From Pseudomonadota bacterium (GTDB lineage: Bacteria > Pseudomonadota > Gammaproteobacteria > Burkholderiales > Burkholderiaceae_C), in the NCBI GenBank assembly GCA_020161065.1, contig JAIUPH010000005.1:124001-188000 (forward strand): a DNA stretch of 64,000 nucleotides. Direction: 5' to 3'. The translations under genes were made by a program, and so were the position numbers. The notes beneath the pieces are model-generated. The model saw only the letters and a program-made list of their open reading frames with translations, did no database searches and was not told where the DNA came from. Positions 1-64,000 of the stretch are shown here, in pieces; the first letter of the stretch is position 1; every line of letters begins with the position of its first letter.

Positions 1-169
1 GCGAGCGCACGAACAGCGCGTCGCCGAAGCAGTGGCGCAGCCGCGCCAGCGCGTTGCTGGTGGCCGACTGCGACAGCGCGAGCTGCTGGCCCGCCTCGGT
101 GACCGACCCGGTGCGGTGGATGGCGCACAGCACGCGCAGCAGGTTCAAGTCGAGCTGGCGGAAGTTCAT
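1..169 (-). CDS. LysR-family transcriptional regulator (N-terminal part, cut by window edge)
   Basis: The minus-strand reading frame begins at an ATG at 169 and runs off the left edge after 56 codons. The translation is a typical LysR winged helix-turn-helix: a DLNLLRVL start, then [20 protein letters not shown] and a D-x-LFVRS stretch. This composition resembles the NodD/LeuO-like subgroup. It is transcribed away from the 4-hydroxybenzoyl-CoA-reductase-type operon that begins at 347, so it is the obvious candidate regulator of that operon, sensing an aromatic acid or its CoA thioester. The effector-binding domain lies outside the window, so ligand and activator/repressor role cannot be judged. 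Confidence 0.85.
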
Positions 170-204
170 CGCGAAGGCCCCCACATTCGCCGCACCGATC
201 GGGC

Positions 205-219
205 GGATTGCGACAATCC
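205..219. promoter_or_regulatory. Inverted repeat GGATTG-CGA-CAATCC, candidate LysR box
   Basis: A perfect 6-bp inverted repeat with a 3-bp spacer lies in the 177-bp divergent region between the LysR gene and the aromatic operon. It contains ATTG...CAAT half-sites that recur in the palindrome at 301-316. LysR regulators usually bind one site near their own promoter and a second near the target promoter, which matches this two-site layout. Assignment to this LysR is inference. Confidence 0.45.
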
Positions 220-297
220 ATTCGACGACGGGCGGCGTGCGCGGCTAGATTGGCCCGGCCGCGGTGCCTTCGGGTTGGCGTGGATCAACCCGGCAAT

Positions 298-316
298 GGT
301 ATTGCGGTACCGCAAT
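298..316. promoter_or_regulatory. Overlapping operators: GGTA-N6-TACC (298-311) and 16-bp palindrome (301-316)
   Basis: Positions 301-316 read ATTGCGGTACCGCAAT, a perfect 16-bp palindrome. Overlapping it, 298-311 reads GGTA-TTGCGG-TACC. The same GGTA-N6-TACC pattern occurs at 8466-8479 before the hemerythrin gene and at 10179-10192 before the DUF2249 and GNAT/Rrf2 genes. The site lies about 36 bp upstream of the GTG start of the 2Fe-2S subunit gene. It may serve the LysR regulator, the Rrf2 regulator, or both. Confidence 0.55.
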
Positions 317-346
317 CGTGCTATGGAAAACCCGGAGGGCGTCGTC

Positions 347-820
347 GTGGGCAAGCGGGTGCTGGGTCTGAACGTCAACGGCCGCGCGCACGAGGTGGCC
401 GCCGCCGACGGCGCCTTGCTGATCGACGTGCTGCGCGACACGCTGCAGCTCACCGGCACCAAGCGCGGCTGCGACGGCGGCGAGTGCGGCGCCTGCACCG
501 TGCTGGTCGACGGCCGGCCGCGGCTGGCCTGCTCGACGCTGGCGGTGCAAGTCGAAGGCCGGCGCATCGAAACCGTCGAGGGGCTGGCGCGCCAGGGGCG
601 CTTGTCGGCCGTGCAGCAGGCCTTTCACGAGCAGCTGGGCGCGCAATGCGGCTTCTGCACGCCGGGCATGGTGATGGCCGCCGAAGGGCTGCTGCGCGCC
701 AACCCGCGGCCGACGGTCGACGACATCAAGGCGGCGCTGGCCGGCAACCTGTGCCGCTGTACGGGCTACGTGAAGGTCATCGAGTCGGTGCAGGCGGCCG
801 CGGCGAGGCTGGCCACATGA
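347..820 (+). CDS. hcrC: 4-hydroxybenzoyl-CoA reductase-type [2Fe-2S] subunit
   Basis: Small iron-sulfur subunit of a xanthine-oxidase-family molybdoenzyme (about 157 residues, usual length). It has the N-terminal plant-ferredoxin cluster motif ([10 protein letters not shown], then a fourth Cys in RLAC) and the C-terminal second [2Fe-2S] motif (CGFC...NLCRCTGY). It passes electrons between the FAD subunit and the molybdenum subunit. GTG at 347 is chosen because GGAGG at 334-338 is spaced 8 bp from it. An in-frame ATG at 323 lacks a ribosome-binding site. The stop overlaps the next start (ATGA at 817-820), so the two genes are translationally coupled. The specific enzyme name comes from the diagnostic FAD subunit at 3547, because this subunit alone cannot separate family members. 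Confidence 0.85.
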
Positions 821-3162
821 AGCCGCGCATGACGCGCCCCGGCGGCATCGGCATCCGCACGCCGCTGATCGACGGCTTCGACAAGGTCACCGGCCGCGCC
901 CGCTACACGGCCGACATCGTGGTGCCGGGCGCGCTGGTCGGCCGCATCCTGCGCAGCCCGCATCCGCATGCGCTGATCGTCTCGATCGACACCGCCGCCG
1001 CGCGCGCGCTGCCCGGCGTGCACGCGGTGTGCACCGGCGACGACACGCCGGTGCCCTTCGGCGTGCTGCCGATCGCCGAGAACGAGTACCCGCTGGCGCG
1101 CGGCAAGGTGCGCTACCGCGGCGACCCGGTGGCGGCTATTGCCGCCGTCGACGAAGCCACCGCCGAGCGCGCGCTGTCGCTGATCGACGTGCAGTACGAA
1201 GTGCTGCCGGCCTACTTCACGACCAAGGCGGCGACGAAGCCCGGCGCCGTCGCGATCCACGACGACAAGCCGAACAACGTGCTGCGCGAGGTGCACGCCG
1301 AGTTCGGCGACGCCGCCGCCGGCTTCGCCGCGGCCGACCTCGTGCGCGAGAAGACCTTCACCTTCGCCGAGGTCAACCACGCGCACCTGGAGCCCAACGC
1401 CACGCTGGCCGAGTACGACGTCGAGCGCGACGGCGTCACGCTGCACACCACCACCCAGGTGCCTTACTACGTGCACCTGAAGGTCGCCGCCTGCCTGCAG
1501 ATCCAGCAGTCGCAGGTGCGCGTGGTCAAGCCCTTCCTCGGCGGCGGCTTCGGCGCGCGCACCGAGTGCCTGCACTTCGAGATCATCGCCGCGCTGCTGG
1601 CGCACAAGGCGCGCGGCGCGGTGCGGCTGCTGCAGACGCGCGAGGAAACCTTCATCGCCCACCGCGGCCGGCCGTGGACGCTGGTCAAGATGAAGATCGG
1701 CTTGATGCGCGACGGCCGCATCACGGCGCTGGCGCTGGAAGCCACGCAGGCCGGCGGCGCCTACGCCGGCTACGGGATCATCACCATCCTCTACACCGGG
1801 GCCTTGATGCACGGCCTCTACGACATCCCGGCGATCAAGCACGACGCCTGGCGCGTCTACACCAACACGCCGCCCTGCGGCGCGCAGCGCGGCCACGGCA
1901 CGGTGGACACGCGCGCCGCCTTCGAGGCGCTGTTGACCGACATGGCCGAAGAACTCGGCCTCGACGCCTTTGCCGTGCGCCAGCAGAACCTGCTGCCGCA
2001 GATTCCCTACCGCACGATGTACGCGCAACAGGTGCTGAGCTATGGCCTGCCCGAGTGCCTGCAAAAGGTGAAGGCGGCCTCGGGCTGGGACCAACGCAAG
2101 GGCCGCATGCCCAAGGGCCGCGGCTTGGGGCTCGCTTGCTCGCACTTCGTCTCCGGCACCTCCACGCCCAAGCATTGGACCGGCGAGCCGCATGCCACGG
2201 TGCAACTGCGGCTGGACTTCGACGGCGGCGTGACGCTGTTCACCGGCGCCGCCGACATCGGGCAAGGCTCCAGCACGATGGCCGCGCAATGCGCCGCCGA
2301 GGTGCTGGACGTGGCCTTGGCGCGCATCCGCGTGATCGCGGCCGACAGCGCCGTCACGCCCAAGGACAACGGCAGCTATTCGTCGCGCGTCACCTTCATG
2401 GTCGGCCGCGCGACGATGGCCGCGGCGCAGGAGCTGAAGGCGCTGCTGGTGAAGGCGGCCGCCGGCCGGCTGAAGGCCGACGAGGCCGACATCGAGGTGC
2501 GCGACGAGGTGTTCGCCGTGCGCGGCGGCGATGCCGGCGCCGGCCTGCCGTGGATCGAGGCGGTGCGCGCGGCCATGGCCGATGGCGGCGCCGTCACGGT
2601 CAAGGGCACCTACACCTGCCCGATCGAGTTCCAGGGCGACAAGAAGATCCGCGGCAGCGCGATCGGCGCGACCATGGGCTTCTGCTACGCGGCGCAGGTG
2701 GTCGAGGCCTCGGTCGACGAGCTGACCGGCAAGGTCACCTCGCACAAGGTGTGGGTGGCCGTCGACGTCGGCCGCGCGCTCAACCCGCTGGCGGTGGAAG
2801 GCCAGGCGCAGGGCGGCGTGTGGATGGGCCTGGGGCAGGCGCTGTCGGAAGCCACCGAATACGACAACGGCCGCATGCTGCACGGCAACCTGCTCGACTA
2901 CCGCGTGCCGACGGTGGTCGAGAGCCCCGACATCGAGGTGATCATCGTCGAGAGCATCGACCCGAACGGACCCTTCGGCGCCAAGGAGGCTTCCGAAGGC
3001 ATGCTCGCCGGCATCCTGCCGGCGCTGCGCGAGGCGGTGCAGGAAGCGGCGGGCGTGCGCTGCGACAGCTTTCCGTTGAGCCCGGACCGCATTGCCGAGC
3101 TGCTGGACGCGAAGGGGGCTGCGGCGGCACGGGCTGCGCGGGCGGTGGAGAAGCAGTTGTGA
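817..3162 (+). CDS. hcrA: 4-hydroxybenzoyl-CoA reductase-type molybdopterin subunit
   Basis: Large catalytic subunit (781 residues) of a xanthine-dehydrogenase-family enzyme, binding the molybdopterin-cytosine-dinucleotide cofactor. Visible family landmarks are GGGFGART near residue 242, CGAQRGHGT near 352, and [10 protein letters not shown] near 719, where Glu724 is the expected active-site base next to molybdenum. In the 4-hydroxybenzoyl-CoA reductase group this subunit removes the para-hydroxyl of the CoA-bound ring. The AYxCSFR signature of form I CO dehydrogenase is absent, which argues against coxL. The neighbouring CoA ligase and four-Cys FAD subunit support the 4-hydroxybenzoyl-CoA assignment. 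A related aryl-CoA dehydroxylase or dehydrogenase remains possible. Start at the ATGA overlap with the upstream gene. Confidence 0.82.
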
Positions 3163-3241
3163 AGCGGCGGCTTGGCGCGGTGGATGCAGTGTTGGCTGTC
3201 GGTTGCGTGATGCCGTTCGCCGCTTATGGCTTTTCGGCGCA

Positions 3242-3478
3242 TCGCGGCAGGCGGCATCCGCCAGGGGCTCATGCTGTGGCGGTCGGCGCTGCGCGCCGAC
3301 TGCGCTGCGATGCTCGCGCCGGGGTCGCGCCGCATAACTCACTACGCTCACTCCGTTCGCTGCGCTCGGACAGATGCGGCGAGTCAGTTCACGACGCGCG
3401 CGCTGCGCGCGCGCCGACCCCGGCGCTGCGCTTCTCGCCGCCCCAGAAATCGCCCCCGGCGGATGCCGCCTGCCGCGA
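3242..3478. mobile_element. 237-bp non-coding element with perfect 21-bp terminal inverted repeats (MITE-like)
   Basis: The 384-bp gap between the Mo and FAD subunit genes holds no credible gene. Positions 3242-3262 and 3458-3478 are exact reverse complements (21 of 21), and the match continues imperfectly for about 20 more bases inward. Inside are two GC hairpins with TGC loops (3282-3300 and 3396-3414) and an AT-richer stretch, 3330-3390, unlike the flanking genes. No transposase and no clear target-site duplication are seen. This is consistent with a miniature inverted-repeat element or large REP/BIME-like element inserted into the operon. It could form a long hairpin in the transcript and change the ratio of upstream to downstream subunits. 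Confidence 0.65.
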
Positions 3479-3546
3479 AGTCCATCGGTCGTGGTGTGCG
3501 GGGTTCGAACACGTTCTTGCTCGCGTCGCGCGGTGGAGTCGCTGAC

Positions 3547-4533
3547 GTGAACGCCTTGCACGAAGTGCGCGTCGTGCGCCCGGCCACCATCGACGAAGCC
3601 GCACGCGCATTGGCCGAGAACGGCGCGCAGGCGCTGGCCGGCGGCACCGACTTGTTGCCCAACCTGCGACGTGGCCTGGGCGCGCCGCGGGCGCTGGTCG
3701 ACTTGACGGCGGTGGACGGGCTGGGCTCGCTGACGGTGCAAGCCGACGGCAGCCTGCGCGCGGGCGCGGCGGTCACGCTGGCGACGCTGGCCGCCGATGC
3801 CGCGGTGCGCGCCGGCTGGCCGGCGCTGGCCGTTGCGGCGGGGCTGGTGGCCGGGCCGACGCACCGCGAGGCGGCCACGCTGGGCGGCAACCTGTGCCAG
3901 GACACGCGCTGCGTGTTCTACAACCAGAGCGAGTGGTGGCGCGCCGGCAACGGCTATTGCCTCAAATACCTTGGCAGCCAGTGCCACGTGGTCGTCAAGA
4001 GCGACCGCTGCTACGCCACCTACCATGGCGACGTGGCGCCGGCGCTGATCGTGCTGGACGCGGTGGCCGAAGTCGCCGGCCCCGGTGGCCCGCGCACGCT
4101 GCCGCTGGCGGCGCTGTTCGTCGAAGATGGCGCGCAGCGCCTGGCGCTGCAGCCCGGCGAATGGCTGACCGCCGTCCTCGTGCCGCCGGCCGCCGGCTGG
4201 CGCGCCGACTACGCCAAGGCCCGCGTGCGCGACGCGGTGGACTTCGCGCTGGCCGGCGCCGCAGTCGCGCTGCGCCGCGACCGCAACCGCGACGGCGACC
4301 GGCTGGCCGGCTTGCGCGTGGCCATCACCGGCACCAACTCGGCGCCGCTGGCGGTGGCCACCGCCGGCCTCGTCGGCCGTGCCTGGAATGCCGATGCCGC
4401 GGCCGCGCTGGCGCAGTCGGTGCAGGCCAGCGCCAACGTGCTGGCCACCACCGTCGCGCCGGTGAAGTACCGCCGCCGCATGCTGCAGGCGCTGGTGCGC
4501 CGGCTCGTCGACGAATTGTGGGCGCGGGGCTGA
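3547..4533 (+). CDS. hcrB: 4-hydroxybenzoyl-CoA reductase-type FAD/[4Fe-4S] subunit
   Basis: FAD-binding medium subunit (328 residues) of the molybdoenzyme. The FAD site shows LAGGTDLLPNL near residue 30 and TLGGNLCQDTRC near 111. After this comes a Cys-rich insertion with Cys122, Cys138, Cys146 and Cys155. That is the arrangement of the extra [4Fe-4S] cluster of Thauera aromatica HcrB, which is absent from ordinary xanthine or CO dehydrogenases. This is the strongest evidence for the enzyme class. Electrons enter here, from reduced ferredoxin in the characterised systems. GTG start at 3547 with GGAG upstream. The gene is separated from hcrA by the inverted-repeat element. The characterised enzyme is oxygen-sensitive, so expression under low oxygen is expected. 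Confidence 0.85.
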   Translation: MNALHEVRVVRPATIDEAARALAENGAQALAGGTDLLPNLRRGLGAPRALVDLTAVDGLGSLTVQADGSLRAGAAVTLATLAADAAVRAGWPALAVAAGLVAGPTHREAATLGGNLCQDTRCVFYNQSEWWRAGNGYCLKYLGSQCHVVVKSDRCYATYHGDVAPALIVLDAVAEVAGPGGPRTLPLAALFVEDGAQRLALQPGEWLTAVLVPPAAGWRADYAKARVRDAVDFALAGAAVALRRDRNRDGDRLAGLRVAITGTNSAPLAVATAGLVGRAWNADAAAALAQSVQASANVLATTVAPVKYRRRMLQALVRRLVDELWARG

Positions 4534-4552
4534 CGGCGAAGGAGAGGGCGGC

Positions 4553-6127
4553 ATGACCAGCATCGAGCGCCGTGAGCCGGGTGAACCGTATGAGCCGGGC
4601 CAGCCGTGCCAGCCGGGCCAGCCGTGCCAGCCGCACGAGCCGCGCGAGCCATTCACGGCCGCGGCCGACGGCCTCATCAACGCCGCGGCGCTGCTGCTGC
4701 AAGGCCACGACGACCGCCGCGTCGCGCTGGTCTGCGGCGACCATTGGCTCACCCGCGGCGAGCTGCGCGAGCGCGTCGCCCGCGCGGCGGCGGTCTGGCG
4801 CGCGCTCGGGCTGGAGCGCGGCCACCGCGTCGCCATCAAGCTGCCCGATGGGCTGGACTGGGTGGTCGCCTTCCTCGGCACGCTGTGGGCCGGCGGCACC
4901 GCGGTGGCCGTCAATCCCAAGGTGCCGGCGGCCGAGTGGCGCCACATCCTGGACGAAGCGGGCTTCAGCGTGATCGTCGCCGAGGACGCCGACGACACGC
5001 CGCCGCCCTGGCGCGACAAGCTGGTGCTGGCGGCCGACGGGCGGCGCGCGGTGGCGGCGGCCAGCCCGCAGGCGCCGCGGCTGGTCGACCCCGAGACGCC
5101 GGCGTTCTGGGTGCATTCGTCGGGCACCTCGGGCCGGCCGAAGGCGGTGGTGCATGCCCACCGCTTCGCGCGCGAGGTCGATCGCATCTCGCGCGAGCGG
5201 CTGGGCATCACGCCGGAAGACCGGCTGTTCGCCAGCTCGCGGCTGTTCTTCTCGTACCCGCAGACCAACGCGCTGTGGGCCGGGCTGAAGCTGGGCGCCA
5301 CGGTGGTGCTGGACCCGCAGTGGCCCACCGCGCCGGGCGTGGCCGCCACCGTCGCCGCGGCGCGGCCGACGGTGCTGTTCAGCGTGCCTTCGTTGTACCG
5401 GCTGATGCTGCACGAAGGCCTGGCGCCGGGGCTGGCCGCGGCCGGCGTGCGGCTGTGCGTGTCGGCCGGCGAAGCCTTGCCGCCCAGCCTGCGCGCGGCC
5501 TGGCGCGCGCAGACCGGGCTGCCGATGATCGACGGCTACGGCGCCTCGGAAACCATGGTGCTGGTGCTCACCGGCGGCGATGGCGACGACGGCCTGCAGC
5601 CGTCGCCCGGCGTGCGCCTGCAGCCGCTGGACGTGCAGGCCGCCGCCGAAGGCCGGCCGACGCGCTTGCGCATCCACGTCGGCACGCAGGCGCTCGGCTA
5701 CCTCGACCGGCCGGCGGCGCAGGCCGACAGCTTCCGCGACGGCGCGTTCTGCCCGGCCGACCTCTTCGTCGCCACCGCCGGCGGCGGCTGGCGCTTCGCC
5801 GGGCGCGAAGACACGCTGCTGAAGATCAGCGGCCGCTGGGTCGACCTCAACGACCTGGAAGAGCGCCTGGGCGCCGGGCTGCCCGGCCTGCTGGAAGGCG
5901 CCGCCGTGCGCGTGGCCGATGCCGACGGCATCGACGCGCTGGCCTATTGCTTCGTCGCTTGCGACGGGCAGCGGGCCGCCGTCGAACAAGCGCTGCGCGC
6001 GCGCGCCGGCACGCTGCCGCACCACCAGCGGCCGCGCTGGCTGCAGCCGGTGGCGGCCATTCCGCGCACCGCCACCGGCAAGCTGCTGCGCCGCCAGCTG
6101 GCGCAAGCCGTGGAGCCGCAGGCATGA
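4553..6127 (+). CDS. Benzoate/4-hydroxybenzoate-CoA ligase family protein
   Basis: AMP-forming acyl-CoA synthetase of the benzoate-CoA ligase family (524 residues). It has the P-loop motif HSSGTSGRPK near residue 188, the DGYGASET adenylate motif, the hinge region LKISGRWVD, and the C-terminal catalytic Lys (TATGK, about 510). It should activate an aromatic acid to its CoA thioester, the substrate of the reductase encoded upstream, so 4-hydroxybenzoate is the best guess. The ATG at 4553 follows AAGGAGAG. Unusually, the first 33 residues form a Glu/Pro/Gln-rich repeat (EPGQP- and QPCQP-like units) encoded by imperfect 15-bp repeats at 4573-4650. This is not part of the fold and is probably a disordered extension. 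Confidence 0.85.
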   Translation: MTSIERREPGEPYEPGQPCQPGQPCQPHEPREPFTAAADGLINAAALLLQGHDDRRVALVCGDHWLTRGELRERVARAAAVWRALGLERGHRVAIKLPDGLDWVVAFLGTLWAGGTAVAVNPKVPAAEWRHILDEAGFSVIVAEDADDTPPPWRDKLVLAADGRRAVAAASPQAPRLVDPETPAFWVHSSGTSGRPKAVVHAHRFAREVDRISRERLGITPEDRLFASSRLFFSYPQTNALWAGLKLGATVVLDPQWPTAPGVAATVAAARPTVLFSVPSLYRLMLHEGLAPGLAAAGVRLCVSAGEALPPSLRAAWRAQTGLPMIDGYGASETMVLVLTGGDGDDGLQPSPGVRLQPLDVQAAAEGRPTRLRIHVGTQALGYLDRPAAQADSFRDGAFCPADLFVATAGGGWRFAGREDTLLKISGRWVDLNDLEERLGAGLPGLLEGAAVRVADADGIDALAYCFVACDGQRAAVEQALRARAGTLPHHQRPRWLQPVAAIPRTATGKLLRRQLAQAVEPQA

Positions 6128-6870
6128 CGCTGGCGAACCAACTGGCCGTCGTCACCGGCGCCGCCTCCGGCATCGGCCGCGCCACCGCCGCGGCGCTGGC
6201 GGCGCAGCGCGCCAGGGTCATCGTCGCCGACATCAACGCAACCGCCGGCGAGCAGGCCGCGGCCGAGTTGCGCGCCGCCGGCCACGCGGCCGATTTCCTG
6301 GCGGTGGACCTGACCGACGGCGACTCGATCGCCGCCTTCGCCGATGCCGTGCAGCAGCGCCACGGCGCGGTGGACGTGCTGGTCAACGCGGCCGGCTGGG
6401 GCCGCACGGCGCCGTTCTGGGACGGCACGCCGCCGTTCTGGCACCAGGTGGTGGCGCTGAACTTCGTCGGCCCCGTGACGCTGACCAAGGCGCTGCTGCC
6501 GGCGATGCTGGAGCGCGCGCACGGCAAGATCGTCAACGTGGCCAGCGACGCCGGCCGCGTGGGCAGCCTGGGCGAAGCGGTGTACGCCGGCGCCAAGGGC
6601 GGGCTGATCGCGTTCACCAAGGCGCTGGCGCGCGAGACGGCGCGCTACCGCGTCAACGTCAACTGCGTCTGCCCGGGGCCGACCGACACGCCGCTGATGG
6701 CCGCCGTGCCGGAGAAGGTGAAGGACGCGCTGGTCAAGGCCATCCCGCTGCGCCGCCTGGGCCGCCCGCAGGAGGTGGCCGAGGCCATCGTGTTCTTCGC
6801 CGGTCCGCAGTCCGACTACATAACGGGCCAGGTGTTGAGCGTCAACGGCGGCCTGACGATGGTGGGCTGA
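6124..6870 (+). CDS. SDR-family dehydrogenase, BadH-like (2-hydroxycyclohexanecarboxyl-CoA dehydrogenase type)
   Basis: Classical short-chain dehydrogenase (248 residues). It has the cofactor motif TGAASGIG at residues 11-18, NAAG, a catalytic Tyr154-x3-Lys158 (YAGAK) and a CPGPTDTPL segment. Its overall pattern resembles BadH of Rhodopseudomonas palustris, which oxidises a 2-hydroxy-cyclohexanecarboxyl-CoA intermediate. It would therefore act on a hydroxyacyl-CoA. It overlaps the ligase gene by the ATGA at 6124-6127 and closes the operon. Other SDR substrates are possible. No benzoyl-CoA reductase genes lie in this window, so the rest of the pathway must be elsewhere. Confidence 0.75.
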   Translation: MTLANQLAVVTGAASGIGRATAAALAAQRARVIVADINATAGEQAAAELRAAGHAADFLAVDLTDGDSIAAFADAVQQRHGAVDVLVNAAGWGRTAPFWDGTPPFWHQVVALNFVGPVTLTKALLPAMLERAHGKIVNVASDAGRVGSLGEAVYAGAKGGLIAFTKALARETARYRVNVNCVCPGPTDTPLMAAVPEKVKDALVKAIPLRRLGRPQEVAEAIVFFAGPQSDYITGQVLSVNGGLTMVG

Positions 6871-6880
6871 ACGCCCACGC

Positions 6881-7909
6881 TCAGACCGCGCGCCGGAACG
6901 CCAGCCGCGGCGAGTTGCCGAAGCCGCAGGCCAGCAGAAAGCCCAGCAGCGCGGTGTCGGCCAGCGGCACGGCGGTCTCGACCACTTCCACCCGCAAGGC
7001 GCCGAGGTTGCCGAACAGCTGCGCCATCAGCGCGCGGCCGACGCCGCGCTGCGCATAGGCGGCGTCGACGCCCAGCGTGTCGATCACGGCCACCGGCTCG
7101 GCGCGGCCGAAGTCGCCGAGGTCGGCGCGCGCCATCAGGTAGCCGACCACCGTGCCGTCGCAATGCGCGGCCAGCGAGACGCGGATCGAACGGTCGCGCA
7201 CCGCCTCGCCGAGCCGCGCCGAGAGGTACTCGCGGCGGTCGCGGCCGATGTTGGCGCGGTCGATGCGCACGATGGCGTCGAGGTCGGCGGCCGTCATCGC
7301 GCGCACGTCGGCGCCGTGGGGCGTGTGGCGTTCCTGGTCGTTGGCTTCGTCGCGGCCGAAGTCGATCTCGTGGCCCGGGCCGTCGCCCGCGTCGATCGAC
7401 AGCGGGCCGTCGCGCTCGGCGTACAGGCGGTTGCCGTCGACGCGGCTTTCCACCACCAGCGTGGGCGCCAGCTCGAAGCCCAGGCTGGCCAGCCAGCCGA
7501 GCATGCCGCTGCGCGTCCAGGCCGAGAGCGTGCGGATCTCGGTGGCGCCATGGCGGTCGGCCCAGCGCAGCAGCGCGTCGAACAACTCGCGCCCGACGCC
7601 GCGGCGGCCGAACTCGCGGCGCAGGCCCACCAGCTCGATGCGCAGCGCCGGCGCGCGGCGGCCGAACTCGCCCACCACCAGCCGGCCCAGCAGGTGGCCG
7701 ACGAGGCGATCGCCCTGCACCGCGGCGAACTGCGCATGCAGCAGCGGCTGGCCCTGGGCGCTGCGCAGCCGGCGCTCGACGTAGTCGCGCCGGCTGCGGC
7801 CTTCGATCGCGGCGTCGATCGCGACCACGGCGTCGAGGTCCGACGGCTGCAGGGCACGGATGTGGACGGCAACGGCATCGTCGGTGGGCGCGGGCATCGG
7901 CAAAGACAT
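6881..7909 (-). CDS. Tandem GNAT N-acetyltransferase
   Basis: The 342-residue protein holds two GNAT domains. The first (about residues 15-150) has acetyl-CoA motif A as RRGVGRELFDAL. The second (about 200-335) has AQRGVGRALMAQL. The linker is acidic and hydrophilic. Both halves start with a similar pattern (DLDAVVAID / DLDAIVRID) and contain SRRDYVERRL / DRREYLSARL, so this is an internal duplication. The acceptor is unknown. It lies just downstream of the hemerythrin gene on the same strand and ends tail-to-tail with the aromatic operon. A second GNAT at 10242 shares the same opening pattern (DLPAVVALD), suggesting a local acetylation function tied to this stress/aromatic block. Confidence 0.8.
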   Translation of the reverse strand: MSLPMPAPTDDAVAVHIRALQPSDLDAVVAIDAAIEGRSRRDYVERRLRSAQGQPLLHAQFAAVQGDRLVGHLLGRLVVGEFGRRAPALRIELVGLRREFGRRGVGRELFDALLRWADRHGATEIRTLSAWTRSGMLGWLASLGFELAPTLVVESRVDGNRLYAERDGPLSIDAGDGPGHEIDFGRDEANDQERHTPHGADVRAMTAADLDAIVRIDRANIGRDRREYLSARLGEAVRDRSIRVSLAAHCDGTVVGYLMARADLGDFGRAEPVAVIDTLGVDAAYAQRGVGRALMAQLFGNLGALRVEVVETAVPLADTALLGFLLACGFGNSPRLAFRRAV

Positions 7910-7982
7910 CGCGGGGCTCCGTGAAGAAGGCTTTTTGGGGGCGAAGGCGGCGGCCGGCGGGGCTGGGTCAGGCGCTGCCGGC

Positions 7983-8462
7983 TCAGGCGTCGGCGGTGTA
8001 GGTGAAGGCGAGCTGGCGGTCGGTCTCGTCGTCGAGCAGGTCGTCGAGCAGCGGCAGCAGCGCCATCGTCTCCTTCTGGATGTGCGCCACCTGGCGCTCG
8101 ACCAGTTCGCCGGCCAGGCGCTGCAGCGCGGCGCGCTGCGCGGCGCCCAGCGTGCCGGCCACCAGCAGCGCCGCCAGCGGCTGCAACTCGGCGGCCACGG
8201 CGCGCAGCGTGTCGTGCTCTTCGGTCAGCAGCTGCGCCAGTTCGGCGTCGCCGGCGTCGGCCATGCGCGGGAACAGCTCGGCTTCCTCGAAGCCGAAGTG
8301 GTGCCCGATCTCGTGCGCCAGCTGGCGCTGCAGCGGCGCGGCCAGCGCCTGCAGCGCGCCCAGGTCGCCGCCGGCCAGCGCGTGGCCCACGCGGTCGAGC
8401 AAGGCGATGCTGCTGCGGTGCTCGTCGTCGAGCAGCCGGGACACTTGGCATTGGAAGCTCAT
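7983..8462 (-). CDS. Hemerythrin-domain (HHE) protein
   Basis: A single-domain hemerythrin-like protein of 159 residues. Candidate di-iron ligands fall in the expected helices: His15 (DEHR), His50/His54/His55 with Glu59/Glu60 (HEIGHHFGFEE), His83 (EEHD), and His127 with Glu131 (HIQKE). Such proteins bind O2 or NO, or protect and repair iron centres, in the cytoplasm. The start codon is preceded within 4 bp by the GGTA-N6-TACC operator, so expression is probably repressor-controlled. Its neighbours (NnrS-like membrane protein, DUF2249 protein, Rrf2 regulator) make an NO/oxygen response role likely. Confidence 0.85.
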   Translation of the reverse strand: MSFQCQVSRLLDDEHRSSIALLDRVGHALAGGDLGALQALAAPLQRQLAHEIGHHFGFEEAELFPRMADAGDAELAQLLTEEHDTLRAVAAELQPLAALLVAGTLGAAQRAALQRLAGELVERQVAHIQKETMALLPLLDDLLDDETDRQLAFTYTADA

Positions 8463-8465
8463 ATT

Positions 8466-8479
8466 GGTAGTCTAGTACC
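8466..8479. promoter_or_regulatory. GGTA-N6-TACC operator before the hemerythrin gene
   Basis: GGTA-GTCTAG-TACC lies immediately upstream of the hemerythrin ATG (8462, minus strand). On the minus strand an AT-rich TATCTATTT stretch just upstream could be the -10 element, placing the operator over the transcription start. This is a typical repressor position. The motif is shared with 298-311 and 10179-10192. Confidence 0.55.
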
Positions 8480-8520
8480 GAAATAGATAAATGCAAGCCG
8501 GCGCGGCAGGCCTGGGCGCT

Positions 8521-9873
8521 TCAGCGTGATGGGCCGGCCGGCGCTTCGGTCGACGCCTTGCGCGTGCGCAGCAGCAGCACCGCGACGAAGCTTGCGAAGG
8601 CCAGCGCGCCCACGCTGCCCACGGCGCCGGCGGCGCGCAGCAGCGCCGCCGACGACAGCGCCAGTCCGAGGGCCAGCAGCGCCAGCGCCAGCGCGTGGGC
8701 CGCGGCGTGCCAGGCCAGCGCGTGCGGCAGCGTCAGCGCCGACGGCGTGGGCGGGCGCCGCCGGCCCTGGGCCGCGTGCATGGCGGCCAGGAAGGGCAGG
8801 ATGCGTTGCAGCACGCCGAGCAGGAAGGTCAAGAGCCAGCCGGCCACGGCCGCCAGGCCGAACAGCCGGCCGAAAACCGAACCGGCCAGCGAGCCGTCCG
8901 GCGCCGCCAGCGCCGCCGCCGCGGCCACCAGCGTCAGCGCCAGGCCGGCCCAGCCGCCGTTGATCAGCCGGCCGGCGATGCCGAGGTCGCGGCGCATGGC
9001 GGTGGCCTGCACGGCGCGCATTAAACGCAGGTGCAGCAGCAGCGCCGCCGCACCGGCCAGCAGCGCCGCGGCGCGCAGCGGCACGGTGGCGGATGGGGCC
9101 AGCGGCGCCGCGACGGCCAGCGCCACCGCCAGCAGCGCCACGGCGCCGGCCTGGCGTTGGCGGCCGTCGTCGGGCACGCGGCCCAGCGTGAACATCGGCA
9201 GCAGCACGTACGACAGGCCGAACGCCAGCAAGCCCATCCAGCCGAACACGCCGGCCACCAGGTGCACGCCGCGGGCCGCGTCGCGCGGCAGCAGCGGGTG
9301 GCCCAGCCACAGCGCGACCAGCGCCGCCGCGCTGGCCAGCAGCAGCGCAAGCGCCGCCTGCGCGCCCCAGCCGTGCAGCACCACGCCGGCCATGCCGCGC
9401 GCCGCGCGCAGGTTGAGCCCCAGCAGCAGCGCGAAAGGCAGCAGCGCGCCGATGACCAGCGCCGCGCCCAGCCCCAGCCAGGCCGGCCGCGCGGCGCCCA
9501 TGCCGGCGGCGAGCAAGGCCACGCCGGGCACGTAGGCCCACCACAGCAACGCCGCCAGCCGCGGCCAGCGCACCGGCTGGCGCGTGGCCACCGGCAACAA
9601 CTGCAGGCTGGCGCCGATGGCGCTGGCCAGCAGCGTGCCCAGCGTCAGCAGGTGCAGCGCGGCCAGCGGCCAGCCCAGGCCGCCGCGCCAGGCCGGCCAC
9701 TGGTCGGCGCTGAACAGCAGCACCAGCCAGGCCGCCAGGTGGAAGACGGTGGCGGCGCCGAAGTAGCGAAACGGCACCGACTGCGGCAGCAGCCGCCCGG
9801 CGGCGCCCGCCAGGAAGCTGCCGCCGACCGGCGCGCGGCGCGGCGGGGCGGGCCGCGCTGCCGGCGCCGTCAT
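8521..9873 (-). CDS. NnrS-like / heme-copper-type multipass membrane protein
   Basis: A 450-residue integral membrane protein with roughly 11-12 hydrophobic segments. Conserved His residues sit inside membrane segments: FHLAAW, ALHLLTLGTLLASAIGASLQ, GVHLVAGVFGW, and HALAWHAAAHAL near the C terminus. The HLLTLG...LQLLPV pattern is characteristic of the NnrS-like family found beside hemerythrin and DUF2249 genes in denitrifying and facultative proteobacteria. NnrS proteins bind heme and copper and help cells withstand NO. The start overlaps the DUF2249 stop (9870-9873), so the two are translationally coupled. Family placement is moderately secure; biochemical function is inferred from context. 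Confidence 0.7.
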   Translation of the reverse strand: MTAPAARPAPPRRAPVGGSFLAGAAGRLLPQSVPFRYFGAATVFHLAAWLVLLFSADQWPAWRGGLGWPLAALHLLTLGTLLASAIGASLQLLPVATRQPVRWPRLAALLWWAYVPGVALLAAGMGAARPAWLGLGAALVIGALLPFALLLGLNLRAARGMAGVVLHGWGAQAALALLLASAAALVALWLGHPLLPRDAARGVHLVAGVFGWMGLLAFGLSYVLLPMFTLGRVPDDGRQRQAGAVALLAVALAVAAPLAPSATVPLRAAALLAGAAALLLHLRLMRAVQATAMRRDLGIAGRLINGGWAGLALTLVAAAAALAAPDGSLAGSVFGRLFGLAAVAGWLLTFLLGVLQRILPFLAAMHAAQGRRRPPTPSALTLPHALAWHAAAHALALALLALGLALSSAALLRAAGAVGSVGALAFASFVAVLLLRTRKASTEAPAGPSR

Positions 9874-10166
9874 GCCGCCTGCAGCCGCAGCCGCACCTCG
9901 CCGGGGTCGCCGTCGATGCGCTCGGCCCACCAGCCGCGTTCAGCCAGTTCGGCGTGCAGCAGCGCGGGGTCACGGTCGTGGTGCACGACCAGCGGCCGGC
10001 CGTCGTGCCCTTGACCGTCGACGTGGCGCAGGATGGCCACCAGCGGCTGCGGCGGTGGCAGGCCGCGCACGTCGAGGTGCCAGCAGCCGTCGCTGCCCAG
10101 GTTCGCCAGCGCCGCCACCGGCGCTGGCGCGGCCGGCGGCGGCGGGCGGGTGGAGCAGCGGGCCAT
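9870..10166 (-). CDS. DUF2249 domain protein
   Basis: A 98-residue protein. From about residue 24 it matches the DUF2249 pattern: WHLDVRGLPPPQPLVAIL, a central HHDRDP, then LLHAELAERGWW and a terminal VRLRL strand. These small TusA-like-fold proteins usually occur next to hemerythrin or nitric-oxide-related genes, and their biochemical role is not established. The gene is the first of a minus-strand pair with the NnrS-like gene (ATGA overlap at 9870-9873). Its start lies 13 bp from the GGTA-N6-TACC operator. It is missed if only long frames are considered, because the frame stays open further upstream. Confidence 0.8.
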   Translation of the reverse strand: MARCSTRPPPPAAPAPVAALANLGSDGCWHLDVRGLPPPQPLVAILRHVDGQGHDGRPLVVHHDRDPALLHAELAERGWWAERIDGDPGEVRLRLQAA

Positions 10167-10178
10167 GCGCGCGATTCT

Positions 10179-10192
10179 GGTAGCGCGATACC
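10179..10192. promoter_or_regulatory. GGTA-N6-TACC operator in the DUF2249 / GNAT-Rrf2 divergent region
   Basis: GGTA-GCGCGA-TACC lies between the divergent starts at 10166 (minus) and 10242 (plus). A TTAAAT just upstream on the minus strand is a plausible -10 element for the DUF2249/NnrS-like genes. This is the third copy of the motif within 10 kb. The Rrf2 regulator encoded at 10790 is the natural candidate binding protein. Confidence 0.55.
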
Positions 10193-10201
10193 ATTTAATC
10201 C

Positions 10202-10215
10202 TTGATGTGATACAA
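10202..10215. promoter_or_regulatory. FNR/DNR-like box TTGAT-N4-TACAA
   Basis: A 14-bp TTG-N8-CAA inverted repeat close to the FNR-family consensus TTGAT-N4-ATCAA. The left half is perfect and the right half has two changes. It sits between the DUF2249 and GNAT starts, beside the GGTA operator. It would add anaerobic or NO control, but the right half is weak. Confidence 0.35.
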
Positions 10216-10241
10216 GACCGAACCGCCGCCCACCCGCCACG

Positions 10242-10793
10242 ATGACGATCGAACCCCAGCGCGCCCCGGAGCGCGTTCGCAAGACCGCCGCGCCGGCCGC
10301 CGCCGCGCCCGTGCTGCACATCAGGACCGTCAAGGCCGCCGACCTGCCGGCGGTGGTGGCGCTGGACGCCACCGTCACCGGGCTGCACAAGGCGGCCTAC
10401 TGGCAGCGCGTGTATCGGCGCTACGGCGTCAACGGCCAGGGCCAGCGCCACTTCCTGGTGGCCGAGCGCGACGGCCGCGTCTGCGGCTTCGTCATCGGCG
10501 AGGTGCGCGACTGGGAGTTCGGCGCGCCGCCCTGCGGCTGGCTGTTCGCGATGGACGTGATGCCCAGCGCGCGCCAGAGCGGCGTCGGCGGCCGCCTGCT
10601 GGCCGAGCTGGCGCAGCGCTTCCGGCGCGAGGGCGTGCGCGTGCTGCGCACGATGACGGCCAGCGACAACTCGCTGATCCAGTCGTTCTTCCGCAGCCAG
10701 GGCATGCGCGCCGGCCACCTGCTGCCGCTGGAACTGGACCTCGGCAGCGAAGGCGAGGGCCAGCCAGGCGCCGCCCGGAAGGCGCGCCGATGA
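10242..10793 (+). CDS. GNAT N-acetyltransferase (BadL-like)
   Basis: A single GNAT domain (183 residues) after about 25 Ala/Pro/basic residues. Visible elements are LHIRTVKAADLPAVVALD at the start, then the FLVAERDGRVCGFVIGEV strands, the acetyl-CoA loop ARQSGVGGRLL, and the C-terminal SFFRSQGMRAGHL. It overlaps the following Rrf2 gene by 4 bp. The pairing with an Rrf2 regulator near aromatic-CoA genes recalls badL and badM of Rhodopseudomonas palustris, where a GNAT gene belongs to the anaerobic benzoate region. Substrate specificity cannot be read from the sequence, and orthology to BadL is unproven. Confidence 0.75.
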   Translation: MTIEPQRAPERVRKTAAPAAAAPVLHIRTVKAADLPAVVALDATVTGLHKAAYWQRVYRRYGVNGQGQRHFLVAERDGRVCGFVIGEVRDWEFGAPPCGWLFAMDVMPSARQSGVGGRLLAELAQRFRREGVRVLRTMTASDNSLIQSFFRSQGMRAGHLLPLELDLGSEGEGQPGAARKARR

Positions 10794-11218
10794 AGCTGCA
10801 GAAGAACACCGTGCTGGCGCTGTACAGCGTGCTGGAGTTCGCCGCCCGGCCCGACGAGCACATTCCCGCCGGCGAGATTGCCGAGAAGTACGGCGAATCG
10901 GTGCACCACCTGGCCAAGGTGCTGTCGGAGCTGGTGCGCGCGCGCATCGTCGCCTCGGTGCGCGGCGTCGGCGGCGGCTACCGCTTCATCGGCAACGCGA
11001 GGCGGCTGACGCTGCTCAACGTCATCGTGCTGTTCGAAGACCTGGCGCAGGAACTGCCCGAGCCGCCGCCGCAAGCCGGCGCCACCCACGAAGCGCTGGT
11101 GCGCGTGCTCGGCGAGATCGACCGCATCGCGCTGGCGACGCTGGGCTCGGTGACCATCGCGACGCTGCTGAAGGACATCGGGCGCGCCGGCGGCGCGGCG
11201 GGCAAGGCTGCGGGGTGA
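10790..11218 (+). CDS. Rrf2-family transcriptional regulator without Fe-S cysteines (BadM-like)
   Basis: A 142-residue winged-helix regulator. It has an ALYSVLEFAARP start, the helix-turn-helix GEIAEKYGESVHHLAKVLSELVRARIVASVRG, and the GGGYRF wing typical of Rrf2 proteins. No cysteine is present anywhere in the protein, so it cannot hold the [2Fe-2S]/[4Fe-4S] cluster of IscR or NsrR. This resembles cluster-free Rrf2 members, and BadM is the tempting comparison. The gene is translationally coupled to the GNAT gene, so one unit may modify a signal and the other sense it. It is proposed to bind the GGTA-N6-TACC sites. Confidence 0.85.
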   Translation: MKLQKNTVLALYSVLEFAARPDEHIPAGEIAEKYGESVHHLAKVLSELVRARIVASVRGVGGGYRFIGNARRLTLLNVIVLFEDLAQELPEPPPQAGATHEALVRVLGEIDRIALATLGSVTIATLLKDIGRAGGAAGKAAG

Positions 11219-11302
11219 GCGCCCGATCGTCACGGCAACCGGTCCGTTGAGGATGGCGGTTAGGCGTCAGGCGTACGGCTTGCGCCGAGCGGGACGCGAC
11301 GA

Positions 11303-11875
11303 TCAGCGCAGCGGCGACTCCGGCAGAGAAGAAACCAGGCATTCCAGCACCTGGTCGATCAACTGGTCGACATCGCCGCACGCCTGCGCGCCGGGCAGTC
11401 GCGTGTCTTCATAGAGCGTGAAGACCGGCTTGGCCCACTTCAGCCCCAGCGCCATCTCCGACAGCGTGCCCATGCCGCCGCCGATCGCGACCAGGCAGAA
11501 GCTGCCGCGCGCGATCAGCGCGTTGCGCATCTCGCCGATGCCGGTGGGCAGCGCGACCGTGAGATAGCGGTTGGCGCCGGAGAGGTCGGCTTCCGGCAGG
11601 ATGCCGAGGGCGATGCCGCCGGCCTCCGACGCGCCGCGCGACGCCGCTTCCATCACGCCGCCGCGCCCGCCGCACACGATGGGCACGCCGGCGCGCGCCA
11701 GCACGTGGGCCACCTCGTACGCGGCCTCGCACTCGCGGCTGCCGCCATCGCCCGGGCCGATCAGGCCCACCGGCTGCGGCCGGCGCCCGGCACCACCCTG
11801 CGCCTGCGCCAGGCGCTCGAAGCGCTCAGTGGCCGCCTTCGAGAGACTTCTGCTCACGCCGACTCGTGATGACAT
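11303..11875 (-). CDS. SLOG/TIGR00725-type Rossmann protein (LOG-like)
   Basis: A protein of about 190 residues with the SLOG (lysine-decarboxylase-like/LOG) nucleotide-binding fold. Visible parts are GLIGPGDGG near the start, CGGRGGVMEAASRGA in the middle, EMRNALIARGSF, and GGGMGTLSEMALGLKW. The last corresponds to the PGGxGTxxE phosphoribohydrolase motif with Pro replaced by Gly. Related proteins hydrolyse nucleotide 5-prime monophosphates or sense nucleotides. The ATG at 11875 follows GGGAG, and a GTG at 11878 is also possible. The 5-prime end overlaps the upstream ABC permease gene by 50 bp, so it is read as part of the transporter operon. Why a SLOG protein accompanies this transporter is unknown. 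Confidence 0.7.
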   Translation of the reverse strand: MSSRVGVSRSLSKAATERFERLAQAQGGAGRRPQPVGLIGPGDGGSRECEAAYEVAHVLARAGVPIVCGGRGGVMEAASRGASEAGGIALGILPEADLSGANRYLTVALPTGIGEMRNALIARGSFCLVAIGGGMGTLSEMALGLKWAKPVFTLYEDTRLPGAQACGDVDQLIDQVLECLVSSLPESPLR

Positions 11876-12647
11876 CACCGACTCCCAGAACGATCACGCA
11901 AATGGCCAGCAGCACGAGCGACATCGCCGCCGCTGCCGGAAAGTCCCCGCCCCCGTCGCCGACCTTGGCGAGCAGCAGCAACGGAAGAATGTTGACCTGG
12001 GTGCCCACCAGCGCCAGCGCGGTGCCGTAGGTGCCCATCGCCAGCGCCGCGACGAGGCACGCGCTGGACACCACCGACGGCGCGACCTCGGGCACCACCG
12101 TGTCCCAGAAGGCGCGCAGGCGGCTCGCCCCCAGGGTGCGCGCGGCGAGCAGCGGGCGTTCGTCGAAGTTGGCGAACACCGGATACAGCGACAGCGCGAC
12201 GCGCGGGATCAGGTAGTACGCATACGCGAAGCCGAGGCCGCCGACGGTGTAGATCCAGCTGCCCACATAGGCCGGGTCGGCACCCAGCATGGCGAGCAGC
12301 TGGGTCACCAGCCCGGCGCGCCCGAAGGCCAGGATGAAGCCGTAGGCAATGACCAGGCCCGAGAACGCCAGCGGCAGCCCGAGCAGGGTCATCATCCATT
12401 GCCGCCGCGAGGCCGGCTGGCGCGCCAGCTCGATCGCGATGGCGGTGCCGACCAGCGCCGACACCCCGCCCGCGACCAGCCCCAGCAGCACCGTGTTGCG
12501 CGCCGCGCCGAGGAACAGCGCGTCGCCGAACACGCGGCCGAAGGCCGAGCCGCCGTCGCTGAAGGCCTCCGGCAGCAGCGCCACCAGCGGCAGCACGAAG
12601 AACAGCAGCAGGAATGCCCAGGCCGCGAGGCCTCCGAAGCGGCGCAT
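11826..12647 (-). CDS. ABC transporter permease (Fe3+/phosphonate/spermidine-type importer)
   Basis: A 273-residue inner-membrane permease with six hydrophobic spans. The cytoplasmic EAA-type loop (AARTLGASRLRAFWDTVVPEV) docks the ATPase. It follows the binding-protein gene by 6 bp, and together with the ATPase and the second permease it forms one importer. The order on the minus strand is permease, ATPase, binding protein, permease, SLOG protein. The substrate cannot be read from the permease. Confidence 0.85.
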   Translation of the reverse strand: MRRFGGLAAWAFLLLFFVLPLVALLPEAFSDGGSAFGRVFGDALFLGAARNTVLLGLVAGGVSALVGTAIAIELARQPASRRQWMMTLLGLPLAFSGLVIAYGFILAFGRAGLVTQLLAMLGADPAYVGSWIYTVGGLGFAYAYYLIPRVALSLYPVFANFDERPLLAARTLGASRLRAFWDTVVPEVAPSVVSSACLVAALAMGTYGTALALVGTQVNILPLLLLAKVGDGGGDFPAAAAMSLVLLAICVIVLGVGDVITSRREQKSLEGGH

Positions 12648-12653
12648 GGCGGC

Positions 12654-13727
12654 TTACTTGGTCAGCACGGCCTGCGACCACAGGCGGTCGACTTCGGCCT
12701 TGCGCTCGGACGCCTTGACCACGTCCAGCGGCTTGAGCTGCGGCGCGGGCGGCATCTTGGCCTCGATGTCGGCGGCCAGCTTGATGCCGGGCACCGCAGG
12801 TCGCACGAAGCCCTGCGAGAACAGGTTCTGGCCGACGTCGCTCATGATGAAGTTCAACCACAGCTTGCCGCTGTTGGGGTTCGGCGCTCCCTTCACAAGG
12901 CTGATCGCGTACGGCGCGGCGACGCTGGCCTCCTTCGGGATCACGACTTCCACCGCATCGCCCATGCCGTCGACGTGCTTGGCCTTCAGGCCGTCGTTCT
13001 CGTAGCCGATCCAGATCGGGATCTCGCCCTTCAGGAACTTCGCGTACGGCGTGGTGCCCTCGACGCGCATCACGTTGCCCGCGCCGTGCAGCTGGCCGAA
13101 GTAGTCGGTGCCGGGCTTGATGTTGTCGACCGAGCCGCCGTTCGCGTACGCAGCGGCGAACACCACCACCTGGCCGACACCGGTGGAGCGCGGGTCGAGG
13201 TACACCACCGAGTTCTTGAACTCGGGCTTGAGCAGGTCGGCCCAGCGCGTGGGCGCGTTCTTCACCAGCTTCTTGTTGACCAGGAAGGCCACGTTCAGCG
13301 TGTGGATCGTGAACCACTTGCCTTCGGCTTCGCGGAACACCGGGGGCAGCTTGTCGAAGTTGTGCGGCTTGAACGGTGCGACCACGTCCTTCTTGACGGC
13401 GTCGACGGCCGAAGCGGCGAAGTAGTAGGCGGTGTCGGCCTGCGGACGGCGGCGGCTCTTGTCGAGCGCCGTCACGGTGGCGGCGGAGCCGAGGTCGTTG
13501 TAGGTGATCTCGAGTTCGGGATAGCGCTTCTTGAATTCGCGGAACAGCGCCTTCCAGTTCGCCCACTCGGGGCCGGTGTCGAACGAGACGACCAGGCCTT
13601 CCTTCTCGGCCTCCTGGTACAGGGCCCGCTCGCCCGGGTAGAGCTCGGCCCCTTCGAACGAGAAGGCCGGCAAGGCGGCCGCAAGGGGGGCGGCTGCAAG
13701 GGCTTGGATAAGGTCACGACGCTTCAT
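12654..13727 (-). CDS. ABC transporter periplasmic substrate-binding protein
   Basis: A 357-residue binding protein of the iron/thiamine/2-aminoethylphosphonate superfamily. The leader MKRRDLIQALAAAPLAAALPAF has twin arginines and an Ala-rich core, so Tat or Sec export is possible. The mature part contains GLVVSFDTGPE, FKKRYPELEITY, DLGSAATV and GYENDGLKAKHV. ATG at 13727 follows GAGGAGA at 7-8 bp. Frames extending further upstream have no start signal. The substrate is unresolved: 2-aminoethylphosphonate, thiamine or a similar small solute would all fit the family. Confidence 0.82.
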   Translation of the reverse strand: MKRRDLIQALAAAPLAAALPAFSFEGAELYPGERALYQEAEKEGLVVSFDTGPEWANWKALFREFKKRYPELEITYNDLGSAATVTALDKSRRRPQADTAYYFAASAVDAVKKDVVAPFKPHNFDKLPPVFREAEGKWFTIHTLNVAFLVNKKLVKNAPTRWADLLKPEFKNSVVYLDPRSTGVGQVVVFAAAYANGGSVDNIKPGTDYFGQLHGAGNVMRVEGTTPYAKFLKGEIPIWIGYENDGLKAKHVDGMGDAVEVVIPKEASVAAPYAISLVKGAPNPNSGKLWLNFIMSDVGQNLFSQGFVRPAVPGIKLAADIEAKMPPAPQLKPLDVVKASERKAEVDRLWSQAVLTK

Positions 13728-13755
13728 GCTGTCTGTCTCCTCAGAAGGGGGCTGG

Positions 13756-14784
13756 TCATTGATCGAGCAAACGGATGTGCTCGGGCGGAAAGGCGATCGA
13801 CTGCGTGGCAGCCTCGCGCGACTCGGCCAGCACGGGGCGCTGCAGGCCGGGCAGGTGAAAGTCGTAGCGCACCACGGAGCCGAGGTAGCGCTGCGTGCCC
13901 ACGCGGCCCGTGAACACGTTCGGCGCACCCGCAGGCGGGTTGGCCTGCACGTGCTCGGGCCGCACCAGCACCGTGACCGCATCGCCGCGCTTGCGCGCGC
14001 CGGTGTCGGCGCGCAGCTGGGCGAAGCCCAGGTCGAGCTGGCCGTCGCCGGTCACGATGGCGGGCATCAGCGTCGACAGGCCCACGAACTCGGCCACCGC
14101 GCAGCTGGCGGGGCGCTCGTAGATGTCGCGCGGCGTGGCCAGCTGCAGCAGCCGGCCGTCCTTCAGCACCGCCACGCGATCGGCCATCGTCAGCGCCTCT
14201 TCCTGGTCGTGCGTGACCAGCAGCGTGGTGGCGTTGAAGCGCTTCTGCAGCGTACGGATCTGATCGCGCAGGTGCCCGCGGATGCCGGCGTCGAGCGCGG
14301 CCAGCGGCTCGTCGAGCAGCAGCGCCCGCGGGTCGATGGCGAGCGCACGGGCGAGCGCCACGCGTTGCTGCTGGCCGCCGGAGAGCTTCGAGATCGGCCG
14401 CGCGGCGAACTCGCCCAAGCCGACCAATTCCAGCAGTTCACTGCCCTTGCGCGAGCGCTCGGCGGCCGGCACCTTGCGCAGCTTCAGGCCGTAGGCCACG
14501 TTCTCCGCCACGTTCAAGTGCGGGAACAGCGCGTAGCTCTGGAACACCATGCCGATGTGGCGCTGGTGCACCGGCTTGCGCGACAGGTCGTCGCCGTCGA
14601 GCAGTATGGAGCCGGTGTTGCCACTCTCCAGCCCCGCCACCAGCTTGAGCAGCGTCGACTTGCCGGAGCCGCTGGGGCCGATCACCGCGACGAGTTCACC
14701 GGTGCGGATGTCGATCGACACGTCGGACAAGCCATGCGTCGTGCCCGCGTAGTGATAGCTGACCTTATCAAGTACGAGGCTCAT
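13756..14784 (-). CDS. ABC transporter ATP-binding protein (with TOBE domain)
   Basis: A 342-residue importer ATPase. Walker A is GPSGSGKST near residue 39, with the Q-loop MVFQSYALFPH, the signature LSGGQQQRVALARAL, Walker B ALLLDEPLAALD and the H-loop VTHDQEEAL. A C-terminal regulatory TOBE-like domain (about 230-342) follows, as in PotA/FbpC/CysA-type ATPases. Its start overlaps the stop of the upstream permease (ATGA at 14781-14784), so production is coupled. It energises the importer made of the two neighbouring permeases and the binding protein. Confidence 0.9.
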   Translation of the reverse strand: MSLVLDKVSYHYAGTTHGLSDVSIDIRTGELVAVIGPSGSGKSTLLKLVAGLESGNTGSILLDGDDLSRKPVHQRHIGMVFQSYALFPHLNVAENVAYGLKLRKVPAAERSRKGSELLELVGLGEFAARPISKLSGGQQQRVALARALAIDPRALLLDEPLAALDAGIRGHLRDQIRTLQKRFNATTLLVTHDQEEALTMADRVAVLKDGRLLQLATPRDIYERPASCAVAEFVGLSTLMPAIVTGDGQLDLGFAQLRADTGARKRGDAVTVLVRPEHVQANPPAGAPNVFTGRVGTQRYLGSVVRYDFHLPGLQRPVLAESREAATQSIAFPPEHIRLLDQ

Positions 14785-15545
14785 GATTTCTTGATAACGG
14801 AGGACGACACCAGCGCAGAGGTACTGGCCAGCAGCAGAAGGATCACGGTTGCGGCGCACGCAAAGCCCGTGGCGCCATAGAACGCCTGCAGCAACACGAC
14901 GGGGTAGGTTCGGTTCTGGAAGCTGGTGAGCAGGTTCGACAGCCCGAACTCCCCCACCGAGATCGCGGCCACCATCACCAGCCCGCTGATCAGGCTTTGC
15001 CGCAGGTTGGGCACCACGATGCCCAGGAAGGACTGCAGCGGCCGCGCCCCGAGCGTGGCGGCGGCGCTTTCGAGCCGCGCGAGGTTCAGGTGGCGCAGGT
15101 CGGCCAGCAGCGTGTTCGTGAGATACGGCAGCGTGTGCACCGCATGCGCCGCGATCAGCAGCGGCAGCGAGCCGAGCCAAGGCATCAGGTCGGTGTTGAA
15201 GACGATCATGTAGCCGAAGCCCAGCGTGATCGTCGGCACTGCGACCGGCATTGCGCTGACGATCTTGGCGGCGAAGCTGCCGCGGCGGCGCGCCCCGTGG
15301 TACAGGCTGTAGGCCAGCGGCACCGCGAGCAGCGTGTTGATCACGCACGAGGCCAGCGCGACGACCAGGCTGGTGGTGAACGCGCGGCGGAACGACGGGT
15401 CGTCCCACAACTCGAGGTACCAGCGGCCGGTGAGCCCGGTGGGCAACAGGCTGTTGGTCCACGAGGAGCCCACGCTGCCGATCAACAACAGCGCAATCGG
15501 CAGCAGCAGATAGATGCCGTAAGCAACGGCGACGCCTCGGACCAA
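14781..15545 (-). CDS. ABC transporter permease
   Basis: A 254-residue six-span permease, first gene of the importer operon. The EAA-type coupling loop is visible as ESAAATLGARPLQSFLGIVVPNL. The protein ends with a long hydrophobic helix and VIKKS. It is divergent from the LysR gene at 15707, which probably regulates the operon. The 161-bp intergenic region holds the short inverted repeat CTTA-GA-TAAG around 15588, a weak candidate operator. Confidence 0.85.
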   Translation of the reverse strand: MVRGVAVAYGIYLLLPIALLLIGSVGSSWTNSLLPTGLTGRWYLELWDDPSFRRAFTTSLVVALASCVINTLLAVPLAYSLYHGARRRGSFAAKIVSAMPVAVPTITLGFGYMIVFNTDLMPWLGSLPLLIAAHAVHTLPYLTNTLLADLRHLNLARLESAAATLGARPLQSFLGIVVPNLRQSLISGLVMVAAISVGEFGLSNLLTSFQNRTYPVVLLQAFYGATGFACAATVILLLLASTSALVSSSVIKKS

Positions 15546-15706
15546 GCTTGTCTCCTTCTTGCAAAACCTTTCTTTCGGCTCTACCTTCTTAGATAAGTGG
15601 TCGAGAGCAGTCGAATAAATTTACCTGCAGACGCCGCCACTGACCAGTGAATCTTGCGGTCGTAAAACTTGAGCAAATGGAAACGGTTTGCTTGCATACT
15701 GTCGCG

Positions 15707-16594
15707 ATGAAGCGCGCATGCCCGACCATTCAGGAGCTCTTGGCCTTCGACGCCGTCGCGAGACACCGCAGCCTCACTCGCGCCGCCACTGCCTTGTGCG
15801 TGTCGGTCAGTGCGGTTAGTAAACAGCTGGCGTCACTTGAAGACTTTGTTGGTCGACCATTGCTTGAGAAGCAAGGCCGGGGCGTGCGGTTGACGCCTCA
15901 GGGGCGCGAGTACCTGACCAAGGTCTCGCCCAGCCTTCGAACGCTGGAGACCGCCACGTTCGAGCTGCGGGCCGGCAGCAGCGGCGCGGGCGTCATTGCG
16001 CTGGCCAGTACGCCGACCTTCCTGACCAAGTGGCTGATTCCGAGGCTTGCAGATTTCCGGCGGCTGCATCCCGGCGTCACCTTCAGCTTCTCGCAGCATC
16101 TTGGGCCTGGCGAAGCCCACGCGGCCGGGATCGATGCCGCCATTCGCTTCGGTGCAGGTCAATGGCCGAGCGTTCACTCGGACTACATCGCAGGACGGGA
16201 ATGCGTCTGCGTGTACTCCTGTGCACTGCTGCCGCCGACCCGCACGCAGTTGGAGTTGGAAGACCTGCTGACGCACACGCTGCTGCATCATGAGGAAACC
16301 CCTCTGGGCTGGTCCAATTGGGCTGCTCATCACGGCGTCGACGAAGTCCGCTTTCTCTCGGGACCAAGGTTCGTCCAATACACCGCGATCATCCAGGGCG
16401 TGCTCAGCGGCCTTGGCGTCGGCTTGGTGCCGCGCATCCTGGTGGACGAGGAGATCGCCGCCGGTGCCCTCCTGGTGTTCGGAGATGCGGTCACGATGGA
16501 GAACGGCCACTACCTTTGCTTCGTTGCGAGCCAACTCGAACGGCCGCTGTTCGCCGCATTCCGATCCTGGGTGCTTGCGCAGACGCGTCCCTGA
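15707..16594 (+). CDS. LysR-family transcriptional regulator (GcvA-like), divergent from ABC importer
   Basis: A 295-residue LysR protein. The helix-turn-helix spans about residues 8-66 (LLAFDAVARHRSLTRAATAL, then SAVSKQLASLE) and is followed by RGVRLTPQGREYL and the substrate-binding domain (STPTFLTKWLIPRL; VHSDYIAGRECVCVYS). ATG at 15707 places the conserved first helix in the usual position. In-frame ATG 15677 and GTG 15647 would add 10 or 20 residues, without a convincing ribosome-binding site. The pattern is that of GcvA/AmpR-like regulators. Divergence from the ABC operon suggests it controls that transporter in response to its substrate. Confidence 0.85.
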   Translation: MKRACPTIQELLAFDAVARHRSLTRAATALCVSVSAVSKQLASLEDFVGRPLLEKQGRGVRLTPQGREYLTKVSPSLRTLETATFELRAGSSGAGVIALASTPTFLTKWLIPRLADFRRLHPGVTFSFSQHLGPGEAHAAGIDAAIRFGAGQWPSVHSDYIAGRECVCVYSCALLPPTRTQLELEDLLTHTLLHHEETPLGWSNWAAHHGVDEVRFLSGPRFVQYTAIIQGVLSGLGVGLVPRILVDEEIAAGALLVFGDAVTMENGHYLCFVASQLERPLFAAFRSWVLAQTRP

Positions 16595-16782
16595 ACGGGG
16601 GACGACGGGCGTCGCAGGCCATCGCCACCGTGGTGGTGCCGTGCAGCGGCCCGTTCCTGTGGCTGCGCCGCCGGGCCGATCAGCGGCAAGCGGCGGGGCA
16701 TGCGGTCGCCGCAGCGGGGGCGGCGGTGCCGTCAGCGCGAGCCCCCCAGCTTGTCGCACCCGATGCCCCCCTGCTGCCGCCT

Positions 16783-16799
16783 CCCAGGGGTATCCTGGG
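16783..16799 (+). other. Small hairpin upstream of the M15-like gene
   Basis: CCCAGG-N5-CCTGGG lies about 20 bp before the AAGGAG ribosome-binding site of the gene at 16831. There is no T-run, so it is probably not a terminator. It might be an operator or leader hairpin. The rest of 16595-16830 shows nothing recognisable. Confidence 0.25.
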
Positions 16800-16830
16800 C
16801 ACCGCTCGAAGCCGGCAAGGAGACCCAGCC

Positions 16831-17646
16831 ATGTTGGAACTGCCTCTCGACAAGGCCACGGTCAAGAAGGTCGGCAACCACCAGTACTACGTCTTCCCGG
16901 CGCCGTCGACCCATTCCAACCAGACGAATCGACCGCCCAAATATGCGGATAGCGCTCTCCTCAAGCCCTACACGGGCGCGGGATCGAACGGCATCGCGCA
17001 GCTTCTGCCGGGCGACGTTCACGCCGCTGCGAACGCGATGATGACGGCGCTTCGCTGCTACGGCGATGCGATCGACGACTGGAGCATGAAGAGCGCCGTG
17101 ATCCAGAACGGATACCGGGCCGACAACGAGGCGCAGGGCCGCAACTACCTGCGCATCATCAAGAAGACGATCAAGGAGCACCCCGACGTCTTCGGCGCGC
17201 TCGAGTTTCCGGGCAGCCTGGAGCAGGATGCCCAGTCGGTCCTCGGGCGGCCCGGCGATCCGCGGCGCACGGCCTTTCACCAGAAGGTTGCGGCTGCGCC
17301 GGGCTGGGACGCCAAGCTGGCCGCGGCGTTGTTCAGGCTGGTGGACAGCGTCTACACGCCGCGCGGCACGAACCCGCATGCGACCGGACTGGTGTTCGAC
17401 CTCGACTTCACGATCTTCGACGGCGGCAGGGGCGAGCGAAAGCTCGGCGCCGAGCCGTCCTTGAACGCCCTGGCGCTGCGCAGCGCGGCCGGCATGTGGC
17501 TCAACCGGTACTCGATGATGTTCGGCTTCGACTCGTACGACACGAGCAAGGAGATCTGGCACCAGGAGTTCCGCAGCCCGAAGACGGGCGACGGATCGCC
17601 GGAGGCGATTGCACTCCTCAACTGCTGCAGATCGGCGCCCGATTGA
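16831..17646 (+). CDS. Cryptic M15/VanY-type zinc D,D-peptidase-like protein
   Basis: A 271-residue protein without signal peptide or membrane segment. It has the landmarks of peptidase family M15: QNGYRADNEAQ (residues 92-101, matching SGYRS...Q of VanY), PHATGLVFD (182-190, matching SxHxxGxAxD with metal ligands His183 and Asp190), WLNRYSMMFGFDSYD (223-237), and EIWHQEF (241-247, matching EPWHxxY with catalytic Glu241 and metal ligand His244). The family cleaves D-Ala-D-Ala bonds of peptidoglycan peptides, or acts as endolysin. The N-terminal 85 residues are not recognised. ATG at 16831 follows AAGGAG. Lack of an export signal raises the possibility of a phage-type lysin, a secretion-system cargo or an unusual intracellular substrate. 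Confidence 0.65.
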   Translation: MLELPLDKATVKKVGNHQYYVFPAPSTHSNQTNRPPKYADSALLKPYTGAGSNGIAQLLPGDVHAAANAMMTALRCYGDAIDDWSMKSAVIQNGYRADNEAQGRNYLRIIKKTIKEHPDVFGALEFPGSLEQDAQSVLGRPGDPRRTAFHQKVAAAPGWDAKLAAALFRLVDSVYTPRGTNPHATGLVFDLDFTIFDGGRGERKLGAEPSLNALALRSAAGMWLNRYSMMFGFDSYDTSKEIWHQEFRSPKTGDGSPEAIALLNCCRSAPD

Positions 17647-17796
17647 TCGACGGCAATGCCAGCCGGATGCAGCGCGCGTGCAGTGGCGAAGCAGCACTGG
17701 TGGCCCGGTTCGTGCCAGCACGAGTGGCACGAAATCCCTGCACCTTGGACATCGTCGAGTACGCGCGCCACCGCGCCGCGCGGTCAGCGAGTCCCG

Positions 17797-18678
17797 TCAG
17801 CCGATCGCCCTCGTGCCGCGGCAGGCCGGATCGTCCGGGCAGCCCCAGAACCCGCGGCCGGCGTTGGCGCCGCGCCTCGCCGTCCGCCGGACCATGGCCC
17901 TGGCGCAGACCGGGCATCTGGGCGCGTCCAATGCATCACTCGGCGCCGTCGCTGCGGCTGCCTGCCGAGGCTCGGCATGCGTGTCGACGGCCGCTGGATT
18001 CGACGCTGCGCCACCTGCCGTCCGAATCAAGGCATGCAACTGCGGACCGTCGATCAAGCGGATGTTGCGGCCCTGCGCGAAGGCGACGGCGTCCGCGGTG
18101 AAGCGGCCCGACGTGATGACGAAGCCGCCCGTCGCGCCCCGCGCCGCCATCACGCCGTACAACTCGCGAACAACGTCGACGCCCACCTTGAAGGCCCGCC
18201 ACTGCTTGCACTGCACGAGAAACTTCTCCGCGCCCCGGATCAACACGAGGTCGACGCCGCCATCGGCTCCGCCGCCGCCGGTCTCTGCGACGCGGTAGCC
18301 CTGCAGCCGAAAGGCTTCGCCCACCAATCTCTCGAACTGCTGCCAGCTCATGGCGTGGAGCGCGTCCGCGGATCGGCTGTGGGTCACGTCATCGACCAGT
18401 CGCTTTCGTTCGGCGCGATGCCACGCTGAGACGCCGGCGCCGACAAGGCAGATCAGCGGGACGACGTATTGCCCGATGCCGGCCAGCGCGCGCCCCACCG
18501 CCTGGAGGGCCGTCGCACCGATCCGGCCGGGTTGCGCGCTGACGGCCACGGTTTGCGTTGCCCAGTGATGCAGCAGCAGGTAGGCAGCGAGTGCCAACGT
18601 AATGCCCACCCACCACGGCATCCTCGATACCAGTTCCAGAAGGTCCTCAACAGGACTGGACTTTCGACGTCTCGACAA
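17797..18678 (-). CDS. Membrane-anchored Mrr-like restriction endonuclease with C-terminal zinc ribbon
   Basis: A 293-residue protein in three parts. Two N-terminal membrane helices lie at about residues 22-45 and 63-88. A Mrr/PD-(D/E)xK nuclease domain spans about 105-215, starting SWQQFERLVGEAF, with catalytic residues in GGVDLVLIRG...FLVQCKQW. A C-terminal topoisomerase-type Cys4 zinc ribbon follows (CPVCARAMVRR...FWGCPDDPAC). Start at TTG 18678 behind GGAGAG, which keeps the conserved basic N terminus. An ATG at 18621 would truncate it. It could restrict incoming or modified DNA at the membrane. No methyltransferase gene is adjacent, as expected for a type IV-like enzyme. Confidence 0.8.
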   Translation of the reverse strand: MSRRRKSSPVEDLLELVSRMPWWVGITLALAAYLLLHHWATQTVAVSAQPGRIGATALQAVGRALAGIGQYVVPLICLVGAGVSAWHRAERKRLVDDVTHSRSADALHAMSWQQFERLVGEAFRLQGYRVAETGGGGADGGVDLVLIRGAEKFLVQCKQWRAFKVGVDVVRELYGVMAARGATGGFVITSGRFTADAVAFAQGRNIRLIDGPQLHALIRTAGGAASNPAAVDTHAEPRQAAAATAPSDALDAPRCPVCARAMVRRTARRGANAGRGFWGCPDDPACRGTRAIG

Positions 18679-18865
18679 CCCTCTCTCCCGGACGCGATTG
18701 GTGGAAGTGGCCGGAATTCTGGCCTGCCTTGGACCTCAGGCCGAGCCCCGCTGCCGGGCGGCGGAATCAGGCCGCCACAGGCGCTGGCTTCACCTTCAAC
18801 TTGTCGGCCTTCATGCGCTGACGCGAGTGCCACATGTCGACGTGCCCCCCATCGGCCGCCAGCCC

Positions 18866-19858
18866 TCAACCCCCCGCGTCGATCTCGATCACCGCGCGGC
18901 CGCGGTTGCGGCCGGCGATGAGGTCGTCCACCACCGAGGGCAGGCGGTCGAAGGGCACGACGCGGCGGATGCGGTCCAGGTGCTGGGGGCGCAGGTCGGT
19001 GGCCATGCGTTGCCACAGGTGTTCGCGCAGCGCGGTGTCGTTGTCGGAGTTCACGCCGATCAGGCGCACGCCGCGCAGGATGAAGGGCATCACCGTGGTG
19101 TGCAGCTCGATGCCGGCGGCGTTGCCGATGCTGGCGATCACGGCGTCCTTGTTCATCGTGCGCAGCAGGCCGGCCAGCGGCTCGCCGCCGAGGTTGTCGA
19201 CCGCCGCGGCCCAACGCGCGCTTTCCAGCGGGCGGCTGCCGGTCTGCAGTTCCGACGCGGCCACGATGCTGGCGGCCCCCAGCTCGCGCAGGTACTGCGC
19301 CTCGGCCGGCTTGCTGGTGATGGCCACCACCTCGTAGCCGCGGCGGGCCAGCATGTCGATGGCCACGCCGGCCACGCCGCCGGTGGCGCCGTTCACGGCC
19401 ACCGGGCCGCGCGCCGGGGCGCAGCCGTTCAGCTCCATCAGGTCGACGGCCAGCGCCGCGGTGTAGCCGGCCACGCCCAGCGTGATGGCTTCCAGCGGCG
19501 TCAAGCCATCGGGGATGCGGTTGACCCAGTCGGCCGGCACGCGCGCCCGCTCGGCGTAGCCGCCGTGGTGCGAGACGCCGAAGCCGTGGCTGTGCACGAC
19601 GACCGAGTCGCCGGCGCGAAAGCGCGGGCTGTCGGAGGCCTCGACCACGCCCACCGCGTCGATGCCGGCGATGCAGGGAAAGCGCCGGATGATCTTGCCC
19701 TTGCCGCTGGTCGCCAGCGCGTCTTTGTAGTTGACGCTGGCGTGGTGCACGCGCACGGTGACGTCGCCCGCGTCGAGCTGCGCATCAGTCAGCCGCGTGA
19801 AGCCGGCGCGCACGCCGCCGGCGTCGGATTCGACGAGGTAGGCCTTGAAGTCGTTCAT
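18866..19858 (-). CDS. acuI: YhdH/AcuI-type acrylyl-CoA reductase (MDR family)
   Basis: A 330-residue medium-chain dehydrogenase/reductase of the YhdH/AcuI quinone-oxidoreductase subgroup. It shows VNYKDALATSGKGKI near residue 42, FPCIAGIDAVGVV, HHGGYAERARV, and the nucleotide motif NGATGGVAGVAIDML near 156. It has no structural zinc lobe. AcuI reduces acrylyl-CoA to propionyl-CoA with NADPH; related enzymes reduce other enoyl-CoAs or quinones. It lies about 100 bp downstream of the AtuA-family gene on the same strand and may be the last gene of that CoA-linked catabolic operon. Confidence 0.8.
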   Translation of the reverse strand: MNDFKAYLVESDAGGVRAGFTRLTDAQLDAGDVTVRVHHASVNYKDALATSGKGKIIRRFPCIAGIDAVGVVEASDSPRFRAGDSVVVHSHGFGVSHHGGYAERARVPADWVNRIPDGLTPLEAITLGVAGYTAALAVDLMELNGCAPARGPVAVNGATGGVAGVAIDMLARRGYEVVAITSKPAEAQYLRELGAASIVAASELQTGSRPLESARWAAAVDNLGGEPLAGLLRTMNKDAVIASIGNAAGIELHTTVMPFILRGVRLIGVNSDNDTALREHLWQRMATDLRPQHLDRIRRVVPFDRLPSVVDDLIAGRNRGRAVIEIDAGG

Positions 19859-19956
19859 GGATCGGTCTCCGGTTCAGATGACGCTGCGCCGTCGGCGCGC
19901 GGCTGCATTTTGCTTGGCCGCGGCCGCGGCCGTCGGCTGCAGCGCCTGCATCGCCC

Positions 19957-21762
19957 TCAGCGCAACAGCCCCGGGTCGATGCGCACCGGCATCGACAACA
20001 GGATCTGCGCCATGCCCTTGCCCAGCGCGTCGTTGCGCAGCGAGGCCATGCCGCCGCCGTCCAGCGCCGCTTCGCAGACGAAGTTCAGCGCGTCGAAGCC
20101 GGGCAGTTCGTAGCGGTGGACCGGGCCCTGCACCAGGTGGCCCAGCCACTGCTGCACGCGCTGCGGCGTCACCTCGGCGCGCAGCACGGCCAGGTATTGC
20201 GGGCGGCGCGCGATGAGGCCGATGTTCGAGGTGTCGCCCTTGTCGCCGCTGCGGCCGTAGGCCAGTCGCACCAGCGGCACCTCGATGGTGGCGTTAGCTG
20301 CGGCGGCGGGCAGTGCCGCCGGCGGCACGGGTGGCATCGGTGGCGAGGGCGGTGCTGGCGTTGGCATCGCGGCCGCGGCGCCGCCCGGCACGTCGACGGC
20401 CAGCCGCTGCCCGTCGATCAGCACCCCCGGCTGCAGCCGCGCCTTGTCGACGAGAAAGGCGCATTGGCGGATCGACGGCCCCGGGCTCGGCCGCCCGCCG
20501 ACGCCGGTGGTGCCGGGCGACCAGCTGGTGCCGGCGGCTGCGATCTCGCGCGCGAAGAGTTCCAGCGCCGCTTTCTCGGCGTGCATCACGGCGACGAACA
20601 GCACCACCTCGCGCACGGCCGGCGTCGCCGCATGCGGGCCGTAGGCGCTCTCGGCGCCCAGCACCTCGATGCGTGTGCGCGTGTAGTCGCCGAAGCCGTT
20701 GGCGGCGAACAGCGCGCGCGTGCGCTCGATCAGCGCCTGGCCGGTGCGCTGCGCCTTGGCGGCGGCGTCGATGCCGACGATGGTCAACTGCGCGTTGCAG
20801 CGAAAGCCTTCGACGAAGGTGGCGCTGACCTTGTAGCCCGGGCCCGGCGCGCGGCCACGCGCGCCGCTGACGTGCACGCGATCGGGCCCCTGCTGCTGCA
20901 GCCGCACCTGCGTGAAGTCGCAGCTCACGTCGGGCAGCAAATAGGCCGCGGGGTCACCGATCTCGTAGAGGATTTGCTCGCCCACGGTGGCGGTGTTCAC
21001 CAGCCCGCCGGTGCCCGGCGGCTTGCCGACCACGAAGCGGCCGTCGGCGCTGCACTCGACGACGGGGTAGCCGATGTTGGCCCAGTCGGGCACCTGGTCC
21101 CAGTCGGTGTGCAGGCCGCCAGTGGCCTGGCAGCCGCATTCGATGACGTGGCCGGCCAGGCTGCCCTGCGCCAGGCGGTCGTACTCGTCGGGCCGCCAGC
21201 CGAACTCGTGCATCAGCACGCCCAGCGTCACGGCGCTGTCGACGCAGCGGCCGGTGACGACGATGTGCGCGCCGGCGTCCAGCGCGGCCTTGATCGGCAG
21301 CGCGCCCAGGTAGGCGTTGGCGCTGACCACCTGCTCGGGCAGGGCGTGGCCTTTTTGCAGGTCGCGCACGCCTTCGGCGCGCAGCGCGGGCAGCAGCGGC
21401 ATCACGTCGTCGCCTTCGACGACGGCGATCTTCAGCGCCAGCCCCTGCGCGGCGGCCAGCGCGGCAATCGCCTCGGCGCAGCCGCGCGGGTTCATGCCGC
21501 CGGCGTTGCTGACGACGCGGATGCCGCGCTCGGCAATCTCGCCGAGCAGCGCCTTCATGGTCACCGTCACGAAGTCGGTCGCGTAGCCCAGCTCGGGCTT
21601 GCGCAGCCGCGCGGCGGCCAGGATCGACATGGTCAGTTCGGCCAGGTAGTCGAACACCAGGTAGTCGACCTTGCCCTGGCGCACCAGTTGCGGCGCGCCG
21701 ACGCTGCTGTCGCCCCAGAAGCCGGAAGCGCCGCCGATGCGGATGGTCTTGGTCGGGTTCAC
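19957..21762 (-). CDS. AtuA/DUF1446-family acyclic terpene utilisation-like protein
   Basis: A 601-residue protein. The DUF1446/AtuA domain (about residues 6-460) opens IRIGGASGFWGDS and contains YLVFDYLAELTMSIL, SNAGGMNPRGCAEAI, VTGRCVDSAVTLG and GCQATGGLHTDW. A Pro/Ala-rich linker leads to the AtuA-like C-terminal ferredoxin-fold domain (about 495-600, with AYGRSGDKGDTSNIG). AtuA of Pseudomonas is needed for citronellol/geraniol breakdown, but this family is broad and its reaction is poorly defined. GTG at 21762 (GGAGA upstream) fits the conserved N terminus. An ATG at 21804 overlaps the upstream stop and is an alternative. Confidence 0.8.
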   Translation of the reverse strand: MNPTKTIRIGGASGFWGDSSVGAPQLVRQGKVDYLVFDYLAELTMSILAAARLRKPELGYATDFVTVTMKALLGEIAERGIRVVSNAGGMNPRGCAEAIAALAAAQGLALKIAVVEGDDVMPLLPALRAEGVRDLQKGHALPEQVVSANAYLGALPIKAALDAGAHIVVTGRCVDSAVTLGVLMHEFGWRPDEYDRLAQGSLAGHVIECGCQATGGLHTDWDQVPDWANIGYPVVECSADGRFVVGKPPGTGGLVNTATVGEQILYEIGDPAAYLLPDVSCDFTQVRLQQQGPDRVHVSGARGRAPGPGYKVSATFVEGFRCNAQLTIVGIDAAAKAQRTGQALIERTRALFAANGFGDYTRTRIEVLGAESAYGPHAATPAVREVVLFVAVMHAEKAALELFAREIAAAGTSWSPGTTGVGGRPSPGPSIRQCAFLVDKARLQPGVLIDGQRLAVDVPGGAAAAMPTPAPPSPPMPPVPPAALPAAAANATIEVPLVRLAYGRSGDKGDTSNIGLIARRPQYLAVLRAEVTPQRVQQWLGHLVQGPVHRYELPGFDALNFVCEAALDGGGMASLRNDALGKGMAQILLSMPVRIDPGLLR

Positions 21763-21800
21763 GGTCGGGCTCTCCAAGGGATGGGCGGCGGGCCGCCCGG

Positions 21801-22781
21801 TCATTCGGGCTCGATGCCCGCGGCCTTGATGACGCGGCCCCACTTGCCGGACTCGGCCGCCTGGAACTGCGCCAGCTGCTCGGGCGTGCTCAGGGCTTCC
21901 TCGCCGCTGGTCTTGGCCAGGAAGTCGCGCGCCAGCGGCGACGCCGAGGCCTTGGCCAGCCAAGCGTTGAAGCGCTGCACGATGGGCTGCGGCGTGCCGG
22001 CCGGCAGGTAGGCCGCCGTCCAGTACGACATGTCGTAGCCCTTGACGCCGGCTTCGGCCACCGTCGGCAGCGCGGGCACGGCCGCCAGCCGCTTGCTGCC
22101 GCTGACCGCCAGCGCGCGCAGGCGGCCGCCTTCCACCTGGGGCAGCGCGGTCGGCGCGTCGGCGAACATGAAGTCGAGCTGGCCGCCGATGAGGTCGGTG
22201 ATGGCCATCGGGTTGCTCTTGTACGGCACGTTGACCATGTCGACGTGGGCCATCTGCTTGAGCAGTTCGCTGGCGACCCGGCTCGACGACGACCCGCTGC
22301 CGAAGTTCAGCTTGCCGGGCGACTTGCGCGCGGCGGCCAGCAGGTCGCCCACCGATTTGTACGGCGAATCGGGCCGCACCAGCAGCAGCATGTAGCCCTT
22401 GGACAGCAGGCTCACCGGTGCGAAGTCTTTCACCGGGTCGTAGGGCAGCTTCTTGAACAGGTGCTCGTTCGCCGATTGCGTGGTGTTGGTGGTCAGCAGC
22501 ACGGTGTAGCCGTCGGGCGGCGCCTTGGCCACGAACTGCGCGGCCATGAAGCCGCTGGCGCCGGCGCGGTTGTCCACCACCAGGGGCACGTGCGTCTCCT
22601 CGCCCAGCACCTTGGCGAAGACGCGGGCCATCTGGTCGGTGCCGCTGCCGGCCGCGAACGGCACCACCAGCGTGATGGGCTTGCTCGGGAACGAATCGGC
22701 CTGTGCCTGCGCGGCGCCGGCGCCCAGCGCACAGGCGGCCGCGGCCAGCAGCAGGGCGATTCGGCGGCGGGAATGGATCAT
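21801..22781 (-). CDS. Bug/TctC-family tripartite transporter substrate-binding protein
   Basis: A 326-residue periplasmic binding protein with a clear signal peptide (residues 1-28, ending QAQA). The Bug pattern is SFPSKPITLVVPFAAGSGTD, VVDNRAGASGFMAAQFV, PPDGYTVLLT and YDPVKDFAPVSLL. Bug proteins are abundant in Burkholderiales and bind carboxylic acids, often as orphan sensors or receptors without adjacent TctAB membrane genes, as here. It is sandwiched between a CoA-transferase gene (ATGA overlap at 22778-22781) and the AtuA gene. It therefore probably captures the carboxylate that this operon degrades. Confidence 0.88.
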   Translation of the reverse strand: MIHSRRRIALLLAAAACALGAGAAQAQADSFPSKPITLVVPFAAGSGTDQMARVFAKVLGEETHVPLVVDNRAGASGFMAAQFVAKAPPDGYTVLLTTNTTQSANEHLFKKLPYDPVKDFAPVSLLSKGYMLLLVRPDSPYKSVGDLLAAARKSPGKLNFGSGSSSSRVASELLKQMAHVDMVNVPYKSNPMAITDLIGGQLDFMFADAPTALPQVEGGRLRALAVSGSKRLAAVPALPTVAEAGVKGYDMSYWTAAYLPAGTPQPIVQRFNAWLAKASASPLARDFLAKTSGEEALSTPEQLAQFQAAESGKWGRVIKAAGIEPE

Positions 22782-23971
22782 GGGCTCTCCTTGGGGTGCG
22801 ATGGGGTCGGCGCGGCGGCCGGGTTGGCGGTTGGCATTCCGTATAACGCGTTATGTTGGCCGAGTCGCGGCGCCGGCGCGGCGATGCCGGGGCGCCGGCC
22901 GTCGAACGACAGCGGCGAGGCCGTCAGCCGGAAGTCTTCGCCCGGCACCGGCGCCAGCATGGCCAGCGCCTGCACCTGCGGGTCGGCCAGCGCCTGCGGC
23001 ACGCTGTTCACCGGCGCGCAGGGCACGCCGGCGGCCTGCAGTCGCGCCACCCACTCGGCGCGCGGCCGCGCCGCCAGCAGCGGCGCCAGTTCGGCCAGCA
23101 GCAGCGCCTTGTGCGCCAGCCGCGCGCGGTTGGTGGCGTAGCGCTCGTCGGCCAGCCACTGGCGGCGGTCCAGCAGCTCGGCCAGCTTGGCGAACAGGCG
23201 GTCGTTGCCGCAGCAGATCAGCAGCGGCCCGTCGGCGGTGTCGAAGGCCTCGTAGGGCACGAAGCCGGGGTGGCCCGAGCGGTGGCGCTCGGGCAGCCGG
23301 CCTTCGTTGAGGTAGGCGTCGCTCGTCTGGCCGTTCCACACCAGCGCGGCTTCCAGCAGCGAGGTCTGCAGCACGCCGCCGCGGCCGCTTTGCGCGCGCC
23401 GGTGCAGCAGCGCCAGCACGCCGATCACCAGCCACATGCCGCTGCCCTGGTCGCACAGCGAAGCGCCGGCGCGCAGCGGCGGATCGTCGGGCCCGCCATT
23501 GGTGCTGGACAGGCCGCTGAAGGCCTGCACCAGCGGCTCGTAGCCCGGGCGCAGCGCCATCGGGCCGAGGTGGCCGAAGGCCGAGATCTCGCCGTAGATC
23601 AGCCGCGGGTGGCGCGCGCACAGCGTGGCGCCGTCGATGCCCAGCGCCCGCGGCACGTCGGGCCGCAGGTTGTGGATGCAGACGTCGGCCTGCGCCAGCA
23701 GTTGCGCCAGGCCGTCGCGGCCGGCCTCGGTGTGCAGGTCCAGAGCCACCGAGCGTTTGCCGCGGTTGAAGATGTGGAACGCCAGCGCGTCGTCGTGGCG
23801 GAAAGCTACGCCCATGCGGCGCGCATCGTCGCCGCCTTCGACGCGCTCGACCTTGATGACCTCGGCGCCCAGGTCGGCCAGGATGGCGCCGGCGAACGGG
23901 CCGGCCAGCACCTGCCCCAGTTCGACCACGCGCACGCCGGCCAGCGGCGCGGCTGCTGCTGTCGCGTTCAC
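22778..23971 (-). CDS. CaiB/BaiF-family CoA transferase
   Basis: A 397-residue type III CoA transferase. It has VRVVELGQVLAGPFAG near residue 14, DLGAEVIKVERVEGGDDAR, FNRGKRSVALDL, the catalytic Asp region of NLRPDVPRALGID, and PGYEPLVQAFSGL. It would move CoA from a donor acyl-CoA to a carboxylate substrate, the activation step of the catabolic operon. GTG at 23971 has a good AAGGAG. The stop overlaps the TctC-like start. The tandem heptamer repeat at 24031-24072 lies about 60 bp upstream, in its promoter region. Confidence 0.88.
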   Translation of the reverse strand: MNATAAAAPLAGVRVVELGQVLAGPFAGAILADLGAEVIKVERVEGGDDARRMGVAFRHDDALAFHIFNRGKRSVALDLHTEAGRDGLAQLLAQADVCIHNLRPDVPRALGIDGATLCARHPRLIYGEISAFGHLGPMALRPGYEPLVQAFSGLSSTNGGPDDPPLRAGASLCDQGSGMWLVIGVLALLHRRAQSGRGGVLQTSLLEAALVWNGQTSDAYLNEGRLPERHRSGHPGFVPYEAFDTADGPLLICCGNDRLFAKLAELLDRRQWLADERYATNRARLAHKALLLAELAPLLAARPRAEWVARLQAAGVPCAPVNSVPQALADPQVQALAMLAPVPGEDFRLTASPLSFDGRRPGIAAPAPRLGQHNALYGMPTANPAAAPTPSHPKESP

Positions 23972-24030
23972 GTGCTTGTCTCCTTTTGCTCGTTCTCTTG
24001 ACGGCGGCCAGTCTAGGGCAGGATTTGCCG

Positions 24031-24072
24031 CCCATCGCCCATCGCCCATCGCCCATCGCCCATCGCCGATCG
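24031..24072. repeat. Tandem heptamer CCCATCG, 5 perfect plus 1 near copy
   Basis: Five exact copies of CCCATCG (24031-24065) are followed by CCGATCG (24066-24072). The tract sits in the 259-bp divergent region between the CoA-transferase gene (start 23971, minus) and the lipoprotein gene (24231, plus). A 7-bp unit can change copy number by slipped-strand replication, which would alter promoter spacing for one or both genes. Confidence 0.8.
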
Positions 24073-24230
24073 CCCGCCGCGTGCTGCACGACTTCGACAG
24101 CGCGCTGGTGAAGCAGGGCCTGGGCATCGCCGCGCCGCCGCGTCTGTCGCTCGGGCTGGCCGACCGCGCGCGGCTGCTATCGTCGCTGCCGCGCGAGCAA
24201 TGCCGCCCGCGCAGCAGCGGGGGATGCGCC

Positions 24231-25073
24231 ATGAACACAACCGGGTTGGGTGCGCTGCGCACCGTGCTGGCCGCGGCTGCGGCCGCTGGCATCGTCGGCG
24301 CGTGCGTGCAGGCGCCGGGCAACGCGCCACCGCCCGCGGCCACGTTGAGCGAAGCCGGCATCGCCGCCATCGTCAACCGCGCCGACCGCACCGCGGCCGA
24401 CCGCGAGAACGACAAGCGGCGCAAGCCCGAGCAGATGCTGGCCTTCATCGGCCTGCGCCCCGGCATGACGGCGCTCGACCTGATGGCCGGCGGCGGCTAT
24501 ACCAGCGAACTGCTGGCGCGCGCCATCGGCCCCGGCGGCAAGGTCTATGCGCAGGCAACGCCGCGCGACGCCAACCGGCCCGCGCCGCCGAACGCCCGAT
24601 TGCCCGGGGCCGGCGTGCTGGAGCGCGAAGCGCGGCTGTCCGCCGACAAGGCCGGCGCGGCGCCGATCGAACTGCTGCTGCGGCGGCTGGGCGACCCCCT
24701 GCCGCCGGAGCTGGCGCAGGGCACGCTCGACGTGGTGACGCTGATGTTCAACTACCACGACCTCGGCGCGCTGGGCGAGGGCCGCGCGCAGATGAACCGC
24801 GCCGTCTTCGCGGCGCTGAAGCCCGGCGGCCTCTACGTCGTCGCCGACCATGCCGGCCGGCCCGGCACCGGCATCTCGGAATCGACCACGCTGCACCGCA
24901 TCGAAGAAGCCTTCCTGCGCCAGGAGGTCGAGGCGGCCGGCTTCAAGCTGCTGGCGGCCGGCAACTTCCTGCGCAACCCGGCCGACCCGCGTGACCGCGA
25001 AACGCCCGTGCCGCCGATGCCCAAGGACGAGTTCGTGCTGAAGTTCGTCAAGCCGGGCGGCGCCGGCCGTTGA
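24231..25073 (+). CDS. Predicted lipoprotein with SAM-methyltransferase-like domain
   Basis: A 280-residue protein. Its N terminus (hydrophobic Ala-rich stretch, then GIVGAC) is a lipobox with Cys25, so it is probably anchored to a membrane on the periplasmic side. The rest is a class I methyltransferase-like Rossmann domain: GMTALDLMAGGGYTSELLARAIG (motif I, about 79-101), DVVTLMFNYHDLG, and LKPGGLYVVADHAG. An exported methyltransferase fold is unusual because SAM is cytoplasmic. Such secreted homologues are common in proteobacteria and their activity is unknown. ATG at 24231 is the only start that gives the signal peptide. Confidence 0.75.
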   Translation: MNTTGLGALRTVLAAAAAAGIVGACVQAPGNAPPPAATLSEAGIAAIVNRADRTAADRENDKRRKPEQMLAFIGLRPGMTALDLMAGGGYTSELLARAIGPGGKVYAQATPRDANRPAPPNARLPGAGVLEREARLSADKAGAAPIELLLRRLGDPLPPELAQGTLDVVTLMFNYHDLGALGEGRAQMNRAVFAALKPGGLYVVADHAGRPGTGISESTTLHRIEEAFLRQEVEAAGFKLLAAGNFLRNPADPRDRETPVPPMPKDEFVLKFVKPGGAGR

Positions 25074-25142
25074 TGCCCGCCGGGCCCGCGCAGGCCCTGG
25101 CGCAGGCCCCGGCGCTGGCCCTGTCGCAGGCCCTGGCGCCGC

Positions 25143-26402
25143 TCAAAGCGTGACCAGCATCGCGCCCACGGTGAGCGCCATCGCCGCCGTCGCCAGCCAG
25201 CCCAGCCAGCGCAGGCGCGGCCCGATGACGTTGGCGCCCATGGTGCTGGCGCGCGAGGCCAGCACCATCATCACGGCCATGATGGGCACGGCGATCACGC
25301 CGTTGATCACCGCCGACCAGAACAACTCCTTGACCGGATCGGTCGGCGTGAAGCACAGCACCACGCCGCCGACGGTGGCCGCCGCGATCACGCCGTAGAA
25401 GCCGCGGCCTTCGCCCTTGTCGAGCCGCGAGCTCAGCGTGCCGGGCCAGCCCGAGGCTTCGGCCACCGCATAGCCGGCCGAGCCCGCCAGCACCGGCACG
25501 GCCAGCATGCCGGTGCCGATGATGCCCAGGCTGAACAGCAAGAAAGTGAACTCGCCGGCCAGCGGCCGCAGCGCGTCGGCCGCCTGCGCCGAGGTCTGGA
25601 TGTCGGTCACGCCGGCGGCGTGCAGCGTGGCGGCCGTGCTCAGGATGATGAAGAAGGCGATCAGGTTCGAGAAGCCCATGCCGATGAGCGTGTCGAGCTT
25701 GATGCGCCGCAGGTGGTGGCGCACCTCGGCCGGCGTGTGCGGACCCTGGTCACCGCTGTCTTCCATCTCCTGCGCCGCCTGCCAGAAAAAGAGGTAGGGG
25801 CTGATGGTGGTGCCGAACAGCGCCACCACCATCAGCAGCATGTCGTGGCCGAAGGCCAGTTGCGGGCGCACGATCTGCCCGGCCACGGCCCACCAGTCCA
25901 GCCGCAGCGTGAACACCACCGCCACGTACGACAGCAGCGCCAGCGTCAGCCACTTCAGCCAGCGCACGTAGCTGCTGTAGGGCAGGAAGACCTGCAGCAC
26001 CAGGCACAGCAGCCCGAAGGTCACCGCGTAGACATGCGCCGAGCCGCCCACCAGCAAGCGCAAGGCCTCGGCCATGGCGGCGATGTCGGCCGCGATGTTC
26101 AGCGTGTTGGCCACCAGCAGCATGCCCACCACCGCCAGCAGCACCCAGCGCGGAAAGCTGGTCTTGATGTTGGCGGCCAGGCCTTTGCGCGTGACGTAGC
26201 CGATGCGCGCGCTGACGATCTGGATGGCCACCATCAGCGGCAGCGTGAACACCACGGTCCACAGCATCGAGTAGCCGAACTGCGCGCCGGCCTGCGAGTA
26301 GGTGGCGATGCCGCTGGGGTCGTCGTCGGCGGCGCCGGTGATCAGCCCCGGGCCGAGCTGTCGCAGGCCCCGATGCAGGCCGAGTTTCTTGATCGCCTTC
26401 AT
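25143..26402 (-). CDS. NRAMP-superfamily divalent cation transporter, atypical (NRMT-like)
   Basis: A 419-residue protein with about 11 membrane spans and the NRAMP fold. The TM1 unwound motif is DDDPSGIATY, in place of DPGN. The TM6 region reads FGTTISPYLFFWQAAQE, where canonical Mn/Fe transporters have the A-x-x-MPH motif. The soft methionine ligand that selects transition metals is therefore missing. This resembles the NRAMP-related magnesium transporters (NRMT) rather than MntH, so Mg2+ or another hard cation is the more likely substrate. The upstream region holds a 9-bp tandem repeat and an inverted-repeat operator (26563-26580). Confidence 0.8.
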   Translation of the reverse strand: MKAIKKLGLHRGLRQLGPGLITGAADDDPSGIATYSQAGAQFGYSMLWTVVFTLPLMVAIQIVSARIGYVTRKGLAANIKTSFPRWVLLAVVGMLLVANTLNIAADIAAMAEALRLLVGGSAHVYAVTFGLLCLVLQVFLPYSSYVRWLKWLTLALLSYVAVVFTLRLDWWAVAGQIVRPQLAFGHDMLLMVVALFGTTISPYLFFWQAAQEMEDSGDQGPHTPAEVRHHLRRIKLDTLIGMGFSNLIAFFIILSTAATLHAAGVTDIQTSAQAADALRPLAGEFTFLLFSLGIIGTGMLAVPVLAGSAGYAVAEASGWPGTLSSRLDKGEGRGFYGVIAAATVGGVVLCFTPTDPVKELFWSAVINGVIAVPIMAVMMVLASRASTMGANVIGPRLRWLGWLATAAMALTVGAMLVTL

Positions 26403-26445
26403 GGTCGAAGCCTCGCGGTGGATGGGGCGCAGGCGCGGGGCCGGC

Positions 26446-26481
26446 TCGGCGGGATCGGCGGGATCGGCGGGATCGGCGGCA
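26446..26481. repeat. Tandem 9-bp repeat TCGGCGGGA, about four copies
   Basis: Three exact copies (26446-26472) plus a fourth with one change (26473-26481), 44-79 bp upstream of the NRAMP-like start, within its leader. Confidence 0.75.
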
Positions 26482-26553
26482 GTTTAGTCGGCGCCGCGCG
26501 GCCGCGATGGGCCGACGGCAGCGGCGCACGGTTTCGAATGAAGTCTGGCATCG

Positions 26554-26580
26554 TGGACCATGAGTCCAATATGGTGGACT
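26554..26580. promoter_or_regulatory. Operator-like inverted repeats upstream of the NRAMP-like gene
   Basis: AGTCCA-N6-TGGACT (26563-26580) is a perfect 6-bp inverted repeat. A further TGGAC at 26554-26558 forms TGGAC-N5-GTCCA with its left arm, giving three evenly arranged half-sites. It lies about 160 bp upstream of the NRAMP-like start and is AT-richer than its surroundings. A metal-responsive regulator is plausible; none is encoded next to it. Confidence 0.45.
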
Positions 26581-26621
26581 TTCATGAACACGACGGCGTT
26601 CGAGTCGGCAACGCGGCGGGG

Positions 26622-27884
26622 TCAGTGCAGCCGCGCCCGGCTGGCCGGCGAGAGCAGGCTGCGCATCGCCCACAGGCCGATGACCGGGCCGGGCAGCAGC
26701 AGCCACAGCGCCTTGTCGCCCCAGGGCCCGAGCCCGTAGCCGAGCACGACGATCGAGACCACCGAAATGAAGAAGCCGATGCCGTTCTGCACCACCAGCG
26801 CCAGGCCCAGCAGCCCGGCCGGTGCGGCCTGCGACGACAAGGCGCTGAACTGCGGCGAGTCGGCCACCACCAGCACGCCCCACAGCACCAGCAGCGCCAA
26901 CCGTGCCGGCCAGGCGTCGGTGGGCAGCAGCGGGTAGAGCGCGCACATCAGCCCCGATCCGGCCAGCGCCGCGAAGGCCACCACCGCGCTGCCGCGCCGG
27001 CGCGCCGCGTAGCCGCCGATCAAGCAGCCCAGCGCGCCGCTGCCGATGACGATGGGCACCCACCATGCCGACCACGCCGACCACGCCGACCATGCCGTGC
27101 CGGCCGCGCCTGCCGTGCCCAAAGCGGGCCGCTGCGCCGCGGCGAGCAAGGTCGACAGGCACAGCGCGGGCACCACCGACCAGAAGGCGTACAGCTCCCA
27201 CATGTGCCCGAAGTAGCCGCCCGCCGATGCGCGCAACTCACGGCTGGCGAGCAGCGCGCGCAGGTCCGCCGCGCTCAGCCGCAAGCCCGGCGCCGGCGTG
27301 GCCTTGAAGCGGCCGTCGCCCGCCGCCGCCACCAGCGCGCCACCGATCACCGCCAGCAGCGACGAGCCCAGCAGCACCGCCTGCCACGGCCAGACGACGC
27401 CGAAGGCGCGCAGCGCATGCGGCATCGCCGTGCCCAGCGTCAGCATGGCCACCAGCCAGGCCAGCGCCAGCGCCGGCCGGCCGCCCACCCATTGCACGAC
27501 CAGCTTCATGCCCAGCGGATAGATGCCGGCCAGGCACAGGCCGACCAGCAGCCGCACCGCCCAGGCCATCGGGTAGCCGACGCCCGGCGCGACCAGCGCC
27601 GCGTTGGCGATGGCGCCCACCAGGCAACTGGCCGCGAACAGCCGGCTGGCGCGCCAGCGGTCGGCAGCACCGGTCAATGCCAGCAAGAAGGTTCCGGCGA
27701 TGAAGCCGATCTGCGTGCTGGCCAGCAGCCACGCGAAGTCCGGCGGGCCAAGCTGCCAGCGTGCCATCAGGCCGTCGGCGGCGCCGGCCGGGCTGAACCA
27801 CAGCGAGGTGCCCAGGCACTGCGCCAGCACGACGATGACCAGCCCCGCCCGCTGGCCGATGGCGCCCGGCGCTGGCGCGTTCAC
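26622..27884 (-). CDS. MFS transporter
   Basis: A 420-residue protein with about 12 hydrophobic spans in the major facilitator pattern: GTSLWFSPAGA in TM1, a RLLVGLCLAGIYPLGMKLVVQW segment, and the second-half start WVPIVIGSGALGCLIGGYAARRRG. The CynX/NarK-like look suggests an anion or organic-acid exporter, but the substrate is unknown. Low-complexity AWSAWSAWSAWW near the centre comes from a 9-bp tandem repeat around 27065-27100. GTG at 27884 is used. A short frame (M-T-A-T-P-S start, 19 codons) ends with a TGA overlapping this GTG, so either there is a coupled leader peptide or the true N terminus was shifted by a frame error. Confidence 0.8.
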   Translation of the reverse strand: MNAPAPGAIGQRAGLVIVVLAQCLGTSLWFSPAGAADGLMARWQLGPPDFAWLLASTQIGFIAGTFLLALTGAADRWRASRLFAASCLVGAIANAALVAPGVGYPMAWAVRLLVGLCLAGIYPLGMKLVVQWVGGRPALALAWLVAMLTLGTAMPHALRAFGVVWPWQAVLLGSSLLAVIGGALVAAAGDGRFKATPAPGLRLSAADLRALLASRELRASAGGYFGHMWELYAFWSVVPALCLSTLLAAAQRPALGTAGAAGTAWSAWSAWSAWWVPIVIGSGALGCLIGGYAARRRGSAVVAFAALAGSGLMCALYPLLPTDAWPARLALLVLWGVLVVADSPQFSALSSQAAPAGLLGLALVVQNGIGFFISVVSIVVLGYGLGPWGDKALWLLLPGPVIGLWAMRSLLSPASRARLH

Positions 27885-28083
27885 GCCGGGGCGAGCGCTT
27901 CGAAGCGAAGCGGGCGTGGGGTGCTGGGGGTGGCGGTCATGAGGGTGTGCGAGTGTGCGGGGAAGGCATCGTGGCGCCACGGCAGGCGATGAACCCATTC
28001 TGCGAGAAGCCGGCGCGCTGGCCGCCGCAGGACAGGTTCCAGCATGCGTGGCGGCCGCGCTCGGTACCTTGAGATCGCAGCGC

Positions 28084-28118
28084 TGAAAAGACAAGGGGCT
28101 GCGCATCGGCAGCCCCTT
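28084..28118 (-). terminator. Rho-independent terminator after tRNA-Ala
   Basis: A perfect 10-bp stem AAGGGGCTGC / GCAGCCCCTT with a 6-nt loop. On the minus strand it is followed by GTCTTTTC. It lies 8 nt beyond the CCA end of the tRNA. Confidence 0.85.
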
Positions 28119-28125
28119 CGAACAC

Positions 28126-28201
<76 letters not shown>

Positions 28202-28257
28202 AGTGAAGCCGGGAGTCTACCATTGCCGACCACGCTCACTTTTCGGAGGCTGTGCCG

Positions 28258-29127
28258 ATGCGTCCCGAGGACGACCCCGCCTGGCTCGACCGGCAATACA
28301 ACAACCGGCTGCTGGTGCCCGATTTCGCGAGCCACTTCGACAAGTGGCGGCAGGCCTCGGCGCATGCGCGCGCGCATGCGCCCTGCGTGCTCGACGTGCC
28401 GTACGGCCACGGCGCCGGCGAGACGCTGGACCTGTTCCCGGCGACGGTTCGCGCCAACGGCGCGTCCGCGGCGCCGGTGCTGGTGTTCATCCACGGCGGC
28501 TACTGGCGGGCGCTGGACAAGTCCGACCAGAGCTTCGTCGCGCCGTCGTTCACCGCCGACGGCGCGCTGGTGGTGGTGCCCAACTACGCGCTGGCGCCGG
28601 CGGTGACGCTGGAGCACATCACGCTGCAGATGGTCGAGGCGCTGGCCTGGGTCTGGCGCCATGCGGCCGAGTACGGCGGCGACCCGTCGCGCATCGTCGT
28701 CGCCGGGCATTCGGCCGGCGGCCATTTGGCGGCGATGCTGCTGTCGTGCCGCTGGAAGCAGGTGGCCGACGACCTGCCGGCGCAACTGGTGCCCGGGGCG
28801 CTGGCGATCTCGGGCCTGTACGACCTGGAGCCGCTGCGCCACACGCCGTTCCTGAAGGACGACCTGCGGCTCACGCCGCTGTCGGTGGCGCGGCTGAGCC
28901 CGGCGTTCTTTCCGCGGCCCAAGGGCCGGCTCTACGCGGTGGTCGGCGCCGACGAGAGCCAGGCCTTCCTGCGCCAGAACCAGTTGATCCGCGACGTCTG
29001 GGGCCCGACCGCGGTGCCGGTCTGCGAGCCGGTGCCGCGGGCCAACCACTTCTCGGTGCTCAAGCATCTGGCCGACCCGCAGGCGCGGCTGCACGAGCTG
29101 GCCTTGCGGCTGCTGGGCTTGCGCTGA
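28258..29127 (+). CDS. Alpha/beta hydrolase, kynurenine-formamidase-like
   Basis: A 289-residue alpha/beta hydrolase. The oxyanion motif HGGYWRALDKSDQSF lies near residue 79, the nucleophile elbow GHSAGGHLAAML near 157, and the acid/His region ends RANHFSVLKHLAD. HGGYW is typical of the arylformamidase/BNA7-like group, which hydrolyses N-formylkynurenine. No tryptophan-degradation genes are adjacent, so another ester or amide is possible. ATG at 28258 follows GGAGG (28245-28249) at 8 bp. GTG at 28252 would be too close to it. Confidence 0.8.
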   Translation: MRPEDDPAWLDRQYNNRLLVPDFASHFDKWRQASAHARAHAPCVLDVPYGHGAGETLDLFPATVRANGASAAPVLVFIHGGYWRALDKSDQSFVAPSFTADGALVVVPNYALAPAVTLEHITLQMVEALAWVWRHAAEYGGDPSRIVVAGHSAGGHLAAMLLSCRWKQVADDLPAQLVPGALAISGLYDLEPLRHTPFLKDDLRLTPLSVARLSPAFFPRPKGRLYAVVGADESQAFLRQNQLIRDVWGPTAVPVCEPVPRANHFSVLKHLADPQARLHELALRLLGLR

Positions 29128-29151
29128 ACGGCGGCCCAGTGATGTCTATCG

Positions 29152-29165
29152 TTGAGCGGCATCAA
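29152..29165. promoter_or_regulatory. FNR-like box TTGAG-N4-ATCAA upstream of rubrerythrin
   Basis: TTGAGCGGCATCAA differs from the FNR consensus TTGAT-N4-ATCAA at one position. If bound at -41.5, transcription would start near 29200, and a CATAGA at 29187-29192 lies where a -10 element would be. This leaves a leader of about 100 nt before the rubrerythrin ATG at 29300. Confidence 0.5.
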
Positions 29166-29299
29166 TTTGTTGGATTCAATCGGGTGCATAGAAGCTTTGT
29201 ATTGGCCCGCGCTGGCCGCCTTTGTTACGGTTGCCCGCGGGCTGCCGCCGCCGCCGGCGGTGGCGTAGCGACCATCACGACCCGATAAAGGAGCAGACC

Positions 29300-29722
29300 A
29301 TGGCTTTGAAAGGTTCGAAGACCGAGCAGAACCTGAAGGACGCCTTCGCCGGCGAATCTCAGGCCAACCGCCGTTACCTGTATTTCGCAAACAAGGCCGA
29401 CGTGGAAGGCCAGAACGACGTGGCGGCGCTGTTCCGTTCCACCGCCGAAGGCGAGACCGGCCATGCCCACGGCCACCTGGAGTTCCTGGAGCATGGCTCG
29501 GGCGACCCGGCCACCGGCCTGCCGATCGGCAACAGCCGCCAGAACCTGCAGGCCGCCGTCGCCGGCGAGACCCACGAGTACACCGACATGTACCCCGGCA
29601 TGGCCAAGTCGGCGCGCGAAGAAGGCTTCGACGAGATCGCCGACTGGTTCGAGACGCTGGCCAAGGCCGAGCGCTCGCACGCCAACCGCTATCAGAAGGC
29701 CCTCGACGCGCTGGTCGACTGA
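29300..29722 (+). CDS. Rubrerythrin-family di-iron protein (no rubredoxin domain)
   Basis: A 140-residue four-helix di-iron protein. Ligand-bearing helices are visible as [41 protein letters not shown] and [11 protein letters not shown]. The C-terminal rubredoxin zinc/iron ribbon of classical rubrerythrin is absent, so it needs an external electron donor. Rubrerythrins reduce hydrogen peroxide in the cytoplasm. ATG at 29300 follows AAAGGAG. It is followed by a strong terminator (29757-29790), yet heads a conserved triad with the FeS protein and DUF3501 genes downstream, which may depend partly on readthrough or on their own promoter. Confidence 0.9.
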
Positions 29723-29756
29723 CGATCGATTCTTCGGCCGCACGCCGACACCGTTC

Positions 29757-29790
29757 GAACAAGGGGCTGCGAAGCCCCTTGTTCTTCTTT
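29757..29790 (+). terminator. Rho-independent terminator after rubrerythrin
   Basis: A perfect 12-bp stem GAACAAGGGGCT / AGCCCCTTGTTC with a GCGA tetraloop, followed by TTCTTT. The stem core AAGGGGCT is the same as in the tRNA-Ala terminator at 28084. Confidence 0.9.
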
Positions 29791-29818
29791 CGCACCCACC
29801 GCACAAGGGATGAGCCTC

Positions 29819-31165
29819 ATGCGCGAAGGCAACCTCGAAGCCCCGACCCGCCACCCCATCGACTGGAAGAGCCCCGAGTTCAGCGACGAAGGCAAGCTGT
29901 TCGCCGAGATCGAACGGGTGTTCGACATCTGCCACGGCTGCCGCCGCTGCGTGAGCTTGTGCCAGAGCTTTCCGAACCTGTTCGACCTGGTGGACGCCAC
30001 CGCCGACGGCGAGGTGCACGGCGTGGCCAAGGCCGACTACTGGCAGGTGGTGGACCAGTGCTACCTGTGCGACTTGTGCTACATGACCAAGTGCCCGTAC
30101 ACGCCGCCGCATCCCTGGAACCTGGACTTCCCGCACCTGATGCTGCGCGCCAAGGCCTACAAGTTCAGCCACGGCGGCGTCAAGAAAAGCGAGCAGCTGC
30201 TGGCCTCCACCGACGTGCACGGCCAGTTCGCCGGCATCCCGGTGGTGGTGGAGCTGGTCAACAAGGTCAACGGCACGCGCGCGATGCGCAGCCTGATGAA
30301 CCGCGAGCTGGGCGTGCACCCGCAGGCCTGGATGCCGACGCTGGCCGAGCAGCGCTTCCGCTGGGGCAAGGCGCTCAACAACCCGGCCTTCACGGTGGTC
30401 AACGGCCAGCGCACGCCGGGCAAGGTGGCGATCTTCGCCACCTGCTACATCAACTACGACGAGCCCGGCATCGGCAACGACCTGATCAAGCTGCTCGACC
30501 ACAACGAGATTCCCTGGGAGATCGTCGACAAGGAGCAGTGCTGCGGCATGCCCAAGCTCGAACTCGGCGACCTGCAGGCCGTGGAGCGCGCCAAGGACGC
30601 CAACATCCCCGTGCTGGCGCGCTATGCGCGCGAGGGCTGGGCCATCGTCACGGCGGTGCCGAGCTGCACGCTGATGTACAAGCAGGAGCTGCCGCTGATG
30701 TTCCCCGACGAGGCCGACGTGCAGCTCGTCAAGGACGCGATGTACGACCCCTTCGAGTACCTCGTGGCGCGCCACAAGGACGGGCTGCTGAAGACCGACT
30801 TCCAGGCCGCGCTGGGCAAGGTGAGCTACCACATCCCCTGCCATGGCCGCGTGCAGAAGATCGGCAAGAAGACCGAGGAGCTGTTCAAGCTGATTGGCCA
30901 GACGGTGGAGCTGACGCTCAACACCGTCGAGCGCTGCTCGGGCCACGCCGGCACCTATGGCGTGAAGACGGCGACGCACCCGATCGCGATGAAGATCGGC
31001 AAGCCGGTGTTCAAGAGCATGGCGCGCGACGAGCCCGACGTGATCAGCAGCGACTGCCCGATGGCCGGCCACCACATCGCGCAGGGCATGAGCGAAGCCG
31101 GCACGCCGCCGAAGGCGGTGCAGCACCCGCTGTCGCTGGTGCGCAGGGCCTACGGCCTGGAGTGA
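29819..31165 (+). CDS. GlpC/HdrD-like (Fe-S)-binding oxidoreductase
   Basis: A 448-residue protein. The N-terminal pair of ferredoxin-type clusters is CHGCRRCVSLCQSFP (near residue 38) and CYLCDLCYMTKCPYTPP (near 81). The C-terminal half has two heterodisulfide-reductase-type CCG regions, with CCGMPKLELGD near 241 and a degenerate second one (CSGHAGTYG). GlpC/HdrD-like proteins pass electrons between donors and quinone or thiol partners. ATG 29819 is chosen over 29810 because the AAGGG is 9 bp away instead of adjoining. With rubrerythrin upstream and DUF3501 downstream it probably forms an electron-delivery unit for peroxide reduction. Confidence 0.82.
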   Translation: MREGNLEAPTRHPIDWKSPEFSDEGKLFAEIERVFDICHGCRRCVSLCQSFPNLFDLVDATADGEVHGVAKADYWQVVDQCYLCDLCYMTKCPYTPPHPWNLDFPHLMLRAKAYKFSHGGVKKSEQLLASTDVHGQFAGIPVVVELVNKVNGTRAMRSLMNRELGVHPQAWMPTLAEQRFRWGKALNNPAFTVVNGQRTPGKVAIFATCYINYDEPGIGNDLIKLLDHNEIPWEIVDKEQCCGMPKLELGDLQAVERAKDANIPVLARYAREGWAIVTAVPSCTLMYKQELPLMFPDEADVQLVKDAMYDPFEYLVARHKDGLLKTDFQAALGKVSYHIPCHGRVQKIGKKTEELFKLIGQTVELTLNTVERCSGHAGTYGVKTATHPIAMKIGKPVFKSMARDEPDVISSDCPMAGHHIAQGMSEAGTPPKAVQHPLSLVRRAYGLE

Positions 31166-31196
31166 AGACGGGCGTGACGACGGGAGCAAACCAGAC

Positions 31197-31775
31197 ATGA
31201 ACATCAGCCGCGACAGCCTCCTCACGCTGGAGGCCTATGCCAAGGTCCGCAAGAGCAGCCGCGCCGAAGCCATCGCCCACCGCCGCTTGCGCAGCGTGCA
31301 CCTGGGCGAGCACGTGACGCTGCAGTTCGAGGACGAGCACACCATCCGCCGCCAGATCCAGGAGATGCTGCACATCGAGAAGATCTTCGACGAGGCCGGC
31401 ATCCAGTCCGAGATCGAGGCCTACGGCCCGCTGGTGCCCGACGGCAGCAACTGGAAGGCGACGATGCTGATCGAGTACCCCGACCCGCACGAGCGCAAGC
31501 GCGAGCTGGCGCGGCTGATCGGCGTGGAAGACCGCTTGTTCGTCGAGGTCGAGGGCCAGCCGCGCGTCTACGCGATCGCCGACGAAGACCTCGACCGCGA
31601 GAACGACGAGAAGACCAGCTCGGTGCACTTCGTGCGCTTCGAGTTCAACCCGGCGCAGCGCCAGGCCATCCGCGCCGGCGCCGCGGTGAAGATCGGCTGC
31701 GACCACACCCACTACCCGGCCCACGTCAACGTGGCGCCCGAGACGCTGGCCAGCCTGGCGGGCGACCTGCGCTGA
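31197..31775 (+). CDS. DUF3501 family protein
   Basis: A 192-residue soluble protein of the DUF3501 family. It has SLLTLEAYAKVRKSSRAEAIAHRRLRSV at the start, FEDEHTIRRQIQEMLHIEKIF, and a C-terminal half with VHFVRFEFNP and a conserved CDHTHYPAH. No catalytic motif is recognised. Members of the family occur almost always with the FeS reductase and rubrerythrin, as here, which makes a common oxidative-stress function likely. ATG follows GGGAG, 31 bp after the upstream stop. Confidence 0.85.
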   Translation: MNISRDSLLTLEAYAKVRKSSRAEAIAHRRLRSVHLGEHVTLQFEDEHTIRRQIQEMLHIEKIFDEAGIQSEIEAYGPLVPDGSNWKATMLIEYPDPHERKRELARLIGVEDRLFVEVEGQPRVYAIADEDLDRENDEKTSSVHFVRFEFNPAQRQAIRAGAAVKIGCDHTHYPAHVNVAPETLASLAGDLR

Positions 31776-31785
31776 GGCGGCGGCG

Positions 31786-31809
31786 GATCCTCAGGGCAGC
31801 CTGAGGATC
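31786..31809. terminator. Perfect hairpin at convergent gene ends (possible bidirectional terminator)
   Basis: A 10-bp perfect stem GATCCTCAGG / CCTGAGGATC with a GCAG tetraloop lies 10 bp after the DUF3501 stop and covers the last codons of the convergent HupE-like gene. There is no T-run on either side, so intrinsic termination is uncertain. Confidence 0.45.
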
Positions 31810-32981
31810 TGCAGCCCGAAGGCGCGCTCGACGAACCACACCGCGGCCAGCGCGGCGATCAGCCACGAGCCGCCTTGCAGCACCGCGCGCCGGTAGAAGG
31901 CCGTGCCGCGCAGCGCGAAGGCCAGCGGCAGGAAGACGGCGACGATCGCCAGCTGCCCCAGCTCCACGCCGCCGTTGAAGGCCAGCAGCGCCAGCAGCAG
32001 CGCGCCCTGCGGCAGTTGCAGCTCGGCCAGCACGGTGGCGAAGCCGAAGCCGTGGATCAGCCCGAAGCCGAAGGCCACCAGCCAGCGCCGGCCCTGGAAC
32101 AGCGGGAACACGTTGTTCAGCGCCGCCAGCAGCACCGAGGCGGCGATGGCCGACTCCACCAGCGCCGACGGCAGCGCCACCACGCCCAGCGTGGCCAGGC
32201 TGAGGGTGATGGAGTGCGCCAGCGTGAAGGCGGTGACGATCTTGGCCACGTCGATCACCGCGTCGCGCAGCCGCGGCACCGGCTGCCAGCGCGGCGGCAC
32301 CCACACCAGCACTGCCGGCAGCAGCAGCGACAGCAGGAACAGGATGTGGTCGAAGCCGATCCAGATGTGCCACACGCCTTCGCGCAGGAACTGCCACAGC
32401 GTGGCCAGCGTGCCGGCCGTGCCGTCGCCGCCGGCGCGCTGAAAGCGCTGCGGCGGCCCGTTGGGGTCGAGCACCGCGGTGCGCGTGCCGCTGGCGTCGG
32501 TCAGCCGCAGCAGGCCGCGGTGCGAGGGGTCGACCGCGGCGAACAGGCCGTACCGCAACTCCAACGTTCGAGGTGAGGTGGGGCAGTCCAGCGTGAAGGG
32601 CAGCACCGTGTAGGCGCCGTCGGTGTGCTCGTCGACGAGTTGCTCGCCGGCCGTCGCGCGGCAGGGCTGGCCGTCGGCCAGCACCTGCAGGTGGGCCAGC
32701 GCGTGCGCGGCGATGTCGGCGTGCCGCGCCTTCAGCTCACCCCAGGTGACCTGGCCGTCGCCGTCGGCATCGAGGCCGATGTCGGCATCGAGGTCGCGCA
32801 AGGCGATGTCCCAGCGGCCTTGCAGCCGCTGGCCGTGCCAGTCCAGGCCGAGGTAGCTGTCGGAGGGCTTGTGCGCCGCGGCGCCGCCGGGCGCCATCAG
32901 CACCGCCAGCAACGCCAGCCACGCCAGCAAGGCGGGTAGGACCATCCGCCCGGCGGCCGGCCGGCCGCGCCGCCGCCTCAT
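31791..32981 (-). CDS. HupE/UreJ-like membrane protein with N-terminal EF-hand domain
   Basis: A 396-residue protein. A signal or anchor helix (residues 14-36, ending GAAAHK) precedes a periplasmic domain. That domain holds a canonical 12-residue EF-hand calcium loop (DADGDGQVTWGE, residues 71-82). From about 195 follow six hydrophobic spans of the HupE/UreJ type, including GVWHIWIGFDHILFLLSLLLP and LIHGFGFATVLAEL with membrane His residues. HupE/UreJ proteins are nickel or cobalt permeases; the family of this C-terminal domain is broader. It overlaps the stop of the TPR gene (ATGA at 32978-32981). No hydrogenase or urease genes are near, so the metal and role are open. Confidence 0.78.
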   Translation of the reverse strand: MRRRRGRPAAGRMVLPALLAWLALLAVLMAPGGAAAHKPSDSYLGLDWHGQRLQGRWDIALRDLDADIGLDADGDGQVTWGELKARHADIAAHALAHLQVLADGQPCRATAGEQLVDEHTDGAYTVLPFTLDCPTSPRTLELRYGLFAAVDPSHRGLLRLTDASGTRTAVLDPNGPPQRFQRAGGDGTAGTLATLWQFLREGVWHIWIGFDHILFLLSLLLPAVLVWVPPRWQPVPRLRDAVIDVAKIVTAFTLAHSITLSLATLGVVALPSALVESAIAASVLLAALNNVFPLFQGRRWLVAFGFGLIHGFGFATVLAELQLPQGALLLALLAFNGGVELGQLAIVAVFLPLAFALRGTAFYRRAVLQGGSWLIAALAAVWFVERAFGLQILRLP

Positions 32982-34234
32982 GGCAAGGCCTGCACCTGGG
33001 CCGCCAGGCCGGCCAACACGAGGCTTTGGAAGCGCGACTCGCGCAGCCAGTCCAGCACCGGCGCGGCGGCCGCCTTGCGGCGCGCCGCCAGCGCGGCCTG
33101 CAGCAGCACGCGGGCATCGGCCGCTTCGCGCTGCACGCGGTAGTTGGCCACCGCCAGCGGCAGCGCGCGTTCGGCGTCGCCTTGCAGTTCCAGCAGAAAG
33201 CGGGCTTCTTCCTTCTGGTGCGCGGTGTCGCCGCGCTGGCGGGCGGCGTCGAAGCGCGCGGCCAGCATGCCTTGCCAGGCGGCCAGCCGCGGATGCTTCG
33301 AGGCCTTGGCGGCCAGCGCCAGGCGCAGCAGGTGCAGGTCGTTGCGTTCGCGGTCCTTCAGCAAGACCAGCACCTCGGCCGGGCGGCGCTGGTCGAGCAG
33401 GAAGTCGGCATAGGCGGCGAGCAGGTAGCCGTCTTCCAGGTCCAGCGCCAAGGCGGCGCGGTAGGCGCGCTCGGCGGCGGCGGCCTGGCCCAGGCGCTCG
33501 TGCGTCTCGGCCAGCCGCGTCAGCGCCCACAGGCGCTGCGCGGGGGTGGCGTCGCGGTCGGCGGCCAGCGCCGTGTCGAGCCGCGCCAGCGCCGGCGCGG
33601 CCTGGCCGGTGGCCGCTTCCACCTGCGCCAGGCAGCCCTGGGCCAGCAGGTCGGGGCCGTCGCCCAGGCCTTGCTCGCAGGCTTCGCGCGCCTGTTCGTA
33701 ATGGGCCTGCACCATGTGGATGGCGACGATCCAGGCCCAGGCGCGCTCGTCGTCGGGGTCTTGCTGCACCACCGGCTGCAGGTCGGCCAGCGCGCCGTCG
33801 AAGTCGTGGCGGAACTGCCGCAGCACGGCGCGCGCCACGCGCACCTCGGCCGGCGGCGCGGCCTGCGTCCACCACGGCGCCAGCGCGGCCTGGGCGTAGC
33901 CGGCGTCGCGCGGGTCGCCTTCGGCCAGCAGGCGCTGGATGTGGCCCCAGGCCAGCGCGGCGGCCGGGCCGGGCTGGCCGGGCGCCTGGTCGCGCTGGCG
34001 GCGCAAGGCGGCCAGCGCGCGGCTGCCCGCATCGGCGGCCGGCGCCGGCAGGCGCAGCAGCACCTGGGCGTCGTCTTGCGGCTTGAAGGGTTCGGCGGCG
34101 GTCGGCAGTGCCGCCAGTGACATCAGCGCGGCCAGCGCCGCGGCCAGCGGCATCAGCCGGCGGCGGGCGCGGCGGCCGGGCGGCCGGGTGATGTCGAAGG
34201 TGCAGGGCGGAGGCAGCGGCATCGGCGGCGGCAT
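32978..34234 (-). CDS. Exported TPR-repeat protein
   Basis: A 418-residue protein with a hydrophobic export segment at about residues 28-47 (MPLAAALAALMSLAALPTAAEP) behind a basic, Pro-rich start. Its body is helical repeats of the TPR type, for example DPDDERAWAWIVAIHMVQAHYEQA, LWALTRLAETHERLGQAAAAERAYRAALALD and DGYLLAAYADFLL. TPR proteins are scaffolds without catalytic residues. It is translationally coupled to the HupE-like gene, so the two probably act together at the membrane. An internal ATG at 34153 would give a classical short signal peptide and is a possible alternative start. Confidence 0.75.
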   Translation of the reverse strand: MPPPMPLPPPCTFDITRPPGRRARRRLMPLAAALAALMSLAALPTAAEPFKPQDDAQVLLRLPAPAADAGSRALAALRRQRDQAPGQPGPAAALAWGHIQRLLAEGDPRDAGYAQAALAPWWTQAAPPAEVRVARAVLRQFRHDFDGALADLQPVVQQDPDDERAWAWIVAIHMVQAHYEQAREACEQGLGDGPDLLAQGCLAQVEAATGQAAPALARLDTALAADRDATPAQRLWALTRLAETHERLGQAAAAERAYRAALALDLEDGYLLAAYADFLLDQRRPAEVLVLLKDRERNDLHLLRLALAAKASKHPRLAAWQGMLAARFDAARQRGDTAHQKEEARFLLELQGDAERALPLAVANYRVQREAADARVLLQAALAARRKAAAAPVLDWLRESRFQSLVLAGLAAQVQALP

Positions 34235-34380
34235 GATAGGGCCAGCGAATTTGTTGCCGAGGCCGTCAACCGGATGCTGGCGCCCGCGTTGTAGCGAGGA
34301 CCGTCAACCGTCCGCCCCCGCGGCGAGCGGACGGCCAGACCCTCCAGTCCAAACTTCAATCCAACATCGGAAAGATTGCC

Positions 34381-34572
34381 ATGAACAAGCTGCTGACTGC
34401 CCTGATCGTTTCTGCTTTCGCCCTGGCTGGCCTGCCGGCCCAAGCCGCGTCGCACACCGGCGCCGCCCCCGCCGCCAGCGCCCCCGCCAAGGCCAAGAAG
34501 GCCAAGGCCGCCAAGTCGTCGAAGAAGGCCAAGGCCGAGAAGCCCGCCGCTTCCGCTTCGAACCCGAAGTGA
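34381..34572 (+). CDS. Small exported Lys/Ala-rich protein
   Basis: A 63-residue protein. It has a clear signal peptide (MNKLLTALIVSAFALAGLPAQA, cleavage after Ala22) and a mature tail of about 40 residues made almost only of Ala, Lys, Ser and Pro (KAKKAKAAKSSKKAKAEK). It is strongly basic, resembles histone H1-like tails and is probably disordered. The ATG follows GGAAAG, and hairpins follow the gene. A periplasmic polycation could bind LPS, nucleic acid or anionic polymers; no function is known. Confidence 0.75.
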   Translation: MNKLLTALIVSAFALAGLPAQAASHTGAAPAASAPAKAKKAKAAKSSKKAKAEKPAASASNPK

Positions 34573-34584
34573 TGGCTTGAGGCC

Positions 34585-34650
34585 CGGCACCTCCCCAGGT
34601 GCCGGACCTGCGGATCGACGAAGGCAGCGGCTCACCCCGCTGCCTTTGTT
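34585..34650 (+). terminator. Two hairpins after the Lys/Ala-rich gene, second a likely terminator
   Basis: GGCACCT-CCCC-AGGTGCC (about 34586-34603) is followed by a 10-bp stem AAGGCAGCGG / CCGCTGCCTT (34621-34646) and TGTT. The weak T-run makes the second a moderate terminator. Confidence 0.6.
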
Positions 34651-34676
34651 GCATCTGAAACGTTCCACTGCCGAGG

Positions 34677-35546
34677 TCAGCGTCGCCGCATCGTGCGCCG
34701 CAGCGCATCGGCGCTGTACAGCGCCAGCGCCGCCCAGATGCAGACGAAGCCGGCCAGCCGCGCCGGCTGCATCGGCTCGTGGAAGACCCACACGCCCAGC
34801 GCGAACTGCAGCGTCGGCGACAGGTACTGCATCAGCCCCACGGTGGCCAGCGGCAGCCGCCGCGCCGCGGCGGCGAACAGCAGCAGCGGCAGCGCGGTCA
34901 GCGGGCCCGACAGGCACAGCCAGCCGATCAAGGCCGCGTCGCCGCGGGCCAGCGCGCCGCCGTGGGCGGTGATCCAGGCCAGCGCCGGCAGCACCAGCGG
35001 CGCCAGCAGCAGCGTCTCCAGCGCCAGCCCCTCCAGCGCGCCCAGGTGGCCGGTCTTGCGGATCAGCCCGTAGATCGCGAAGCTGACGGCCAGCAGCAGC
35101 GCCACCCAGGGCAGCCGCCCGGTCTGCCAGGTCAGCCACGCCACGCCGAAGGCCGCCAGCGCCACCGCCAGCCATTGCGCGCGGCGCAGCCGCTCGTGCA
35201 GCACCAGCACGCCCAGCAGCACGCTGACCAGCGGGTTGATGAAGTAGCCGAGGCTGGCGTCCAGCACATGGCCCGACTGCACGGCCCAGACGTAGAGCAT
35301 CCAGTTGCCGGCCAGCAGCACGGCGCTGGCGGCAAAGGGCAGCGCGCGCCGCGGCTGGCGCACGATCGGGCCCAGCCATTGCCAGCGGCGCAACAGGCCG
35401 AGCACCACCACCAGCAGCAGCAGCGCCCAGGCCGAGCGGTGCAGCACCACCTCGATCGGCGACACCGAGACGATCTGGCGCAGGTACAGCGGAAACAGGC
35501 CCCAGATCGCGAAGGCGAGGCCGGCATACAGGAGACCGGGATCCAT
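34677..35546 (-). CDS. rarD: EamA-family transporter RarD
   Basis: A 289-residue, ten-span EamA/DMT protein of the RarD type. It has GLAFAIWGLFPLYLRQIVSVSPIEVVLHRSAWALL at the start, LLAGNWMLYVWAVQSGHVLDASLGYFINPLVSVLLGVLVLHERL in the middle and GLMQYLSPTLQFALGVWVFHE near the end. RarD is an inner-membrane drug/metabolite transporter whose natural substrate is undefined (chloramphenicol-sensitive protein in older literature). ATG at 35546 removes 29 residues of non-conserved open frame. Confidence 0.88.
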   Translation of the reverse strand: MDPGLLYAGLAFAIWGLFPLYLRQIVSVSPIEVVLHRSAWALLLLVVVLGLLRRWQWLGPIVRQPRRALPFAASAVLLAGNWMLYVWAVQSGHVLDASLGYFINPLVSVLLGVLVLHERLRRAQWLAVALAAFGVAWLTWQTGRLPWVALLLAVSFAIYGLIRKTGHLGALEGLALETLLLAPLVLPALAWITAHGGALARGDAALIGWLCLSGPLTALPLLLFAAAARRLPLATVGLMQYLSPTLQFALGVWVFHEPMQPARLAGFVCIWAALALYSADALRRTMRRR

Positions 35547-35686
35547 CGTCGGCCGGCATTGTCGCCGGGCGGGCGCGGCCGGCGCGGCGGGCCGGCGACG
35601 AGCGACGCCACGCGCTTTCGACAGCGGCCGCACACAGGCATTCCCGCTCTTGCCCGCGGCCGCGCCGTGCCGCGATGATCGCCGCC

Positions 35687-35956
35687 ATGCCGACCGTGGC
35701 CTTCACGCCCCAGCTGCGCCGCTTCACCGAGACGCCCGAGGTCGAGAGCGCGGCGGCCACGCTGCGCGCCGCGCTGGAAGACGCCTTCGCCGTCAACCCG
35801 CGGCTGCGCGGCTACGTGCTGGACGAGCAAGGCCACCTGCGGCCCAACGTGGTGGTCTTCATCGACGGCCGCCGCTGCGACGACCGCGTGCGCCTGGCCG
35901 ACCCCGTGCAGCCGGCCAGCCGCGTGCACGTGATGCAGGCCTTGTCTGGAGGTTGA
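35687..35956 (+). CDS. MoaD/ThiS-family ubiquitin-like sulfur-carrier protein
   Basis: An 89-residue beta-grasp protein ending in Ser-Gly-Gly. The terminal diglycine is required for adenylation and thiocarboxylate formation in MoaD/ThiS proteins. Other family elements are FTETPEVESAAATLRAALEDAF, LDEQGHLRPNVVVFIDG and a terminal VHVMQALSGG. It precedes the Asp-box propeller gene by 4 bp, a recurrent pairing in proteobacteria. It is not next to moaE or thiG, so it is probably a specialised sulfur carrier and not the molybdopterin synthase subunit. ATG 35687 fits the family start; ATG 35675 is 4 codons earlier. Confidence 0.8.
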   Translation: MPTVAFTPQLRRFTETPEVESAAATLRAALEDAFAVNPRLRGYVLDEQGHLRPNVVVFIDGRRCDDRVRLADPVQPASRVHVMQALSGG

Positions 35957-35960
35957 AGCG

Positions 35961-37085
35961 ATGGACGACCGCGCCTGGGTGGCCACCCGCAAGGGCTTGT
36001 TCGAACTGCAGCGCTGCAGCGCCGGCAGCGGCGGCGGCGGCTGGCGCATCGCGCGCAGCAGCTTCCTCGGCGAGCCGGTGACGCTGATGCTGCCGCCAAA
36101 CTCGCAAGCGCAAGCGCAAACGCACGCACACTCGCAGCAGCCCCAGGGCCACATGCTGGCGGCGCTGAACCTGGGGCACTTCGGCGTCAAGCTGCATGCC
36201 TCCGACGACGCCGGCGCGCATTGGCGCGAAGTGGCCACGCCGGCCTATCCGCCGCAGCCCGAGGGCGCCGCCGGCCCCGAATGGAAGCTGGTGCAGATCT
36301 GGGCGCTGGAAGCCGCGGGCGGCCGCGTCTGGGCCGGCACGCTGCCCGGCGGGCTGTTCAGCAGCGACGACTTCGGCGCCAGCTGGCAGCTCAACCAGCC
36401 GCTGTGGCAGCAGCCCGGCCGCGTCGACTGGTTCGGCGGCGGCTACCCCTGCCCGGGCATCCACTCGATCTGCCCGCACCCGCGGCGCGCCGGCGAACTG
36501 CTGCTGGGCATCAGCTGCGGCGGCATCTGGCACAGCGGCGACGACGGCGGCCGCTGGGCGCTGCGCGCCGTGGGGATGCGCGCCGACTACATGCCGCCCG
36601 ACCAGGCCTTCGACCCCAACATCCAGGACCCGCACCGCATCGTGCGCTGTGCCGCGGCGCCCGAGGTGCTGTGGTGCCAGCATCACAACGGCATCTGGCG
36701 CTCGACCGACGACGGGCGGCAGTGGCACGAGTTGAAGGCGCCGCTGTCGAGCTTCGGCTTTGCGGTGGCGGCGCACCCGCACGACCCGCAGACCGCCTGG
36801 TTCGTGCCCGCCGAGGCCGACCAGCGCCGCCTGCCGCTGAACGCGGCGCTGGTGGTCAACCGCACGCGCGACGGCGGGCGCAGCTTCGAGACCCTGCGCG
36901 CGGGGCTGCCGCAGCACGACTGCTACGACCTCGTCTACCGCCACGCGCTGGACGTGGCCGCCGACGGCCGCACGCTGCTGATGGGCAGCACCACCGGCGG
37001 CCTGTGGACCAGCTTCGACGGTGGCGACCACTGGCAGACCGTGTCGCTGAACCTGCCGCCGATTGCGGCGGTGCGGTTCGGGTGA
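35961..37085 (+). CDS. Asp-box (BNR/sialidase-like) beta-propeller protein
   Basis: A 374-residue protein with repeated Asp-box motifs S-x-D-x-G-x-x-W: SDDAGAHW, SSDDFGASW, SGDDGGRW, STDDGRQW and SFDGGDHW. These give a five- to six-bladed propeller of the exo-alpha-sialidase/VPS10-like type. It starts directly with a WVATRKGLF strand and has no signal peptide, so it is cytoplasmic, unlike true sialidases. It is commonly annotated exo-alpha-sialidase, but no catalytic Arg triad is apparent. A Gln/Ala/His-rich loop (about residues 48-61) is encoded by short repeats near 36105-36140. The tight linkage to the MoaD-like gene suggests a role with sulfur transfer. Confidence 0.8.
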   Translation: MDDRAWVATRKGLFELQRCSAGSGGGGWRIARSSFLGEPVTLMLPPNSQAQAQTHAHSQQPQGHMLAALNLGHFGVKLHASDDAGAHWREVATPAYPPQPEGAAGPEWKLVQIWALEAAGGRVWAGTLPGGLFSSDDFGASWQLNQPLWQQPGRVDWFGGGYPCPGIHSICPHPRRAGELLLGISCGGIWHSGDDGGRWALRAVGMRADYMPPDQAFDPNIQDPHRIVRCAAAPEVLWCQHHNGIWRSTDDGRQWHELKAPLSSFGFAVAAHPHDPQTAWFVPAEADQRRLPLNAALVVNRTRDGGRSFETLRAGLPQHDCYDLVYRHALDVAADGRTLLMGSTTGGLWTSFDGGDHWQTVSLNLPPIAAVRFG

Positions 37086-37089
37086 GGCC

Positions 37090-37224
37090 TCAACGCAGCT
37101 CGCCGTCCACGTAGTACCAGCGCCCGCCCTCGCGCACGAAGCGGCTGACTTCGTGCAGCCGCTGCGCCCGCCCGCCGAGCTTGCTGCGCGCGACGAACTC
37201 GACCGTCGCCGCGTCGGGGCTCAT
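37090..37224 (-). pseudogene. YchJ/UPF0225 C-terminal remnant
   Basis: A 44-codon minus-strand frame encodes the C-terminal end typical of UPF0225 (YchJ-like) proteins: VEFVARSKLGGRAQRLHEVSRFVREGGRWYYVDGEL. The N-terminal part with the zinc-binding SEC-C Cys motif (CPCGSG...CC), about 80-90 residues in intact members, is missing. Its place is taken by the promoter region of the hydrolase gene at 37288. This is best read as a gene truncated by deletion; expression of the fragment is doubtful. Confidence 0.65.
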
Positions 37225-37287
37225 GCTTCGATCTTCGCTGAAAGACCGCGGCCTACACTCCAGCAGCCCCCGACCGGAGACCGTCTC

Positions 37288-38212
<925 letters not shown>

Positions 38213-38220
<8 letters not shown>

Positions 38221-38956
38221 CGGCGGGCCGGCGCAGGTCGCGGAAGGCCGCGAACAGCCACGAGCGCAGGCCCACCACCATCGTGTAGCCATCCTTCTTG
38301 GCGGCCGGCAGCTTCTGGTCGGCCAGGTGCTGCTGCGCGAAGTCCTGCGCCAGGCGCTGCACGCGCTCGACGAACATCGCGGCCTGCGCGCGCGCCACCT
38401 GGCCGTGCACCAGCAGCAGCGTCTCGCCCTCGCCGTCGAAGCCGCCGCTGAAGTAGTCCTCCACCACGTGCCGGCGGAAGTAGTTCATCACCGGCCCTTG
38501 CGCGCGCCAGCGGAAGGTGCGGTCCAGCTTCAGCCGGTAGCGGTTGAGCGGGCGCAGCTCGATGATGCCCAGCCGGTCCAGCACCGCCAGCCGCGCCACG
38601 CATTCGGCGTCGCTGATGCGGTAGCTGCAGGTGATCTGCTCGAAGGTCCAGTGGCTCAGCACGCTGATGGCCACCAGCAGCAGCTTGGGGTCGGCGACCA
38701 CGGCCTTCTCCTGCGCCAGCGTCAGCTCCTTCACCAGCGGCTGGGCGTGCACGACGCGCGCGGCCAGTTCGGCGAAGTCCATCTTCAGCACCGCCAGCAC
38801 CTCGTCGATGCGCGACAGCGGCATGTCGCCCTTGGCGAAGATGCGCTTGACGCTGGATTCGGCCAGCTTCAGCTCGCGCGCCAGCTTGGCGTAGGTGATG
38901 CCGCTGGCGCGCAGCTCGGCCTTCAGCGCGGCCACCAGGTCTTGCGTGCTGCTCAT
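38213..38956 (-). CDS. XRE-type helix-turn-helix transcriptional regulator
   Basis: A 247-residue protein with an N-terminal XRE/lambda-repressor-type helix-turn-helix (about residues 5-62: ITYAKLARELKLAESSVKRIFAKGDMPLSRIDEVLAVL). A longer C-terminal region follows that contains IISVLSHWTFEQITCSYRISDAECVARLAVLDRLGIIEL-like helices, probably a second winged-helix or dimerisation domain. No metal-binding or peptidase motif is evident. Immediately upstream is the inverted repeat GTATC-N7-GATAC (38976-38992), the likely autoregulatory operator. The same element occurs at 63608-63624 before two other genes. Confidence 0.82.
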
Positions 38957-38975
38957 CGGCGGGTGCCCTCCGGAA

Positions 38976-38992
38976 GTATCGGCCGATGATAC
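38976..38992. promoter_or_regulatory. GTATC-N7-GATAC operator between the XRE regulator and the secreted-protein pair
   Basis: A 5-bp inverted repeat with a 7-bp spacer lies 19 bp upstream of the XRE start (38956, minus). The surrounding 18 bp AGTATCGGCCGATGATAC match the minus strand at 63608-63625 at 16 of 18 positions. It probably controls the XRE gene and perhaps the divergent pair starting at 39092. Confidence 0.55.
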
Positions 38993-39091
38993 TTTCCGGC
39001 GCGGGCCGATCGACCCTCTCTGGAGCCATGGATACCGGCGGCCGCCGGGCGCAGGATGGGCCTCGTGTTCCACCACCCGACGAGGACTTCG

Positions 39092-39511
39092 ATGCGCATT
39101 CGATGCAGTGCTTGGTTGGCCGCGCTGGCCTTGGCGGCCGCCGCCGGCGGCCCGGCCCGCGCGCAGGGCGGCGGCCTGTCGGAGCTGAGCGCGTTGTCGA
39201 TGCTGCCGGTGGCCGTCTCGGTGGCGGCGCCGGCGGCGCTGCTGTCGACCGGCGCGGCGCTCACCGTGGTGGCGGTGGAGGCCACCTCCGAAGGCACGCG
39301 GTGGGTGCTGGAGCGCGCGTCCGACGGCGCCCGCGCCAGCGTGCGGCTCGGCGGCCAGGTGGCCGGTGGCCTCTCGCTGGCCGCCGGCAGCGCGGTGCTG
39401 GTCACCGCGATGAGCAGCGGCTGGGTGCTGTCGGCCGCCGGCCGCGCCATCGCCTTCATCCCCAACGAAGTGGGCAAGGCGCTGCTCTACAACGAAAGGA
39501 TCACGCGATGA
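39092..39511 (+). CDS. Small exported hypothetical protein
   Basis: A 139-residue protein with a signal peptide (MRIRCSAWLAALALAAAAGGPARAQ) and a mainly hydrophobic, small-residue-rich mature part. Two Ala/Val/Ser-rich stretches (about 38-65 and 88-120) could be membrane-associated. No known domain is recognised. Its stop overlaps the start of the DUF2145 gene by 4 bp, so the two are coupled and probably act together in the envelope. ATG 39092 follows GAGGA. An open frame upstream lacks a ribosome-binding site. Confidence 0.7.
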   Translation: MRIRCSAWLAALALAAAAGGPARAQGGGLSELSALSMLPVAVSVAAPAALLSTGAALTVVAVEATSEGTRWVLERASDGARASVRLGGQVAGGLSLAAGSAVLVTAMSSGWVLSAAGRAIAFIPNEVGKALLYNERITR

Positions 39512-40356
39512 AGCGCCTCGCCTGCCGCGCCCGCGCGTCGGCCGCGCCAGCCGTGCTGGCCGTGCTAGCGGTGCTGGCCGCGCTGCTGTTCGCGTCCGGT
39601 CCCCTGCAGGCCGGCCAGGCCTGCGAGCCGAACGCGCCCACGGCCCTGGCGGTCGAACGTTCGATGTCACTGGCCGAGCGCACGGCGCAGCGGCTGGACG
39701 ACAGCGGCGCCGACGTGGTGGTGCTGGCGCGCAACGGCCAGGACCTCAGCCGCTGGGGGCTGCGCTGGTCGCACCTGGGCCTGGCCTACCGCGCGCGCAG
39801 CGGCGACGACGACGGCCGCGGCGGCCAGCCCGTCTGGCGCGTGGTGCACAAGCTCAACCACTGCGGCACCGCCGAAGGCCAGCTGTATCGCCAGGGGCTG
39901 GCCGAGTTCTTCCTCGACGACTTGTACGACTACCAGGCCGCCTACGCGGTGCCGCGGCCCGAAGTGCAACGCCACCTGCTGGCGCTGCTGCAGGACAACC
40001 GGCGCGTCGCCACGCTGCACCGCGCGGCCTACAGCATGGTGGCCTACCCCTGGGCGCAGACCTACCAGCAGAGCAACCAGTGGGCCATCGAGACGCTGGC
40101 GCTGGCCGAAGAGCCGGCCGCCGACAACCGCGAGCGCGCGCAGGCCTGGCTGCGCCTGAAAGGCTACGAGCCCAGCACGCTGCCGATCGGCGCGCTGACG
40201 CGGCTGGGCGCGCGCCTCAGCCGCGCCAACGTCGCCTTCGACGACCACCCGGGCGAGTTGCTCGCGGCCGACCGCATCCAGACCGTGACGGTCGACTCGG
40301 TCTTCGCCTGGCTGCAGCGCAGCGGCCTGGCGGGCCCCATCCAGACGCTGCGTTGA
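39508..40356 (+). CDS. DUF2145 family exported protein
   Basis: A 282-residue protein with a signal peptide (residues 1-36, ending LQAGQA) and a DUF2145 body. The body has RNGQDLSRWGLRWSHLGLAYR, VVHKLNHCGTAEGQLYRQGLAEFFLDDLYDYQAAYAVP and YSMVAYPWAQTYQQSNQWAIETLAL. The YSMVAYPWAQ...SNQW region, with conserved His and Asn residues, recalls NlpC/P60-like thiol hydrolases, but this is only a resemblance. ATG 39508 follows AAAGGA and overlaps the upstream stop. Confidence 0.78.
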   Translation: MKRLACRARASAAPAVLAVLAVLAALLFASGPLQAGQACEPNAPTALAVERSMSLAERTAQRLDDSGADVVVLARNGQDLSRWGLRWSHLGLAYRARSGDDDGRGGQPVWRVVHKLNHCGTAEGQLYRQGLAEFFLDDLYDYQAAYAVPRPEVQRHLLALLQDNRRVATLHRAAYSMVAYPWAQTYQQSNQWAIETLALAEEPAADNRERAQAWLRLKGYEPSTLPIGALTRLGARLSRANVAFDDHPGELLAADRIQTVTVDSVFAWLQRSGLAGPIQTLR

Positions 40357-40394
40357 ACCACTACAGTCATTCCACCCCGGAGACCCGACCTGCC

Positions 40395-42299
40395 GTGAGC
40401 ACCAACCCCCACGCCCACCCCAACCAGTTCGCGCTGCTCGGCCAACGGCGCTTCGCGCCGTTCTTCTGGGTGCAGTTCCTCGGCGCCGGCAACGACAACC
40501 TGTTCAAGTTCGCCTTCACCGTGATGGTGACCTACCAGCTGCAGGTGAGCTGGCTGCCGCCGGAATCGGCCGGGCTGGTGATCGGCGCCGTGTTCATCCT
40601 GCCCTTCCTGCTGTTTTCCGCCACCAGCGGGCAACTGGCCGACAAGTACGAGAAGGCGCTGCTGATCCGCTTCGTCAAGTCGCTGGAGATCGCCATCATG
40701 GCGCTCGCGGCCTGGGGCTTCGTCGCGCGCAACGTGCCGGCGCTGCTGCTGTGCGTGGCGCTGATGGGGCTGCACTCCACGCTGTTCGGGCCGGTGAAGT
40801 TCGCCTACCTGCCGCAGCACCTGAGCGAACGCGAGCTGACCGGCGGCAACGGCATGGTGGAGATGGGCACCTTCGTCGCCATCCTGCTGGGCAACGTGGC
40901 CGGCGGGCTGCTGATCGCGCTGCCCGAGACCGGCGCGCGCGACACCGCCTGGGCCTGCCTGGCGCTGGCCGTGCTGGGCCGCGTGCTGGCGCAGGCGGTG
41001 CCGCTGTCGCCGGCCACCGACCCCGGCCTGAAGATCAACTGGAACCCCTTCAGCGAGACCTGGCGCAACCTGAAGCTGGCGCGCGAGAACATCGTCGTCT
41101 TCCGCTCGCTGCTGGGCATCAGCTGGATGTGGTTCTTCGGCGCCGTCTTCCTCAGCCAGTTCCCGGCCTTCGCGCGCAACGTGCTGCACGGCAACGAGCA
41201 GGTGGCCTCGCTGCTGCTGGTGGTGTTCTCGGTGGGCATCGGCATCGGCGCGCTGCTGTGCGAGGTGCTCGGCCGCCGCCACGTGGAGATCGGCCTGGTG
41301 CCGCTGGGCGCCATCGGCATGAGCGTGTTCGCGGTCGACCTGTACTTCGCATCGCGCGCGCTGCCGCCGGCATCGGGCTTGACGCTGGCCGCCTTCGTCG
41401 CGCAGCCGGCGCACTGGCGCGTGATGGCCGACCTGGCGCTGCTGTCGATGTTCGCCGGCATCTACAGCGTGCCGATGTACGCGCTGATCCAGATGCGCAG
41501 CCAGCCCACGCACCGCGCGCGCATCATCGCGGCCAACAACATCCTCAACGCGCTGTTCATGATCGTCAGCTCGATCGGCGTCGGCGCGCTGCTGGGCGCG
41601 GGCTTCAGCATCCCGCAGGTTTTCCTGGTCGTCGGGCTGCTCAACGCGGTGGTGGCGTTCTACATCTTCATGCTGGTGCCCGAGTACCTGCTGCGCTTCG
41701 TGGCCTTCATCGCCACGCGCTGCATCTACCGCTTCAAGGTGCGCGGCGACGAGCACATCCCCGGCGAAGGCGCGGCGGTGCTGGTGTGCAACCACGTGAG
41801 CTTCGTCGACGCGGTGCTGCTGATGGCGGCCAGCCCGCGGCCGATCCGCTTCATCATGGACAGCCGCATCTTCCGCATCCCCGTGCTCGGCTGGCTGTTC
41901 CGGCTGGCCAAGGCCATCCCCATCGCGCCGCAGAAGGACGACCCGGCCGCCTACGAGGCCGCCTTCGCGGCGGCGCGCCAGGTGCTGGCCGACGGCGACC
42001 TGCTGTGCATCTTTCCCGAAGGCGCGATCACCCGCGACGGCCAGCTTGCCGAGTTCAAGGGCGGCATCATGAAGATCCTGCAGACCCACCCGGTGCCGGT
42101 GGTGCCGCTGGCGCTGCAGAACCTGTGGGGCAGCTACTTCTCGCGCGTCGAGCAAGGCACGGCGATGGTGCGGCCGTTCCGCCGTGGCCGGTTCAGCCGC
42201 GTCGGCCTGGCCGCCGGCCCGGCGCTGCCGGCGCAGGCGGTGTCGCCGCAAGGCCTGCGCGAGCGCGTGGCCGGGCTGCTGGCGCAGCCGGTTATTTGA
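40395..42299 (+). CDS. LplT-PlsC fusion: lysophospholipid transporter with acyltransferase domain
   Basis: A 634-residue two-part protein. The N-terminal MFS domain (about residues 15-420, starting FWVQFLGAGNDNLFKFAFTVMVTYQL and containing GPVKFAYLPQHL) is of the lysophospholipid flippase LplT type. The C-terminal PlsC domain (about 440-630) has the acyltransferase box NHVSFVDAVLL and FPEGAITRDGQLAEFKGGIMKI. It would bring lysophospholipid inward and reacylate it. In many proteobacteria a third acyl-ACP-synthetase (Aas) domain is fused or adjacent; it is absent here, so acyl donor supply must come from elsewhere. GTG start at 40395 with GGAGA upstream. Confidence 0.88.
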   Translation: MSTNPHAHPNQFALLGQRRFAPFFWVQFLGAGNDNLFKFAFTVMVTYQLQVSWLPPESAGLVIGAVFILPFLLFSATSGQLADKYEKALLIRFVKSLEIAIMALAAWGFVARNVPALLLCVALMGLHSTLFGPVKFAYLPQHLSERELTGGNGMVEMGTFVAILLGNVAGGLLIALPETGARDTAWACLALAVLGRVLAQAVPLSPATDPGLKINWNPFSETWRNLKLARENIVVFRSLLGISWMWFFGAVFLSQFPAFARNVLHGNEQVASLLLVVFSVGIGIGALLCEVLGRRHVEIGLVPLGAIGMSVFAVDLYFASRALPPASGLTLAAFVAQPAHWRVMADLALLSMFAGIYSVPMYALIQMRSQPTHRARIIAANNILNALFMIVSSIGVGALLGAGFSIPQVFLVVGLLNAVVAFYIFMLVPEYLLRFVAFIATRCIYRFKVRGDEHIPGEGAAVLVCNHVSFVDAVLLMAASPRPIRFIMDSRIFRIPVLGWLFRLAKAIPIAPQKDDPAAYEAAFAAARQVLADGDLLCIFPEGAITRDGQLAEFKGGIMKILQTHPVPVVPLALQNLWGSYFSRVEQGTAMVRPFRRGRFSRVGLAAGPALPAQAVSPQGLRERVAGLLAQPVI

Positions 42300-42303
42300 G
42301 GCG

Positions 42304-43449
42304 TTAGCCGGCGGCCAACAGCTGGTGCCGCGCGCCGGGGGCGCCGGCACCGGCGTCGTCGCGCGGCGCGCCGGCCGGCGACGACAGCTCGGCCCGCCGC
42401 CGCGGCAGGTGCTGCGGGTGCTCGCGCTGCATGAAGTCGAGCAGCCGTTCGCGCACGTGGCAGCGCAGGTCCCAGGCCTTGGGGCCGCTGGCCGCGGTGA
42501 CCAGCGCGCGCAACTGCACGGCCTGCTCGCCGGCCTCGGTCACCTGCAGGATGCAAAAGCGCCGGTCCCAGTCGGGGCTGGACTCGCAGGCCTCGCGCAG
42601 GGCCTGGCGCAGCGGCTCCAGCGGCATGCGGTAGTCCACCCAGAAGAAGACGCTGCCGATCAGCTCGCTGCTGCTGCGCGTCCAGTTCTGGAAGGGCTTC
42701 TCCACCCAGTACTGCAGCGGCACCACCAGGCGCCGCTGGTCCCAGATGCGCACCACCACGTAGGCGCCGGTGATCTCCTCGATCACGCCCCATTCGCCTT
42801 CGACCACCACCACGTCGTCGAGGCGGATGGGCTGGCTCAGGCCGATCTGCAGCCCGGCGATCAGGTTGCCCAGCACCGGCCGCGCCGCGAAGCCGGCCAC
42901 CAGCCCGGCCAGGCCCGCCGATGCCAGCAGGCTGGCGCCGAGCTGGCGCACGCCGGGCAGCACCATCAGCATCAGCGCCGTGCCCACCAGGGTGATCAGG
43001 CCCACCACCACGCGGGCCAGCACGCGCGTCTGCGTGTGGATGCGGCGCGCCTGCAGGTTGTCGGCCACCGCCACCGGGTGGCGCGCGGCCACCGCGGCGG
43101 CAAAGGCGTTGACGGCGTTGACCAGCAGCCAGGTGACGCTGCCGATCAGCACCATGCCCACCACGCGGTGCGCGCTGGTCAGGCCGCGCAGGTCGTCGGG
43201 CGCGCCGTTGAGCATCAGCGCCAGCGCCGCGGCCGGCACCAGCAGGTGCGCCGGCCGGCGGATGCCCGCCAGCAGCAGCGCCGCGGTCGGCGTGCCGGCG
43301 CTGGCCCGCTGCAGCAGGCGCTGGCCGAGTCGGAACACCACTTCGGCCAGCAGCAACGCCAGCACGGCGGCCAGCAGCACCGGCAGCCAATCAGCCAGCC
43401 AATCGGCCAGCCAGGGCGGCGCCCAGTCCATCGGAAACAGCTTTTCCAT
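42304..43449 (-). CDS. MscS-family mechanosensitive ion channel protein
   Basis: A 381-residue membrane protein. About four helices precede the MscS pore helix GASLLASAGLAGLVAGFAARPVLGNLIAGLQIG (about residues 170-202). The beta domain follows (IRLDDVVVVEGEWGVIEEITGAYVVVRIWDQRRLVVPLQYW), then the C-terminal alpha/beta domain and a polar tail. It would release solutes on osmotic downshock. It ends 4 bp from the convergent LplT-PlsC gene. Confidence 0.88.
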   Translation of the reverse strand: MEKLFPMDWAPPWLADWLADWLPVLLAAVLALLLAEVVFRLGQRLLQRASAGTPTAALLLAGIRRPAHLLVPAAALALMLNGAPDDLRGLTSAHRVVGMVLIGSVTWLLVNAVNAFAAAVAARHPVAVADNLQARRIHTQTRVLARVVVGLITLVGTALMLMVLPGVRQLGASLLASAGLAGLVAGFAARPVLGNLIAGLQIGLSQPIRLDDVVVVEGEWGVIEEITGAYVVVRIWDQRRLVVPLQYWVEKPFQNWTRSSSELIGSVFFWVDYRMPLEPLRQALREACESSPDWDRRFCILQVTEAGEQAVQLRALVTAASGPKAWDLRCHVRERLLDFMQREHPQHLPRRRAELSSPAGAPRDDAGAGAPGARHQLLAAG

Positions 43450-43522
43450 CCCTGGTTGAGCCCCGGCCGGGGGGCTGAGTTCCCCGCCGGGGGCCGAATG
43501 GCACCGTGGATTGCGTCAACAA

Positions 43523-43538
43523 CTGTATAAACGTACAG
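43523..43538. promoter_or_regulatory. LexA (SOS) box before imuA
   Basis: CTGTATAAACGTACAG fits the CTGT-N8-ACAG LexA consensus. It lies 7 bp upstream of the GTG start of imuA, so the mutagenesis genes should be DNA-damage inducible. Confidence 0.9.
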
Positions 43539-43545
43539 TCTTCGG

Positions 43546-44340
43546 GTGACTGTTTCCCCCGACCTGTTTGCCGCCCTGCCCGAGCCCGAGTGCCTGCACC
43601 CGGCGCTGTGGCGCGCCCATCAGCTGGGCCGCGAACAGCAACAACCCGCCGTGGCCAGTGGTTTTGCCGAGCTGGACGCCGAACTGCCCGGCGGCGGCTG
43701 GCCGGCGCGCGCGTTGACCGAGCTGCTGCTGCCGCACCCCGGCGTGGGCGAGCTGCGGCTGCTGGCGCCGGCGCTGGCCGCCGTGCAGGGCGGCGGCCGC
43801 AGCGTGCTGCTGTTCGAGCCGCCGGCCCGGCCGCAGGCCGGCACGCTGGCGGCGCTGGGGCTGGACCTGGGCCACCTGCTGCTGGTGCAGGGCCGGGCGG
43901 CGGCGGGCGGGGCGGCGGCAGCGCCGCTGCCGGCGGCCGACCTGCTGTGGGCGCTGGAGCAGGCCTTGAAGTGCGGCCATGCCGGCGCCTTGCTGGCCTG
44001 GCTGCCGCCGCGGCTGCCGCCCGAGGCCTTGCGCCGCCTGCAACTGGCGGCGCAGGCGCACGACGGGCCGGCCTTCGTGCTGCGCGCGCAGGCGGCGCTG
44101 GCGCGCCCCAGCGCCGCGCCGCTGCGCCTGCGGCTGGCCGCCGCCGGGCCCGACGAGCTGGCGCTGCACCTCGTCAAGCGCCGCGGCCCGCCGCTGGCGC
44201 AGCCGCTGCGGCTGGCGCTGCCGCCGGCGCTGTCGGCACCGGCGCGCGAGCGTGCGCTGCGCCTGGCGGCCGAGCAAGCCGCGGCGGCGCTGCCGCCGGC
44301 CCTGAAGACGCGGCCGCGCGCGGCGTCGGCTTCGTCCTGA
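43546..44340 (+). CDS. imuA: ImuA, SOS mutagenesis RecA-like accessory protein
   Basis: A 264-residue RecA-fold protein without a functional Walker A lysine motif, typical of ImuA. It contains LHPALWRAHQLGR, ASGFAELDAELPGGGWPARALTELLLPHPGVGELRLL, VLLFEPPARPQA and ADLLWALEQALKCGHAGALLAWLP. ImuA supports the ImuB-DnaE2 translesion mutasome. GTG at 43546 is the first start after the LexA box and follows no strong ribosome-binding site. imuB follows after 25 bp. Confidence 0.9.
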   Translation: MTVSPDLFAALPEPECLHPALWRAHQLGREQQQPAVASGFAELDAELPGGGWPARALTELLLPHPGVGELRLLAPALAAVQGGGRSVLLFEPPARPQAGTLAALGLDLGHLLLVQGRAAAGGAAAAPLPAADLLWALEQALKCGHAGALLAWLPPRLPPEALRRLQLAAQAHDGPAFVLRAQAALARPSAAPLRLRLAAAGPDELALHLVKRRGPPLAQPLRLALPPALSAPARERALRLAAEQAAAALPPALKTRPRAASASS

Positions 44341-44365
44341 GCGCCATGCACGGCGGCTTGCGTCC

Positions 44366-45910
44366 ATGCTGTGGTTTGCCGTCCACCTGCCCTGGCTGTC
44401 GCTGGAAGCCTTTGCCGCCGCGCTAGACGAAGCGCAGCGCCGCCAGCCGCTGGCGCTGCTGGCCGAACACGAGGTGCAGGCCGTCAACGCCGCGGCCGCG
44501 GCGGCCGGCGTGCGGCCCGGCCTGCAACGCGCCACCGCGCTGGCGCTGCGGCCCGATCTGCAGTTCGGCCAGGCCGACGAGCGGCGCGACGCCCAGGCCC
44601 TGCAGGCGGTGGTGCACACGGCGCTGGCCTTCACGCCGGCGGTGGCGCTGGACGGCCACAGCGTGCTGCTGGAGGTGGCCAGCTGCCTGCGTTACTTCGG
44701 CGGCGCCGATGCGCTGCTGGCGCGGCTGCGCCGCGCCTTGCAGCCGCTGGGGCACCGGGTGCGCATCGCCGCCGCGCCCACCGCGCTGGGCGCGGCCCTG
44801 CTGGCGCGCTGGCGCGACGACCTGCACCAAGGCCCGCAGCGCGACGACCTGAAGGCCTTGCAGCGCCTGCTGGACGAGGTGCCGGTGTGGCTGCTGGGCC
44901 CCGGCCGCAAGCACTGGGAGGCCTTGCAAGGCATGGGCTTGCAGCGCCTGTCGGACCTGCTGACGCTGCCGCGCGCCGGGCTGGCGCGGCGCTTCGGCGA
45001 GACGCTGCTCGACGAGCTGGACCGCGCGCGCGGCACGCGCCCCGATCCGCGACCCTGGCTGAGCGCGCCCGAGCGCTTCGGCGCCCGGCTGGAACTGGCA
45101 CAGCGCGCCGAGCAGGCCGAGCCGCTGCTGCACGCCGCGGCGCTGCTGCTGCAGCAGCTGGTGGCCTGGGCGCGGGCGCGCCAGTCGCGCGTGCTGGCCT
45201 TCGAATTGCGCATGCTGCACGAAAGCCGCCACCGTGCCGGCGCCGGCGTGCCGCCGGCCACCGCGCTGCGCGTGGAGCTGGCCGAGGCCTCGGTCGACGC
45301 CGCCCACCTGCAACTGCTGCTGCGCGAGCGCCTGGCCCGCGTCGAACTGCCGGCGCCCACGCTGGAGCTGCGCATCGACTGCCACGAACTGCGCCGCCAG
45401 GCCGCCCCCAATGCCGAGCTGTTTCCGAACCGGCAAAGCGAACAGGCCGGGCTGCAGCGGCTGCTGGAGCGGCTGCGCGCCCGCCTGGGCGACGACCGCG
45501 TGCTGGCCCTGCAGGCGGTGGCCGACCACCGGCCCGAGAAAGCCAGCGTGCTGGTGCGCGCCGCGGCGGCGCCGGCGCCATCGCTGTCGTCATCGTCGGC
45601 GCCATCGCTGTCGTCATCCCCGCCGCCGGCCGCCGCCCCGCAAGGCCCGCTGCCGCACCCGGCGTGGCTGCTGCCCGAACCGCAGCCGCTGGCCGAGCGC
45701 GAGGCCCTGCCGCTGTTCCAGGGCCGCTTGCTGCAACTGCTGTCGGGCCCCGAGCGCATCGAGACCGGCTGGTGGGACGGCGACGTCGCCACCCGCGACT
45801 ACTTCATCGCCCAGGCGGCCGACGGCGCGCTGGTCTGGGTCTTCCGCCAGCGGCTGCCGGTGCGCGACCCGGCGCAGCCGCTGTGGTACCTGCACGGCTG
45901 GTTCGGCTGA
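44366..45910 (+). CDS. imuB: ImuB, catalytically inactive Y-family polymerase of the mutasome
   Basis: A 514-residue DinB/Y-family relative (LWFAVHLPWLSLEAF at the start, LQRATALALRPDL, SCLRYFGGADALL, AAAPTALGAALLARW, GMGLQRLSDLLTLPRAGLARRFG). The acidic residues of the polymerase site are not conserved, as expected for ImuB, which acts as a beta-clamp-binding hub. A low-complexity Ser/Pro/Ala segment near residues 395-425 comes from a repeat at 45577-45620. The third partner, imuC/dnaE2, does not follow. The next gene is a convergent P-type ATPase. Confidence 0.92.
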   Translation: MLWFAVHLPWLSLEAFAAALDEAQRRQPLALLAEHEVQAVNAAAAAAGVRPGLQRATALALRPDLQFGQADERRDAQALQAVVHTALAFTPAVALDGHSVLLEVASCLRYFGGADALLARLRRALQPLGHRVRIAAAPTALGAALLARWRDDLHQGPQRDDLKALQRLLDEVPVWLLGPGRKHWEALQGMGLQRLSDLLTLPRAGLARRFGETLLDELDRARGTRPDPRPWLSAPERFGARLELAQRAEQAEPLLHAAALLLQQLVAWARARQSRVLAFELRMLHESRHRAGAGVPPATALRVELAEASVDAAHLQLLLRERLARVELPAPTLELRIDCHELRRQAAPNAELFPNRQSEQAGLQRLLERLRARLGDDRVLALQAVADHRPEKASVLVRAAAAPAPSLSSSSAPSLSSSPPPAAAPQGPLPHPAWLLPEPQPLAEREALPLFQGRLLQLLSGPERIETGWWDGDVATRDYFIAQAADGALVWVFRQRLPVRDPAQPLWYLHGWFG

Positions 45911-45919
45911 CGATGCGGC

Positions 45920-48616
45920 TCACGCCGGTGGCCGCCCCCGCCGCCGCATCACCGCCTTCTCCAACTCGGCCACCACGAACACGGCCAGCCCGGCCAGCGC
46001 CACCCGTGCCCATTCGTCGGCGGCCAGCGCGGTGGAGCCGAAGATCGCCTGCAGCGGCGGCAGGTGCACGAAGCCGAGCTGCAGCAGCAGGCAGCCGGCG
46101 ATCGACAGCCAGATCACGCGGTTGCCGGTGAGGCCCCGGCGGCTGAGTGCCGGCGCCGTGATGAAGCGGCTGTTGACCAGGTAGAACATCTCGGCCACGA
46201 CGATGGCGCTGACGGCCATCGTGCGCGCCGTCTCCAGCGTCGTGCCGCGCTCCAGCTCCCACCAGAACAGCCCCAGCGCCGCGGCCATCATCAGCAGCGA
46301 GACCATCAGCAGGCGCCAGGCAAAGAAGCGCGACAGCAGCGGCGCGCGCGGCGGCCGCGGCACGCGCTGCATCACGTCGCTTTCCGCCGGCTCGAAGGCC
46401 AGCGCCAGGCCCAGCGTGCCCGAGGTCACCATGTTGATCCACAGCACCTGTGCCGGCGTCATCGGCAGCGTCAGTTCGAACAGGATCGCGGTCACCACCA
46501 CCAGCGCCTCGCCGCCGTTGGTGGGCAGCATGAAGAGGATGAACTTGCGGATGTTGTCGTAGACCGCGCGCCCTTCGCGCACCGCGGCGGCGATGGTGGC
46601 GAAGTTGTCGTCGGCCAGCACCACGTCGGCCGCTTCCTTGGCCGCCTCGGTGCCCTTGCGGCCCATCGCCACGCCGACGTCGGCGCGCTTCAGCGCCGGC
46701 GCGTCGTTGACGCCGTCGCCCGTCATCGCCACCACCTGGCCGCGCTGCTGCAGCGCCTGCACCAGGCGCAGCTTGTGTTCGGGGCTGGCGCGCGCGAAGA
46801 CGTCGATCTCCAGCGCCACGTCGCGCAGCGCGGCGTCGTCCATCAACTCGACCTCGGCGCCGGTCAGCGCCGGCTTGCCCGCGCCGATGGCAAGCGCCGC
46901 GCCGATCGCGCGCGCCGTGTCGACGTGGTCGCCGGTGATCATCTTGACGCGGATGCCGGCGCGGTGGCAGTCGGCCACCGCACGCACCGCCTCGTCGCGC
47001 GGCGGGTCGGCGATGCCCACCAGCGCCAGCATGGTGTAGCCGCTTTCCACGTCGCCGAAGCGCAGGCCGTCACCGGCCGGCGCCGCCCGCCGGCAGGCCA
47101 GGGCCAGCAGCCGCAGCCCGCGCGCGGCGATGTCGGTGGCCATGCGGCGCCAGGTGTCGACGTCGATCGGCCGCTCGCCCTCGGGGCCTCGTTCGAGCCG
47201 GCTGATCTCCAGCATCTTCTCCGGCGCGCCCTTGGCGAAGATCCACGGCGCGCCTTCGTCGTCGCGGTGCGCGGTGGCCATGAAGCGGTGCTGCGACTCG
47301 AAGGGGATCGAGTCGACGCGCGGCCAGGCTGCCTCGGTATGTGAGCGTACCAGCCCGGCCTTGCGACCCAGCACCAGCAGCGCGCCTTCGGTCGGGTCGC
47401 CGACCACCGACCACGCATCGCCGGCCGCCGCCGGCTCGGCCAACCGGGCGTCGTTGCACAGCACGCCGGCGCGCAAGGCCAGCGCCAGCGCCGCATGGCG
47501 CTCGGCGTCGATCACCTGCGCGCCGGCGCGGAACTCGCCGTCGGGCGCGTAGCCGGCGCCGCTGACCTGCACGTCCAGCCCGGCGCAGACCACGCGCTGC
47601 ACCGTCATCTCGTTGCGCGTCAGCGTGCCGGTCTTGTCGGAACAGATCACCGTCACCGCGCCCAGCGCCTCCACCGCCGGCAGCCGGCGCACGATGGCGC
47701 GGCGGCGCGCCATGCGCTGCACGCCCAGGGCCAGCGTGATGGTCATGATCGCCGGCAGTCCTTCGGGGATGGCGCCGGCGGCCAGCGCCACCACCATCAG
47801 GAACATGTCGGCCGGTGCGTGGCCGCGCAAGCCCACGCCGAAGGCAAAGGTGATGGCGCACAGCGCCAGGATCACCACCGCCAGCACGCGGCCGAAGCGG
47901 TCGATCTGGCGCATCAGCGGCGAGCTGCCGGCGGCCACGCCGCCGAGCAGCGTGTCGATGCGGCCGATCTCGGTGTCGCGCCCGGTGGCGACGACCACGC
48001 CGCTGGCCTGGCCGTAGGTCACCAGCGTGCCGGCGTAAGCCATGCTGCGGCGGTCGGCCAGCGTGGCCGCGGGCGCTGCCGGCGCGGCGTCCTTGTCGGC
48101 CGGCAGCGATTCGCCGGTCAGCGCCGATTCGTCGACGCGCAAGTCCTTGACCTGCAGCAACCGCAGGTCGGCGCTCACGCGGTCGCCCGAGGCCAGCAGC
48201 ACCACATCGCCTGGCACCAGCTCGGCGGCGTCGATCTCCTGGCGGTGGCCGTCGCGCAGCACCACGGCCTGCGGCGACAGCATCGCGCGGATCGCGTCCA
48301 GCGCCGATTCGGCCTTGCCCTCCTGCACGAAGCCGATCAGCGCATTGACCACCACCGCCGCCAGCAGCACGCCGGTGTCCACCCAATGGCCCAGCGCCGC
48401 GGTGATGACCGCCGCGCCCATCATCACGTACAGCAGCACGTTGTGGAACTGCGCCAGCAGCCGCCGCAGCGGGCTGCGGCGGCGCGCCGCCTGCAGGCGG
48501 TTGGGGCCGTGCCGCAGCAGCCGCTCGCGCGCCGACGCGGCGCCGAGCCCGCGCGCGTCGGCCGACAGTCGTTGCAGCGTGTCGGCCGCGGTCAGCGCAT
48601 GCCAGGGGGTGGACAC
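45920..48616 (-). CDS. P2-type cation-transporting ATPase (Ca2+/monovalent cation type)
   Basis: An 898-residue P-type ATPase: N-terminal cation-ATPase domain, TM helices from about residue 55, the actuator domain with TGES (LTGESLPADKD), TM4 AAGAIPEGLPAI, the phosphorylation motif DKTGTLT with Asp327, TGDGVNDAPALKRADVGVAMG in the P-domain, and the C-terminal six-helix bundle. TM4 PEGLP is typical of P2 calcium and Na/K-like bacterial pumps. It most likely exports Ca2+ or another hard cation from the cytoplasm. GTG at 48616 follows GAGGAGG. It is divergent from the universal stress gene, and the two are probably co-regulated. Confidence 0.88.
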   Translation of the reverse strand: MSTPWHALTAADTLQRLSADARGLGAASARERLLRHGPNRLQAARRRSPLRRLLAQFHNVLLYVMMGAAVITAALGHWVDTGVLLAAVVVNALIGFVQEGKAESALDAIRAMLSPQAVVLRDGHRQEIDAAELVPGDVVLLASGDRVSADLRLLQVKDLRVDESALTGESLPADKDAAPAAPAATLADRRSMAYAGTLVTYGQASGVVVATGRDTEIGRIDTLLGGVAAGSSPLMRQIDRFGRVLAVVILALCAITFAFGVGLRGHAPADMFLMVVALAAGAIPEGLPAIMTITLALGVQRMARRRAIVRRLPAVEALGAVTVICSDKTGTLTRNEMTVQRVVCAGLDVQVSGAGYAPDGEFRAGAQVIDAERHAALALALRAGVLCNDARLAEPAAAGDAWSVVGDPTEGALLVLGRKAGLVRSHTEAAWPRVDSIPFESQHRFMATAHRDDEGAPWIFAKGAPEKMLEISRLERGPEGERPIDVDTWRRMATDIAARGLRLLALACRRAAPAGDGLRFGDVESGYTMLALVGIADPPRDEAVRAVADCHRAGIRVKMITGDHVDTARAIGAALAIGAGKPALTGAEVELMDDAALRDVALEIDVFARASPEHKLRLVQALQQRGQVVAMTGDGVNDAPALKRADVGVAMGRKGTEAAKEAADVVLADDNFATIAAAVREGRAVYDNIRKFILFMLPTNGGEALVVVTAILFELTLPMTPAQVLWINMVTSGTLGLALAFEPAESDVMQRVPRPPRAPLLSRFFAWRLLMVSLLMMAAALGLFWWELERGTTLETARTMAVSAIVVAEMFYLVNSRFITAPALSRRGLTGNRVIWLSIAGCLLLQLGFVHLPPLQAIFGSTALAADEWARVALAGLAVFVVAELEKAVMRRRGRPPA

Positions 48617-48746
48617 CGATTCCTCCTCGTCGCGCCGATGATGTCGCCGGCCGGCCGCGCGCGGCCCGATCGGCCCGCGTCGGCCACGGGCTTGTTTGCC
48701 GCGTGCCGCGATGTGAGCTACGGTGTCCGCCAGGAGTTTCCAGCCC

Positions 48747-49652
48747 ATGGCCGCCGAGTCGCCCGCCCCCGCGCCGTTGATCGCCGTCGCGACCGACTTC
48801 TCGCCGCATGCCCGCCACGCGGCCGAACGCGCGGCGGGGCTGGCGCGCGAGGTCGGCGCGCGGCTGGAGCTGGTGCACGTGCTGCCCGGACCGCCGCTCG
48901 CCCAGTTGCGTGGATGGTTGGGCAACGAGACCGCGCTGGAGCGCGCCTTGAAGGACGATGCCGAGCGCACGCTGCAGGCGCAGGCCGCGCAGTTGCACGC
49001 CGCCACCGGCGCCGACGTGCAGCCGCTCCTGGCCGAAGGCTCGGTGCTGGACGTGGTGCTGCGCGAGGCCGAGGCCGTCGACGCGCGGCTGCTGGTCGTC
49101 GGCGTGCGCGGCGCCGGCTTCATGCGCCGCGCCGTGCTGGGCAGCACGGCCGAGCGGCTGATGCGCAAAACCACGCGCCCCGTGCTGGTGGTGCGCCAGG
49201 CGCCGCACGGGCACTACCGGCGGGTGTTGGTGGCGCTGGACTTTTCCGCCGGCTCGCTGGCCACGCTGAAGCTGGCGCGCTGGCTGGCGCCGCGAGCCGT
49301 GCTGACGCTGGCCACCGTCTTCGAGCTGCCCTACGAGAACCGGCTGCGCATGGCCGGCGTGGCCGACGCCTCGATCACCGGCTACCGCGAGCGCTGCCGC
49401 GCCGAGTCCACGCAGCGGCTGCACGCGCTGGCCGCGCAGGCCGGGCTGCGGCCCGACGAGTGGCAGCCCTGCGTGCTGGAAGGCGACGCCTCGTTCAAGC
49501 TGGTGGAGATGGAGCAGCTGCTCGACAGCGAGTTGATCGCCGTCGGCAAGCACGGCGCGTCGATGCTGACCGACCTGCTGCTGGGCAGCGTCACCCAGCA
49601 CGTGCTGGCCGAGGGTCAGGCCGACGTGCTGATCACGGCGCAGCGCGACTGA
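48747..49652 (+). CDS. Tandem-domain universal stress protein
   Basis: A 301-residue protein with two UspA domains. The first (about 11-150) has LIAVATDFSPHARHAAERAAGLA and the nucleotide-binding end VGVRGAGFMRRAVLGSTAERLMRKT. The second (about 158-300) has RRVLVALDFSAGSLATLKLARWLA and VGKHGASMLTDLLLGSVTQHVL. Both carry the G-x(9)-G-[ST] ATP-binding pattern. Tandem Usp proteins respond to starvation, oxygen and redox stress. ATG 48747 follows CAGGAG. The divergent neighbour is the cation ATPase. Confidence 0.9.
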   Translation: MAAESPAPAPLIAVATDFSPHARHAAERAAGLAREVGARLELVHVLPGPPLAQLRGWLGNETALERALKDDAERTLQAQAAQLHAATGADVQPLLAEGSVLDVVLREAEAVDARLLVVGVRGAGFMRRAVLGSTAERLMRKTTRPVLVVRQAPHGHYRRVLVALDFSAGSLATLKLARWLAPRAVLTLATVFELPYENRLRMAGVADASITGYRERCRAESTQRLHALAAQAGLRPDEWQPCVLEGDASFKLVEMEQLLDSELIAVGKHGASMLTDLLLGSVTQHVLAEGQADVLITAQRD

Positions 49653-49796
49653 ACCGCGGCGAGCGGCCGCGCCGCCCGCCGCCTCGATCCGATGCGGTCA
49701 ATGCCAGCCGACGATACAAACTGATCGCCGCCGCGCCTGCGCTTCATAGCATTCGGGCCCAGACACCGCATCGTGTCGCTCCGCACCCGAACCTCC

Positions 49797-50600
49797 ATGT
49801 CTTCTCGCATCACGCCCGCGCTGCCGGGCCAACGCGGCAGCCGGCTCGCCGGCAAGCGCGCATTCGTCACCGGCATCGGCGCCGGCATCGGCAAGGGCAT
49901 CGCCTTGCTGTTCGCCCAGCAGGGCGCCCGCGTGATCGGCTGCGACATCGACGCCGCGGCCGCCGCGGCCACGGTCGACGAGGCGCGGCAGCTCGGCGTC
50001 GACATCGACAGCCTGCAGCCCTGCGACCTCACCGATCCGGCGCAGGTCAAGCGCTGGATCGAGTTCGGCGTGCAGCGCACCGGCGGCATCGACATCCTGG
50101 TCAACGCCGCCGCCTTCGGCGCCTTCGAGCCGCTGGCGACGATGGACTACGAAGCCGGCTGGCGCAAGACCATGGTTGGCGAACTCGACATCGTCTTCCT
50201 GGCCTGCCAGGCGGCGTGGCCGCACCTGATCGAGCGCGGCGGGGCGATCCTCAACTTCGCGTCGGCCAACGCCTACGTGGCGCTGGCCACCTCGCCGGCG
50301 CTGGCCCATTGCGCCGGCAAGGGCGGCGTGCTGGCGATGACGCGGCAGATCGCCGCCGAGGGCGCGCCGCACGGCGTGCGCGCCAACACCATCTCGCCGG
50401 CGCTGGTCGAGACGGCGGCCACGAAGTACCCGATGGAGAACATCCCGGGCTTTCGCGAGCAGGTGATGACCAAGTTCATGATCAAGCGCACCGGGCAGCC
50501 GGTGGACATCGCCTGGGCCGCCGTCTTCCTGTGCTCCGACGAGGCGGGCTGGGTCACGGGCGCCGACTTCCGCATCGACGGCGGAGCCACGGCATGGTGA
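49797..50600 (+). CDS. SDR-family protein with His in place of the catalytic Tyr
   Basis: A 267-residue Rossmann protein of the SDR family. It has the cofactor motif TGIGAGIG (residues 25-32), CDIDAA, LVNAAAFGAF (NAG-like), the C-terminal ISPALVETAAT and a final TGADFRIDGGAT. At the active site the usual YxxxK reads His171-Cys-Ala-Gly-Lys175, so the catalytic tyrosine is replaced by histidine while the Lys is kept. Either histidine works as the proton donor, or the protein has a non-oxidoreductase role. ATG 49797 is chosen over GTG 49773. Its stop overlaps the start of the hot-dog gene (50594-50600), so both probably serve one pathway. Confidence 0.82.
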   Translation: MSSRITPALPGQRGSRLAGKRAFVTGIGAGIGKGIALLFAQQGARVIGCDIDAAAAAATVDEARQLGVDIDSLQPCDLTDPAQVKRWIEFGVQRTGGIDILVNAAAFGAFEPLATMDYEAGWRKTMVGELDIVFLACQAAWPHLIERGGAILNFASANAYVALATSPALAHCAGKGGVLAMTRQIAAEGAPHGVRANTISPALVETAATKYPMENIPGFREQVMTKFMIKRTGQPVDIAWAAVFLCSDEAGWVTGADFRIDGGATAW

Positions 50601-52099
50601 ACGCCACGCTTCGCCGCAGCGGTGCCGACGCGGGCGCGTCGGCTGCTTCGGACCTGCCGGCCCAGGCCGCCCCGGCAACCGAGACCAGCCGCTTTCTCAT
50701 CTTATACCCCGGTATCTACACGGCACACGAAGCCGAACATGTGGCGCGCTTCCTGGCGCTGAACCGCGCCATCGCCGAGCGCGGGCCGATCGACGCCCGC
50801 GCGCTGGCCGAAGGCCGGCTGCCGGCCGGCACGCCCGGCGTGCTGGCCACGGTGCAGGCCAGCGAAGACTGGGTGCGCTACAACAACGGCAAGTACGACC
50901 CCGAGAACCCGCTGCGCCACGACGCGGCGTATGCGCGGCAGGCCGGCTTCGCCGACATCCTGGCCTTCCCCGGCCTGGCCGCGCACGACGACGGCTTCAT
51001 GCTGCCGTACCCGCCGGCGGCGCGCGACACGCTGCTCGTCAGCGACCTCAACCACGCCATCGTCAGCCATCGGCCGATCCACCCCGGCGACCGGCTGACC
51101 CCGGTGGTGGACGCGCGCGAGATGGCCGACCTGACGCCGACCGAGGGCTCGACCTATCGCACCGTGGCCATCGAGACGCGCGGCAGCGTCTGGAACCAGC
51201 GCGGCGAGAAGGTCAACGACGTGGTGTTCCGCGTCACCGAAAGCATCAGGATCTACCGCGACCCGGCCGACCGGCCCGAGCGGCCGGGCTTCTTCGACAT
51301 GTGGGAATCGCCCGACTGGTTCAGCCGGGCGCCGCACGTCTACACCGACGCCGACTGGCAGCGCCTGCGCGCCATCTGGGCGGCCGAGACGCGCCGCGGC
51401 GCGACGCCGCGCTACTGGGAAGACGTGGCCATCGGCGAGCGGCCGACGACCACGCTGGACGGACCGGTCGAATCGTCGGTCACGCCGTCGGCGCCGTGGG
51501 GCATGGGCGCCGGCGGCAGCCGCACGCTCAAGCGCGAGATGCTCGATGCGGCCGCCTCGGCGGCGATGGTGCGCGGCGCGCAAGACGGCATCTGGCGCCT
51601 GGCCGATGCCGCGGCGCAGACGCCGGCGCCGCCCGCCGACTACACGCCGCCGCCGCCGCCCCCGGGCCAGGAACACGGCGCGGCGATCGACACGCGCGAC
51701 ATCCACAAGGACGGCGAGCAGCGCGCCCCGCTGATCAACTTCCTGGCGCGCGAGTTCGCCATCCGCCATCTCGACAACTGGATGGGCGATGCCGGCTGGC
51801 TGCACGAGATCCGCTGGAGCATCATGGATCCGCGCGGGCATGCCCGCTACGGCAAGCCGGTGCCGGCCAACCCGAAGGCCGAGCACTGGCTGCAGCGCGT
51901 GCCGGGGCTCGAAGGCCGCTTCGTCGAGGAGCACGGCCTGACGCAGGACGTGGCCATCGTCAACAGCTGCGTCACGCGCAAGGCGGTGCGCGACGGCGCC
52001 TTCCTGGTCGAGCTGGTGCTGTGGGTCGAGAACATCGAAGGCGCGATCTGGTTCGAGGCCTGCGCCACGGTGCGGCTGCCGTCGCGGCGCGCCGGCTGA
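50594..52099 (+). CDS. Double hot-dog MaoC-like dehydratase family protein
   Basis: A 501-residue protein of two MaoC/hot-dog-type halves. In the first (about 55-225), ATVQASEDWVRYNNGKYDPENPLRHDAAYARQAGFADILAFPG resembles the substrate-binding helix of (R)-enoyl-CoA hydratases, followed by VSHRPIHPGDRL. The second (about 275-500) begins YWEDVAIGERPTTTLDGP and ends FLVELVLWVENIEGAIWFEACATVRLP. An Ala/Pro-rich loop near 345-365 separates parts of the second half. The fold suggests hydration or thioester chemistry on an acyl-CoA. It is translationally coupled to the atypical SDR. Confidence 0.72.
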   Translation: MVNATLRRSGADAGASAASDLPAQAAPATETSRFLILYPGIYTAHEAEHVARFLALNRAIAERGPIDARALAEGRLPAGTPGVLATVQASEDWVRYNNGKYDPENPLRHDAAYARQAGFADILAFPGLAAHDDGFMLPYPPAARDTLLVSDLNHAIVSHRPIHPGDRLTPVVDAREMADLTPTEGSTYRTVAIETRGSVWNQRGEKVNDVVFRVTESIRIYRDPADRPERPGFFDMWESPDWFSRAPHVYTDADWQRLRAIWAAETRRGATPRYWEDVAIGERPTTTLDGPVESSVTPSAPWGMGAGGSRTLKREMLDAAASAAMVRGAQDGIWRLADAAAQTPAPPADYTPPPPPPGQEHGAAIDTRDIHKDGEQRAPLINFLAREFAIRHLDNWMGDAGWLHEIRWSIMDPRGHARYGKPVPANPKAEHWLQRVPGLEGRFVEEHGLTQDVAIVNSCVTRKAVRDGAFLVELVLWVENIEGAIWFEACATVRLPSRRAG

Positions 52100-52116
52100 G
52101 AGAGGCTGGATGGGCG

Positions 52117-53028
52117 CTACGGGCAGTGCACGCGCGCGACGTGCTGCATCTGCTCGCGCATCCAGGCGTGCGCCGGGTCGTCGTCGCGGATGCCGTGCCA
52201 TTGCAGCAGCATCTGCAGCCGCGGAATGTCCACCGGCAGCGGCAGCACCTTCAGCGGCATGCGGCGCGCATAGAGCTGGGCCATGCGCGTGTGCACCGTC
52301 GCCACGCGCGTCGTTCCCACCACCAGCTGGGGCAGCGCGTTGAACGTGCTGGCGACGACCTCCACCCGCCGGTTGATGCCGCATTGCTGCAGGTACCAGC
52401 CCTCGAAGGCGACGACGCGCGAATCGCCGAAGCGCGCCGCCACATGCCCCATCGACAGGTACTGCTCCAGGCTCAGCGCGTCGCCCACCAGCTTGTTGCC
52501 GCGCCAGACCACGCACGAGTAGCCCTCGTCGAACAGCGGCACGCTGGGCAGCTTTTCGTTGCCGTAGCGGTCGGGCACGATGACGAAGTCGACCTCGCCG
52601 CGCTCCAGCCGCTCCAGCGCGTTGTCGCCCAGGCCCAGCAGGTCGAGCGTGATCGCCGGCGCGTGCAGTTGCAGGTGGCGCAACAGCGGCGGGATGAACA
52701 CCGAGCCGGCGTAGTCGGACACGTTGAAGACGAAGTGGCGCCCCTCGCTCGCCGGGTCGAAGCCCGGGCGCGCGCCCACCGTGCGCTGCGTGCGCAGGAT
52801 GATGTCGCGCACCGGCTGCACCAGCGTCTTGGCCAGCGGCGTCAGCTCCATGCGGCGGCCGATCTGGTGCAGCAACTCGTCGTTGTAGTGCTCGCGCAGG
52901 CGGCCCAGCGCGCTGCTCGTCGCCGAGGCGCCGATGCACAGCCGGTCGGCCGCCTTGGTCACGCTCTTGGTTTCGAGCAAGGCGTCCAGCGCGACCAGCA
53001 GGTTGAGGTCGAAGTGTCCGAGGCGCAT
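52117..53028 (-). CDS. LysR-family transcriptional regulator (NodD-like)
   Basis: A 303-residue LysR protein. The helix-turn-helix is at about residues 7-65 (FDLNLLVALDALLETKSVTKAADRLCIGASATSSALGRLREHYNDELLHQ), then RMELTPLAKTL and the effector domain starting FNVSDYAGSVFIPPLLRHL. The layout matches the NodD/LeuO-like subgroup, many members of which respond to aromatic compounds. It is convergent with the SDR/hot-dog genes and on the same strand as, but upstream-independent from, the siderophore-interacting and ferredoxin reductase genes. It probably regulates this catabolic locus. Confidence 0.88.
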   Translation of the reverse strand: MRLGHFDLNLLVALDALLETKSVTKAADRLCIGASATSSALGRLREHYNDELLHQIGRRMELTPLAKTLVQPVRDIILRTQRTVGARPGFDPASEGRHFVFNVSDYAGSVFIPPLLRHLQLHAPAITLDLLGLGDNALERLERGEVDFVIVPDRYGNEKLPSVPLFDEGYSCVVWRGNKLVGDALSLEQYLSMGHVAARFGDSRVVAFEGWYLQQCGINRRVEVVASTFNALPQLVVGTTRVATVHTRMAQLYARRMPLKVLPLPVDIPRLQMLLQWHGIRDDDPAHAWMREQMQHVARVHCP

Positions 53029-53067
53029 CGCCGCCGATTCTAGGCAGCGCCACCGCGCGCGCGGCGC

Positions 53068-53097
53068 GGCGCCGCGGCTTCAGGCGCCGCGGCTTCA
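53068..53097. repeat. Direct 15-bp duplication covering a stop codon
   Basis: GGCGCCGCGGCTTCA is repeated twice head-to-tail. The second copy ends with the stop codon (TCA on the plus strand) of the siderophore-interacting protein gene. It lies in the 66-bp gap between that gene and the LysR gene start. Confidence 0.75.
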
Positions 53098-53949
53098 GTC
53101 CTCGAACTTGCCGTGGTGCGCCACGTCGCCGCGCTTCCAGTAGGCCGACGCGCGCACGCGGCGCTTGTCCAGGCCGTGGCGCCCGATCAGTTCGCGCCGC
53201 ACCGCGGCGATCTGCGCCGATTCGCCGGCGGCCCAGGCAAAGCCGTCGCCCGGCGGCAGCGTCAGCGCGGCGGTGGCCTCGGCCAGCGTGCGCGCGGCGT
53301 CGGCGCGCGACAGCCAGACGAAGCGGGTGTCCTGCGGCGCGCGCAGCGCCGGGCGGCAGGCCTCGTCCTGCACTTCGGCCACGACGATCACGCGTGCCGC
53401 GGCCGGCAGCTCTTCGAGCCGGCGCGCGATGGCCGGCAGCGCGCTGTCGTCGCCGATCAGCAGGTGCCAGTCGAAGGCCTGCGGCACGACGAACGATCCG
53501 CGCGGGCCGGCAATGCCCGCCTGCTGGCCGGGCTGCGCCGCGCGCGCGAAGTCGTCGGCCGGGCCGCTGCCGTGCATCGCGAACTCGATGTCCAGCTCGC
53601 CGGCGGCGGTGTCGATGCGGCGCGGCGTGTAGTCGCGCATCGTCGGCCGCGGGCCCGCGGGTGGTGGTGATGATGGTGGTGGCGGCGGCGCGCCTTCGGC
53701 ATCGGCCGGCGGTGGTGGCGGCATCGGCGGCAGCTCGAAAGGCACGCCGGGCGTCGGCAGCATCAGCTTGACGTGGTCGTCGAAGCTGGCGCTGACGAAG
53801 TCGCGCAGCGAGTCGCCGCCGAAGGTGATGCAGCGCAGCGCCGGTGTCAGGTCGCGCACGCGCAGCACCTGCACGAGGCGCGCCTTCAGCGGGTGGCGCA
53901 CGCGCTGCACCTCGCGCGGGTCAGTGGGAGGCAAGGGGCCGGAAGTCAT
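53095..53949 (-). CDS. Siderophore-interacting protein (FAD-binding ferric reductase, ViuB/SIP type)
   Basis: A 284-residue protein with the FAD-binding barrel (about 15-150; DLTPALRCITFGGDSLRDF, then the flavin motif RDYTPRRID) and the NAD(P)H-binding lobe (about 165-280; LLIGDDSALPAIARRLEELPA and FAWAAGESAQIAAVRREL). Such proteins reduce iron in imported ferric siderophores in the cytoplasm. A Pro-rich insert (about residues 70-95, PPMPPPPPADAEG and similar) interrupts the barrel and is unusual. It lies 28 bp downstream of the ferredoxin reductase gene. The proximity to a TonB receptor suggests iron or iron-like cargo uptake, though the receptor could also serve another substrate. Confidence 0.82.
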   Translation of the reverse strand: MTSGPLPPTDPREVQRVRHPLKARLVQVLRVRDLTPALRCITFGGDSLRDFVSASFDDHVKLMLPTPGVPFELPPMPPPPPADAEGAPPPPPSSPPPAGPRPTMRDYTPRRIDTAAGELDIEFAMHGSGPADDFARAAQPGQQAGIAGPRGSFVVPQAFDWHLLIGDDSALPAIARRLEELPAAARVIVVAEVQDEACRPALRAPQDTRFVWLSRADAARTLAEATAALTLPPGDGFAWAAGESAQIAAVRRELIGRHGLDKRRVRASAYWKRGDVAHHGKFED

Positions 53950-53977
53950 CGGGGTGGCAAAAGCAAAAAGAAGAAGT

Positions 53978-54757
53978 TCAACGTTCGACGAAAGCGCGCT
54001 CGAACACATAGTGCCCGGGTTCACCGAGGCGCGGCGACGCGGCCAGCCCATGGTCGTCGAGCAATGCGCAGGTGTCCTTGAGCATGCTCGGGCTGCCGCA
54101 GATCATCGCGCGGTCGCTGGCGGCGTTCAGCGGCTGCAGGCCGAGGTCTGCGAACAGCTTGCCGCTGCGCATCAGGTCGGTCAGACGGCCGGCGTTGCGA
54201 AACGGCTCGCGCGTGACGGTCGGATAGTAGACGAGCTTGGCGCGCACGTCTTCGCCGAAGAATTCGTTGGCCGGCAGCACTTCCTCGATCATCTGCGCGT
54301 AGGCCAGCTCGTTGGTCATGCGCACGCCGTGCACCAGCACGACCTTGTCGAAGCGCTGGTAGGTCTCGGGGTCCTTGATGACGCTGAGAAACGGCGCCAG
54401 CCCGGTGCCGGTGCCGAACAGGTAGAGGTGGCGGCCGCCGGGCAGCAGGTCGTGCAGCAGCAGCGTGCCGTGCGCCTTGCGGCCGACGAGCACCGGGCTG
54501 CCGACTTCCAGGTGCTGCAGGCGCGAGGTAAGCGGCCCGTTGTGCACCTTGATGCTGAAGAACTCGAGTTGCTCTTCGTAGTGCGCGCTGGCCACGCTGT
54601 AGGCGCGCAGCAGCGGCTTGGCATCGACGCGCAGGCCGATCATCACGAACTGCCCGCTTTCGAAGCGCAGCGCGGCGTCGCGCGTGGTCCTGAAGGTGAA
54701 CAGGCTGTCGTTCCAATGGTGCACGCTGGTCACGCGCTCCTCGGAGAAGGCGCTCAT
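53978..54757 (-). CDS. fpr: Ferredoxin-NADP+ reductase
   Basis: A 259-residue bacterial subclass FNR. It has the FAD-binding barrel (FESGQFVMIGL, then the RAYSVAS flavin motif), the NADP lobe (LFGTGTGLAPFLSVIKDPETYQRF), MICGSPSMLKD, and the C-terminal YVFERAFVER. It shuttles electrons between NADPH and ferredoxin or flavodoxin. In this locus it may feed the siderophore-interacting protein or the two flavoproteins encoded downstream of the TonB receptor. The 183-bp divergent region to 54941 contains the inverted repeat CTTCC-ATC-GGAAG (54820-54832), a candidate operator. Confidence 0.9.
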   Translation of the reverse strand: MSAFSEERVTSVHHWNDSLFTFRTTRDAALRFESGQFVMIGLRVDAKPLLRAYSVASAHYEEQLEFFSIKVHNGPLTSRLQHLEVGSPVLVGRKAHGTLLLHDLLPGGRHLYLFGTGTGLAPFLSVIKDPETYQRFDKVVLVHGVRMTNELAYAQMIEEVLPANEFFGEDVRAKLVYYPTVTREPFRNAGRLTDLMRSGKLFADLGLQPLNAASDRAMICGSPSMLKDTCALLDDHGLAASPRLGEPGHYVFERAFVER

Positions 54758-54819
54758 CGGCAGAGGTCGGTGGTTGCGGTGGCGGCGAGTCTAGGCAGCC
54801 GCGCGCCGGCGCTGATTCA

Positions 54820-54832
54820 CTTCCATCGGAAG
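54820..54832. promoter_or_regulatory. CTTCC-N3-GGAAG inverted repeat in fpr/TonB-receptor divergent region
   Basis: A short perfect inverted repeat between the ferredoxin reductase (start 54757, minus) and the TonB receptor (start 54941, plus). No Fur box is recognisable in this region, so iron control of the receptor is not supported. The LysR protein at 52117 is a candidate binder. Confidence 0.3.
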
Positions 54833-54940
54833 CTGCACCCGACAACATCAAATCGACAGCGCCGGCAAGCGTCGCTGATCATCGTTGCCATCGCGTCGGC
54901 TGGCCACCGGCGAGGTTCAAAAAGGCAACCAGGAGACGAC

Positions 54941-57043
54941 TTGAAGAAGATGCCTACTCATGCGCGGCGCGGCAGCCTGCTGATGCTGGCCGGCGGTTGT
55001 GCGCCGGTGCTGGCGCTGGCCCAGGGCGCGTCGGGCGCTGTCATGCCGGCGGCCGCGGCCGCCTCGGCGCCGGCCGAATTGCAGCAGGTGGTGGTGACCT
55101 CCGAACGGCGCGCGCAAAGCCTGCAGAAGACGGCGGTCTCGATCTCGGTGCTCGACGGCGACGAGCTGCAGCGCGAGGGCAAGACGGCGATCGCCGACAT
55201 CGTGCAGTCGGTGCCCGGCGTGGTGTTCCAGGCCATCAACCCCGACGGCGCGCCGATGATCGCCATCCGCGGCGTCGGCACCGACAACCCGCTGGGCAAC
55301 GCCGGCGTGGCCTTGTACGTCGACGGCATCGCGCTGCGCCAGGGCGCGCTGCAGTTCTACGACCTCGAACGCGTGGAAGTGCTGCGCGGTCCGCAGGGCA
55401 CGCTGTACGGCCGCGGCGCGCCGGCCGGCGCCGTCAACTTCGTGACCAAGGACCCGACGCACCAGGCGGCGGCCGAGGCCCAGCTCGAACTGGGCAGCCA
55501 TTCGCTGGTGCGCGCCACCGGCGTGGTCAACGTGCCGCTGGGCAGCGACTGGGCGCTGCGCGTGGGCGTCAATGCGATCCGGCGCGACGGCAGCTTCGAC
55601 AACGGCCTGGGCGATGCCGACGAACGCAACGCGCGCCTCAAGCTGCGCTGGGCGCCGGACCGCCGGCTCTCGCTGGTGCTGGGCTACACCAACTACCGCA
55701 GCCGCGGCCTCGGCGGCGGCCAGGTGAACCTCGACGCCGACGGCAGCATTCCCGAGCACATCGTCTCGAACGCCGCCAGCGTCAGCGGCCTGGGCACGCA
55801 CGAAGACTACGAAAAATTCAGCGCGCACCTGAACTGGGACTTCGGTCCGGCCACGCTGTCGTACGTCGGCTCCTGGGGCAACTTCGAGCAGGACACGACC
55901 CGGTTCTTCGGCGGCAACACCAACCACGCCGTGGCGCCCACCGACCGCTCGGCGACGCACGAGCTGCGCGTGGCCAGCAACGCCCGCCAGGGACTGGCCT
56001 GGATCGCCGGCGCCTATGCGCAGGACACGCGGCTCGACGGCGTGACGACCGTCAGCAACGCCATGTTCACCGGCGACTTCGCCAACCACACGCGGCAGAC
56101 CAGCCGCGCCGTCTTCGCCGAGGCGACGCTGCCCTTCGGCGACCAGTGGCGGGCCACGCTGGGCGCGCGGCACAGCCGCGACACCTTCGATTCGAACTTC
56201 CCGCAGACCTTCACCTTCCTGATTCCGGCGGCGCCCGAAGGGCCGCCGTTCCCCGACCTCAACTTCGCCAGCGTGCCGGCGGCCGGCCGCTTCACGCGCA
56301 CCGACTACAAGCTGCGCCTGGAGCGCGCCTTCGGCCGCGACCACATGGTCTACGGCGGCTGGAGCAGCGGCTATCGCCCCGGCGGCGCCGCGGGCACGGG
56401 TTCGGGCGGCACGCAGGACTACGGCATCGAGGTCAACCGCGCCTTCGAGGTCGGCGTCAAGAGCCGCTGGCTGGACGGCCGCGCGCAGCTCAACGCCTCG
56501 CTGTTCCGCTACGCCTATTCGGGCTTCCAGCAGCCGTTCCAGGCCGCCGGCTCGCCTTTCGTGACGATCGAGTCGCACCCCGCGCGCATGAGCGGCGGCG
56601 AGCTGGAAGCCAAGTGGCTGGTGACGCCCGACGACCAGTTGGCGCTGGACCTGGCCTTGCTCGACGCGAGCTACCGCGATTCGTCGCTGCCGGTGCCGCA
56701 CTCGCCGCGCGTCACCGCGGGCCTGGCCTACCGGCACACGTTCTGGCTGGCCGGCGGCGCCAACCTGCGCGTCGGCGGCGACGTCAAGCACCAGTCGTCG
56801 CAGTACACCAACTACAACACGACGCTCGACCCCAGCATGTTCCAGGGCGCCTACGCGCTGGTCGGCCTCAGCGCCGACTGGGAAAGCGCCGACGGCCGCT
56901 ACTCGGTCTCGGGCTACGTCAGGAACGCCACCGACAAGCGCTACAAGCTCACCGTCAACCAGGGCGCGGGCCCCGGGGCGCCGGGCATCGCGACGATCAG
57001 CGAGCCGCGCACGTTCGGCATCGTCTTCGGCATCAAGATGTGA
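54941..57043 (+). CDS. TonB-dependent outer-membrane receptor
   Basis: A 700-residue receptor. A signal peptide (basic start, GSLLMLAGGCAPVLALAQ) is followed by the TonB box region (QQVVVTSERRAQSLQKTAVSISVLDGDEL) and the plug (IADIVQSVPGV, DVAL-type VALYVDGIALRQ, DLERVEVLRGPQGTLYGRGAPAGAVNFVT). The 22-strand barrel ends with a terminal aromatic-poor TFGIVFGIKM strand. The plug style resembles receptors for non-siderophore substrates in catabolic loci as well as siderophore receptors. TTG at 54941 is spaced 5 bp from AGGAG and is preferred; ATG 54950 is 14 bp away. The following MFS gene begins within 30 bp. Confidence 0.88.
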   Translation: MKKMPTHARRGSLLMLAGGCAPVLALAQGASGAVMPAAAAASAPAELQQVVVTSERRAQSLQKTAVSISVLDGDELQREGKTAIADIVQSVPGVVFQAINPDGAPMIAIRGVGTDNPLGNAGVALYVDGIALRQGALQFYDLERVEVLRGPQGTLYGRGAPAGAVNFVTKDPTHQAAAEAQLELGSHSLVRATGVVNVPLGSDWALRVGVNAIRRDGSFDNGLGDADERNARLKLRWAPDRRLSLVLGYTNYRSRGLGGGQVNLDADGSIPEHIVSNAASVSGLGTHEDYEKFSAHLNWDFGPATLSYVGSWGNFEQDTTRFFGGNTNHAVAPTDRSATHELRVASNARQGLAWIAGAYAQDTRLDGVTTVSNAMFTGDFANHTRQTSRAVFAEATLPFGDQWRATLGARHSRDTFDSNFPQTFTFLIPAAPEGPPFPDLNFASVPAAGRFTRTDYKLRLERAFGRDHMVYGGWSSGYRPGGAAGTGSGGTQDYGIEVNRAFEVGVKSRWLDGRAQLNASLFRYAYSGFQQPFQAAGSPFVTIESHPARMSGGELEAKWLVTPDDQLALDLALLDASYRDSSLPVPHSPRVTAGLAYRHTFWLAGGANLRVGGDVKHQSSQYTNYNTTLDPSMFQGAYALVGLSADWESADGRYSVSGYVRNATDKRYKLTVNQGAGPGAPGIATISEPRTFGIVFGIKM

Positions 57044-57072
57044 GCGCCGCCACCAGCGCCGCCGACCGCCGC

Positions 57073-58377
57073 ATGACCGAGATCGAGTACCCGCGCTTTC
57101 GCTGGATCGCCTTGCTGGCGATGGGCGTCGCCGCGGGCGCGACCATCGCCAACGTGGTGGCGCCGGCGACGCTGATCCCCGAGATCGCGCGGCGCACCGG
57201 CATCAGCATGGGCGCCGCGGCGCTGGGCACCATGGGCACGCTCGATTTGTCCACCGGCAGCTCGGCGCTGATCGGCGGCTTCCTGGCCGACCGCTTCGGC
57301 TTCGGCCGCGTCTGGCTGGTCTGCTTCGCGATGATGATCGCCGGCGCCTTGCTGATGCCGCTGTGCGGCGACAGCTTCGGCGGCCTGGCGGCGCTGCGCC
57401 TGCTGCAAGGCTTCGGCGCCGGCCCGGTGGTGGCCACGCTGCCGATGGGCGCGATGCGCTGGTTCCCGGCGCGCGATCGCGGCATCGTCATCGGCGTGCA
57501 GGGCACGATGGTCTCGCTCAGCGCGGCCGGCACCATGCTGTTCGTGCCGGCGATGTTCCAGCGCAGCGGCGACTGGTCGCACGCGCTGGCCTGGGTGGCG
57601 CTGTTCTCGCTGGCCGGGCTGCTGGCCGCGCTGGTGATGGCCTTCGGGCCGCAGCCGCCGGCCGACCCGCACGCGCCCGATGCGCGCGGCCGCCACGGTG
57701 CGCCGCCGTCGCGCGGCGAGATGGGCCGCGTGCTGCGCCTGCCGGCGACGCTGGCGGCCATCGCCTGCGGCTTTCTGTTCACCTGGCAGCAGCGCGCCTT
57801 CAACGACATGGTGCCGGCGTTCCTGGCGTCCGACCCGCCGGCCGGCCTCGGCCACGGGCCGCTGGGCGCCGGCGTCATGATGTCGGCGGTGCAGGTGGCC
57901 TTCATGATCGGCCCGCTGCTCGGCGGCGTGCTGACCGACCGCGTGTTCCGCGGCAGCGCGCGCGTGCTGATCGCCGGCTGCTTCGCGCTGTCCGGCGCGG
58001 CGGCCGCGGCGCTGCTGCTGCCGGCGGTGCAGCACGATGGCCGGCTGCTCGCCGCCACGCTGCTGGCCTGCGGCTTCGCGATGTCGATCACCAGCCCGCA
58101 GGTGATGACCTTCATCGTCAAGCGCCATCCGCCGCAAATCATCGGCAAGCTCGGCGGCATCCTGATGGCCTGCAACATCGTCGGCGGGCTGGTCGGCGTG
58201 GCGCTGTGCGCCTACGCGCTGCACGTCAGCAATGCCTACACCTGGACGCTGGCCTTGATCGCCGCGGCGCCGCTGCTCGGCGTGTTCGCGGCGCTATTCC
58301 TCGTCGGCCCCGCGCCGCCGGCGGCGCGTGCGGCGCGTGCGGCGCCGCAGGCCGCGCCGCAGCCGACGCCTCGTTGA
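57073..58377 (+). CDS. MFS transporter in the TonB-receptor locus
   Basis: A 434-residue, 12-span major facilitator protein. It has the loop motif GGFLADRFGFGRVWL after TM2, RLLQGFGAGPVVATLPMGAMRWFPARDRG in TM4, a central hydrophilic loop rich in Arg/Gly/Pro (about 195-220), and GGVLTDRVFRGSARV in the second half. The tail is Ala/Pro-rich. It probably moves the compound taken up by the adjacent TonB receptor across the inner membrane. ATG 57073 is used. A GTG at 57040 overlaps the receptor stop and would add 11 residues. Confidence 0.85.
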   Translation: MTEIEYPRFRWIALLAMGVAAGATIANVVAPATLIPEIARRTGISMGAAALGTMGTLDLSTGSSALIGGFLADRFGFGRVWLVCFAMMIAGALLMPLCGDSFGGLAALRLLQGFGAGPVVATLPMGAMRWFPARDRGIVIGVQGTMVSLSAAGTMLFVPAMFQRSGDWSHALAWVALFSLAGLLAALVMAFGPQPPADPHAPDARGRHGAPPSRGEMGRVLRLPATLAAIACGFLFTWQQRAFNDMVPAFLASDPPAGLGHGPLGAGVMMSAVQVAFMIGPLLGGVLTDRVFRGSARVLIAGCFALSGAAAAALLLPAVQHDGRLLAATLLACGFAMSITSPQVMTFIVKRHPPQIIGKLGGILMACNIVGGLVGVALCAYALHVSNAYTWTLALIAAAPLLGVFAALFLVGPAPPAARAARAAPQAAPQPTPR

Positions 58378-58415
58378 CCCGACTGCAAACCCTTTTCAAA
58401 CCCTTTGGCCCGACC

Positions 58416-59936
58416 ATGACCTCGAACCCCCACCCGCAGCAGGCCGACCTGGTGATCATCGGCGCCGGCGGCGCCGGCCTGCCGGCCGCCGTGCAGGCGC
58501 TGGAGAACGGCGCCGGCCGCGTGATCCTGCTGGAAAAGCGCAAGACCGCCGGCGGCAACGGCGTCTTCGCCAGCGGCATCTTCGCCATCCAGAGCCCGGT
58601 GCACCGCGCGATGATGATCGACCTCGACCCCGACCAGGTCTACAAGAAGACGATGGCGTTCCACCATCACGCGCGCGCCAACGGTCGCATCGTGCGCGAC
58701 TACATCAACCACTCGGGCGACACCATCCGCTGGCTGATGGAGCGCGGCGTCGAGTTCGAGGTGGGCCCCGAGATGCAGATGTACTTCGGGCAGGACCCGA
58801 CCTGGCACATCGCGATGAACCCCGAGACCGGCGACATCTCGCGCTTTGCCCAGGTCTTCCGCAAGCTGCAGGCCGAGATCAAGAGCCGCGGCGGGCGCAT
58901 CCTGTTCGAGACCGAATGCCAAACGCTGCTGAAGGACGACGCGGGCCGCATCCGCGGGCTCGTCGCGCGCGCGGCCGACGGCACCACCTTCGAGATCGAG
59001 ACGCCGGCCGTGGTCATCGCCAGCGGCGGCTTCATCGGCAACAAGGCCATGCTGAAGAAGTACTTCCCGTACTTCGACGACAAGTTCGGCGGCTTCTACG
59101 TCGCCATGCAAGGCGAAGGCATCGCGCTGGCCGAGCAGGCCGGCGGCGCGCTGGAAGACTACGCCACGCTGGTGAAGGAAGCGCCGGGCAGCAGCGACGA
59201 GATGAGCGAACGCGCGCTCACGCTCAGCTGCCGCGAGCCCTACACCATCTGGGTCAACCAGCTCGGCCGCCGCTTCACCGACGAAACCATCGGCTTCTCG
59301 CTGCAGACCTGCACCAACGCCGTGTTGAACCAGCCCGGCCGCCAGGCCTGGACGCTGCTGGACGACGCGATGGTGCAGGACGTCATCGACCACGGCTGGA
59401 AGCTGCCGCGCTTTCCCGGCATGGGCACCGACCAGAAGATGCGCGAGCAGCTCGATGCCGCCGCCGCCAAAGGCCTGTGGTGCGCCAAGGCCGACGACTG
59501 GGCCGGCCTGGCGCGCTGGATCGGCGCCGAGCCCGAGGCGCTGCAGGCCACGGTCGACGAATACAACGCCGGCTGCGAGGCCGGCTACGACGCGACCTTT
59601 GCCAAAGACCGGCGCTTCCTGCGCCGCTTTGCCGAGCGCGGCCCGTACTACGCGGTGCGCTTCACCTGCATGATCATCGAGACCTGCGGCCCCGTTCGCG
59701 TGGACGAGAAGATGCGCGTGCTGGGCGCCGACTGGAAGCCGATCCCCGGCCTCTACGCCGCCGGCGCGCTGACCACCGGCTGGCAAGGCCACGACTACTG
59801 CGGCGACCACCTGTTCGGCACCGCGCTCGGCTACTCGATGCACTCCGGCCGCGTCGCCGGCCGCGAAGCCGGTGCGTACGCCGCTGCCCATGCCGCTGCC
59901 CATGCCGCTGCCCATGCCACCGCGGCGCGGCGCTGA
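58416..59936 (+). CDS. FAD-dependent oxidoreductase, fumarate-reductase/ketosteroid-dehydrogenase type (1)
   Basis: A 506-residue flavoprotein with the N-terminal FAD motif (DLVIIGAGGAGLPAAVQALENGAGRVILLEKRKTAGGNG). It has the substrate domain of the FAD_binding_2 family (HHHARANGRIVRDYINHSGDTIRWLMERG; VVIASGGFIGNKAMLKKY) and the C-terminal flavin-closing motif (GLYAAGALTTGWQGHDYCGDHLFGTALGYSM). No signal peptide is present, so it is cytoplasmic. The family reduces or dehydrogenates C-C bonds of organic acids and steroids. The C terminus carries three tandem AAAH units, encoded by a 12-bp repeat at 59881-59916, which are not part of the fold. A second homologue follows 10 bp later. Confidence 0.82.
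   Translation: MTSNPHPQQADLVIIGAGGAGLPAAVQALENGAGRVILLEKRKTAGGNGVFASGIFAIQSPVHRAMMIDLDPDQVYKKTMAFHHHARANGRIVRDYINHSGDTIRWLMERGVEFEVGPEMQMYFGQDPTWHIAMNPETGDISRFAQVFRKLQAEIKSRGGRILFETECQTLLKDDAGRIRGLVARAADGTTFEIETPAVVIASGGFIGNKAMLKKYFPYFDDKFGGFYVAMQGEGIALAEQAGGALEDYATLVKEAPGSSDEMSERALTLSCREPYTIWVNQLGRRFTDETIGFSLQTCTNAVLNQPGRQAWTLLDDAMVQDVIDHGWKLPRFPGMGTDQKMREQLDAAAAKGLWCAKADDWAGLARWIGAEPEALQATVDEYNAGCEAGYDATFAKDRRFLRRFAERGPYYAVRFTCMIIETCGPVRVDEKMRVLGADWKPIPGLYAAGALTTGWQGHDYCGDHLFGTALGYSMHSGRVAGREAGAYAAAHAAAHAAAHATAARR
59881..59916. repeat. Tandem 12-bp repeat CCGCTGCCCATG, three copies
   Basis: Three exact 12-bp units at the 3-prime end of the first flavoprotein gene encode an Ala/His tail. 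The unit length is a multiple of three, so copy-number change would keep the frame. Confidence 0.8.
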
Positions 59937-59946
59937 GGGGGCGCCG

Positions 59947-61386
59947 ATGGACGAGATGGAGACCGACGTCGCCGTGCTCGGCAGCGGCTGCGCCGGCAGC
60001 GCGGCGGCCTGCACCGCGGCCGCGCTGGGCGCGCGCGTGCTGTTGATCGAGAAGGCGGCGCAGATCGGCGGCCCGGTGAAAGGCGCGCACGGCCCATTCG
60101 CGGTGGAAAGCGCGATGCAGCGCGAGCGCCAGCTCGCCTTCCGGCGCGAGGACGCGTTCCGCCTCTTCATGGAGCACACGCACTGGCGCGCCGACGCCCG
60201 GCTGGTGTCGGCTTACGTCAACCGTTCGGCGGAAACGATCGAGTGGCTGCAGTCGCTGGGCGTCGTCTTCAGCGACGTCGTCGCCTATTTCGAGGGCGCC
60301 GAATACACCTGGCATTTCAAGGCGCCCGGCGGGCCCGGCATCACCGAGCTGATCCACGCCCGCGCGCAGCAGCTCGGCGTGCGCACGCTGACCGCCACCA
60401 CCGCGGCGCGGCTCACCAAGCACGGCGGCCGCGTCGACGGCCTGGTGGCGCGCGACGCCGCCGGCACCGAGTTCGCCGTGCGCGCGAAGGCGGTGGTGAT
60501 CTGCACCGGCGGCTTCGGCGGCAACGCCGAGTGGATCCGCCGGCACACCGGCTTCACGCAGGGCGAGAACCTGTTCTCCTTCGCCTTCCCCGAGCTGCAG
60601 GGCGACGGCATCCGCATGGCCTGGGACGCCGGCGCCGGCCGCTCGCCGATGATCATGCAGACCTACGTGTGCATGCCCGAGCCGCACTGGGGCCCGGGCG
60701 GCACGCCGTTCGAGCTGGGCACCTTTCGCCAGCCGGGCCTGATGGTCAACGCGCTGGGCGAGCGCTTCATGAACGAAGAGACCATGCGCAACCCGGCGTT
60801 CGCCGCCAACGCCGTGGCGCGGCAAAAGGGCGGCTGCGGCTTCATGCTGTTCGACGAGGCGACCAACCGCCACTACGAGACGCACGACTGGGACTTCCAG
60901 ATGTCCAAGCTGCCGGTCACGCGCAGCCACGACGCGGCCGGCTTCATCGCCAAGGCGCGCGCCGAAGGCTATCGGCACCTCTTCGCCGCCGACAGCCTGC
61001 AGGCGCTGGCGCGGCAGATGGACATGCCCGCCGCCGCGCTGGCGGCGACGGTGGCCGAATACAACGCCGCCTGCGACAGCGGCCGCGACGCGCTGTTCCA
61101 CAAGCCGGCGCGCCACCTGCGGCCGCTGCGCAGCGCGCCCTTCTATGCGGCGCGCTTCTACCTGGGCGGCTACGGCAGCCTGGGCGGCATCAGCATCAAC
61201 CACCGCACGCAGGTGCTGACGCCCGAGCAGGACGTGATCCCCGGCCTGTACGCCGCCGGCCGCGACGCCAACGCCATCTACGGCGACACCTATCCCTACG
61301 TGATGGCGGGCAACGATTCCTCGTTCGACTTCAACACCGGCCGCATCGCCGGCGAGCAGGCGGTGCAAGGCCTGAAGCCGTTCTGA
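59947..61386 (+). CDS. FAD-dependent oxidoreductase, fumarate-reductase type (2)
   Basis: A 479-residue paralogue of the preceding flavoprotein. It has the FAD motif DVAVLGSGCAGSAAACTAAALGARVLLIEKAAQIGGP, a substrate-domain region (SAYVNRSAETIEWLQSLGVVF), VVICTGGFGGNAEWIRRHTGF and the closing motif GLYAAGRDANAIYGDTYPYVMAGNDSSFDFNTGR. ATG 59947 gives a start 10 bp after the previous stop. Tandem paralogous flavoproteins behind a TonB receptor and MFS transporter suggest two successive reductions or dehydrogenations of one imported substrate, perhaps with the nearby ferredoxin reductase as electron partner. Confidence 0.82.
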   Translation: MDEMETDVAVLGSGCAGSAAACTAAALGARVLLIEKAAQIGGPVKGAHGPFAVESAMQRERQLAFRREDAFRLFMEHTHWRADARLVSAYVNRSAETIEWLQSLGVVFSDVVAYFEGAEYTWHFKAPGGPGITELIHARAQQLGVRTLTATTAARLTKHGGRVDGLVARDAAGTEFAVRAKAVVICTGGFGGNAEWIRRHTGFTQGENLFSFAFPELQGDGIRMAWDAGAGRSPMIMQTYVCMPEPHWGPGGTPFELGTFRQPGLMVNALGERFMNEETMRNPAFAANAVARQKGGCGFMLFDEATNRHYETHDWDFQMSKLPVTRSHDAAGFIAKARAEGYRHLFAADSLQALARQMDMPAAALAATVAEYNAACDSGRDALFHKPARHLRPLRSAPFYAARFYLGGYGSLGGISINHRTQVLTPEQDVIPGLYAAGRDANAIYGDTYPYVMAGNDSSFDFNTGRIAGEQAVQGLKPF

Positions 61387-61401
61387 TACCGAGTTAGCCC
61401 G

Positions 61402-62364
61402 CTACAACCCGAGGAAGGCCTTCACCGGCTGCAGGCTGCGCGCCGGATCTTCCTCCTGCGGCACGTGGCCCAGGCCGGGCAGCAGCACCAGCGTGCTGCC
61501 GGCGATGCGCTGCGCGAAGTCGCGCCCGCTGGCCGGCGGGATCAGGCGGTCGCGCTCGCCCCACACGATCAGCGTCGGCTGGCGGATCGTGGCCAGGCGC
61601 GCCGGCGCGTCGCTGCCGTCGCCCAGCTGGCGCAGCCGCTGGCCGAGGGCGCGGCGGTTGCCTTCGCGCAGCGCCAGCTCGAAGTAACGATCGACGAGCG
61701 CCGGCGTCAGGCGCGACGGGTCGCCGTAGACGCTGGCCACGCTTTGCGCCACCAGCTCGCGCGGCAGCAGGTGCTGGCTCAGCCAGCCGACGACCGGCAG
61801 CCGCGCCGCCGCGAAGCCCAGCGGAATGGACTGCGGCGTGAACGGCAGCCCCGAGGAGTCGACCAGGATCAGCCGGCTCACGCGCGCCGGCGCCAGCGTG
61901 GCCACGCGCCAGGCGATCTCGCCGCCCAGCGAGTTGCCGCCCAGCACCACGCGCGGCAGCTTCAGCGCGTCCAGCAGGTCCAGCACGAAGCGGGCGTAGG
62001 TGTCGCCGCGGTAGTCGTCGGCGGCGTAGGCGCCGGCGAAGGGGCCGGTGAGGCCGAAGCCCGGCAGGTCGAAGCTGATCACGCGGCGCCGGCCCTTCAG
62101 CTCGTGCGCCCAGCCTTCCCAGGTGTGCAGGCTGGCGCTGGTGCCGTGCAGCAGCACGATGGGCTCGGCGTCGCCGCGCGGGCCTTCGTCGCGCAGGTGC
62201 ACGAGCTGGCCGCGCAGCTCGATGAAGTCCGAGGGCGGCGGCGCCCAACGTGCGACGAGCGTCTGCACCGGGCGGTCGGGCGCGCGCGACAGCGCCACCA
62301 CCAGCGCGGTGAGCATCAGCAAGATGCCCAGCAGGCGGACGATCCAGGCGAACATGCGCGGCAT
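61402..62364 (-). CDS. Alpha/beta hydrolase with N-terminal membrane anchor
   Basis: A 320-residue hydrolase. A hydrophobic N-terminal helix (about residues 7-28) anchors or exports it. The fold follows: VLLHGTSASLHTWEGWAHEL near 73, the nucleophile elbow GGNSLGGEIAWRVA near 149, the acid in VWGERDRLIPPASG, and the His in LLPGLGHVPQEEDP. It resembles meta-cleavage-product and haloalkane-type hydrolases. It is convergent with the second flavoprotein gene, so its relation to that locus is uncertain. ATG 62364 or 62355 both give the anchor helix. Confidence 0.8.
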   Translation of the reverse strand: MPRMFAWIVRLLGILLMLTALVVALSRAPDRPVQTLVARWAPPPSDFIELRGQLVHLRDEGPRGDAEPIVLLHGTSASLHTWEGWAHELKGRRRVISFDLPGFGLTGPFAGAYAADDYRGDTYARFVLDLLDALKLPRVVLGGNSLGGEIAWRVATLAPARVSRLILVDSSGLPFTPQSIPLGFAAARLPVVGWLSQHLLPRELVAQSVASVYGDPSRLTPALVDRYFELALREGNRRALGQRLRQLGDGSDAPARLATIRQPTLIVWGERDRLIPPASGRDFAQRIAGSTLVLLPGLGHVPQEEDPARSLQPVKAFLGL

Positions 62365-62432
62365 TGTAGGAAGCGCCGCCGCGGTGGCCGGGCCTGCCGC
62401 GGCCGCGGCCGCGGCCCGGGCGACCGCGACGT

Positions 62433-63512
62433 TCAGGACGGCAGCCAGCCGCGCAGCGCCGCCGGCAGCCGCCGCTGCAGCGCGGCCTGGATGCGGTCTT
62501 CGTTGCGCTGCCACCAGATGCCGCCGGCGATCAGCGCCAGGCCGATGGCCGTCAGCGCCAGCGGGAACAGCAGGCTGTCCTTGAACAGCCGCGCGCTCAG
62601 GTGGCCCAGGTAGAACGCCAGGCCGAAGCCGCCGCAGACCGCGAACACGCGCCGCTGCAGCAGCGCCGCCAGGCCGATGAAGCCGAGGTTCAGCAGCCCG
62701 TAGAGCAGCTTGTCGAGCTCGCGGTTCGAGTCGCGCAGCGTCAGCGCGATCCAGAAGGTCAGCATGCCCAGCAGGTAGGGCCAGAAGGCGTAGTCGCGCC
62801 GGCTGCCCTGCGCCGCGCGGCTGCGCGCGTCGACCCAGAACGCGAACAACAGCATCAGCAGCCCGAAGAAGAGTGAGAAGTCGCGGTAGAAGGTCCAGGC
62901 CTCGCGGCCGCCGGGCTCGACGATCAACCGCGCCAGGTCCATGCTCATGTACCACAGCGTCACGGCCACCGGCATCATCAGGAAGGGATAGCGCAGCCGC
63001 CACAGCGCCACCGCGGCGGCGGCCAGCGTGGCCAGCTCCAGCGTCAGCCAGCGCCAATCGATGCGCGTGTGATAACTCGCATAACGGCCGGATTCGCCGT
63101 CGGGCCACAGCCCCAGCCCGTTCTGCACCGACCAGGTGGCCAGCGGCACCAGGCAGACGGCCAGCGTGGCGACGATGCCGGCCGGCACTTCCAGCCCGCG
63201 CGCGGCCAGCCGGCCCGCGGCCCACACGCAGCCGGCGCCGTACAGCACGCAGATCACCAGCAGCCCCCAGGGCCCCAGGCGCTGGAAGCCTTCGTTCATG
63301 AACAGCGTGGCCGCGCCGATGGCCAGCGCGCCGCCCAGGTAATAAAGAATGTTGGTGAACGCGAAGCGCGGGCCTTGCAGCGGCGCGGCCGCCGTGGCAC
63401 CGCGGCGCAGGTGCTGCCACAGCGGCTCCACGGCGGCCATGGGCAGCAGGTCGATGCCGGCCGCCTGCTGCAGGTCGTGGCGGGTGATGGCGATGCGGTC
63501 GACGCGGTTCAT
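62433..63512 (-). CDS. DUF2157-like multipass membrane protein
   Basis: A 359-residue protein with a cytoplasmic N-terminal helical region (about 1-50) and about ten membrane spans, for example FTNILYYLGGALAIGAATLFM and LGPWGLLVICVLYGAGCVWAAGRLA. This arrangement is typical of DUF2157-like predicted membrane proteins. Function is unknown. Its upstream region holds the GTATC-N7-GATAC operator (63608-63624) and an additional partial copy AGTATCGGC at 63543, so it may be controlled by the XRE regulator encoded at 38213. It is divergent from dnaE. Confidence 0.65.
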   Translation of the reverse strand: MNRVDRIAITRHDLQQAAGIDLLPMAAVEPLWQHLRRGATAAAPLQGPRFAFTNILYYLGGALAIGAATLFMNEGFQRLGPWGLLVICVLYGAGCVWAAGRLAARGLEVPAGIVATLAVCLVPLATWSVQNGLGLWPDGESGRYASYHTRIDWRWLTLELATLAAAAVALWRLRYPFLMMPVAVTLWYMSMDLARLIVEPGGREAWTFYRDFSLFFGLLMLLFAFWVDARSRAAQGSRRDYAFWPYLLGMLTFWIALTLRDSNRELDKLLYGLLNLGFIGLAALLQRRVFAVCGGFGLAFYLGHLSARLFKDSLLFPLALTAIGLALIAGGIWWQRNEDRIQAALQRRLPAALRGWLPS

Positions 63513-63607
63513 CGGCGGGCTTTCAAAGCTGCGATGGCGGCCAGTATCGGCGGCGCGGGCCGGGCCCGGCGCCCGAGCCGGCGCGGTGGCGGGTGCCGCG
63601 CCGTTGC

Positions 63608-63624
63608 GTATCGCCGGCCGATAC
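63608..63624. promoter_or_regulatory. GTATC-N7-GATAC operator upstream of dnaE and the DUF2157-like gene
   Basis: GTATC-GCCGGCC-GATAC is the second copy of the XRE-associated inverted repeat seen at 38976-38992. On the minus strand the 18-bp block reads AGTATCGGCCGGCGATAC. It lies 24 bp before the dnaE ATG (63649) and 95 bp before the divergent membrane-protein start (63512). Confidence 0.5.
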
Positions 63625-63648
63625 TGGAGGCGGCCGGATAATCCCCGC

Positions 63649-64000
63649 ATGAGCGTTGATCCAGATTTCGTCCACCTGCGTCTGCACAGCGAATACTCGG
63701 TCGTCGACGGCACCTTGCGCATCGACGACGTGGTGGCCGCGGCGCGTGCCGACGGCCAGGCGGCGCTGGCGATCAGCGACCTCAACAACCTGTTCGGCGC
63801 CATCAAGTTCTACAAGGCCTGCCGCGGCGCCGGCGTCAAGCCGCTGATCGGCGTCGACCTGCTGATGGAGCCGCTGGAACCCGGCGACAAGCAACCCAGC
63901 CGCCTGCTGCTGCTGGTGCAGGACGGCCGCGGCTACCACGGCTTGAGCGAGCTGCTGGCGCGCGCCTGGACGCGAAATGCGCAGCGCACGCAAGCCTGGG
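63649..64000 (+). CDS. dnaE: DNA polymerase III alpha subunit DnaE (N-terminal part, cut by window edge)
   Basis: The 117 codons present match the N-terminal PHP domain of the replicative polymerase. They have FVHLRLHSEYSVVDGTLRIDDVV, ALAISDLNNLFGAIKFYKACRGAGVKPLIGVD and LLLLVQDGRGYHGLSELL, with the PHP His/Asp residues of the metal site (HLRLHSEYS, SDLNN). It is the DnaE1 type used for chromosomal replication. The error-prone DnaE2/ImuC partner of the upstream imuAB genes starts differently (YAELHCLSNFSFLRG-like). The frame runs off the right edge. ATG 63649 is the start, and no strong ribosome-binding site is seen before it. Confidence 0.9.
   Translation, partial: MSVDPDFVHLRLHSEYSVVDGTLRIDDVVAAARADGQAALAISDLNNLFGAIKFYKACRGAGVKPLIGVDLLMEPLEPGDKQPSRLLLLVQDGRGYHGLSELLARAWTRNAQRTQAW

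Follow-up and report, generated by a model that had tools for sequence, protein, structure and literature searches.

In Rhodopseudomonas palustris, the gene for a GNAT acetyltransferase (BadL) is paired with the gene for an Rrf2 repressor (BadM), and the pair is tied to benzoyl-CoA reductase (VanDrisse and Escalante-Semerena, 2018, PMC6191541). There, BadM responds to acetamidobenzoates, with derepression at 10 mM in vitro, and the Crp-type activator AadR supplies the low-oxygen condition (PMC6191541). An FNR-type activator likewise accompanies a repressor of benzoyl-CoA reductase genes in Azoarcus, where AcpR is placed at -41.5 of the bzd promoter and BzdR over -10 and +1 (PMC6678401). In Betaproteobacteria, a hemerythrin gene (COG3945) is co-regulated with aromatic degradation in the BoxR, BenR and AphS regulons; the protein is proposed to be an oxygen store or scavenger, and its role is called unclear (PMC6449761).

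The locus discussed here shares features with each of these. It lies in a 64,000-nucleotide stretch of DNA, the whole of which is called the window, and its features are collected in Table 1. Unlike the R. palustris system, it belongs to a genome whose named relatives are Burkholderiales MAGs, and copies of its operator are also found in front of hcr, hemerythrin and DUF2249/NnrS-like genes. BzdR differs in having TGCA as its operator core and in responding to benzoyl-CoA, and an Rrf2 protein is not part of its description in the accessible text (PMC6678401). The BoxR, BenR and AphS regulons have other regulators, and the accessible part of their description holds no mention of Rrf2, BadM or hydroxybenzoyl-CoA (PMC6449761).

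Reading the sequence in this light, we consider it quite likely that three sites in the window are operators of a BadM-type Rrf2 repressor, encoded at 10790 together with a BadL-type GNAT protein, in a regulon that is aromatic-responsive and FNR-gated. "BadM-type" is used here, of course, in a defined sense: the protein belongs to the Rrf2 family, a GNAT gene adjoins its gene, and the operator precedes a benzoyl-CoA reductase operon. Comparison with the BadM sequence is not part of this definition.

Occurrence of the dyad in the window and the genome

The initial annotation had reported three copies of GGTA-N6-TACC, had placed each in a promoter, and had argued that such a pattern should be rare. 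A pattern search of the 64-kb window returned exactly these three copies and no others, where 0.01 would be expected from 100 dinucleotide shuffles, none of which held three. In the whole genome (6,291,011 bp in 41 contigs) the pattern occurs at six places, and read backwards at 38. The three copies outside the window all lie inside called genes (L001, L002, L006); with three genic places in all, the motif is not frequent within genes genome-wide. The pattern ATTNNGGTANNNNNNTACC matches the genome exactly three times, at the three window sites and nowhere else. A search for additional targets that allowed at most one mismatch gave 534 places, too many for use.

Each of the three sites does lie just 5' of a gene, with one caveat. 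At site 1, an in-frame ATG at 296 would extend the hcrC reading frame over the operator. The GTG at 347 is favored as the start, since the GGAGG that precedes it is common to G193 and the NCBIfam match begins at residue 5 counted from it.

Table 1. Sites and genes of the locus, in window coordinates
Feature	Position	Strand	Remarks
FNR-like box TTGGCGTGGATCAA	275..288	+	centred 23 bp 5' of site 1; 2 mismatches to TTGAT-N4-ATCAA
Site 1, putative operator GGTATTGCGGTACC	298..311		upstream of hcrCAB; 36-49 bp before hcrC GTG
hcrC, 4-hydroxybenzoyl-CoA reductase gamma subunit	347..820	+	TIGR03193, 258.4 bits (cut-off 257.8)
hcrA, 4-hydroxybenzoyl-CoA reductase alpha subunit	817..3162	+	TIGR03194, 1264.6 bits (cut-off 994.55)
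hcrB, 4-hydroxybenzoyl-CoA reductase beta subunit	3547..4533	+	TIGR03195, 460.3 bits (cut-off 404.55)
Aryl-CoA ligase family protein	4553..6127	+	HbdA and benzoate-CoA ligase family lead the NCBIfam matches, each under its cut-off
Two-domain GNAT protein	6881..7909	-	PF00583 in 2 stretches; 3' of hemerythrin, likewise in relatives
Hemerythrin HHE protein	7983..8462	-	PF01814
Site 2, putative operator	8466..8479		directly 5' of hemerythrin; 3 nt to ATG (8462, minus strand)
12-helix membrane protein ("NnrS-like")	8521..9873	-	predicted heme-copper-oxidase/NO-reductase-like fold; no Pfam family
DUF2249 protein	9870..10166	-	PF10006
Site 3, putative operator	10179..10192		between divergent DUF2249/NnrS-like and GNAT/Rrf2 pairs; 12 nt to DUF2249 ATG (10166, minus strand), 49 nt to GNAT ATG (10242)
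FNR-like box TTGATGTGATACAA	10202..10215	-	centred 23 bp away from site 3, 5' of DUF2249-NnrS-like; 2 mismatches to TTGAT-N4-ATCAA
BadL-like GNAT acetyltransferase	10242..10793	+	PF00583; 5' of Rrf2 gene in 34/35 loci
BadM-like Rrf2 regulator, cysteine-free	10790..11218	+	PF02082, 2.1e-20; TIGR00738, 81.7 bits (cut-off 73.3)

The operator in other genomes

Two matrices were used to score operators. The first had a training set of 14 sites that included two of the window sites. The second holds 14 badL-promoter sites from outside the window's clade, picked with the first matrix from 29 badL-type promoters; seven promoters under 14 bits were skipped and eight duplicates were dropped. Scanned over 480,546 bp, the second matrix finds 38 matches of 12 bits or more where Markov controls give 1.0; at 15 bits the figures are 28 and 0.0. 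High matrix scores also go to plain AT-rich DNA, as in L086, where coreless sequence reaches as much as 31.5 bits.

Nearly all of these matches stand before bcr, hcrC, hemerythrin, badL-like or pad-like genes, the last being our name for a set of molybdopterin, Fe-S, NrfD-like, FlK and PaaK-like genes. Gene maps come from a simple ORF caller, with labels assigned by phmmer to genes of the window or its neighbors unless Pfam or NCBIfam is named. By these calls, 32 of the 38 matches are intergenic, in sequence of which 6% is intergenic; the other six fall inside gene calls, most of which probably have too long a start. Two matches, L106:1140 and L106:1148, adjoin unlabelled genes.

With the second matrix, site 2 is the strongest in the window (28.0 bits, rank 1), and site 3, whose position would be autoregulatory for the GNAT/Rrf2 pair, ranks third (15.6 bits). 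The genome's own had-oah-dch-bcr (benzoyl-CoA reductase) operon, 34 kb away on the same contig, has an operator at L043:6289 that scores 29.6 bits. Site 1 scores 23.5 bits with the first matrix and 11.6 bits with the second, independent one; this is under 12 bits, fourth in the window, and the lowest of the three sites.

This low score bears on the view that site 1 is a chance match within the box of a divergent LysR-type regulator, with sites 2 and 3 alone forming the operator set. A perfect palindrome, ATTGCGGTACCGCAAT (301-316), overlaps the site, between hcrC and a divergent gene (N-terminus near 168, minus strand) that we take to encode a LysR-type regulator; further, an hcrC operator with the GTA-N6-TAC core within 1.5 kb is found in just two of 15 family genomes (18 loci), namely this one and G193. 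GTAC-centred palindromes are, however, common among the operators. Read on the reverse strand, site 1 (GGTACCGCAATACCATTGCC) is identical at 17 of 20 places to the badL operator of L008 (GGTACCCGAATACCATTGAC), and hcrC is again preceded by an operator in G193 (L091:4915) and in the distant G475 (L131:8655). Because of this match and these two recurrences, the LysR reading was dropped; the FNR-like box, spaced 23 bp from site 1 just as at site 3, also speaks against it. We regard it as unlikely.

The expectation that the motif would be conserved upstream of orthologues holds for several of them and fails for others. The badL gene has an operator of at least 13 bits (first matrix) nearby in 12 of 15 family genomes, with none convincing in G061, G173 and G027, and the had operator is present in nine of 12 family loci. 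Of 13 genomes that share the gene order of the locus, the hemerythrin operator is present in eight and absent in five (the close relatives L007, L008, L009 and L021, plus G094). In G475, the hcrCAB-DUF2249-NnrS-like genes diverge from badLM, with an operator in between. Nine of 12 stretches from the class of G438 carry operators ahead of bcr/had, box or pad-like genes, as do L128 and L130; in L220, L222 and L224 there is none before the aromatic genes. The box cluster of G386 has a boxC identified by NCBIfam, followed by what are presumably boxB and a benzoate-CoA ligase gene.

The operator might, of course, belong to a different regulator encoded elsewhere, for which the GNAT-Rrf2 pair is merely one target. 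G107 has operators and pathway genes, and Rrf2 was not found in it; this genome is, however, in draft form, with about 280 contigs. Rhodoferax-like MAGs have TGCA-N6-TGCA as the dyad in front of badL (half-sites TTGCA..TGCAA), and BzdR operators of Azoarcus have this same core (PMC6678401); for this reason the co-variation of these half-sites was set aside as proof. Against a separate regulator, many lineages have a GTA-N6-TAC dyad in front of the GNAT-Rrf2 pair, and two genomes that have hcrC and no Rrf2 (G019, G124) lack a core-bearing operator near hcrC. In SAR324/Deltaproteobacteria MAGs, both arms of the dyad before the GNAT gene are changed together (AAGTA..TACTT). A regulator encoded elsewhere seems quite improbable.

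The Rrf2 protein and its GNAT partner

As had been proposed, the Rrf2 protein at 10790 is the best candidate for binding the operator. At 34 of 35 loci the GNAT gene lies directly ahead of the Rrf2 gene, which is the BadL-BadM pairing. The exception, L034, begins within the Rrf2 gene; together with L021 it probably represents a single gene divided between two contigs of the same MAG. The Rrf2 gene occurs in 15 of 250 family genomes, and all 15 have had or hcrC (Fisher 1.8e-21, for genomes that are related and not independent). In G489 and G602, the GNAT-Rrf2 pair has no recognized aromatic gene alongside.

In Rrf2 regulators of the NsrR/IscR type, three conserved cysteines hold an Fe-S cluster. 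If the protein here sensed NO or O2 through an Fe-S cluster in the manner of NsrR, RsrR or IscR, the response to NO or O2 would be primary, with aryl-CoA reduction included in it. Membership of the Rrf2 family is in keeping with this, as are the nearest solved structures by sequence, which include IscR, NsrR and 6hsd (presumably RsrR-like), and the presence within the regulon of hemerythrin and a protein with a heme-copper fold. The window protein, however, contains no cysteine. Its relatives have 0-1 in 44 gene calls, a count that includes the window's own protein and repeat copies and from which the AT-rich loci L019, L020, L022, L023 and L026 were missed by the ORF caller, and 1-2 in five more distant proteins. 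With at most two cysteines each, no counted protein could build a three-cysteine Fe-S site, and the candidate was dropped. The constant GNAT partner, the aromatic gene context and the co-occurrence with had or hcrC also set this protein apart from the Fe-S regulators. We therefore hold an Fe-S sensor to be highly improbable, and the idea that the Rrf2 protein itself senses O2 or NO finds no support in a cysteine-free protein with the partner and setting of BadM.

Most likely, then, the Rrf2 protein reads an aromatic-derived ligand, and oxygen enters via an FNR-type activator. Where no suitable aromatic is present, the repressor would occupy operators beside or over the promoters and block transcription of both reductase operons (the one for 4-hydroxybenzoyl-CoA here and the one for benzoyl-CoA elsewhere on the contig), as well as of hemerythrin, of DUF2249/NnrS-like and of its own badL-badM operon. 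On the model of R. palustris, the GNAT protein would acetylate an amino-aromatic, whose product would bind the repressor and release these genes.

Low oxygen and the genes that accompany the reductases

Of 40 operators chosen with the first matrix, 27 have an FNR-like box nearby, where 1.5-1.9 would be expected. The spacing between box and operator is clumped (122, against a mean of 21 and a maximum of 62 in 20,000 random draws). The box is lacking at the other 13, among them site 2 and the genome's own bcr operator. At many promoters, an FNR-type activator whose distance to the operator is 23, 41-42, 52 or 60 bp would add a low-oxygen condition, so that full expression would require both low oxygen and the aromatic signal. 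The sites and where they recur, the partner genes, the FNR-like boxes and the co-occurrence are read directly in sequence, while operator binding, repression, the ligand, the action of FNR and protection by the accompanying genes are inferred. With this spacing and the operator matrix, the regulon should be predictable in new genomes.

The initial annotation had predicted one regulon that ties aryl-CoA reduction to the sensing of oxygen and NO. The shared operator supports a regulon that links the genes for aryl-CoA reduction with the hemerythrin/DUF2249/NnrS-like block; sensing by the Rrf2 protein is the part that finds no support. The hemerythrin/DUF2249/NnrS-like set may shield the aryl-CoA reductases, which are oxygen-sensitive, against oxygen or nitric oxide. 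This would help account for the hemerythrin genes of aromatic regulons (PMC6449761).

The label "NnrS-like" lacks sequence support. NnrS (PF05940) is similarly a polytopic membrane protein with conserved histidines and a suspected NO/O2 role; the sequence of the window protein, however, gives no PF05940 match at E up to 1. Two true NnrS genes are located elsewhere in the genome, and hhalign gives no meaningful alignment to their products (probability 0.7 and 0.5 percent). The predicted fold (pLDDT 87.6) matches that of subunit I in heme-copper oxidases and NO reductases, with 12 chains reaching E <=0.001 at TMq 0.57-0.64 and rmsd 5.5-9.7. The histidine ligands of such subunits include a pair on helix 7. 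In 12 sequences, H204, H281, H366, H389 and H393 are invariant and H45 and H74 are nearly so; none of these lies in helix 236-258.

More tentatively, and with rather more doubt than confidence, we suggest for two or more proteobacterial classes that a BadM-type repressor with acetylation read-out and FNR-type gating governs a dedicated O2/NO-protection set, made only alongside oxygen-sensitive aryl-CoA reductases. The set would comprise hemerythrin, DUF2249 and a membrane family, as yet undescribed, of heme-copper-oxidase-like fold. This points to an unnamed membrane protein family that may help oxygen-sensitive dearomatising enzymes survive low oxygen. Its gene occurs in 11 of the 250 family genomes (again, related ones); all 11 have had or hcrC, and 10 of them have Rrf2.

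Gene content and the probable operator

The coordinates of the features discussed here are collected in the table. The hcrC, hcrA and hcrB genes all score above the NCBIfam cut-offs for 4-hydroxybenzoyl-CoA reductase. Further along, a minus-strand block encodes a DUF2249 protein, a membrane protein, a hemerythrin and a two-domain GNAT protein, and a plus-strand pair encodes a second GNAT protein and an Rrf2 protein. On the same contig, ~34 kb upstream of the window start, lies a had-oah-dch-bcr benzoyl-CoA reductase cluster (stretch L043), whose seven genes from had to bcrD each exceed their own NCBIfam cut-off. Its promoter faces genes that we read as a putative 2-oxoacid:ferredoxin oxidoreductase and a rubrerythrin. 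Together, the hcr and had-oah-dch-bcr genes equip the organism for anaerobic aryl-CoA reduction. A gap of ~380 bp separates hcrA from hcrB, where the calls in genome G193 overlap by 4 bp; it holds a perfect inverted repeat with 19-bp arms, and is possibly a small element inserted within the operon.

Features and operator matches (bits; first matrix, 14 operator sites including two of the window; second matrix, 14 badL-type sites)
Feature	Position	Strand	Score
Site 1, before hcrC	298-311		11.6 at 293 (second)
hcrC, hcrA, hcrB	347-4533
hcrA-hcrB gap	3163-3546
Inverted repeat arms	3244-3262, 3458-3476
Hemerythrin	7983-8462	-
Site 2, before hemerythrin	8466-8479		28.0 at 8461; overlapping, 17.2 at 8469 (second)
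Membrane protein	8521-9873	-
DUF2249	9870-10166	-
Site 3, DUF2249/GNAT	10179-10192		15.6 at 10174 (second)
GNAT (BadL-like)	10242-10793	+
Rrf2	10790-11218	+
ACTGT-N8-ACAGT palindrome	43519-43542		weak
Second operator, G475	L131:10282-10313		33.0 (first)
bcr-like operon operator, G094	L167:4642-4673		28-35 (first)
bcr-like operon operator, G107	L170:3901-3932		28-35 (first)
19-mer copy, G238	L166 ~3264-3282

The three copies of GGTA-N6-TACC that the initial annotation took for a shared operator stand at the positions it gave, and the window has no others; 0.01 would be expected. The whole genome holds six, and the three outside the window fall within called genes; thus, the objection that the motif might simply be frequent inside genes falls away. 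The sequence ATTNNGGTANNNNNNTACC, on either strand, matches this genome at the three window sites only. It is present in 41 of 250 genomes of the family (this one included), being found in 11 of the 15 genomes with the Rrf2 gene versus 30 of the 235 without it (Fisher 5.5e-7). A 19-mer identical to ATTCTGGTAGCGCGATACC of site 3 occurs in G238, a genome without Rrf2, between cold-shock-like and clpS-like genes, perhaps by chance. Elsewhere in the window, a palindrome that is presumably LexA-like scores weakly with the operator matrix.

The second matrix, which contains no site from the window's clade, was scanned across 480,546 bp, comprising the window, three neighbouring stretches and 20 stretches of relatives. 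It gave 38 matches at 12 bits or more versus 1.0 in Markov controls, and 28 versus 0.0 at 15 bits. By our gene calls, 32 of the 38 are intergenic, where intergenic DNA makes up 6% of the sequence. Sites 2 and 3 hold the top scores in the window, with site 1 next, and the bcr promoter of the same genome reaches 29.6 bits. Before the FlK-like thioesterase gene of the pad-like set lies a weak site (11.2 bits), the highest-scoring one in that 20-kb stretch. Many operators, site 1 among them, are two overlapping dyads offset by 8 bp around GTAC. The matrix also favours plain AT-rich DNA, as at L086 (G124), which scores 31.5 bits without a GTA-N6-TAC core.

Recurrence at putative target genes

Within the same 250 genomes, Rrf2 is found in 15, had in 12 and hcrC in 15, and every Rrf2 genome carries had or hcrC (Fisher 1.8e-21). 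The membrane protein is found in 11, every one of which has had or hcrC; 10 of them carry Rrf2. The operator stands at badL in 12 of the 15 genomes at 13 bits or more (first matrix) and in 13 at 12 bits or more (second matrix), the extra one, G173, lacking the GTA-N6-TAC core. At had, either matrix finds it at 9 of 12 loci; the other three are one partial match and two distant ones (51% identity). Of 13 genomes in which the genes run DUF2249-membrane protein-hemerythrin, 8 have it before hemerythrin and five lack it there (L007, L008, L009, L021, G094); the G107 case rests on a sequence that stops just inside the hemerythrin start. Further hemerythrin operators occur in G199 (35.5 bits) and G870 (L215).

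Near hcrC (1.5 kb each side, 18 loci, 15 genomes), a core-bearing operator is found in this genome and G193 only, and the hcrC stretches of G094, G027 and G107 hold nothing reaching 14 bits. The motif recurs before several orthologues, but not before all. In several other genomes, hcr lies downstream of pad-like genes of the same direction, and the operator heads that cluster. A strong operator also stands directly 5' of a second, more divergent benzoyl-CoA-reductase-like operon in G094 and G107 (154-269 bits to the bcr genes of this genome).

In G475, from a different family, hcrCAB-DUF2249-membrane protein diverges from badLM with one operator between them. Here, the link that the initial annotation drew between the aromatic genes and the hemerythrin/NnrS-like/Rrf2 block lies within one promoter. 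A second operator in G475 lies between genes that we take to be RidA-like and 2-oxoacid:ferredoxin oxidoreductase-like.

The class of G438 is taken for Alphaproteobacteria from its resemblance to named Reyranella loci. Rrf2 occurs in 14 of its 260 genomes, and 9 of 12 stretches have the operator ahead of bcr/had, box or pad-like genes; the sole match in L220 and L224 follows the Rrf2 gene, and L222 lacks any. Operators also lie 5' of boxC in L128 and of had in L130. G489 and G602 have the GNAT-Rrf2 pair and a weaker operator, with no recognised aromatic genes beside the pair.

A dyad of the same spacing stands 5' of the GNAT gene in other lineages. It is GGTA-N6-TACC in the window's clade and Reyranella, whereas SAR324 and Deltaproteobacteria MAGs have AAGTA-N6-TACTT, in which both arms differ. 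Rhodoferax-like MAGs (L012, L014-L018) have TTGCA-N6-TGCAA in its place. Because TGCA-N6-TGCA is the BzdR operator core, according to excerpts of PMC6678401, this last form is not counted as support; it may be a BadM-type operator that has changed, or else a site of the BzdR/BoxR type.

The candidate regulator and the probable entry of oxygen

The GNAT gene lies 5' of the Rrf2 gene at 34 of 35 Rrf2 loci from one scan of species genomes. The 35th, L034, begins inside the Rrf2 gene; it and L021 probably come from a single gene split between two contigs of the same MAG. BadL and BadM of R. palustris are arranged in this way. There, as excerpts of PMC6191541 describe, acetylation of aminobenzoates by BadL yields products that weaken the hold of BadM on the badDEFGAB promoter, which AadR activates; the same excerpts note badL-badM pairs in Geobacter metallireducens and Magnetospirillum magneticum. 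Excerpts of PMC10803450 report BadM in Alphaproteobacteria contexts only. Family, partner, setting and operator position suggest orthology of the window Rrf2 to R. palustris BadM. A single plasmid record among 72,556 matches this Rrf2 (E up to 1e-15). This is L226, from Agrobacterium tumefaciens, with a GNAT-Rrf2 pair, divergent molybdenum hydroxylase-type genes, a transporter, a benzoate-CoA ligase and a 24-bit operator.

The window Rrf2 has no cysteine, which rules out an Fe-S Rrf2 of the classical three-cysteine kind; the count is 0 or 1 in 44 gene calls (repeats included), and 1 or 2 in five more distant proteins. This argues against an oxygen/NO sensor, and the likeliest reading is a BadM-like protein that senses a ligand. 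Of the single regulon said to tie aryl-CoA reduction to oxygen/NO sensing, the shared operator and the regulon have a good probability of being real; oxygen/NO sensing by Rrf2 itself is not supported.

FNR-type boxes are the most likely route by which oxygen takes part. The FNR consensus is TTGAT-N4-ATCAA. Of 40 operators, 27 have a box with at most 2 mismatches no more than 110 bp away, against 1.9 expected from the same loci and 1.5 from their intergenic DNA. Spacings cluster at 23-24 (9 of 27), 41-42 (6), 52 (4) and 60 bp (3), giving a clumping score of 122, where 20,000 random draws average 21 and never exceed 62; these box and clumping figures overstate the evidence, since related genomes do not count as independent observations. 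A box lies 23 bp from each of sites 1 and 3; by the same limits, site 2 and the bcr operator of this genome have none. The genome has 18 Crp-type HTH matches, 14 above cut-off. The layout resembles that of the Azoarcus bzd promoter, where, in the excerpts of PMC6678401, the FNR-type AcpR sits at -41.5 and a repressor over -10 and +1.

Literature and the membrane protein

In the literature searched, mostly non-subscription, Rrf2 and hydroxybenzoyl-CoA reductase are co-mentioned only in PMC6191541, and NnrS and benzoyl-CoA nowhere. The portions of text examined on BadM palindromes give no BadM binding site. Most subscription papers and both BadM binding studies lay outside this scope, and may already describe the operator. 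BadM and hemerythrin are co-mentioned for Clostridium, Desulfovibrio and Thermus, and DUF2249 and hemerythrin in work on denitrification or nitrate respiration. Excerpts of PMC6449761 place hemerythrin, its role unclear, in BoxR, BenR or AphS benzoate regulons, and those of PMC7500099 report an abundant hemerythrin-like protein in aniline-grown Desulfatiglans.

The membrane protein had been labelled NnrS-like. The label is not borne out: at E up to 1, Pfam gives only DUF4870 (0.23), and the two true NnrS proteins of the genome give no meaningful alignment. A model from 12 sequences (pLDDT 87.6) aligns with chains of cbb3 oxidase and NO reductase (TMq 0.57-0.64). The protein has invariant histidines, none in helix 7, which makes a classical oxidase unlikely; any role for heme or copper would be a guess.
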